The notes under the pieces were generated by a model. It did not search any database, was not told where the DNA came from, and was given only the letters and a program-made list of their open reading frames with translations. Shown here one piece after another: positions 1 to 32,529 of a stretch of 32,529 bases of DNA. The position numbers were made by a program, and so were the translations under genes. The DNA comes from Flavobacteria bacterium RIFCSPLOWO2_12_FULL_35_11 (GTDB taxonomy: Bacteria; Bacteroidota; Bacteroidia; Flavobacteriales; Flavobacteriaceae), in assembly GCA_001800975.1 (NCBI GenBank), contig MGWK01000045.1, forward strand, positions 1-32,529, given 5' to 3'. The stretch's first letter is position 1; each line of letters opens with the position of its first letter.

Positions 1-122
1 CTAAAAGTCATTAATATTCCCGAAAATATCACCACATATTTAAACCAGGTGATACCGCTCCAAAGCAAATAAATACCGCCAAAAGTTAAAATGATGGATA
101 AAAAAGGCTCTTTCAAAAAAAA
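1..122 (-). pseudogene. 3'-part fragment of a duplicated small membrane-protein gene
   Basis: Positions 1-110 match 13334-13443 with 5 differences in 110 bases; weak similarity continues to about 122 and then stops. Read on the minus strand it keeps the frame of the 165-residue membrane protein at 13273-13770 and encodes its region EPFLSIILTFGG through to MTFS. Three of the five differences are silent and two are conservative (Thr to Ile, Met to Leu), so both copies were under protein-level selection until recently. Just upstream of the homology the frame meets a TAA stop and no ATG is present, so this copy lacks its 5' half. The 3' end lies beyond the left edge of the window and cannot be judged. 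Confidence 0.75.
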
Positions 123-222
123 TTATAATTATTTATAAGGTAGGGTAAATTAGTTTTTGTTTGTTTTATGATAATAATTATTAATAAAAAGATTTATTTA
201 CCTTATTTAGAACTCAAAATTA

Positions 223-1050
223 TTGAAAGCACTTCTGCACACTTCCTATATTACAGTAATGGTTTTAATTACATTTATTGTAACTATTTATTTAATTTAT
301 GTGGGTTATAGTTATTATAATACCTCATTAGAAGAACGGTTTTATCACCCAAACCATACATGGTTTAAATCAAGTGGTATTTATGGACAAGGTTTAGGCA
401 TTATTGGGACATTCATGATTTTGTTTGGTGTTTCTATATATATAGCCCGTAAACGTTACAACTTCTTGGCTAAATATATACGCTTAAAATATTTATTGGA
501 ATTCCATATTTTTTTATGCACACTCGGACCTATTTTGGTGATTTTTCACACAACTTTTAAATTTAACGGCATTGTGTCTATTGCTTTTTGGAGTATGGTG
601 GCTGTTGTATTTAGTGGCGTTGTTGGCAGATTTATTTACATACAAATACCAAGGACTATAGAAGGCAGGGAATTAAGTTTGGGTGAAGTACAAAACATGA
701 AGACCGACTTAGCTTTTGTTTTAAACGAAAAATTTAAACTGGACTCAAATATAATAGACTTGATTGTGAGTTTGACAAACGACCAAAATGCAACTGGTCA
801 TAAAATAACGGTATGGAGTTTAAGAAAGGCTTTAAGATTAAAAAAAATACCAAAATTAGAACGAGCAGCCATTATAAAAATGGTAAAAAAAGAAAAATCG
901 CTCTCACGTAAAATTGCCAGATTACAAACGATGCAGCAACTTTTTAAATACTGGCATGTGGCGCATTTGCCTTTTGCGATTATTATGCTTATCATTTTGA
1001 TTATACATGTTGGGGTTACATTGACATTTGGCTATAAATGGATATTTTGA
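223..1050 (+). CDS. di-haem cytochrome b-like membrane protein
   Basis: Integral inner-membrane protein, 275 residues, with five predicted helices at about residues 9-31, 53-75, 90-112, 117-143 and 244-272. Two histidine pairs, H95/H109 and H248/H262, are each 14 residues apart on two helices, the spacing expected for two stacked b haems in a four-helix bundle of the NarI/ferric-reductase kind. A basic loop of about 100 residues (144-243) separates the last two helices. The start shown is TTG; an in-frame TAG at 208-210 excludes anything further upstream, and the first ATG is at 259 (MVLITF), which would still leave a usable first helix. It is the first gene of the redox cluster and overlaps the flavoprotein gene. 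I infer it passes electrons between that flavoprotein, quinone and the multihaem cytochromes. No TAnnTTTG box is clear upstream; an AT-only palindrome sits at 172-183. Confidence 0.8.
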   Translation: MKALLHTSYITVMVLITFIVTIYLIYVGYSYYNTSLEERFYHPNHTWFKSSGIYGQGLGIIGTFMILFGVSIYIARKRYNFLAKYIRLKYLLEFHIFLCTLGPILVIFHTTFKFNGIVSIAFWSMVAVVFSGVVGRFIYIQIPRTIEGRELSLGEVQNMKTDLAFVLNEKFKLDSNIIDLIVSLTNDQNATGHKITVWSLRKALRLKKIPKLERAAIIKMVKKEKSLSRKIARLQTMQQLFKYWHVAHLPFAIIMLIILIIHVGVTLTFGYKWIF

Positions 1051-2387
1051 TGAATGAAGTACTTATAGAAGAAATCGTAATTTATGGAACTGTATTTTTA
1101 ATATGCTTCATCACCATCTTTTTTTATCTGAGGAAGAAAAGAGTAAAATCGATGGTTGTTGAAAAAAAAGTCGCCATAGCTAAAGAAGAAGGTTTGTATG
1201 AACCTGTTTCATTGCATCCTTATATTGACTTAAATATATGCATTGGAAGTGCGGCATGTGTTGCGGATTGCCCAGAAAAAGATATTTTAGGAATTGTTAA
1301 CGGTAAAGCCACTGTGATCCAAACATCAAATTGCGTAGGTCATGGAGCCTGCTTTCACGCCTGTCCGGTAGAAGCTATTTCACTTAGTATAGGTACAGAA
1401 ACCAGGGGTGTCGATTTGCCGCACATCAATCAAAATTTTGAAACCAATAACAAAGGAATATACATTGCCGGAGAGTTGGGTGGGATGGGATTGATAAAAA
1501 ATAGTGTTGAACAAGGTCAGCAAGCTATTGAAAGCATCGTAAAAAATAAAAAACCATCAAAAGAAAATGTAATTGATGTAGTCATTATTGGTGCAGGACC
1601 TGCGGGTATTTCAGCATCATTGGCTGCAAAAAAATATGGCTTATCCTCCATTACTTTAGAACAAGACTCATTGGGTGGAACCGTTTATACTTTTCCCCGA
1701 AAAAAAATAGTGATGACTGCTCCTATGGATTTACCCTTATATGGTAAAGTAAAATTATTTGAAACTTCAAAAGATGAATTACTTCAATTGTGGAAAAAAG
1801 TGATTGCGGCCCATGATTTAAAAATTGTTGAAAATACAAAAGTCGAAATTATTATTCCTTCAGAAAATGACACTTTTAAAGTGATGACAAATACCGATGA
1901 AGAATACATTTGTAATAATGTGCTGCTTTCGATTGGAAGAAGAGGCAGTCCACGAAAATTAAATGTACTTGGAGAAGACTCGGAAAAAGTGGCCTATCGC
2001 TTAATAGAATCGGAAAGAATACAAAATCAAAATATTATTGTTGTAGGAGGTGGGGATTCTGCCATTGAATCTGTTCTACTCTTGAAAGATGCCAACAAGG
2101 TGACACTTTCTTATAGGAGCGACAAGTTTTCAAGATTGAAACCTAAAAATAGAATAAAAATTAATGAAGCCATTGAAAGCAAAATGGTTGAGGTGCTACT
2201 TAACTCAAATTTAATTTCCATAAATGAAAAAAACGTAATTATTAACACTGCTGAAAGTGAAATTCCTATGGAAATTGAGAACGACCTGGTGTATATTTTT
2301 GCTGGCGGAGAATTGCCTACAGCCTTTTTGCAAAAGGCCGGAGTTGAAATTTCAAAACGATTTAATTATATCATGAAAAAACATTGA
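1038..2387 (+). CDS. membrane-tethered ferredoxin/FAD/NAD(P) oxidoreductase
   Basis: 449-residue redox protein. One N-terminal helix (about 13-30) followed by LRKKR puts the rest in the cytoplasm. A ferredoxin-like domain follows, with C68, C74, C78 and C99, C105, C109; the second cysteine of each usual CxxCxxCxxxCP motif is replaced by S71 and H102. Next comes GIYIAGE (140-146), which looks like the C-terminal FAD-contact segment of thioredoxin-reductase-type flavoproteins, then the FAD motif IGAGPAG (184-190) and the NAD(P) motif VGGGDSA (336-342). The motif order is therefore permuted. There is no CxxC redox disulfide. It likely takes electrons from NAD(P)H (or works in reverse) and exchanges them with the cytochrome b. 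The ATG at 1038 overlaps the previous gene by 13 bases; the ATG at 1050 overlaps its TGA by one base and is an equally good, translationally coupled start. Confidence 0.85.
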   Translation: MDILMNEVLIEEIVIYGTVFLICFITIFFYLRKKRVKSMVVEKKVAIAKEEGLYEPVSLHPYIDLNICIGSAACVADCPEKDILGIVNGKATVIQTSNCVGHGACFHACPVEAISLSIGTETRGVDLPHINQNFETNNKGIYIAGELGGMGLIKNSVEQGQQAIESIVKNKKPSKENVIDVVIIGAGPAGISASLAAKKYGLSSITLEQDSLGGTVYTFPRKKIVMTAPMDLPLYGKVKLFETSKDELLQLWKKVIAAHDLKIVENTKVEIIIPSENDTFKVMTNTDEEYICNNVLLSIGRRGSPRKLNVLGEDSEKVAYRLIESERIQNQNIIVVGGGDSAIESVLLLKDANKVTLSYRSDKFSRLKPKNRIKINEAIESKMVEVLLNSNLISINEKNVIINTAESEIPMEIENDLVYIFAGGELPTAFLQKAGVEISKRFNYIMKKH

Positions 2388-2396
2388 TAATTAGGA

Positions 2397-4235
2397 ATGC
2401 AACGGTTTTTTAAACATATTATCCTCCTATTTTTATTTAACGCCACTTATAACTATGCGCAAATTTCTCCTGGTGATTTAACTAGTGCTCATGCCAAGTT
2501 TGAAGGAATGAGCAATTGTACACTTTGCCATGATTTGGGAGCAAAAGTATCAAATACCAAATGTTTGGATTGCCATAAAGAAGTAAAAACCCTAATCACA
2601 CAAAAAAAAGGTTATCACTCAAGCACTGAAGTAAAAAATAAAGATTGTTTTAAATGTCATAGTGAGCATCACGGTCGCAAATTTGACATGGTTCGGTTTG
2701 ATGAGAAAAAATTTAATCATGAACTAACTGGCTACAAATTAGATGGAAAGCACGAAGTAATTGATTGCAAAAAATGCCATGTTTCAGACAATATTAAAAA
2801 TGTAGAACTTAAAAAAAGACCAAATACATTTCTTGGATTGGACACAAAATGTGCATCTTGCCATGATGATTATCATCAAAAAACAATGTCCTCCAATAAT
2901 TGTGCTTCTTGTCATAATACAGAGAAATTTAAACCTGCCATTAAATTCGACCATAATAAAGCAGATTTTAAATTAAAAGGCAAACACAAAATTCTAGATT
3001 GTAAAAAATGTCATGAAGTAAGCCTCAAGAATGGTAAAGATTTTCAAAAATTCAATAATATTCCTTTTGCCGACTGTAAATCTTGTCATAATGATCCTCA
3101 CAGTCAGCAAATTAAAGGTACTTGCACCCAATGCCATACGGAAGAATCATTTCTCACACTTAAAGCAAAAGAAAATTTTAATCACAACACCACAAATTTC
3201 AAATTAAAAGGCAGTCATCAAAAAACCGATTGTTTTAGTTGTCATGCTAAAACATCCAATCCTAAATTGGTTTTTCAAGATAAAACAGGCATTAATCAAA
3301 CAAATTGTGTTGCTTGCCATGAAGACCGTCATGAAGGAAAATTAGGCAACGAATGCTCAAAATGCCATAAAGAAGATAGTTTTTATTCCCAAAATTCACT
3401 TGAGTTTTTTGATCACAATAAAACTAATTTCCCACTGAAAGGAAAACATGAAAAAGTTGACTGTAAAAAATGCCATAAAGAAAGACTTACAAAAAAGATT
3501 GAATACACAAATTGCGCGAGCTGTCATGAAGATTACCATAAAAGTGAATTCAAAAAAAATAATGTATTGCCAGACTGCAAAGAATGCCATACAACAGAAA
3601 GTGGTTTCAAAAATAGTTTATTCACTTTGGAAAAGCATGAAAAAACAGCATTTCCGCTTGAAGGTGCGCATGTTGCAACACCTTGCTTTGCTTGCCACGT
3701 AAGTGAACCCGAAAAAAGGTGGACTTTTAAAAATAAAGGAACTAAATGTGTAGATTGTCATAAAGATCTCCATAAAACATACATTCCAGAAACGTATTAT
3801 CCAGTTCAAAATTGTAAAACTTGCCATAGCAATAAATCTTGGTCCTCTGTGAAATTTGACCATAATAAAACAAAATGGCCGCTGGAAGGCAAGCATTTAG
3901 ATACCGATTGTAGGGCTTGCCATTTTAAAAATAAGGACAAAGCAGGAAAATATATTCAAAAATTTACCAAACTAGAAAGTACTTGTGTAAACTGCCATGA
4001 AAGCAAACATGGAAATCAATTTGCAATAAATGGCGTAACGGATTGTGTAAGATGTCATATTTTTAAGAGCTGGGTTCCAGAAAAATTTGATCACAATACT
4101 ACGGAATTTCCTTTAGAAGGTAAACATATTGAAGTAAAATGCAGTCAATGTCATATAGTAGCTGCATTAGATAAAAATAGGACTAGTTTTAATTATAAAA
4201 TTGAAAAACACCAATGTATAGACTGTCATCAATAA
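2397..4235 (+). CDS. 23-haem c-type cytochrome (c3/c7-like repeats)
   Basis: Secreted multihaem cytochrome of 612 residues with a signal peptide (MQRFFKHIILLFLFNATYNYAQ region, cleavage after about residue 22). I count 23 CXXCH haem-binding motifs, roughly one per 27 residues. Repeats carry the pattern FDHNxTxFPLxGKH followed by CxxCH; the extra histidines are suited to be distal haem ligands. The protein is rich in lysine, unlike the next cytochrome. The gene starts 9 bases after the flavoprotein stop. Its last haem motif (CIDCH) lies one residue before the stop and overlaps the start of the next gene. By analogy with c3/c7 cytochromes it is a periplasmic electron carrier; its place between the membrane oxidoreductase and the larger cytochrome suggests it bridges the two. 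No enzyme active site can be recognised. Confidence 0.93.
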   Translation: MQRFFKHIILLFLFNATYNYAQISPGDLTSAHAKFEGMSNCTLCHDLGAKVSNTKCLDCHKEVKTLITQKKGYHSSTEVKNKDCFKCHSEHHGRKFDMVRFDEKKFNHELTGYKLDGKHEVIDCKKCHVSDNIKNVELKKRPNTFLGLDTKCASCHDDYHQKTMSSNNCASCHNTEKFKPAIKFDHNKADFKLKGKHKILDCKKCHEVSLKNGKDFQKFNNIPFADCKSCHNDPHSQQIKGTCTQCHTEESFLTLKAKENFNHNTTNFKLKGSHQKTDCFSCHAKTSNPKLVFQDKTGINQTNCVACHEDRHEGKLGNECSKCHKEDSFYSQNSLEFFDHNKTNFPLKGKHEKVDCKKCHKERLTKKIEYTNCASCHEDYHKSEFKKNNVLPDCKECHTTESGFKNSLFTLEKHEKTAFPLEGAHVATPCFACHVSEPEKRWTFKNKGTKCVDCHKDLHKTYIPETYYPVQNCKTCHSNKSWSSVKFDHNKTKWPLEGKHLDTDCRACHFKNKDKAGKYIQKFTKLESTCVNCHESKHGNQFAINGVTDCVRCHIFKSWVPEKFDHNTTEFPLEGKHIEVKCSQCHIVAALDKNRTSFNYKIEKHQCIDCHQ

Positions 4236-7200
4236 TATTTGGTTTACTCATGAGTATGCAAATATTTGCGCAATCTCCTCACGGAGAAGCGTTGAAAATT
4301 GATTGTGCAAAGTGTCACAATCCAGAAAGTTGGTCCATAAATTTCAAAAAGATTGAATTTGATCATGAAAAATTAGCAGAATTTGCTTTGGAAGGAGCGC
4401 ATAAACAAGTTGATTGTAAACAGTGCCATTCAACATTGGTTTTTGATGAAGCCAAAACAGAATGCATCTCTTGTCATAAAGATATGCACAGTGGATCTGT
4501 TGGAAATGATTGTGTAAGATGCCACACCTCAAAATCATGGGTCGTTGATAACATTCCTGAATTACACGAGGAAAACGGTTTTGCACTTACAGGTTCTCAC
4601 AGCAATTTAAGTTGTACGGAATGCCATAAATCCGAAACCAATTTAAGGTTTGACAGAATTGGCAATGAATGCATAAGTTGCCATAGGAATGACTATTTAG
4701 ACTCGGAAAACCCAAATCATATAAGTGCAAATTACGCCACCAGTTGCACAGATTGCCACAACCCGCTTGCCACAGCATGGACACCAGCAACTTTTGATCA
4801 CGAAAAATTCCCTCTTACTTTAGGCCATGAGGTACAAGATTGTAAAAAATGCCACACAACAGCTTTATATGCAGATACTTCTTCAGAATGTGTTAGTTGT
4901 CATCAAAATGATTTTAACAAAACTACAAACCCAAATCATGAAAACGCCCAATTTACAACGGACTGTGTTTCATGCCATACAACAGATTTAGGTTGGACTC
5001 CTTCAAGTTATGATCACAACATTTTTCCGCTTACACTTGGTCACGATGTACAAGATTGTAAAGAATGCCATAAAACAACAAATTATTCCGACACTTCTTC
5101 GGAATGTGTTAGTTGCCATCAAACTCAATATGACAACACCGCAAATCCAAACCATCAAATAGCGGAATTTTCTACTGATTGCGCTTCATGCCATACCACA
5201 AGTCCCGATTGGAATCCTTCAACCTATGACCACCCAAAATTCTCATTAACACTTGGCCATGACATACAAGAATGTAATAAATGTCATACAACAACCAACT
5301 ATTCTGATATTTCTCCGGAATGCATCAGTTGTCATAAAACTGATTTTGATAACACAACAAACCCAAATCATGTAAATGCGGAATTCTCGACTGATTGCAT
5401 AACTTGCCATACTACAAATTCTGGTTGGAATCCTACTAGCTATAACCACAATATATTCCCGCTTACACTTGGACATGATATTCAGGATTGTAAGCAATGC
5501 CATACAACAGCCAATTATTCAGATGCTTCTTCTGAATGTGTTTCTTGTCACCAAACAGATTTCAACGCCACCACTAACCCGAACCATGTGAATTCTCAAT
5601 TCTCAACAGATTGCACAACATGCCATACCACCAGTGCTTGGAAACCTTCCAACTTTAACCATGATTTCTTTTCGCTTACATTGGGTCATGACATACAGGA
5701 TTGTACACAATGCCATACCTCTGGGGCTTATGCCGATGCTTCACCTGAATGTATAAGCTGTCACCAAACAGATTTCAATACCACCCAAAACCCAAATCAT
5801 GTAAGTACAGGCTTTTCTACAGATTGTAAAACGTGTCATACCACAAATCCTAATTGGACCCCAACAAATTGGAGCCACGATTTCTTTCCGCTTACTTTAG
5901 CCCATGACATTCAGGATTGTAACAAATGTCATACAACGGCGAATTATTCTGATACTTCATCTGAATGCGTTAGTTGCCACCAAACTGATTTTAATAACAC
6001 GACAAATCCGAATCACTCCAGTGCAGGTTTTTCTGCGGATTGCAAAACTTGTCATACCACAAATCCTAATTGGACCCCTGCAAATTGGAATCATAATTTT
6101 TTCCCTTTAAATCTAGGTCACAATATTCAAGATTGCAGAAAATGCCATACAAATAATAATTATTTAACAACCTCTTCTGAATGTGTAAGTTGTCATCAAT
6201 CAGATTTTAATGCCACGGTAAATCCTAATCATAATAATGCAGGATTTTCTACTGATTGTAAATCATGCCATACTACCAGACCTGATTGGAATCCGACAAA
6301 TTGGAGGCATGACATTTTTCCGCTCACTTTAGCCCACGATTTGCCAAATTGTAACCAATGCCATACAACAGCTAATTTTAAGGATACCTCATCTGAATGT
6401 GTTAGTTGCCACCAATCTGATTTTAACAATACCACAAATCCTAATCACATAAGTACAGGTTTTTCAACAAATTGTGTTACTTGTCATACCACAAATCCTA
6501 ATTGGACACCTTCAAGTTGGAATCACAATAGTATTTATCCTTTAAATGGAGCGCATGCTACTATTGCAACGGATTGTGCTTCTTGCCACAAAGGAAACTA
6601 CACGACAACACCTAACACTTGTGTTGGTTGTCACCTTGCGGATTTTAACAGTACCACAAATCCTAACCACAGTACTTCCAAATTTTCAACAGACTGTGTT
6701 ACCTGCAATACTGAAGGAAGTTGGGTTCCGTCTACTTTTAACCATGACTTTTTCCCGCTTACTTTGGGTCATGCAACACCTTCTTGTACGCAATGCCATA
6801 CAACGGGTAATTATGCTGATGCATCTCCAAATTGTGTAACTTGCCATCAGACTGATTTCAACACAACAACAAATCCAAATCACATAAGTGCAGGTTTTCC
6901 AACGGATTGTGTTACTTGTCATACCACAAATCCAAATTGGACGCCTACTACATTTAACCACAATAGCTTTTATCCGTTAAATGGCGCTCATGCTGCTATT
7001 GCCAATAATTGCGTTACTTGTCACAACGGAAATTACAACACAACCCCTAATACGTGTGTTGGCTGCCACCTTTCGGATTATAACGGTACCACAAATCCTA
7101 ACCACAGTACGCTAAAATTTTCAACAGACTGTGTTACCTGCCATACTGAAGGAAGTTGGACGCCATCAACCTTTAACCATGACGGGCAATATTTCCCAAT

Positions 7201-7399
7201 TTATTCCGGAGAACATCAAGGAGAATGGAATGCTTGTACCGATTGCCATACAAACACAAGTAATTATGCTGTTTTTGCTTGTATAAATTGCCATGAGCAT
7301 AACAATAAAACTGAAGTGGATAATGATCACCAGGGAGTCAATAATTACGCTTATAACAGTAATGCCTGTTACTCATGTCACCCAGATGGAAAAGACTAA
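4214..7399 (+). CDS. 42-haem giant repeat cytochrome c
   Basis: 1061-residue secreted cytochrome with a signal peptide ending in IFAQ (about residue 20). I count 42 intact CXXCH motifs plus one degenerate site, CVTCN at residues 828-832. After an N-terminal part resembling the preceding cytochrome, the body is a tandem array of a ~72-residue unit with three haem motifs, spaced (F/Y)xLTLGHDIQDC - CVSCHQTDF - TTNPNH - DCxTCHTT. Units near the C-terminus alternate with a variant containing PLNGAHA and TPNTCVGCH, forming a 145-residue super-repeat. The protein is rich in Thr, Asn and Ser and poor in lysine. The ATG at 4214 lies inside the end of the previous gene; the next in-frame Met would destroy the signal peptide, so the 22-base overlap is probably real. 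A regular haem chain of this length is best explained as a molecular wire or electron store; surface or periplasmic location is undetermined. Confidence 0.93.
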   Translation: MYRLSSIIFGLLMSMQIFAQSPHGEALKIDCAKCHNPESWSINFKKIEFDHEKLAEFALEGAHKQVDCKQCHSTLVFDEAKTECISCHKDMHSGSVGNDCVRCHTSKSWVVDNIPELHEENGFALTGSHSNLSCTECHKSETNLRFDRIGNECISCHRNDYLDSENPNHISANYATSCTDCHNPLATAWTPATFDHEKFPLTLGHEVQDCKKCHTTALYADTSSECVSCHQNDFNKTTNPNHENAQFTTDCVSCHTTDLGWTPSSYDHNIFPLTLGHDVQDCKECHKTTNYSDTSSECVSCHQTQYDNTANPNHQIAEFSTDCASCHTTSPDWNPSTYDHPKFSLTLGHDIQECNKCHTTTNYSDISPECISCHKTDFDNTTNPNHVNAEFSTDCITCHTTNSGWNPTSYNHNIFPLTLGHDIQDCKQCHTTANYSDASSECVSCHQTDFNATTNPNHVNSQFSTDCTTCHTTSAWKPSNFNHDFFSLTLGHDIQDCTQCHTSGAYADASPECISCHQTDFNTTQNPNHVSTGFSTDCKTCHTTNPNWTPTNWSHDFFPLTLAHDIQDCNKCHTTANYSDTSSECVSCHQTDFNNTTNPNHSSAGFSADCKTCHTTNPNWTPANWNHNFFPLNLGHNIQDCRKCHTNNNYLTTSSECVSCHQSDFNATVNPNHNNAGFSTDCKSCHTTRPDWNPTNWRHDIFPLTLAHDLPNCNQCHTTANFKDTSSECVSCHQSDFNNTTNPNHISTGFSTNCVTCHTTNPNWTPSSWNHNSIYPLNGAHATIATDCASCHKGNYTTTPNTCVGCHLADFNSTTNPNHSTSKFSTDCVTCNTEGSWVPSTFNHDFFPLTLGHATPSCTQCHTTGNYADASPNCVTCHQTDFNTTTNPNHISAGFPTDCVTCHTTNPNWTPTTFNHNSFYPLNGAHAAIANNCVTCHNGNYNTTPNTCVGCHLSDYNGTTNPNHSTLKFSTDCVTCHTEGSWTPSTFNHDGQYFPIYSGEHQGEWNACTDCHTNTSNYAVFACINCHEHNNKTEVDNDHQGVNNYAYNSNACYSCHPDGKD
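4670..7069 (+). repeat. tandem ~216-bp coding repeat, three haems per unit
   Basis: The C(V/I)SCH, CVTCH or CVGCH anchor codon falls at 4670, 4889, 5105, 5321, 5537, 5750, 5966, 6182, 6398, 6620, 6833 and 7055. The intervals are 219, 216, 216, 216, 213, 216, 216, 216, 222, 213 and 222 bases, all multiples of three. Similarity is high at the DNA level, especially from 5500 to 6500, so unit number could change by recombination without breaking the frame. Confidence 0.9.
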
Positions 7400-7405
7400 A
7401 CAGAG

Positions 7406-9031
7406 ATGAAAAATATTTTAATTTTTATAGTATTTCTAAGTTTATATTGCCCAAAAAGTTTTGGGCAAGAGCGCAATGGTGTGCTAAAAGGAAAAGTATC
7501 CTTTGTAACGTCCCAAAATGTTTATGTTAAATTTGAAAATACAGAAAACATACAAATTGGTGATACTTTAAAAATTGCAAGCAATATCAGTCCTTGTATT
7601 GTAGTCAATAATAAATCTTCCAATTCTTGTGTAGGTATATTAATTAATGGTTGTGAGGTAAAAAAGGATGATGATATCATATTTGCATATATAATCATAA
7701 ATGAAGCTGTGAAAGTTTTAAATGATAATTTAGATAAAATTACTGATTCTACTGCTATTAAAACCAATACATCTGTAACTAAAAACACGGAAGACTCAAA
7801 GGATTTAGAAAGAATTTCAGGGAATTTTTCTATTGCAACCTATAGCAATCATTACAATATCAGAGATGACAGGCATAGATTAATGTCGCGTTTTTCTATT
7901 TATGCTGACCACATCAACAATTCAAAATTTTCTTTTGAAACTTATTTAAATTACAACAAGGAAATTTTTTCGGGAACAAATGGCGGAACGGCTAACCAAA
8001 ATCCTTTTAAAGTTTATGATTTGGCTTTAAAATATGATGCAACCCCAACCCTATCAATCGCCCTTGGCAGAAAAATAAATAATAATATGTCATCCGTAGG
8101 TGCCATTGACGGATTGCAAGTTGAAAAATATTTTGGTAAAAATTATGTAGGCGTTATTACCGGATTTAGACCTGATATTTATGATTATGGTTTTAATTCG
8201 AATTTATTTCAATATGGTGCTTATTTTGGCAGAAGTGTGAATAACGAAAATTTAAGTGCGCAAACAACATTAGGAATTATAGAACAACAAAATAGCGGAC
8301 AAATAGACAGAAGGTACACATATTTCCAACACTCAAGTACACTTTTTAATTCGCTAAATCTTTTCTCATCTTTTGAACTGGATATTTATAACAATATCAC
8401 AAGTGATAAATTTAGACTAACCAACCTTTATTTATCTGCCAGATACAGATTCAGCAGTAAATTTAATTTAGGATTGTCTTATGATTCAAGAAAAAATGTG
8501 ATTTATTATGAAACCTTCCAAACTGAAATTGAACGATTGCTTGCCGATGACATTGCACGCCAAGGATTAAGATTTAACGTAAATGCAAGACCAATTAAAT
8601 ATGTAAATACCGGATTCAGCTATAGCCAAAGATTTCAAAGTGACAACCTAAATAAATCAGACAATATGAATGGATTTTTAAGTTTATCCAAAATACCGGC
8701 TTTAGATGGTTCCTTGTCCATTAATTATAATATGAACGCATCAAATTATTTAGAAAGCAGTATCATATCTTTCAGGCATTCAAGAACTTTTTTTAAAGAC
8801 AAACTATTTGCTGATTTTTATTATAGGATTGTGGATTACAACTACTTAAACAATAATATAACTGCAAGCAAACAAAATTATTATGGGGCAGATCTTTCCT
8901 TGAATATTGGAAGAAAATTAATGTTAAGTCTCTCAGGCGAATATTTAACTAGTGATTTAGAAAATAATTATAGAATAAATACAAGAATTGTAAAACGATT
9001 TAACAACCAAAAAAAGAAAAATAAATTATGA
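7406..9031 (+). CDS. outer-membrane beta-barrel protein of the cytochrome cluster
   Basis: 541-residue protein with a signal peptide (about 1-20, ending SFGQ). Residues 21-110 form a small beta-rich domain with VLKGKVSFVTSQNVYVKF and three cysteines (about 64, 74 and 82), not arranged as CXXC or CXXCH. From about 135 to the end the sequence alternates polar and hydrophobic or aromatic residues in many short strands separated by turns, as in outer-membrane barrels; the last strand is TRIVKRF, followed by a lysine-rich tail instead of a terminal aromatic residue. I do not recognise a named family. It starts 6 bases after the 42-haem cytochrome and overlaps the lipoprotein gene by 4. By position it could be the porin that lets the cytochrome cross or reach the outer membrane, as MtrB does in Mtr conduits, but this is inference; no sequence likeness to MtrB is claimed. 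Confidence 0.75.
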   Translation: MKNILIFIVFLSLYCPKSFGQERNGVLKGKVSFVTSQNVYVKFENTENIQIGDTLKIASNISPCIVVNNKSSNSCVGILINGCEVKKDDDIIFAYIIINEAVKVLNDNLDKITDSTAIKTNTSVTKNTEDSKDLERISGNFSIATYSNHYNIRDDRHRLMSRFSIYADHINNSKFSFETYLNYNKEIFSGTNGGTANQNPFKVYDLALKYDATPTLSIALGRKINNNMSSVGAIDGLQVEKYFGKNYVGVITGFRPDIYDYGFNSNLFQYGAYFGRSVNNENLSAQTTLGIIEQQNSGQIDRRYTYFQHSSTLFNSLNLFSSFELDIYNNITSDKFRLTNLYLSARYRFSSKFNLGLSYDSRKNVIYYETFQTEIERLLADDIARQGLRFNVNARPIKYVNTGFSYSQRFQSDNLNKSDNMNGFLSLSKIPALDGSLSINYNMNASNYLESSIISFRHSRTFFKDKLFADFYYRIVDYNYLNNNITASKQNYYGADLSLNIGRKLMLSLSGEYLTSDLENNYRINTRIVKRFNNQKKKNKL

Positions 9032-9846
9032 ATTCAAAACTAAAATTACCAGTTTACTTAACCGTTATTTTGTTAAGTATTTTTGCTTGCAACAATGGCC
9101 CGAAAGTAATCACTTCATCAAGTGATCAACCAAAAAATGAGTCAAAAACAGGAATATTTTCGGATGAATCGCCTACTGAATTAAGTAGTGCTGACAATTC
9201 AACCTCAAATGATGCTTTACATACCGTTAAAGTTAATGAAATACTTCCATCATCAAAATATTTATACATTAATGTGAATGAAGAAGGTGTTGAAGAACCA
9301 TTTTGGATTGCTACCCGCATCATGGATATCAATGTGGGCGAAATCTATTTTTATAATGGCGGTTTGCTTAAAACCAATTATGAAAGTAAAGAATATAATA
9401 AAGTCTTTGAGAAGATTTATTTAATTTCTTCCAATTTAGTACCGGCAGACCACGCCAATAACCCTGGCCTTTTGGAAAAAAGCAATGCAACAACCGTGAA
9501 GCCTAAATTAAAAAATTTACCAAAACCAATTTCATCACCTGTAAAAATAGTTACGGTAAAAGGATCGGTAAAAATTGCAGAATTGGTTAAGAATTTTAAA
9601 AAACACGAAGGAAAAACCATACAAATAAGTGGTGTTTGCGTAAAAATAAATGCCAATATTATGGGTAAAAACTGGATTCATCTTAAAGACGGCAGCAAAG
9701 ATGAATATGATCTGGTTGTTACTTCCAATGAAATTATAAATGAAGGAACAATTGTAACTATAAAGGCAAAAGTAGCTTTAAACAAGGATTTTGGAGCAGG
9801 TTATAAATATGATTTAATTTTAGAAGAAGGTGTGGTTATTCATTAA
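9028..9846 (+). CDS. OB-fold lipoprotein
   Basis: 272-residue lipoprotein: hydrophobic signal and lipobox SIFAC with C21 as the lipidated residue. A Ser/Asn-rich linker follows. Residues about 65-150 (YLYINVNEEGVEEPFWIAT, then VGEIYFYNGG) resemble the small beta domain of NrfJ-like proteins found beside cytochrome c genes. Residues about 180-272 form a second OB-like domain with GKTIQISGVCVKIN, MGKNWIHLKDG and KDFGAGYKYD. ATGA overlap with the barrel gene indicates translational coupling. Its role is unknown; likely options are a lipid-anchored accessory that helps assemble or hold the cytochromes, or a chaperone for them. It lacks a CXXCH motif and I see no clear haem ligand pair. Confidence 0.75.
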   Translation: MNSKLKLPVYLTVILLSIFACNNGPKVITSSSDQPKNESKTGIFSDESPTELSSADNSTSNDALHTVKVNEILPSSKYLYINVNEEGVEEPFWIATRIMDINVGEIYFYNGGLLKTNYESKEYNKVFEKIYLISSNLVPADHANNPGLLEKSNATTVKPKLKNLPKPISSPVKIVTVKGSVKIAELVKNFKKHEGKTIQISGVCVKINANIMGKNWIHLKDGSKDEYDLVVTSNEIINEGTIVTIKAKVALNKDFGAGYKYDLILEEGVVIH

Positions 9847-9896
9847 AAGTAACTTGGCAGAAAAACAAAAATCACAAAAATTTTACCACTAATTTT

Positions 9897-12800
9897 ATGA
9901 AGAAATATCTTACAAAAGCCAAAAATATTTTAGCACCAATTTTTAATACAAGAGCAGCTGGTGCTTATATGTTATTGTTTGCAATTGCCATTGGTGTTGC
10001 CACATTTATAGAAAATGATTTTGGAACCAGTTCAGCCCAAAAAATTGTGTTTAAATCTTGGTGGTTTGAACTTTTACTGACGCTATTCAGCATAAGTATT
10101 GTGGTGAACATTTTTCAATTTAATATGGTTAAACAAAAGAAATGGACACTGCTTCTTTTTCATTCCGCAATTGTAATTATAGTAATAGGTGCCGGCGTTA
10201 CAAGATATTTTGGATTTGAAGGAATCATGCATATTAGAGAAAATGAAACTTCTAACAGTTTTCTTTCGGCCAATACTTTTTTAAAATTTAAGGTGCTTAA
10301 AAATAATGAAAATTTTGATTTTGATGAAGAAGTCCTTTTTGCATCTTTAGGCAATAATAATTGGCACAACTCCTACTTAATTGGAACTGATTTAATTGAT
10401 GTCACCGTTAAAAAATTCATCCCAAATCCAATTCAAAAATTAAATGCAAGTCCTAACGGAAAACCAACATTAAAAATTGTGGTTGCAGGAATGGGAGGAC
10501 GCGAAGAATATATTTTAAGCAAAGGTGATACAGAAAGGTTTGGAAACTTGGTGTACAATTTTAATGAAAATGAAATTCCAGGAGCAATAAATATTATTTA
10601 TAAAAATGATTCCTTGTTTTTTAAAACGGACAAAGTTTTTTCACAAATGGTCATGGCAACACAAACAAAAGATACCATTTATCCCTCAGCAAATTACAAG
10701 CCTTTAATGTTGCGTTCTTTATATTCAGACGGAATGAATAATTTTGTTTTGCCAGAATTTAATAAAAGTAGTGAAGTCACCATAGATTCAGAGGACCCCA
10801 AAGTAAAAAACACCAGCAAGAATGGGATTTTAATAGAAATTACAGTTAACGGAAAAACCAAAGAAACTTACGTTTATGAAAACAAAGGATCTGAAGGAAA
10901 TCCTGTTGAACTTAATTTTGAGAATTTAAATTTATTGGTTTCTTTTGGCGCAAAAGAACAAACCCTGCCCTTTTCAATTAAGTTAAAAAAGTTTATTATG
11001 GATAAATATCCGGGAACGGAAAGTGCGTCTTCTTATGCAAGTGAAGTTCAATTGTTAGACAACAACAATACTTTTATAAAGGATTTTCGCATTTATATGA
11101 ACAATATTTTAACGCATAATGGCTACCGCTTTTTCCAATCGTCTTTTGATCAGGATGAAAAAGGCACTTACCTAAGTGTTAACAACGATTTTTGGGGAAC
11201 TTTGATATCTTATATTGGTTATATTGTACTAACTATAGGAATGCTTTTAACTTTTTTTAATAAAAAAACGAGGTTTCATCAATTAACACAAAAAATTAAA
11301 AAATTAAGGGAAAATACCGCTTCTACCCTGTTTCTTCTCTTTTTTCTGTTTTCTTCAACCTTATTATTTTCGCAAACACAAGAAAATTCTGTCAATTTAA
11401 ATCATGTTGTTAGTCTTGACCATGCCAATAAATTCAGCAAACTTGTTGTGCAGGATTTTAGAGGAAGGATGAAACCTGTTCATACTTTATCGAGGGAAAT
11501 TTTAAGAAAATTATCAAAGAAGGAATCCTTTAACGGATTAAGTGCCGATCAGGTTATTTTGAGTATGTATGCCAATCCGGGTGATTGGACTGGAGAAAAA
11601 ATTATTAAATTGGGAAAACATGAAGATATTAAACGAAAATTAGGGGTAACAAATGATTTTATTTCTTACAGAGATTTCTTTTCAGAGAATGGGGATTATA
11701 AATTAAGGGATGTTGTGGCTGAAGCCAATGGATTAAAACCTATGGATAGAGGTGTTTATGAAAAAGAGCTGCTTAAATTAGATGAAAAACTTAACATTTT
11801 AAGTATGTTGTTTTCCGGAAGTTTATTAAAAATAATTCCTACTGCAAATGATCCCAATAATACCTGGGTTTCAACGGATACCCACAATCACGGCAACGAA
11901 AGTCATCAAGAAAACACAATAGCCCCTAAATTTTTTAACGCATATAGCTTGGGGCTCCAGAAAGCCATTGAAACTAAGGATTATAGCTTTGTTGACACTG
12001 CTGTGAGTGAACTAAAGGCTTATCAAATTCAAGCTGGAGGTTCAATTATGCCATCCAATTCAAAAATTAATGCTGAAATATTTCTTAATAATTTTAATAT
12101 TTTTAGTCGTTTGGCAATTGTCTATATACTGCTCGGATTGGCATTTTTGTTTTTCTTGTTCTTATCTGTTTTCAGACCAAAAATAAATTTAAATAAAATT
12201 TACAAAATATTATTCCTGTTGGTTTTAATAGGCTTTGCCTGTCATACTGTCGGACTCGGAATAAGATGGTATGTTTCGGGCAGGGCACCTTGGAGTAATG
12301 GTTACGAATCCATGATTTATATAGCTTGGACTTCAACGCTGGCAGGTATTTTATTTACAAGAAAATCATTTGGAGGTTTGGCGGCAACCATGGTTTTAGC
12401 GGCTACAATTCTCATGGTTTCCACTTTAAGTTTTTTAGATCCTGAAATTACGCCATTGGTGCCAGTTTTAAAATCTTATTGGTTAACCATACACGTTTCT
12501 TTGGAAGCCGGCAGCTACGGTTTTTTAATGTTAGGAGCCATAATAGGATTAATGAATTTAACGCTTATGATTTTTCTAAATGAATCAAATAAAAATAATA
12601 TTAAAAGAATTATTCAAGAAATGTCGTATATCAGCGAAATGACCTTGATAGGAGGATTATTTATGCTAAGTATTGGAACTTATTTAGGCGGTGTTTGGGC
12701 AAATGAATCTTGGGGAAGATATTGGGGATGGGACGCAAAAGAAACTTGGGCGCTTGTCTCAATTCTTGTTTATGCGTTTATATTGCACATGAGATTAATC

Positions 12801-13025
12801 CCAAAATTAAATGGATTATTCTCTTATAATGTAGCCACTATTTTTGGGTTGGGCTCTGTGGTAATGACTTATTATGGCGTAAACTATTACCTGTCCGGAC
12901 TCCATTCTTATGCAACTGGCGATCCAATTCCAATTCCAAATTGGGTGTATGTTTTTGTGGTTTACATCATAATTTTAAGTACGCTCGCCTATTTAAAAAA
13001 GAGAAAATTCAAAATAATTTCTTAA
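9897..13025 (+). CDS. ccsBA: fused cytochrome c synthetase CcsBA (system II)
   Basis: 1042-residue membrane protein that exports haem and joins it to CXXCH motifs on the outer face of the inner membrane. The N-terminal half is ResB/CcsB-like: three helices within residues 20-105, a long periplasmic domain, and a helix at about 415-440. A second hydrophobic stretch at about 470-487 precedes a periplasmic region (about 490-725). The CcsA core follows with the WWD haem-handling motif WGRYWGWDAKETW (939-951) and conserved-type histidines H783, H866 and H1003. A His-rich stretch, THNHGNESHQ, begins near residue 662. The gap to the lipoprotein gene is 50 bases, so it probably belongs to the same operon and serves the 65 haem sites encoded upstream. 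Whether the genome also has a housekeeping CcsBA cannot be seen here. Confidence 0.95.
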   Translation: MKKYLTKAKNILAPIFNTRAAGAYMLLFAIAIGVATFIENDFGTSSAQKIVFKSWWFELLLTLFSISIVVNIFQFNMVKQKKWTLLLFHSAIVIIVIGAGVTRYFGFEGIMHIRENETSNSFLSANTFLKFKVLKNNENFDFDEEVLFASLGNNNWHNSYLIGTDLIDVTVKKFIPNPIQKLNASPNGKPTLKIVVAGMGGREEYILSKGDTERFGNLVYNFNENEIPGAINIIYKNDSLFFKTDKVFSQMVMATQTKDTIYPSANYKPLMLRSLYSDGMNNFVLPEFNKSSEVTIDSEDPKVKNTSKNGILIEITVNGKTKETYVYENKGSEGNPVELNFENLNLLVSFGAKEQTLPFSIKLKKFIMDKYPGTESASSYASEVQLLDNNNTFIKDFRIYMNNILTHNGYRFFQSSFDQDEKGTYLSVNNDFWGTLISYIGYIVLTIGMLLTFFNKKTRFHQLTQKIKKLRENTASTLFLLFFLFSSTLLFSQTQENSVNLNHVVSLDHANKFSKLVVQDFRGRMKPVHTLSREILRKLSKKESFNGLSADQVILSMYANPGDWTGEKIIKLGKHEDIKRKLGVTNDFISYRDFFSENGDYKLRDVVAEANGLKPMDRGVYEKELLKLDEKLNILSMLFSGSLLKIIPTANDPNNTWVSTDTHNHGNESHQENTIAPKFFNAYSLGLQKAIETKDYSFVDTAVSELKAYQIQAGGSIMPSNSKINAEIFLNNFNIFSRLAIVYILLGLAFLFFLFLSVFRPKINLNKIYKILFLLVLIGFACHTVGLGIRWYVSGRAPWSNGYESMIYIAWTSTLAGILFTRKSFGGLAATMVLAATILMVSTLSFLDPEITPLVPVLKSYWLTIHVSLEAGSYGFLMLGAIIGLMNLTLMIFLNESNKNNIKRIIQEMSYISEMTLIGGLFMLSIGTYLGGVWANESWGRYWGWDAKETWALVSILVYAFILHMRLIPKLNGLFSYNVATIFGLGSVVMTYYGVNYYLSGLHSYATGDPIPIPNWVYVFVVYIIILSTLAYLKKRKFKIIS

Positions 13026-13046
13026 ATTTCATTAACCAATAGCTAC

Positions 13047-13088
13047 AAATGGCTGTCGAATCTACAAAAGAATCTACAGCCATTTTTT
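13047..13088 (+). terminator. rho-independent terminator of the redox operon
   Basis: Perfect 10-bp stem aaatggctgt (13047-13056) with acagccattt (13076-13085); the inner loop can pair further (cgaatct/agaatct region is partly symmetric). A run of six T (13083-13088) ends it. It lies 22 bases after the ccsBA stop. Confidence 0.8.
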
Positions 13089-13120
13089 AATAATAAAACT
13101 ACCTGTTTCAAAATATTTTG

Positions 13121-13200
13121 GGTGTTCCCGCTAAAAAGCGGTCGGGCTTTACGTTCCAAACCGTCATTGCGAGCCGAGCGTGGCAATCTTTTGAACATAT
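13121..13200. repeat. intergenic palindromic repeat remnants
   Basis: Two pieces of sequence typical of dispersed repeats in Bacteroidota genomes: ggtgttcccgct with a ccgct/agcgg hairpin (13128-13141) and tcgggcttt, then cattgcgagccgagcgtggc, which has attgc/gcaat ends. An apparent 63-codon frame across it (13122-13313) has no coding character and translates to the well-known SLRAERGNL-type repeat artefact. Family membership rests on recollection of such repeats, not on a search. Confidence 0.55.
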
Positions 13201-13272
13201 TCCTTAACAAACTCGCAACGCCGGGTTTTCCACTTCAATCCCTAACACAATTAGAATTAATATTCAATAATT

Positions 13273-13770
13273 TTATTTTTGCTTTTTTGAAAATAAAATT
13301 TGAAAACCAATAGCAATTGTGGCCGATACAAAACTAAAAGTCATCAATGTTCCCGAAAATATTACCACATATTTAAACCAGGTGATACCGCTCCAAAGCA
13401 TATAAATACCACCAAAAGTTAAAATGATGGATAAAAAAGGCTCTATCATTAAAAAATATTTAAACTTTTTATTGATGGAAGTTGTGGCAAGAATTAAGGA
13501 AAGCATAAAGAAAATGACCGATAAGGAAAGAATATGGTTATGGACAACCGTCAAAATCTCTCCTTCACTTTTTTTGAATTTCATGACTTCAGCGGCTTCA
13601 TCATTTTCATTTCCTAAATAATGACTTTCAATTTCCGAAGAGTTCATGGAAGTCGTATTGTTTACAAAACTCAATCCGCCATAAAAACCAACACTAAGTA
13701 CGATTATAAATACTAAAATAAGTGATTTTATTTCTTTTGGAAATTGGTGTATGATCCCGTGAATTTGCAT
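13273..13770 (-). CDS. small four-helix membrane protein of unknown function
   Basis: 165 residues with helices at about 16-33, 78-98, 105-125 and 132-157 and a soluble loop (35-75) between the first two. A HNH triplet (about residues 75-77) precedes the second helix; histidines there could bind metal or haem but nothing proves it. I do not recognise the family. Its ATG overlaps the stop of the FMN-binding protein gene (TAATG), so the two are translationally coupled and presumably act together. A fragment of a second copy lies at 1-122. The gene converges on the cytochrome operon, with terminator and repeats between them. Confidence 0.75.
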   Translation of the reverse strand: MQIHGIIHQFPKEIKSLILVFIIVLSVGFYGGLSFVNNTTSMNSSEIESHYLGNENDEAAEVMKFKKSEGEILTVVHNHILSLSVIFFMLSLILATTSINKKFKYFLMIEPFLSIILTFGGIYMLWSGITWFKYVVIFSGTLMTFSFVSATIAIGFQILFSKKQK

Positions 13771-14294
13771 TATAGTTGTTTTTTATTGTGTAATATTGTG
13801 ACTGTTTTCAGCAGTTTATTTACTTCATTGGTTATCGATTTTGCTGAAATTGTTGCTCCGGAAATTGCTGCAATGTCTTTTTGATAGGTTAAATTTTCAG
13901 TTGTTTTTTTTCCATTAAACTGATTCAACCATCGCTTGCTCCCCACTTCTGAACCGTGATCTTCCCTATAAACCAAAACTTTTACTTTTGAAACAATAAG
14001 GTCTTTGTCAAAAATAACAATAAAATCGAAATAATCGGCTTTTCCAAAAGCCTGTCCAAAATAATAATAGCCCACTATTTTTTCTTCATTTTTTATTTTA
14101 AAGAAATTGGTGTCATCAATTTTTATTGGTAGCGTTTTATTTACTTCCGAAGAAACAGAAATTGGCTGCTTTGAATATTTTACCAAATTAAACACCGTTT
14201 TTATTTCTTTTTCAATCAATGCTTCAATCTTTTTGTTTGTTGTGAAGCTTGAAATTAAAAGTACTATGATGGCTAGAAAGGCTATTTTTTTCAT
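13770..14294 (-). CDS. FMN-binding domain protein (RnfG/NqrC-type flavinylation motif)
   Basis: About 174 residues with an N-terminal signal or anchor (MKKIAFLAIIVLLISSF). The FMN-binding domain carries ISGATISAKS near the C-terminus, matching the SGATxS motif whose Thr is linked to FMN by ApbE in RnfG and NqrC relatives, and the YREDHGSEVGSKRWL segment common upstream of it. It therefore probably carries covalent FMN outside the cytoplasm and shuttles electrons. The start at 14294 puts the signal peptide at residue 1; an in-frame ATG at 14315 would add MPFHMYK. It follows the porin gene after a 209-base gap filled by an inverted-repeat element and is coupled to the membrane-protein gene downstream. 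The electron partner is unknown. Confidence 0.82.
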   Translation of the reverse strand: MKKIAFLAIIVLLISSFTTNKKIEALIEKEIKTVFNLVKYSKQPISVSSEVNKTLPIKIDDTNFFKIKNEEKIVGYYYFGQAFGKADYFDFIVIFDKDLIVSKVKVLVYREDHGSEVGSKRWLNQFNGKKTTENLTYQKDIAAISGATISAKSITNEVNKLLKTVTILHNKKQL

Positions 14295-14333
14295 TTTATA
14301 CATGTGAAATGGCATTAAAAATAATGATGATTA

Positions 14334-14491
14334 AATGAGGCTGCCTTAAAAGTCGGCTTAACCGCAATGTTCGCAAAGAAGGTGCAATGCTCGCAATGTG
14401 TTAAGTTATTAAAATCAGCACTTTGCGTTCCTTGCGAAAAACCTAGCGTCCCTCGCGGTTAAAAAATGAAATCTTTTTATACAGCCTCATT
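14334..14491. repeat. 158-bp inverted-repeat (MITE-like) element
   Basis: Ends are perfect inverted repeats: aatgaggctg (14334-14343) and cagcctcatt (14482-14491). Inside, ttaaccgcaatgttcgcaaa and the region ending ctcgcggttaa (to 14461) form an imperfect second inversion, so the whole element could fold into a long hairpin. Motifs of the cgcaaag/ctttgcg kind are typical of dispersed non-coding repeats in Bacteroidota. It sits between the porin gene and the FMN-binding gene and holds no plausible gene. Confidence 0.7.
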
Positions 14492-14503
14492 ATAATTTAT
14501 GTT

Positions 14504-15628
14504 TTAGAATGAAACCGCGACGCCGGCATTAAATTGTTTTGCTGTATCGCTGCCTGCAACTGCATTGTTCATTAACTGATAATCTATTTTAAAAGCAGCG
14601 CCATTCGCCACTTTATAATTCAATCCAAAAATAATTTCATCTCTGTCAAAAGCGTCATTGGCCACTAAAGTTCCTGCTGTTTCAGCGTGGGTATTGTGTT
14701 TTTCATAACGTAAAAACGGTGTTAGTTTTTCTACGCCCTTTAAATCAAAACTATACGCCACTTCGCCATATAAACCGTACATTTCTGAACCTAAATCTTT
14801 GCCTGTTAGCAGATTGTAATCTTCCGTATCTGTTAAATTTGTGTGAATGTACTGACCTCTTAACTCCAAATTATTGTATTTATAACGTGCATCCAACCCT
14901 ATCATTGAAATACCTACTGTTGATGCTTCAATGGAAGCATCATCCGTTTGGGTTTTTCCAAAATAACCAGCCAATCCCAATCTAAGTCCGGTAATTCCGT
15001 AATAATCCAATTTGGCTGATAAATTTGGTGAATTCACCACAGATTCTGCCCCTTTTTGACGGCCTTTTCGGAATCCGTCCGTTCCACGCAATATTCCTGC
15101 ACCAGCAGCATACGATTTAAATCCGTTAAATAAATACGCTTGATATTTTAGCGATGCGTTGTCTATTTTTCCAGAAAACCCAATACTGATCTCTCTCCAG
15201 GTTGTTGGCACAATATAATTATCAACATTCGGACGCTCTACGCCATAAAACGTGGTTGGTTCGTGAAATTCATTGATAATTCCCATCGGCACCAACATTA
15301 AACCGGCCAAAACATTGAAATTTTCGTTTGCTTTGTACTTTAAATAAGCTTGTTCAACGTAAACTTCTGAAACGTGTTCATATTCAATTTCTGACATAAA
15401 ACTTACTTTTTCGTTGAATTTGTATCCTAAAAACATCACCATTCTGTGGACATCTAATTTTCCGGGCGCTGAACCATCAGGTTCGTTATAATCTATTTGG
15501 GCATATCCGCCAATTGATACGCCTTCTGAAATTATAGTTCCCAAATTTTGGGTGTTTTCATCTGAATTTTCTTGAGCAAATCCTATGAAACCAATTAATA
15601 ATGCTGCGAATAATCTTATATTTTTCAT
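14504..15628 (-). CDS. outer-membrane porin (OprO/OprP-like)
   Basis: 374 residues with a signal peptide (MKNIRLFAALLIGFIGFAQ). The remainder is a sequence of short amphipathic beta strands: GYAQIDYN, MVMFLGYKFNEKVSFMSEI, YVEQAYLKY, LRLGLAGYFGK, ELRGQYIHT, ending in VAVSF with the C-terminal Phe typical of porins. The N-terminal half, with VEQAYLKY and the MLVPMGIINEFHEP segment, resembles phosphate-selective porin O/P family proteins. The substrate cannot be told from sequence. It is the first gene of an apparent operon with the FMN-binding and membrane-protein genes, though a repeat element separates them. Palindromes at 15721-15756 and a -7 box at 15685-15692 lie upstream. Confidence 0.85.
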   Translation of the reverse strand: MKNIRLFAALLIGFIGFAQENSDENTQNLGTIISEGVSIGGYAQIDYNEPDGSAPGKLDVHRMVMFLGYKFNEKVSFMSEIEYEHVSEVYVEQAYLKYKANENFNVLAGLMLVPMGIINEFHEPTTFYGVERPNVDNYIVPTTWREISIGFSGKIDNASLKYQAYLFNGFKSYAAGAGILRGTDGFRKGRQKGAESVVNSPNLSAKLDYYGITGLRLGLAGYFGKTQTDDASIEASTVGISMIGLDARYKYNNLELRGQYIHTNLTDTEDYNLLTGKDLGSEMYGLYGEVAYSFDLKGVEKLTPFLRYEKHNTHAETAGTLVANDAFDRDEIIFGLNYKVANGAAFKIDYQLMNNAVAGSDTAKQFNAGVAVSF

Positions 15629-15684
15629 TTTATAATTTAAGTTAAATTAATTATTTTTATTTAGACTTGTTATAAATAACGTTG

Positions 15685-15692
15685 CAAAAATA
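15685..15692 (-). promoter_or_regulatory. candidate -7 promoter box for the porin gene
   Basis: Minus-strand TATTTTTG fits the Bacteroidota -7 consensus TAnnTTTG. No good TTTG -33 box is seen at the usual 19-21 base distance. The predicted start of transcription, near 15680, would give a leader of about 50 bases. Confidence 0.4.
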
Positions 15693-15720
15693 TATAAGAT
15701 GAAAGAAATAAAAAAGCTTT

Positions 15721-15739
15721 ATTTAGAATAATTATAAAT
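15721..15739. promoter_or_regulatory. 19-bp palindrome, Fur-box-like operator candidate
   Basis: ATTTAGAATAATTATAAAT is a 9-1-9 inverted repeat with one mismatch. Size, symmetry and AT content resemble iron-regulator (Fur or DtxR-type) operators. It lies about 93 bases upstream of the porin ATG. The regulator is inferred only. Confidence 0.4.
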
Positions 15740-15742
15740 AAG

Positions 15743-15756
15743 ATGACTTATGTCAT
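15743..15756. promoter_or_regulatory. 5-4-5 palindrome, Crp/Fnr-type site candidate
   Basis: ATGACTTATGTCAT has perfect five-base arms ATGAC/GTCAT around four bases, the layout of Crp/Fnr-family sites. Its centre is about 70 bases upstream of the predicted porin transcription start, a position used by class I activators. It is 3 bases from the neighbouring palindrome. Confidence 0.4.
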
Positions 15757-15804
15757 ATTTTCAGAAAACATTAAAATTTATATAATTGTATTTGAGGTAA
15801 TTAA

Positions 15805-16674
15805 CTATTTGCCAAAAATCTTCAAAGCTTCATTATAAGCGCTCTCAAAGCTCATCGCATTGATATTTGTAGTCGCTTTTTGCTGATTAAAATAAGAAAC
15901 TAGCTTTTCTGTAGGCATATTTCCGGTAAGATCGTCCTTCGCCATTGGGCAACCGCCGTAGCCCATGATTGCTCCGTCAAACCGATTGCAGCCTGCTTTG
16001 TAGGCCACATCTACTTTTTCAAACCAAGAAGTTGGCGTTGTATGAAGGTGCGCTCCAAATTCAATTGTTGGATAGGCCGGAATTAAATTCGAAAAAAGAT
16101 AATCGATAATTTTTGGTGTTGAACTTCCGACAGTATCGGACAAGGATAAAATTTTTACGCCCATTTTTGACAATTTATCCGTCCAGTTTGAGACAATTTC
16201 CACATTCCAGGGATCTCCGTACGGATTTCCAAAACCCATCGATAAATAGGCAACCACTTCTTTATTTGTTTTTGCGGCGATGCTTAAAATTTCATTCAAA
16301 ATTTCAATGGACTCAGCAATCGTCTTGCCAGTATTTCGCATTTGAAAATTTTCAGAAATTGAAAAAGGATAACCCAAATAGGTGATTTCTTCAAATTGCG
16401 AAGCCTCCTCTGCCCCGCGAATATTGGCCACAATCGCCAATAATTTACTTTGGGTATTGCTCAAATCAAGTTTCGACAGCACTTCAACGGTATCTCTCAT
16501 TTGAGGTATCGCCTTTGCAGAAACAAAACTGCCAAAATCTATGGTGTCAAAACCCACACGCAACAAAGCATTTATATATTGCGCCTTGGCTTCAGTAGAA
16601 ATAAAATGCGATTTTATGCCTTGCATGGCATCTCTCGGACATTCTATAAGTTTTACTTTTTTCATGGGTTTCAA
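15805..16674 (-). CDS. hydroxymethylglutaryl-CoA lyase family enzyme
   Basis: 289-residue HMGL/DRE-TIM barrel enzyme, near the usual ~300 residues. The N-terminal catalytic motif is ECPRDAMQG (Arg-Asp pair), the metal-binding histidines are in GAHLHTTP, and the glycine loop with the active-site Cys is MGYGGCPMAKDDLTGN. The expected reaction is cleavage of 3-hydroxy-3-methylglutaryl-CoA to acetyl-CoA and acetoacetate, the last step of leucine breakdown, in the cytoplasm. Related lyases of the family could act on other 3-hydroxyacyl-CoAs. The start at 16674 gives MKPMKK; the in-frame ATG at 16665 gives MKKVKLIECP and may be the true one. The gap to the upstream exporter gene is 14 bases, so the two are probably cotranscribed, although no pathway link is evident. 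Confidence 0.88.
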   Translation of the reverse strand: MKPMKKVKLIECPRDAMQGIKSHFISTEAKAQYINALLRVGFDTIDFGSFVSAKAIPQMRDTVEVLSKLDLSNTQSKLLAIVANIRGAEEASQFEEITYLGYPFSISENFQMRNTGKTIAESIEILNEILSIAAKTNKEVVAYLSMGFGNPYGDPWNVEIVSNWTDKLSKMGVKILSLSDTVGSSTPKIIDYLFSNLIPAYPTIEFGAHLHTTPTSWFEKVDVAYKAGCNRFDGAIMGYGGCPMAKDDLTGNMPTEKLVSYFNQQKATTNINAMSFESAYNEALKIFGK

Positions 16675-16688
16675 ATATACGAAACCAA

Positions 16689-17306
16689 TTAAGAAAAAAG
16701 GATAAAAATGGCAATCCCGGCAAAAACTAAAATTTTAAACCATTTTATTTTTGAGTTGAAAGTTGGATGCGTTTTTAGGTAGGATGCAAAATTCCCAGAT
16801 AATAATGAAACCAAGGAAAAAATGATCAATGCCTGAAGCATAAACAATCCGCCCAAAACATAAAATTGGATGGTGGTGCTTTGCGATGAACTGTATAAAA
16901 AACCGGGAAAAAAAGCCAAAAAGAAAATGGATACTTTCGGATTTAACACATTCATGAAAAACCCTTGTTTGAAAAGTTTTACCAAACTTTTTCTGTCGGC
17001 TTTCTCATTCAACACCAATTCTTCATCCGATTTATATGTTAAATACGCCAAATACAATAAATAAATTGCGCCAAACAATTTGATGGCGAAAAATATATTT
17101 TCCGACTGTTTTATCAATGCCGAAACGCCAAAAGCAACCAATGTGGTGTGAATTACAATCCCTGAAACCAGTCCGAGAGAGGTGACAATTCCGTATTTTT
17201 TGCCATTGGTCATACTCTGTACCAACACATAAATAATGTCTGGTCCAGGCATAATGGTGAGCAGCATGGACGCACCAATAAACGACAAAAGAATCTCGTA
17301 ATTCAT
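16689..17306 (-). CDS. LysE/RhtB-family amino-acid exporter
   Basis: 205 residues, about six membrane helices. It shows the family marks: TIMPGPDIIYVL near the N-terminus, LFGAIYLLYLAY in the middle, and NVLNPKVSIFFLAFFPGFL after the central loop. Members export amino acids such as lysine, threonine, homoserine or leucine; the substrate here is not predictable. A promoter matching the Bacteroidota pattern lies directly upstream, and the HMG-CoA lyase-type gene follows at 14 bases. Confidence 0.9.
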   Translation of the reverse strand: MNYEILLSFIGASMLLTIMPGPDIIYVLVQSMTNGKKYGIVTSLGLVSGIVIHTTLVAFGVSALIKQSENIFFAIKLFGAIYLLYLAYLTYKSDEELVLNEKADRKSLVKLFKQGFFMNVLNPKVSIFFLAFFPGFLYSSSQSTTIQFYVLGGLFMLQALIIFSLVSLLSGNFASYLKTHPTFNSKIKWFKILVFAGIAIFILFS

Positions 17307-17324
17307 TTAAAATATTAACAATTT

Positions 17325-17357
17325 CAAAGTTATTGTTTTTTACAATATCAAAACAAA
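17325..17357 (-). promoter_or_regulatory. Bacteroidota-type promoter for the LysE gene
   Basis: On the minus strand TTTG (17354-17357) is followed after 21 bases by TAACTTTG (17325-17332), matching TTTG-n19-21-TAnnTTTG. The start codon is 18 bases below the -7 box. The -33 box lies within the T-rich tail of the adjacent terminator. Confidence 0.6.
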
Positions 17358-17419
17358 AAAAACTTGTTTCGGTATTTTAAAATAGTCAAGCCAACTATTC
17401 ATAAAAACCAAAACAAGTT
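17352..17419 (-). terminator. terminator of the TonB receptor gene
   Basis: Long hairpin: arms 17361-17386 and 17394-17419, with perfect nine-base ends aacttgttt/aaacaagtt and perfect inner aatagt/actatt around a 7-base loop. The minus strand continues with a T-rich run. It starts 23 bases after the receptor stop codon. Confidence 0.85.
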
Positions 17420-17441
17420 CTAAACTAAACTGTTTTAAGGA

Positions 17442-19349
17442 TTAAAATTTAAAATTCAGTCCCATTTTAAAGTTTCTGCCTTTGGTGGTGTAGCCAATGG
17501 TTTCCACATAGCTTTCGTTAAAAATGTTGTTTGCCTGAACAACCAACAAAAGTCGGTCTTTTATCAAATGATGGCTGGCAAATAAATCGACCAAACTATA
17601 GGCTTTTAAATTAATATTTTCTCCTGTTCCCCATTGGTCAAAATAGGTTCTTTTTGAAATATTTTTAAAACGCAGCGATAAATACGTGTTTTTTACGCTG
17701 TTGGTTTCAATTAAAGCGGTGATTTTATGTTTTGGAATGTAATCAATATCAGAATTTTTATAAATATAAGCATGGCCCAGTTTCAGGGTAGCATCTTTAA
17801 AAAAATCAAACTTAATTTCTGTTTCAACGCCTTTTGCGTTCAATTTCTCCGGAGAATTTGAGTAAGTCACCCAATCGGGCAAAATAATGGCATTTTCTTC
17901 TTCTCTGTAAAAGAAAACTGAATTAATTTCGACTTTATTTTTTAAGGAATAAATAAATCCGAATTCCATACTTTTATCTTCTTCAGGCTTCAAATCCACA
18001 TTTCCGTATTCCGAAAATAACTGATATGTGCTTGGCGCAATAAACGCGGTACTTAAAGAGGCTAACACTCTGAATTCTTTTGAAAAATTATAGGAAGGAT
18101 TCACGTTATAAACCCAATGATTTCCATATTCGCTGTGATTGTTAAGCCTTGCGCCAGCATTAATATTGAATCCTGATACCGCATTATAAACAACCGTAAA
18201 ATAAGGGTCGAAGGTATGGTAATTTGCCAATCCTTCATTGATATCGCCGTACGGACTGTTGGTTTGGTTGCTTTGCTTTTGGTAATTTACGCCAGTAATC
18301 AACTGAAATTTATCCGAAAATTTGTAATTATTGATTACATCTGCCACATAAGTCTTCCCAGTATATTCAAAATGGTCGGTGGCATTTGACCAGCTGTTAA
18401 AAATATCCAGTATCCTGTCGTTTTTGTTATAAGATACGCTTGCCGACAAAATTCCTTTCTCGTAATCAAAGTTCGAGGAAAAACCAAATCGACGTTGTTC
18501 GTTTTCGCCCTTGTTAATATCCGAATCAGAAAATGCCCCGCCGTCAAAATCATACACATCTTTGTCGTAATTACTAAACAACTGAACGTTAAGCTTCTCG
18601 TTAAATTTGTAACCCAAACGCACAAAAGTGTTTGTTGCCTTAAATTCATCGCTCTCAAATTCAACGTCGCTATTTTCATCGCTGGCATCAGACAATCCGT
18701 TGATTTTGGAAAAATTACCGGCCGCCAAATAGCTGAATTTATTCAAAATACCATTAACCGTAATATTTTGGTTAAAATCGTTCAAATCCAATTTTGAATC
18801 GTTTTGCGAATTGTTGGTTCCCAAGGAAACTTCATAATCTACAGAAATTGGTTTGGCAATAGGTTGTTTCAACTTAATATTGATAACTCCGGTAGCAGCG
18901 CCAGATCCATACAACGTGCTGGCGGCACCGTTCATCACCTCAATGGATTCAATTTGGTTTAGCGAAAGCAAACGCAAATCGAACGTGGTGTTTACGCCCG
19001 ATGGATCGCTTACCGAAACCCCGTCAATAAGCACAATCACGTGGCGGTCGCGCCCGCCGCGTATGTAAATGCTTTTGTCTTTTCCGGCTGAACTGTTACT
19101 GCCATTAATGCTGATTCCTGCGATATTGTCCAAAATATCGGCAACGGATTTCCCCTTCAGATTTTCAATCTCTTCAGGCGTAATTTGGTAAATAATTTTA
19201 CCAACGTGTTCTTTTTTGATGGCAAATTTTGTTGCGGTAACCACAACTTCGTTTAATTGCTCAATACTGTCATTTTTTTGTTGAGCAGTTAGTGACGTTA
19301 ATGCAAAAAATAAGCATAACGCACTAGCATAAAATGAATGTTTTTTCAT
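17442..19349 (-). CDS. btuB: TonB-dependent receptor, BtuB-like (cobalamin uptake)
   Basis: 635-residue outer-membrane receptor. The signal peptide (1-22, ending LTAQ) is followed by a TonB-box-like segment LNEVVVTATK, the plug domain (about 40-155) with SVADILDNIAGISI, SIYIRGGRDRHVIVLIDG and ASTLYGSGAATGVINI, and a 22-stranded-type barrel ending in NFKMGLNFKF. The size matches BtuB-type receptors rather than the ~1000-residue SusC type. The cobalamin riboswitch directly upstream on the same strand is strong evidence that the substrate is vitamin B12 or a related corrinoid. A BtuF-like binding protein is encoded divergently. TonB, ExbB/D and the inner-membrane BtuCD permease are not in this window. 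Confidence 0.92.
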   Translation of the reverse strand: MKKHSFYASALCLFFALTSLTAQQKNDSIEQLNEVVVTATKFAIKKEHVGKIIYQITPEEIENLKGKSVADILDNIAGISINGSNSSAGKDKSIYIRGGRDRHVIVLIDGVSVSDPSGVNTTFDLRLLSLNQIESIEVMNGAASTLYGSGAATGVINIKLKQPIAKPISVDYEVSLGTNNSQNDSKLDLNDFNQNITVNGILNKFSYLAAGNFSKINGLSDASDENSDVEFESDEFKATNTFVRLGYKFNEKLNVQLFSNYDKDVYDFDGGAFSDSDINKGENEQRRFGFSSNFDYEKGILSASVSYNKNDRILDIFNSWSNATDHFEYTGKTYVADVINNYKFSDKFQLITGVNYQKQSNQTNSPYGDINEGLANYHTFDPYFTVVYNAVSGFNINAGARLNNHSEYGNHWVYNVNPSYNFSKEFRVLASLSTAFIAPSTYQLFSEYGNVDLKPEEDKSMEFGFIYSLKNKVEINSVFFYREEENAIILPDWVTYSNSPEKLNAKGVETEIKFDFFKDATLKLGHAYIYKNSDIDYIPKHKITALIETNSVKNTYLSLRFKNISKRTYFDQWGTGENINLKAYSLVDLFASHHLIKDRLLLVVQANNIFNESYVETIGYTTKGRNFKMGLNFKF

Positions 19350-19399
19350 TTTTTTGATTTATAAATTAATAAATAAATCAGGTAAATTTTCAAGTACAG

Positions 19400-19436
19400 A
19401 AAAAACCATACTCAAACCATTCTCCCGAAAGTTTGA
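19400..19436 (-). promoter_or_regulatory. possible terminator in the riboswitch expression platform
   Basis: On the minus strand tcaaac (19431-19436) pairs with gtttga (19412-19417); eight bases later come six T (19400-19405). It lies between the riboswitch and the receptor start codon, where a B12-controlled terminator would be expected. The stem is only six base pairs, and translational control is also possible. Confidence 0.45.
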
Positions 19437-19440
19437 ACTA

Positions 19441-19605
19441 TACAGATTTTGGCAGGTCTCCTGGCTTGCGTATTGTTATTCACCTTCCCGTCCTGAACGA
19501 ACAGTGGCTTAAAGCTAATAACAACCACCAATTTTTGGCTAAGCTTACAGTTGCGGGAACAGCTTCGGATTTAAACCGAATTCCCTTTTCACTTGGTTAT
19601 ACAGA
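19441..19605 (-). promoter_or_regulatory. cobalamin riboswitch
   Basis: The minus strand carries the conserved elements of adenosylcobalamin riboswitches in the right order: aaaagggaa, then ctgttcccgcaactgtaag (the B12-box region, about 19545-19563), agccactg (19501-19508), gggaaggtga, and at the 3' side aagccaggagacctgcc (19451-19467). It precedes the BtuB-like receptor by about 90 bases, so rising B12 should shut off receptor synthesis. Minus-strand TAACTTTA at 19633-19640 is one mismatch from a -7 box and would place the transcript start just upstream of the element. This 358-base gap (19350-19707) holds no gene. Confidence 0.95.
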
Positions 19606-19682
19606 AGTATAAATAAGAACCATAATCTAGGGTAAAGTTAAATTAATTAAGTGTAAATACCCGTATTAAATTTCTAAAATAT

Positions 19683-19690
19683 TACTTTTG
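19683..19690 (+). promoter_or_regulatory. -7 promoter box for the btuF-like gene
   Basis: TACTTTTG matches TAnnTTTG and lies 17 bases before the ATG. This leaves a very short leader and no room for a riboswitch, so this gene is not controlled by the divergent B12 element. No clear -33 box is seen. Confidence 0.5.
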
Positions 19691-19707
19691 CCTAAATTAT
19701 TTTTTTA

Positions 19708-20838
19708 ATGAAATTACTTTCCTCATCCTTTTTTGCAATTGCCTTTACTATGCTGCTTTTTTCTTGCGGAAATGATCAAAAAAACAATTTACCAGCCATT
19801 AAAACCAATGAAAAAAGCACCATAAAATATGCGAAGGGATTTGACATTCAGCATTTTAAAAATTATACAAAACTTACCGTAAAAGCACCCTACCAAAATT
19901 CAACAGAAACTTTTGAGTTTATACTCACTTCAAACAAATCAAACACAGATTTAAACGCCATCCAAATTCCTATCAATTCTATTGTGGTCACTAGCACCAC
20001 GCATATTCCAATGCTCGAATTGTTGCAAGTTGAAAATAAACTGGTGGGTTTTCCCAATACTGATTACATTTCATCGCCAAAAACAAGAAGTTTAATTGAG
20101 AAAGGTTCCATTAAAGAACTTGGACACGAGGAAAGTATCAATACCGAATTATTGCTCGATTTAAAACCCGATTTGGTCGTTGGTTTTTCGCTGAACAGCA
20201 ACAATAAAATGTTTTCAGTTATTGAAAAATTAGGAATTCCGGTACTTTTAAATGGCGATTGGCTTGAAGAAACGCCTCTTGGCCGTGCAGAATGGATTAA
20301 GTTTTTTGGCGTTTTGTTTGATAAAGAAAAGTTGGCGGACAGCATTTTTAACGACATAGAAAAAAATTATTTGGAGGCTAAAAATATTGCTTCAAGAGCA
20401 ACTGAAAAACCAACGGTAATTTCGGGCGGACTTTTTAAAGATGTATGGAATTTGCCTGCAGGCGACAGTTTTGAAGCCACTTTTTTGAAGGATGCCAATA
20501 CCAATTATCTGTGGAAAGATTCTAAAGGAAAAGGGAGCCTTTCCTTAAATATTGAAAATGTGTTTGAAAAAGGCAAAGATGCCGAATTATGGATTTCCCC
20601 AAGTTATTATAAAACGATGGAACAACTTAATGATGCAAATGATATGTATCCAAAATTCAGTGCATTTCAAAACAAAAAAATATTCTCTTATGTGAATAAA
20701 CAAGGAGAATTAGGCGGGATTATTTATTTTGAACTGGCTCCTGCCCGACCGGATTTGGTTTTAAAAGATTTGATTAAAATTGCGCATCCTGAGTTGTTAA
20801 AAGACTACCAACTAACTTTTTATGAAAAATTGAAGTAA
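19708..20838 (+). CDS. btuF: BtuF-like substrate-binding lipoprotein
   Basis: 376-residue ABC-transporter binding protein. The signal ends in the lipobox LLFSC with C20 lipidated. The body has the features of the helical-backbone cluster used for B12, haem and siderophores: IVVTSTTHIPMLELLQ, KLVGFPNTDYISSP, LLLDLKPDLVVGFS, GIPVLLNGDW and, near the C-terminus, GGIIYFELAPARPDLVLKDL. The divergent gene is a riboswitch-controlled BtuB-like receptor, which makes a corrinoid the likely ligand; an iron chelate remains possible from the fold alone. The matching permease and ATPase must lie elsewhere. It is about 100 residues longer than E. coli BtuF, as is usual for the Bacteroidota form. Confidence 0.82.
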   Translation: MKLLSSSFFAIAFTMLLFSCGNDQKNNLPAIKTNEKSTIKYAKGFDIQHFKNYTKLTVKAPYQNSTETFEFILTSNKSNTDLNAIQIPINSIVVTSTTHIPMLELLQVENKLVGFPNTDYISSPKTRSLIEKGSIKELGHEESINTELLLDLKPDLVVGFSLNSNNKMFSVIEKLGIPVLLNGDWLEETPLGRAEWIKFFGVLFDKEKLADSIFNDIEKNYLEAKNIASRATEKPTVISGGLFKDVWNLPAGDSFEATFLKDANTNYLWKDSKGKGSLSLNIENVFEKGKDAELWISPSYYKTMEQLNDANDMYPKFSAFQNKKIFSYVNKQGELGGIIYFELAPARPDLVLKDLIKIAHPELLKDYQLTFYEKLK

Positions 20839-20857
20839 GTTTTTCAGTTAAAAAGAA

Positions 20858-20881
20858 TTTAAAGTTACAGGAGACTTTAAA
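20858..20881. terminator. weak hairpin between convergent btuF and parC
   Basis: tttaaagt (20858-20865) pairs perfectly with actttaaa (20874-20881) around an 8-base loop. It overlaps the parC stop codon and has no good T-run, so its role as terminator is uncertain. Confidence 0.3.
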
Positions 20882-23525
20882 ACAACTTTATTTGACCTGC
20901 TTCATCGGCCAGACTGTCATTTTCTGAATCTGAATCATCATCAAAAGATTCTGGACTATTGTCTATTACCTCTTCGTCATTCACTTCTACATCTTCAATT
21001 ACAGGCGGTTCGTAAGACAAAGGTTCCAGCATATTCACCTGTTTAATTTTATCTGAAGTCAGTTGGTTGCCTTGTGCTTTTATGCCCTTAATTGAGATGA
21101 ATTCTTCAAAATTTAAGAGGATAGGTTCCAAATTTCGCTTTGAAAACTGCACTTCTGCCATTGGCCGGTATTCTGTGGCAACAATTTCCAATTGCGATTT
21201 TGGATGTTCAGAAATAAATACTTCTTCCTTATTCGGATTGTCAATCATAAATCGTTTTACAAAGTATTTTTCCTTGTCACCATCATAATAAATCACAGAA
21301 ATTGGTTTTTCAGGAACCCATTTCTCCAACACAATCATATCGCTTTCAAAATGCGTGGAAAGTTCAGGTTTGATGGTCTTAATGATTCCTTTCTGGTTGA
21401 TGATCAGCAATCGGTCTTCGGGCTTAAATTCGCCCAACAATTCCCCTCTTTTATCAACATTTAAGCGTTGCACAGTTTCATCAAACCAAATTTTTCGAGG
21501 TTTCAAGGTCGAAACGCCTTCCGATTTCAATTCGATTTTTTTGATGGCATGTTTTGTGACAATGTTTCCCCTGGAACTTCGCCCTTTTATAGCCAAGTCA
21601 GAAAAATCAATATCCCATTTCAATTTTTTAACACTTCCTGCAGCGCGTAAATTAATGGTGATTGTTTCGGCCTCACCATTCGGATTCTCAGTAAAATAAA
21701 GCACCTGAGAACCTTTATTTCCCGCTGTTAAATCATATTCTTTATCACGCGTAACTCCGGTAACATTGAATCGTTTTATGTAACTCGGCCCGTTTTTACC
21801 GTCTCTGTAAATCATATTGTAAACGGTGCGCGTATCGTTCTTTTTAAACACCGCAACGTGAATAATGTCTTTTCCCACAAACGTTTTTGCATCAACTTTT
21901 GTGACCAGCATTGTTCCGTCTCCCCTAAAAACAATCACATCATCAATATCGGCGCAATCGTCAACATATTCATCTTTTTTTAGTGAAGTTCCTACAAAAC
22001 CTTCTTCCCTGTTTACATACAATTTCGTGTTTCGCATCACCACTTTTGTGGCAATAATATCGTCGAACAAACGGATTTCTGTCAAACGCTCTTTTCCTTT
22101 TCCGTATTTTAGTTTTAGGTTTTTAAAATAGTCAATGGCAAATTCTATGATATTGGCCAGATGTTTTTTGACTTCCTCAATTTTTTCTTCTAAACTTTCT
22201 ATAAATTGTTTGGCTTTGTCAATATCAAATTTTGATATTTTCTTGATGCGAATTTCAGTCAAACGCACAATATCTTCTTCGGAAATCGGACGTTTTAAAT
22301 GTTTTATGTGCGGTTTTAAACCTTCATCAATCGCTTTAATTACACCTTCCCAAGTATCCTGATCCTCAATATCTCTATATATTCTATTTTCAATAAAAAT
22401 ACGTTCCAATGAAGCAAAATGCCATTGCTCATCCAATTCATTTAACTGAATTTCAAGTTCAAGCTTTAATAACTCTACGGTATGATTTGTGGAGCGGATT
22501 AATATTTCTGAAACACCAATAAAAACCGGCTTGTTATCGTCAATCACGCAACACAAAGGCGAAATCGGATTTTCGCAACTGGTGAAAGCGTAGAGCGCGT
22601 CAATGGTTTTATCGGGTGAAATGCCGCTTGGTAAATGCACCAATATTTCAACATTCGCGGCGGTATTGTCTTCTATTTGCCTGATTTTAATAGTTCCTTT
22701 TTCGTTAGCTTTCAAAATGGAATCAATTAAAGTTGACGTGGTTGTTCCGAAAGGAATTTCAGTAATGACCAATGTTTTTTTATCAAGTTGGCCAATTTTT
22801 GCCCTAACCCTGATTTTCCCTCCTCTTTTTCCGTCGTGATACCCAGAAGCATCTGCAATTCCTCCAGTTAAAAAATCTGGAATCAGCGTAAAAGGTTTTC
22901 CCTTTAAATGTTTTATGGAAGCATCAATTAGTTCATTAAAGTTATGAGGCAAAATTTTTGTTGAAAGTCCGACAGCAATTCCTTCAGCGCCTTGAGCCAG
23001 CAAAAGCGGAAACTTAACGGGTAAATCTATAGGTTCTTTTTTCCTGCCGTCATAGGACGATTGCCAATCAGTAGTTTTTGGATTGAAAACCACCTCCAAA
23101 GCAAATTTCGACAAACGGGCTTCAATATAACGAGCTGCTGCAGCACGGTCACCGGTTAAAATATTTCCCCAGTTTCCCTGCATATCAATCAGCAATTCTT
23201 TTTGGCCCAATTGAACCAAAGCATCAGAAATAGAAGCATCACCGTGCGGATGATATTGCATGGTATGCCCAACAACGTTTGCTACCTTGTTATATCGCCC
23301 GTCATCCAAATCCTTCATTGAATGCATGATTCGGCGTTGAACCGGTTTAAAACCATCTTTTAAGGCAGGAACGGCACGCTCTAAAATAACATACGAAGCA
23401 TAATCCAAAAACCAGTCTTTATACATTCCCGTAACCTTGGTAATGGTTGTCTGATTTCCAAACTCCTCGTTTAAATGTTCTTCTAAATGTTCGTTTTCGT
23501 TATTTTCTTCATCCATAGTGTTCAA
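20877..23525 (-). CDS. parC: DNA topoisomerase IV subunit A
   Basis: 882-residue type IIA topoisomerase breakage-reunion subunit. The DNA-gate domain begins near residue 35 with DYASYVILERAVPALKDGFKP; MQYHPHGDASISDALV and the catalytic Tyr133 in RAAAARYIEARLSKFA follow. The C-terminal half is the DNA-wrapping region, less regular than in gyrase A, and the end is strongly acidic (DDDSDSENDSLADEAGQIKLF region). The enzyme unlinks daughter chromosomes using ATP hydrolysed by ParE. It follows parE with a 111-base gap and is probably cotranscribed. Gyrase A is the alternative call; pairing with a short 619-residue B subunit of ParE type favours topoisomerase IV. The second Met (residue 4) is an alternative start. 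Confidence 0.93.
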   Translation of the reverse strand: MNTMDEENNENEHLEEHLNEEFGNQTTITKVTGMYKDWFLDYASYVILERAVPALKDGFKPVQRRIMHSMKDLDDGRYNKVANVVGHTMQYHPHGDASISDALVQLGQKELLIDMQGNWGNILTGDRAAAARYIEARLSKFALEVVFNPKTTDWQSSYDGRKKEPIDLPVKFPLLLAQGAEGIAVGLSTKILPHNFNELIDASIKHLKGKPFTLIPDFLTGGIADASGYHDGKRGGKIRVRAKIGQLDKKTLVITEIPFGTTTSTLIDSILKANEKGTIKIRQIEDNTAANVEILVHLPSGISPDKTIDALYAFTSCENPISPLCCVIDDNKPVFIGVSEILIRSTNHTVELLKLELEIQLNELDEQWHFASLERIFIENRIYRDIEDQDTWEGVIKAIDEGLKPHIKHLKRPISEEDIVRLTEIRIKKISKFDIDKAKQFIESLEEKIEEVKKHLANIIEFAIDYFKNLKLKYGKGKERLTEIRLFDDIIATKVVMRNTKLYVNREEGFVGTSLKKDEYVDDCADIDDVIVFRGDGTMLVTKVDAKTFVGKDIIHVAVFKKNDTRTVYNMIYRDGKNGPSYIKRFNVTGVTRDKEYDLTAGNKGSQVLYFTENPNGEAETITINLRAAGSVKKLKWDIDFSDLAIKGRSSRGNIVTKHAIKKIELKSEGVSTLKPRKIWFDETVQRLNVDKRGELLGEFKPEDRLLIINQKGIIKTIKPELSTHFESDMIVLEKWVPEKPISVIYYDGDKEKYFVKRFMIDNPNKEEVFISEHPKSQLEIVATEYRPMAEVQFSKRNLEPILLNFEEFISIKGIKAQGNQLTSDKIKQVNMLEPLSYEPPVIEDVEVNDEEVIDNSPESFDDDSDSENDSLADEAGQIKLF

Positions 23526-23636
23526 TCCAAAATCACTCTAAAAAATATTAAATATTGAAAGTTATATGTTAAATACTATACGGTAATAAATTGATTCTTA
23601 ATACTTTAACAAATAATCAATAACTTATAACTAATA

Positions 23637-25496
23637 TTAAAAATTCTCTTCTATGATATCCAATTCAAATTTTAAATTTTCTATGATAAACTTTTGGCGG
23701 TCGGGGGTGTTTTTTCCCATATAAAATTCCAGCATTTTATCGATAGACATTTCCTTATCAAGCATTACGGGATCCAAACGAATATCATCGCCAATAAAAT
23801 TGGCAAATTCATCAGGCGAAATTTCACCCAACCCTTTAAATCGCGTAATTTCCGGTTTTCCCCTTAAGGAATCGATTGCATTTTGTTTTTCTTCAGGTGA
23901 ATAGCAATAAAAAGTCTGTTTTTTATCTCGCACCCTGAACAGTGGCGTATCCAAAATATACAAATGACCTTCTTTGATCAATTCAGGAAAAAATTGCAGA
24001 AAGAAAGTGATTAAGAGCAAACGAATATGCATTCCGTCCACATCGGCATCGGTGGCAATCACAATATTGTTATACCGCAGGTCTTCTATGGATTCTTCAA
24101 TATTTAAAGCTGCTTGCAAAAGGTTAAATTCTTCATTTTCATAGACGATTTTTTTGTTCATTCCGTAGGAATTCAAAGGCTTTCCACGCAAACTAAATAC
24201 CGCTTGCGTATTTACGTTCCTTGATTTGGTGATGGAACCGCTGGCAGAATCTCCTTCTGTAATAAACAAGGTACTTTCCAAACGATTTTCTTTCTTTAAA
24301 TCGCTTAAATGAACACGGCAATCTCGTAATTTTTTATTGTGCAAACCGGCTGTTTTAGCGCGTTCACGGGCTAATTTCCGAATTCCTGATAAATCGTTTC
24401 GCTCTTTTTCGGCCTGCAATATTTTCTTCTGAATTCTTTCCGCAGTAACCGGATTTTTATGAAGGTAGTTGTCAAGATTCGTCTTAACAAAATCGGTAAT
24501 AAAAGTTCGAACGGAAGGCAATCCGTCGCCCATTTCCGTAGAGCCCAATTTGGTTTTGGTCTGGCTTTCGAAAATAGGCTCCATCACTTTGATGCTGATG
24601 GCCGAAACAATGGATTTTCGAATATCGGCAGCATCATAGTTTTTACCAAAAAATTCGCGTATGGTTTTTACAATAGCTTCTCTAAAAGCATTTTGATGCG
24701 TTCCTCCTTGCGTGGTGTGTTGTCCGTTTACAAAAGTGTGGTATTCTTCGCTGTATTGCGCTTTGCTATAGGTAATTGCGACTTCAATGTCATTTCCTTT
24801 CAAATGAATTACCGGAAACAGCATCGACTCTTCAGAAATGTTTTCTTCCAATAAATCTTTCAATCCGTTTTCAGAAAAATACTTTTCTCCGTTAAAAATG
24901 ATGGTCAAACCTGTGTTTAAGTACACATAATTTTTTATCATTTTTTCAATATACTCGTTTCTGTACTTGAATTTTGTAAAAATGCTTTTATCGGGAACAA
25001 AGGTCACTTTAGTTCCTTTACGATGTGCGGTTTCTTCAGGTGCTGAAACGTGTGTGATATTTCCTTTTTCAAATTCCGCAAAAACCGTTTTACCGTCTCT
25101 GAAAGACTGCACTTTAAAATAAGATGACAAGGCGTTTACGGCCTTGGTTCCAACACCATTTAGGCCGACAGATTTTTTAAACGCGAGAGAATCATATTTT
25201 CCGCCAGTATTCATTTTAGAAACCACATCCACTACTTTTCCCAACGGAATTCCGCGTCCGTAATCTCGAATGGTAACCGTATCCTCTTTCACCAAAACTT
25301 CAATCGTTTTGCCGGCGCCCATCACATATTCATCAATGGAATTGTCAATAACTTCCTTGATCAAAATATAAATACCGTCATCGGGAGATGAACCGTCGCC
25401 TAATTTACCGATATACATTCCGGGACGAAGTCTAATATGTTCTTTCCAATCAAGCGATCGAATATTATCCTCGGTGTAAGCTGTTTGATCTGTCAT
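23637..25496 (-). CDS. parE: DNA topoisomerase IV subunit B
   Basis: 619-residue ATPase subunit. The GHKL ATP-binding site is visible as [22 protein letters not shown] and [14 protein letters not shown]; the transducer domain follows with the QTKTKLGS segment; the TOPRIM metal site is [17 protein letters not shown] and the C-terminal ITRFKGLGE. Length fits ParE and the shorter GyrB forms. It forms the heterotetramer with the ParC encoded next. No strong promoter box is apparent upstream; minus-strand TACTTTAG around 25530 is one base off the -7 consensus. Confidence 0.93.
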
Positions 25497-25607
25497 TTAT
25501 ATCCTGTGATTCTTGAAGCGTGGCTAAAGTACTATTTTGCTTTAAGAAATAAAAAAAAGTCTGTCAAAATAATTATTAACACTTAGAAAACTGAAAGTTT
25601 ATAAGTA

Positions 25608-25658
25608 TTAAAAATGTTAAAATTTAAATGTTATAAGTTCATTTTTCAAATTTTAACA
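25608..25658 (-). terminator. terminator of ychF
   Basis: Perfect 11-bp AT-rich stem: tgttaaaattt at 25615-25625 and aaattttaaca at 25648-25658, followed on the minus strand by five T. It begins 20 bases after the ychF stop. The loop of 22 bases is rather long. Confidence 0.55.
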
Positions 25659-25678
25659 ATTTCATTTTTCATACCAAA

Positions 25679-26773
25679 TTAAACATTAAACCTAAAATGC
25701 ATAATATCACCGTCTTGCACAATATATTCTTTACCTTCAACACGCATTTTACCGGCTTCTTTCACTTTGGCTTCACTTCCGTATTTCACAAAATCCTCAT
25801 AAGCAATCACTTCTGCCCTGATAAATCCTTTTTCAAAATCCGTGTGAATAACTCCGGCTGCTTGTGGCGCCGTATCTCCTACATTAATTGTCCAGGCGCG
25901 CACTTCTTTAACGCCTGCCGTAAAATAGGTTTGCTGGTTTAATAATTTGTAGGCGGTTCTGATTAAAACCGAAGCGCCTGGTTCTTTTAATCCTAAATCT
26001 TCCAAAAAAAGCTGACGCTCTTCAAAGGATTCCAATTCCGTAATATCTGCTTCCGTTCCAACGGCTAAAATGATCACTTCTGCGTTTTCACCTTTTACAG
26101 CTTCTTTTACGATATTTACATAGTCATTTCCGGTAACGGCCGATTTTTCATCAACATTGCAAACATACAATACTGGCTTGTCCGTAATAAATTGCAATGG
26201 TTTTATATATTCTTCGCGTTCTTTTTCGGTTAAATCAATCGCTCTTACCGATTTGGCGGCTTCCAGTCCTTTTTTAACTTTTTCTAAAACTTCCAATTCT
26301 TTTTGCGCTTCTTTAACACCTGTTCTTGCAGCTTTTTTAACCTTATCAATTTTCTTGTCTAAAGTCTCCAAATCTTTTAACTGAAGTTCAAAATCGATGG
26401 TTTCTTTATCTCTTAACGGATCAATAGTGGTATCAACATGAATAATATTGTCATTGTCGAAACAACGGATTACGTGAATAATGGCATCCGTTTCTCTAAT
26501 ATTTCCTAAAAACTGGTTTCCCAATCCTTCTCCTTTGCTTGCGCCGCGCACCAATCCTGCAATATCAACAATATCAACAGTGGCGGTTTGAACACGCACA
26601 GGTTTTACCAATTCTTCCAATTTTGTCAATCGGCTGTCCGGTACATTTACCACTCCAATGTTTGGTTCAATGGTACAAAACGGAAAATTTGCGCTTTGCG
26701 CTTTTGCATTGGACAAACAATTAAATAAAGTCGATTTTCCTACGTTTGGCAATCCTACTATCCCAGCTTTCAT
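25679..26773 (-). CDS. ychF: YchF/OLA1-family ATPase
   Basis: 364 residues, the normal family length. The P-loop is GLPNVGKST (7-15), followed by the switch region with [10 protein letters not shown], the DIAGLV G3 motif, and the altered G4 motif NVDE that favours ATP over GTP. A helical insertion (about 130-185) forms the coiled-coil arm, and the C-terminal TGS domain (about 280-364) contains [20 protein letters not shown] and ends [11 protein letters not shown]. Cytoplasmic, ribosome-associated regulator of translation and stress; the exact role is unsettled in the family. A promoter box lies at 26825-26832 and a terminator follows, so it is probably monocistronic. Confidence 0.96.
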
Positions 26774-26824
26774 ATAGATATTTTTTATTAATTTTTTCTA
26801 AAAAAAATTCCTTTTTAGAGCGTG

Positions 26825-26832
26825 CAAATATA
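26825..26832 (-). promoter_or_regulatory. -7 promoter box for ychF
   Basis: Minus-strand TATATTTG is an exact TAnnTTTG match, 52 bases before the ATG. No TTTG box is present at the standard -33 distance. Confidence 0.5.
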
Positions 26833-26954
26833 GTAATTTTGATGATATAATTTAAGATTATTTTAGGTTAAGCAATCAATTTATCTTCTTGCCTATTCAA
26901 GTTAAAATATACCTGTCACAACATTAAAATTATGCGCCAGCCTTTATAAAATTC

Positions 26955-28004
26955 TCATCGCTTGTGCAGTTCTAAATATTTTTTAACAAATTCCTTAATC
27001 CCTTCATCCAAATTGGTTTCCGGTTTAAAATTAATATAGTTGAATAAACTTTCCACATTGGCATAAGTGCTTTGCACATCGCCCGGCTGCATTGGTTTAA
27101 ATACTATTTTTCCTTTTTTGCCCAGCGTTTTTTCAATGGCTTTTATAAAATCCATTAAAGCAACGGGACTATTATTACCAACATTAAATAACTGATAAGG
27201 TTTTGTGCTTTTTGAAGAAGTTGGTTTTTTCGGGTTAAACTCCGGATTATTTGCTTTTGGCGCCAATGGTATCAATCGCTTTATGCTTTCAACAATATCG
27301 CCAACATAGGTGAAATCTCGGCTCATATTTCCGTTGTTGAACACTTCAAATTCTTTGTCCTCAATAATTGCTTTCGTAAAAATATGCAGCGCCATATCCG
27401 GTCTGCCCCAAGGGCCATACACCGTAAAAAACCGCAATCCGGTTGAAGGAATGTTGTATAAATTCGCGTAAGAATGCGCCATCATTTCATTGGCTTTTTT
27501 GCTTACGGCATACATCGCCAGCGGATGATCGGTACAATTGTCTTCCTGAAAAGGAATGTCCTCACTCAACCCATAAACTGAACTTGACGAAGCAAACAAC
27601 AAATGTTCGACAGGAAAAGCCCTGCAACTCTCCAAAATATTTAAGAATCCGGTAATATTGCTGTCCACATAAGCGTGCGGATTTTCTAAGGAATATCGCA
27701 CGCCTGCCTGCGCCGCCAAATTCACCACAAAATCAAATTGCTGTTCTTTAAAGAGATTTTTTAAGGGAATTAAGTCTGTTAAATCCAATTTAATAAAAGA
27801 AATGCCTCCCAACTTTTGCAATTTATTATATTCAAAAGCATCAGTCTCAAAGCCCAAATCTTTTAAACGCGCATATTTAAGTTGAGGGTCGTAATAATCG
27901 TTAATATTGTCCAATCCAACCACTTCATAATTCGATTTCACCAACAGTTTTGCCAAATGATGGCCAATAAAACCAGCCATTCCGGTAATTAATACTTTCT
28001 TCAT
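26955..28004 (-). CDS. UDP-glucuronate 4-epimerase-like NAD-dependent sugar epimerase
   Basis: 349-residue extended short-chain dehydrogenase. The NAD site is TGMAGFIGHHLAK (8-20) followed by GLDNINDYYDPQLKYARL, a segment typical of UDP-glucuronate 4-epimerases. NLAAQAGVRYSLENPHAY, SSSSVYG (catalytic Ser region) and YAVSK (catalytic Tyr and Lys) follow, then LRFFTVYGPWGRPDMAL and RDFTYVGDIV. It likely interconverts UDP-glucuronate and UDP-galacturonate for surface polysaccharide in the cytoplasm; UDP-glucose 4-epimerase or a dehydratase is less likely. No glycan genes adjoin it here, so the context gives no help. It is transcribed away from ftcD from a promoter at 28033-28040. Confidence 0.85.
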   Translation of the reverse strand: MKKVLITGMAGFIGHHLAKLLVKSNYEVVGLDNINDYYDPQLKYARLKDLGFETDAFEYNKLQKLGGISFIKLDLTDLIPLKNLFKEQQFDFVVNLAAQAGVRYSLENPHAYVDSNITGFLNILESCRAFPVEHLLFASSSSVYGLSEDIPFQEDNCTDHPLAMYAVSKKANEMMAHSYANLYNIPSTGLRFFTVYGPWGRPDMALHIFTKAIIEDKEFEVFNNGNMSRDFTYVGDIVESIKRLIPLAPKANNPEFNPKKPTSSKSTKPYQLFNVGNNSPVALMDFIKAIEKTLGKKGKIVFKPMQPGDVQSTYANVESLFNYINFKPETNLDEGIKEFVKKYLELHKR

Positions 28005-28032
28005 TTAAATGAGATTGGATTTATAATTCAAA

Positions 28033-28040
28033 CAAAAATA
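28033..28040 (-). promoter_or_regulatory. -7 promoter box for the epimerase gene
   Basis: Minus-strand TATTTTTG matches TAnnTTTG, 29 bases before the ATG. A TTG about 21 bases upstream is a possible -33 element. Confidence 0.5.
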
Positions 28041-28115
28041 AAACTAATTAGCCAAACCGCTCAATTGTGCCCGATTTATTTCAGAAAGAATGCTGAAAAA
28101 TTGAAATATACTGCC

Positions 28116-28123
28116 TAAATTTG
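28116..28123 (+). promoter_or_regulatory. -7 promoter box for ftcD
   Basis: TAAATTTG matches TAnnTTTG and lies 19 bases before the ATG. It is divergent from the epimerase promoter in the same 138-base gap. Confidence 0.5.
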
Positions 28124-28142
28124 ACCTATAAATTGAAAAAAA

Positions 28143-29831
28143 ATGAACAAACAATTAATAGAATGTGTACCAAATATTAGTGAAGGACGCGATATTGCAA
28201 AAATAAATGCCATTGCGGTCGTTGTTGAAACAGTCGAAGGCGTTAAATTATTAGATGTTGACCCTGGAAAAGCAACCAACAGAACCGTAATTACTTTTGT
28301 AGGCGAACCAGAAAATGTGATTGAAGCTGCATTTAGACTGATCAAAAAAGCGGCAGAATTAATTGATATGAGCAAACATTCCGGCGAGCATCCACGTTTT
28401 GGCGCCACCGATGTTTGTCCGCTTGTCCCAATCTCCGGAATCACTTTAGAGGAAGCAGCAGTTTATGCCCATAAATTGGGGGAACGCGTTGGAAAAGAAT
28501 TGGGAATTCCCGGTTATTATTACGAAAATGCCGCGACAACTGAAACACGCAAAAACTTGGCCAGCTGTCGTGCCGGAGAATATGAAGGATTAAAAGAAAA
28601 ATTGATAAATCCAGATTGGAAACCCGATTTCGGCCCTGCCGAATTTAACGAAACTGTTTTAAAATCTGGAGCAATCGCAATATCTGCACGCGATTTTTTA
28701 ATTGCCTACAATATCAATTTAAACACCACTTCAACCAGACGCGCAAATGCCATTGCTTTTGATATTCGTGAAGCAGGAAGGGTAAAATATGAAAACGGCG
28801 TTTCAGGAAAAGTGATGCTGGATAAAAATGGAGAACCGGTTCGCATTCCGGGAAAATTAAAAGCCGTTAAAGGAATTGGCTGGTATATTGAAGAATACGG
28901 AATTGCACAAATTTCCTATAATTTGACCAATATCAACATCACGCCAATGCACATTGCATTTGATGAAACTGAGAAATGTGCAATTGAAAGAGGTTTGCGC
29001 ATTACAGGATCGGAATTGATTGGGTTGATTCCATTAAAAGCAATGTTGGACGCCGGAGATTATTTTTTAAGAAAACAAGAACGTTCTTTAGGAATTTCAG
29101 AAGCAGAAAAAGTAAAAATTGCCGTAAAATCTTTGGGTTTGGATGATTTAAAACCATTCAACCCTAATGAAAAAATTATTGAATATTTGCTTAAAGACAA
29201 TACAAAAAAACTGATTGATCTGACAGTGAGCGGCTTTGCCGAAGAAACTGCCGCAGAATCGATTGCGCCCGGAGGCGGTTCAATTTCGGCGTATGTCGGT
29301 ACTTTAGGCGTTTCTTTGGGAACCATGGTTGCCAATTTATCGGCGCACAAAGCCGGTTGGGATGATAAATGGGAATTCTATTCCGATTGGGCGGTAAAAG
29401 GCCAGGCCTATAAAAATAAATTATTGCAATTGGTGGATGAAGACACCAACGCATTTAATAAAATTATCGACGGATTCAGAATGCCGAAAGCAACTGATGA
29501 AGAAAAAGAAGCACGCAAGCAAGCGATAGAAAAAGCGACAATTTACGCAACTGAAATTCCTTTTCAGGTGATGGAAACCGCTTATAATTCCATGGAAGTA
29601 ATGCAGGCGATGCTAAAAGAAGGCATGCAAAGTTCCATTTCCGATGCCGGAGTAGGCGTCTTGTGTGCAAGAACTGCCGTAGTTGGTGCCTATTTTAATG
29701 TGAGAATTAATGCAAAAGATATCAAAGACAGGGTTTTTGCCGAAGAAATTATAGCCAATAGTGAAATTATCTATAAAAAAGCTTTGGCTGTTGAAGAAGA
29801 GGTGATGGATTTTATCTTTTCAAAAGTTTAA
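28143..29831 (+). CDS. ftcD: glutamate formimidoyltransferase-cyclodeaminase fusion
   Basis: 562-residue bifunctional folate enzyme of histidine degradation. Residues 1-180 are the formiminotransferase N-terminal subdomain, with ECVPNISEGRD and SGEHPRFGATDVCPLVPI containing the catalytic-type His; 181-300 are the C-terminal subdomain (SARDFLIAYNINLNT); about 355-562 are the helical cyclodeaminase, with APGGGSISAYVGTLGVSLG and a DAGVGVLCA segment. It moves the formimino group from formiminoglutamate to tetrahydrofolate and then releases ammonia to give methenyl-tetrahydrofolate. The fused form is usual in Bacteroidota and animals. The hut genes that would supply its substrate are not in the window. 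It has its own promoter box and a strong terminator. Confidence 0.96.
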   Translation: MNKQLIECVPNISEGRDIAKINAIAVVVETVEGVKLLDVDPGKATNRTVITFVGEPENVIEAAFRLIKKAAELIDMSKHSGEHPRFGATDVCPLVPISGITLEEAAVYAHKLGERVGKELGIPGYYYENAATTETRKNLASCRAGEYEGLKEKLINPDWKPDFGPAEFNETVLKSGAIAISARDFLIAYNINLNTTSTRRANAIAFDIREAGRVKYENGVSGKVMLDKNGEPVRIPGKLKAVKGIGWYIEEYGIAQISYNLTNINITPMHIAFDETEKCAIERGLRITGSELIGLIPLKAMLDAGDYFLRKQERSLGISEAEKVKIAVKSLGLDDLKPFNPNEKIIEYLLKDNTKKLIDLTVSGFAEETAAESIAPGGGSISAYVGTLGVSLGTMVANLSAHKAGWDDKWEFYSDWAVKGQAYKNKLLQLVDEDTNAFNKIIDGFRMPKATDEEKEARKQAIEKATIYATEIPFQVMETAYNSMEVMQAMLKEGMQSSISDAGVGVLCARTAVVGAYFNVRINAKDIKDRVFAEEIIANSEIIYKKALAVEEEVMDFIFSKV

Positions 29832-29863
29832 ATCATCCTATTATTAGAGAGAAAAAGAAAAGA

Positions 29864-29921
29864 AACTAAAAAAAGGTTAAAGAATGGCAAAATTATCATT
29901 CTTTAACCTTTTAACTTTTTT
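29864..29921. terminator. strong bidirectional terminator between ftcD and valS
   Basis: Perfect 16-bp stem aaaaggttaaagaatg (29871-29886) with cattctttaacctttt (29897-29912), 10-base loop, followed by T6 on the plus strand and, in the other direction, by a T-rich run. It serves both convergent genes. Confidence 0.9.
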
Positions 29922-29923
29922 AT

Positions 29924-29940
29924 TCCCCCTTCGGGGACTT
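29924..29940 (+). terminator. second small hairpin before the valS stop
   Basis: tcccc (29924-29928) pairs with gggga (29933-29937) around cttc, with ctttttat after it on the plus strand. It could back up termination of ftcD transcripts. Confidence 0.4.
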
Positions 29941-29941
29941 T

Positions 29942-32529
29942 TTATATACTTTTCAAACTCGTTTTTATCATTTCAATTTTTGCCAACGCATCGGCTTCTT
30001 TGTTGCGTTCGTTTGCAATAACCTGCTCTGGGGCGCTGCTCACAAAACGTTCGTTGCTCAATTTCTTTTGAACCGATTGCAAAAAACCTTCGGTATACTT
30101 TAGCTCTTCCAATAATTTGGCTTTTTCGGCTTCCACATTGATTTCAGTTTCCATCGGAATAAAATACTCATTTGATTTTACGCGGTAACTTAAGGCGCCT
30201 TCCACTTTTTCTGAAACATAAGTCAGAGAAGCAATATTCCCGAGTTTTCCAATAACCGCATCAAAATAATTGCTTGCATTTTCATTGTTGATCACCAAAA
30301 GATCAATCGTAAATTTAAAGGCAATATTCCGGTCTTTTCTGATGGTTCTAATTCCGGAAATTACTTCTGAAGCAAATTTAAAATCGTTTATCAAGTCTTC
30401 GTTTACTGCAGTAAATTTTGGATATTCTGCAATAATCAATGCTTCTTCAGGAGTTCTGTCTGTAATGTCTTGCCAAATTTCTTCTGATAAAAACGGCATA
30501 AAAGGATGCAATATTTTTAAATTGTCTTCCAAGAAACCAACCACCGAACTGTACGTTTTTGCATCAATTGGCTGCTGATACTCGGGTTTTACTATTTCTA
30601 GAAACCAGGAAGAAAAATCGTCCCAAATTAGTTTGTAAGTAATCATTAAAGCTTCACTTATGCGATATTGTTCAAAGGATTTTTCAAGTTCTCCTAAGGC
30701 TTGCTGAAATTTCGAATTGTACCATTCAATGGCCACTTTGGCAGCTTTTGGTTGCTCAATGTTGTCAGAAACTTCCCATCCTTTTATCAATCGAAAGGAA
30801 TTCCAAATTTTATTCGAAAAATTTCGTCCTTGAGCAACCAATTCTTCATCAAACAGCAAGTCGTTTCCGGCTGCAGAACACAACAACATACCCACACGAA
30901 CGCCATCTGCGCCAAATTTTTCGATCAATTCAATTGGATCTGGAGAATTTCCCAAAGATTTGGACATTTTTCTGCCTTGTTTATCGCGCACAATTCCTGT
31001 AAAATAAACATTGGTAAAAGGTTTTTCATTTCTGAATTCATAACCGGCAAAAATCATACGGGCCACCCAAAAGAAAATAATATCCGGTCCGGTCACCAAA
31101 TCATTGGTCGGATAATAGTAGTTAATTTCTTCATTGTCAGGATATCTGATTCCGTCAAAAACAGAAATAGGCCACAACCAAGATGAAAACCAAGTATCCA
31201 ATGCATCGGGATCTTGGGTAATATCAGCCTCAGTTAACTTTTTTCCGACAATTTCAGAGGCCAATTTCACCGCTTCTTCCATCGTTGAAGCGATCACAAA
31301 ATCGTTTACGCCGTCACCGTAAAAATAAGCAGGAATACGATGCCCCCACCAAAGTTGGCGCGAGATATTCCAATCTCTGATATTCTCCAACCAATGGCGA
31401 TAAGTGCTGTTATAATGTTTGGGGAAAAAATGAATTTCCTCATCTTCCAAAACAGCTTTTAAAGCCGGTTTCACAATGGTATCCATTTTCAAAAACCATT
31501 GGGCAGAAATTTTTGGCTCAATAACTTCTTTGGTTCTTTCAGAAGTTCCCACTTTATGGACATAAGATTCAATTTTGGCCAAACTGCCTAAATTTTCCAA
31601 TTCTTTGGTAATTTCTTTCCGAACAACAAATCGGTCTTTTCCTTCGTAATGCAAGCCAAATGAATTCAAAGTGGCGTCATCGTTAAAAATATCCACCACT
31701 TCCAACCGGTGCTTTTCACCCAATACTTTATCATTAGGATCATGCGCAGGCGTTACTTTTAAACAACCCGTACCAAATTCAATATCCACATAGTCATCTT
31801 CAATTATTGGTATAACTCTGTTGGCAATGGGAACAATGGCTTTTTTGCCTTTTAAGTGCGAAAAACGCGGATCATTCGGATTGATACAAATGGCGGTATC
31901 ACCAAAAATTGTTTCAGGACGCGTGGTTGCAATGGTTAAAAAATCACTGCTGCCTTCAATTTTATATTTCAGATAATATAGATTGCCCGCTTTTTCTTCA
32001 TAAATAACTTCTTCATCAGACAAAGTTGTTTTTGCGGCAGGATCCCAATTTACCATTCTGTAACCTCGATAAATCAGGCCTTTTTTATATAAATCGATAA
32101 AAACTTTTATGACAGATTCGCTCAAATCAGCGTCCATCGTGAACTTTGTGCGTTCCCAATCGCAGGAAGCGCCCAGCTTTTTAAGCTGTTCCAAAATAAT
32201 GCCGCCATGCTCATCCGTCCATTCCCAAGCGTGCTTCAAAAATTCTTCCCTTGTTAAGTCCGATTTCTGAATCCCTTGTTCTTTCAATTTAGCGACAACT
32301 TTGGCCTCAGTTGCAATAGATGCATGGTCAGTTCCGGGAACCCAACAGGCGTTGAACCCTTTCAATCGTGCCCTTCTTATCAACACATCCTGAATGGTAT
32401 TGTTCAACATATGGCCCATATGTAAAACGCCTGTAACGTTAGGCGGCGGAATCACAATGGTGTATGGTTCTTTTTCGTTAGGCGTTGAATGAAAATAATT
32501 GTTCTTCATCCAGTAAGCATACCATTTGT
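29942..32529 (-). CDS. valS: valyl-tRNA synthetase (5' end outside the window)
   Basis: Class I aminoacyl-tRNA synthetase that charges tRNA-Val. The HIGH-type motif is [16 protein letters not shown], the editing (CP1) domain covers about residues 170-320 with [13 protein letters not shown], the KMSKS motif is [10 protein letters not shown], and the C-terminal tRNA-binding coiled coil is [16 protein letters not shown] with the [11 protein letters not shown] signature of ValRS. The frame stays open from the ATG at 32507-32509 to the window edge and there encodes KWYAYW, which belongs to the normal ValRS N-terminus. The ATG at 32509 is therefore internal, and the true start lies a short way beyond 32529. 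The gene is otherwise intact, with no sign of decay. Confidence 0.97.

Follow-up and report, generated by a model that had tools for sequence, protein, structure and literature searches.

The closest described system, as far as its published features allow a comparison, is PCC3, a putative porin-cytochrome conduit found in Fe(II)-oxidizing and other Proteobacteria (He et al. 2017, PMC5566968) and surveyed in the Gallionellaceae (PMC10734462). In those descriptions, four genes encode a porin, a periplasmic cytochrome of about 21 to 27 haems, a further variable, repeat-built extracellular cytochrome, and an inner-membrane protein of five helices, the third and fifth of which bear HX13H and the fourth SGxxG; both motifs are reported for the inner-membrane proteins of PCC3 and PCC4 (PMC5566968). 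Within the Bacteroidota, a seven-gene cluster of the anode-enriched 'Bacteroidetes_1', with a barrel and large multihaem cytochromes, has been proposed to serve extracellular electron transfer (PMC8258643); it shares these features with the cluster presented here and, compared by its description, differs in that multihaem cytochromes account for six of its seven genes. In the openly licensed papers searched, we found no description of the present cluster.

The window, a stretch of 32,529 nucleotides from Flavobacteria bacterium RIFCSPLOWO2_12_FULL_35_11, begins at the start of contig MGWK01000045.1, and the seven-gene set occupies positions 223 to 13,025, near the contig edge. A sequence-only reading had described a tightly packed parts list with 65 haem sites, and both statements hold: all seven open reading frames are where it had placed them, on the forward strand, with neighbors overlapping by no more than 22 bases or separated by no more than 50, and CxxCH motifs number 23 in the first cytochrome gene, MHC1 (2397 to 4235), and 42 in the second, MHC2 (4214 to 7399), both products being of exported type. 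As in PCC3, a barrel gene lies beside multihaem cytochrome genes; MHC1, predicted to be periplasmic, falls close to the haem number described for the periplasmic cytochrome of PCC3, and MHC2 is the putative counterpart of the extracellular one.

The first gene, b (223 to 1050), opens with a TTG codon whose position agrees with the starts of homologues in the alignment. Its product is a five-helix inner-membrane protein predicted to hold two b haems; the call was made from five hydrophobic regions, two HX13H pairs (95/109 and 248/262) and SGxxG at 131, the AlphaFold model being too weak for a reading of the fold, and it agrees with the di-haem cytochrome b proposed earlier. At least two HX13H motifs plus SGxxG are found in all 78 homologues, and WX3HX13H is found in 77, in line with the protein described for PCC3. 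A PDB sequence search with b gave a single match, at an E value of 0.24.

The second gene, oxr (1038 to 2387), encodes a protein with a single membrane segment at its N terminus, a ferredoxin-like domain with six cysteines and an FAD/NAD(P) Pyr_redox domain, which supports its assignment as a membrane-tethered NAD(P)/FAD/Fe-S oxidoreductase. The six Fe-S cysteines are invariant in 82 sequences, the only other cysteine column kept in at least half of them is C23, in the membrane segment, and no redox-active CxxC disulfide is conserved among the 82. Profile scores of 80.7 bits against a cut-off of 343.5 (TrxR) and 148.3 against 339.9 (YpdA), together with the missing disulfide, exclude a thioredoxin or bacillithiol-disulfide reductase. 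The Fe-S motifs mostly have no second cysteine (serine or threonine at position 71 in 74 of the 82, histidine at 102 in every one), which suggests relatively positive Fe-S centers. No flavoprotein figures among the four genes described for PCC3, in contrast to the present cluster, in which oxr accompanies the barrel in 30 of 30 barrel-positive genomes among the 392 sampled.

The two cytochromes differ in how freely they vary. MHC1 is nearly fixed in size, with 23 or 20 haem sites in 79 of 85 loci, whereas MHC2 ranges from 10 to 82 sites and grows by a unit of approximately 72 to 75 residues bearing three haems; in the window, this unit appears as a 216-base repeat present in 7.9 copies with 72% matches (4823 to 6515). 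The number of MHC2 haem sites equals 10+3n in 90 of 91 complete copies. Counted by CxxCH only, 86 of 92 fit; in four of the six that do not, one CX3CH or CX4CH site restores the count, one was dropped because its sequence contains a run of unread letters, and the last (L063, with 23 sites) stays off the ladder, its gene resembling MHC1. At L142 to L144, a nine-haem gene, also off the ladder, lies between a ladder gene and a barrel-sized gene. Ten other cytochrome genes with at least eight sites from the same loci served as a control, and by CxxCH six fell on the ladder (19, 13, 10, 34, 10, and 10 sites) and four off it (8, 9, 9, and 14), a set too small to provide a strong contrast. The extracellular cytochromes described for PCC3 in the Gallionellaceae carry 10 to 18, 26, 28, 29, 33, or 35 haems (PMC10734462), unlike the 10+3n series seen here. 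The window's 42 sites are not a special number, since its MHC2 is a 43-site ladder form (10+3x11) that has lost one site, now CVTCN; in the nearest relative (L001), the corresponding site is intact and MHC2 has 46 haems, one 75-residue unit more.

MHC2 averages 24.7 residues per haem, comparable to the 25.1 given for the MtrA wire (PMC7399161). Histidines outside the motifs number 44 against 42 motifs in MHC2 and 26 against 23 in MHC1, and such near equality is as expected for bis-His electron-transfer haems. A PDB sequence search with MHC2 returned no match, and beyond its Sec-type N terminus we saw no export signal.

The product of the barrel gene (7406 to 9031) had been read as a beta-barrel, and the AlphaFold model (pLDDT 75.9) supports an outer membrane barrel, with a predicted 22 or so long strands following a small N-terminal beta domain of about 70 residues in which two cysteines (64 and 83) are invariant across 20 sequences; porins of PCC3, by contrast, are predicted to have up to 42 transmembrane segments. 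Against Pfam and NCBIfam, the barrel had no match at E values of 0.1 or below, and a structure search with the model returned generic outer membrane barrels (OccK, TonB-dependent receptors, and ushers), with MtrB absent among the matches listed. A barrel that always occurred without cytochromes would have told against the earlier proposal; a cytochrome gene adjoins it in 112 of 117 non-redundant loci, and of the other five, three lie at contig edges and two (L055 and L124) have room for a cytochrome gene but lack one. The lipoprotein gene (9028 to 9846), whose C-terminal domain was read earlier as a putative OB-fold, adjoins the barrel in 61 of 69 loci. Matches to ResB and Cytochrom_C_asm bear out the identity of the last gene (9897 to 13,025) as a CcsBA cytochrome c synthase, and by sequence the cluster-linked form is distinct from the genome's two full-length paralogues: it scores 1195 to 1735 bits across 53 loci, the paralogues 800 and 755.

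Of 392 genomes sampled across the phylum, 30 encode the barrel (as do 23 of 395 from the window's family) and 39 encode oxr, including all 30 with a barrel; among the nine genomes with oxr only, eight have a 20- or 23-haem cytochrome and a larger one beside it, and the ninth locus is cut by a contig end. Carriers include Lutibacter oceani, Maribacter, Arenibacter, Yeosuana, Aequorivita antarctica, and Emticicia oligotrophica. Gene order is conserved across genomes, as the sequence-only reading would have it: in 44 of the 46 loci whose flanks are long enough, b, oxr, and the cytochrome genes lie directly upstream of the barrel. Its further proposal of a genetic order running from cytoplasm to outside is not a rule, because oxr can follow the barrel (in 8 of 80 loci showing both on one strand, plus seven more loci) and CcsBA lies on the opposite strand in many loci.

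MtrCAB, MtoAB, and PioAB resemble the cluster in setting a barrel beside multihaem wires, and MtrA equals the smallest MHC2 in haem number, at ten. The MtrA/DmsE profile TIGR03508 gives the window's two cytochromes only 43.5 and 47.2 bits against a cut-off of 192.2 and does not match the two ten-haem MHC2 proteins compared with it, the window's cytochromes fall far below the cut-offs of the OmcA/MtrC profiles, and MHC1 and most MHC2 proteins are far larger. A decahaem is the size that crosses the barrel in Mtr, the likeness of the smallest MHC2 being one of size only, and electrons enter Mtr through the quinol-oxidizing CymA, in place of which the present cluster has b and a flavoprotein. The combination of redox protein, di-haem-type b protein, and periplasmic-type multihaem cytochrome is also seen in PCC4 and on plasmids, where distant b homologues were found (tblastn E values of 2e-8 to 0.1). 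In each of six examined plasmids, the b gene is flanked by an oxidoreductase gene on one side and a gene for a seven-haem cytochrome on the other, with no barrel gene seen; the two oxidoreductases profiled are FAD/NAD/2Fe-2S proteins of another fold (FAD_binding_6/NAD_binding_1/Fer2), and one trio adjoins zwf, gnd, and tal. Plasmid searches with the barrel matched Emticicia alone; those with MHC1 also matched Emticicia, and among the best 25 of 34 matches the others were partial and aligned to no more than 42% of the query. The earlier proposal is supported in that the trans-envelope parts list is real and conserved, but its novelty in kind is not supported, because PCC3 already combines a porin with two very large cytochromes and a two-haem inner-membrane protein of the same type. 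Besides its phylum, the cluster differs from PCC3 in its constant flavoprotein of the NAD(P)H type, in the three-haem ladder of MHC2, and in a linked, distinct CcsBA.

The genes, their haem motifs, the conservation of these motifs, the co-occurrence of the parts, and the 10+3n rule are directly established, and on this basis the gene set very probably forms an electron conduit across the envelope. That reading rests on the presence of the parts in one compact set, the co-occurrence of barrel and oxr, b motifs like those of PCC3 and PCC4, invariant Fe-S cysteines without a CxxC disulfide, the plasmid trios built on b, wire-like residues per haem, histidine counts, and the distinct linked CcsBA. 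As a whole, a PCC3-type conduit with its own NAD(P)H entry is probably the best explanation, for which we infer the cofactor loading, the locations, the order of electron flow, its outward direction, and the acceptor. The oxidoreductase would accept electrons from NAD(P)H at the cytoplasmic side, through FAD and then the Fe-S centers, and pass them to the two b haems, which would carry them across the inner membrane to MHC1 spanning the periplasm; MHC2 would lead them via the barrel to an acceptor outside the cell, the candidates being Fe(III), Mn(IV), humics, an electrode, or another cell. CcsBA would load the cytochromes with haem. Longer MHC2 proteins have added three-haem units and may therefore protrude further, whether out of the cell or into the periplasm.

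We lean toward outward flow driven by NAD(P)H, with somewhat less assurance than for the conduit itself. The same parts could run inward, with Fe(II), a mineral surface, a cathode, or a neighboring cell as the donor and with MHC2, MHC1, and b leading to quinones or NAD(P)+. PCC3 is hypothesized to feed the quinone pool from an outside donor (PMC5566968; PMC10734462), and conduits can be bidirectional (PMC8258643). Inward flow is nevertheless unlikely, given that every sampled barrel genome also encodes a flavoprotein of the NAD(P) type, that reducing NAD(P)+ from such donors is uphill, and that the Fe-S motifs suggest relatively positive centers. Less probable still is a periplasmic capacitor or redox buffer, in which the haem arrays would hold electrons during oxygen fluctuation while the barrel served something else. 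The very large number of haems, the wide variation of MHC2 beside a mostly 20- or 23-haem MHC1, the solely Sec-type export signal of MHC2, and the proposal of such a role for similar cytochromes (PMC7399161) favor a store, but the barrel's adjacency to a cytochrome gene in nearly all loci does not, and the smallest MHC2, at ten haems, has the size of a barrel-crossing wire rather than that of a store. A surface or periplasmic NAD(P)H-driven reductase for handling metals such as Cu or Fe, outside energy metabolism, is suggested by copper genes close to related b trios on three of six examined plasmids and is very improbable, those trios having a seven-haem cytochrome and no barrel gene seen. 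Chance or miscalled reading frames are excluded by haem counts far above those of shuffled proteins of the same composition (means of 0.3 CxxCH for MHC1 and 0.5 for MHC2, maximum 3) and by conserved homologues, and a cluster peculiar to one genome is excluded by its recurrence across sampled Bacteroidota.

Bacteroidota are abundant in the sea and in fresh water and are generally regarded as aerobic polymer degraders. If the outward conduit is real, a fraction of the phylum (30 of the 392 genomes sampled) can exchange electrons with its surroundings, drawing directly on NAD(P)H, and the presence of the cluster in named strains makes this testable now. We tentatively suggest, at a little short of even confidence, a system of extracellular electron transfer, driven by NAD(P)H and spread across the Bacteroidota, whose final wire would be a decahaem barrel core extended by three-haem modules (n = 0 to 24); wire length would be quantized, rapidly evolving, and tuned to each habitat, up to a single protein of 82 haems. 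The 10+3n ladder offers natural wires of one design, from 10 to 82 haems, for measuring how conduction depends on length.

The window is the start of a contig from a 3.56-Mb genome, and its first 13 kb holds seven codirectional genes (plus strand, 223-13025) that overlap by at most 22 bases or are separated by gaps of at most 50 bases. The product of the first, b, is a membrane protein that contains five hydrophobic regions; the product of the second, oxr, has an N-terminal membrane segment, the sequence RKKR, a ferredoxin-like domain, and a Pyr_redox-type FAD/NAD(P) domain. The third and fourth genes encode the cytochromes MHC1 and MHC2, each with a signal-peptide-like N terminus and with 23 and 42 CxxCH sites, respectively, compared to averages of 0.3 and 0.5 in shuffles of the same residues; no match to a sorting tail was found in the window's MHC2. 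Genes for a barrel, the strand count of which comes from a predicted model (pLDDT, 75.9; weak at 364-384), a lipoprotein, and CcsBA complete the set.

This arrangement is widely conserved. A scan for the barrel family with one genome per species identified 114 relatives, and 80 loci were retained, in hosts that include Lutibacter, Maribacter, Arenibacter, Yeosuana, Aequorivita, Ulvibacter, Phaeodactylibacter, and Maribellus, together with members of the Saprospiraceae, Cyclobacteriaceae, and Bacteroidales; one complete cluster, its barrel annotated as hypothetical, is borne by plasmid pEMTOL02 of Emticicia oligotrophica DSM 17448. The b, oxr, and cytochrome genes lie directly upstream of the barrel in 44 of the 46 loci where the sequence extends 9 kb or more before it, the exceptions being L055 and L063. 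The lipoprotein gene lies downstream in 61 of the 69 loci with room for it, and CcsBA is present in 33 of 38. L055 (uncultured Eudoraea, 9923-15142) is a real exception and apparently a remnant of the cluster: the lipoprotein, CcsBA, and a truncated barrel frame are retained, whereas b, oxr, and the cytochromes are absent from the 10 kb before the barrel. The order of the genes is less rigid, with oxr after rather than before the barrel in 8 of 80 loci in which both lie on one strand and, at some loci, an extra gene of about 200 residues between b and oxr, which in L106, the one case scanned, encodes a TPR protein. The retention of the gene set while its order changes argues for joint function and not for a frozen operon.

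The same association emerged from 392 genomes sampled independently from across the phylum. The barrel was found in 30 genomes (24 of 179 genera) and oxr, at a threshold of at least 450 bits, in 39, which include all 30 barrel genomes (hypergeometric probability of 3e-37, relatedness ignored). Eight of the nine genomes with oxr only have a 20- or 23-haem cytochrome and a larger cytochrome beside it; seven of these loci continue past the larger cytochrome, and all seven show a barrel-sized gene, while at the eighth, L136, the sequence stops within that cytochrome and the remaining genome (G290) ends at a contig edge. The b gene was not recognizable in two of the eight loci (L138 and L140). Within the window's own family, the barrel occurs in 23 of 395 genomes (17 of 203 genera) and is absent from the three congeneric genomes sampled there, so its distribution is patchy.

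The window's genome carries three CcsBA-type genes. The two outside the cluster, both full length, match the window's CcsBA with scores of 800 and 755 bits, whereas cluster-adjacent copies in 53 loci, opposite-strand copies included, score 1,195 to 1,735 bits; the linked CcsBA is thus a separate subfamily that presumably serves these cytochromes specifically. The window's cluster is followed directly, on the minus strand (13273-15628), by three genes: one encodes a small membrane protein with a weak DUF2871 match, one an FMN-binding protein that is RnfG-like and of exported type, and one a barrel resembling Porin_O_P. Three genes of similar size and the same orientation follow the cluster at L007. 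Beside the cluster of the Emticicia plasmid (L088, 7049-11671) are genes for a Rieske protein, a YceI-family protein, two barrels, a cytochrome-domain protein, and a sigma factor.

The redox residues of the first two proteins are strongly conserved. Among 78 b sequences, H95, H109, and H262, as well as S131, G132, and G135, are invariant, and H248 is present in 77. All 82 oxr sequences retain six Fe-S cysteines, and no redox-active CxxC is conserved; at the second ligand position, the first motif has S in 66 sequences, T in 8, and C in 8, and the second motif has His in all 82, which suggests that the centers are [3Fe-4S] or otherwise unusual. Open frames of about 780 to 910 residues whose match to oxr is confined to the flavoprotein part, beginning near position 121 and excluding the ferredoxin part, occur in other genomes (G062, G019, G366, G066, G342, G140, G224, G323, G179, and others), and a Pseudoalteromonas plasmid protein encoded among glycosyltransferases may be of a similar kind.

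Six distant b homologues (tblastn E values of 2e-8 to 0.1) lie on plasmids of Methylophaga, Variovorax, Acetobacter, Qipengyuania, Spirosoma, and Bradyrhizobium. All have at least two HX13H pairs and four have SGxxG, and in all six loci (L089 to L092, L094, and L095) an oxidoreductase gene, b, and a seven-haem cytochrome gene follow one another; the two oxidoreductases profiled contain FAD_binding_6, NAD_binding_1, and Fer2, and the Bradyrhizobium copy lies between gnd/zwf and tal. If these b proteins are true relatives, b has come to be paired with NAD(P)H flavoproteins of two different folds, and this would support NAD(P)H as the cytoplasmic partner. Copper genes lie near three of the six trios. 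The window's genome has a second pair (L134, contig C6, 9351-10819), in which a decahaem cytochrome is accompanied by a b protein of 190 residues that has SGxxG and two HX13H pairs, and a similar pair lies near the cluster at L120.

The cytochrome adjoining the barrel varies in haem number by a simple rule. From 117 pooled nonredundant barrel loci, 26 were dropped (20 were truncated at a contig end, 5 lacked a neighboring cytochrome, and 1 contained unread bases), and in 90 of the remaining 91, L063 being the sole exception, this cytochrome has 10 + 3n haem sites (CX2CH, CX3CH, and CX4CH), with values of 10, 13, 16, 19, 22, 25, 28, 31, 34, 37, 40, 43, 46, 49, 58, 61, 73, and 82; by CxxCH alone, 86 of 92 conform. 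The genes are mutually related and their counts are nonindependent trials, yet they occupy eighteen different rungs. In six additional clusters, where the barrel-sized genes are more divergent, the cytochromes have 22, 64, 25, 34, 25, and 28 sites, all on the ladder, and at L142 to L144, a nine-haem gene intervenes between the ladder cytochrome and the barrel-sized gene. Among the other cytochromes with at least 8 sites at the same loci, which form the sole control and number only ten, 6 conform. The spacing from haem i to haem i+3 is mostly 72, 73, or 75 residues, and the window's array is a 216-base tandem repeat. Short and long MHC2 proteins share an SPHG start, which in 82 of 92 genes lies among the first 75 residues, and are alike at the C terminus, so length appears to change by whole units gained or lost midprotein. 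The window's MHC2 is a 43-site protein minus one site degraded to CVTCN (site 34, 6695-6709); its nearest relative, L001, has the aligned site intact and one unit more, giving 46. MHC1 is nearly constant (23 sites in 44 and 20 in 35 of 85).

The string "bacteroid" is absent from the main text of a large cytochrome-neighborhood survey (PMC11475568) and absent too from the text of a study of the bacteria that flock around cable bacteria (PMC11748539); an anode-enriched Bacteroidetes MAG is described with a different barrel/cytochrome cluster (PMC8258643). Burkholderiales cytochromes of 24 and 49 haems, described as having haem-domain indels (PMC7399161), may be relatives. By parts and motifs, the closest system is PCC3, a putative porin-cytochrome conduit of Proteobacteria described as functionally unverified (PMC12442390), with barrel and cytochrome likeness judged from descriptions. 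The inner-membrane proteins of PCC3 and PCC4, which He et al. (PMC5566968) likened to ferric reductase/NOX and cytochrome b, are described there as five-helix proteins in which helix 4 carries SGxxG and helices 3 and 5 carry two HX13H pairs, and b shares both motifs. Gallionellaceae PCC3 is listed with 10 to 18, 26, 28, 29, 33, or 35 outside haems and 21, 24, or 27 inside haems (PMC10734462). In contrast to PCC3, the Bacteroidota cluster has a constant flavoprotein and a three-step haem ladder, both of which argue against plain PCC3 membership. The location of MHC2, the loading of haems, the direction of electron flow, and the acceptor are what we infer from sequence and are putative; a fixed periplasmic span, MHC1, joined with a free-ended second wire, MHC2, would explain the contrast in length between the two cytochromes.
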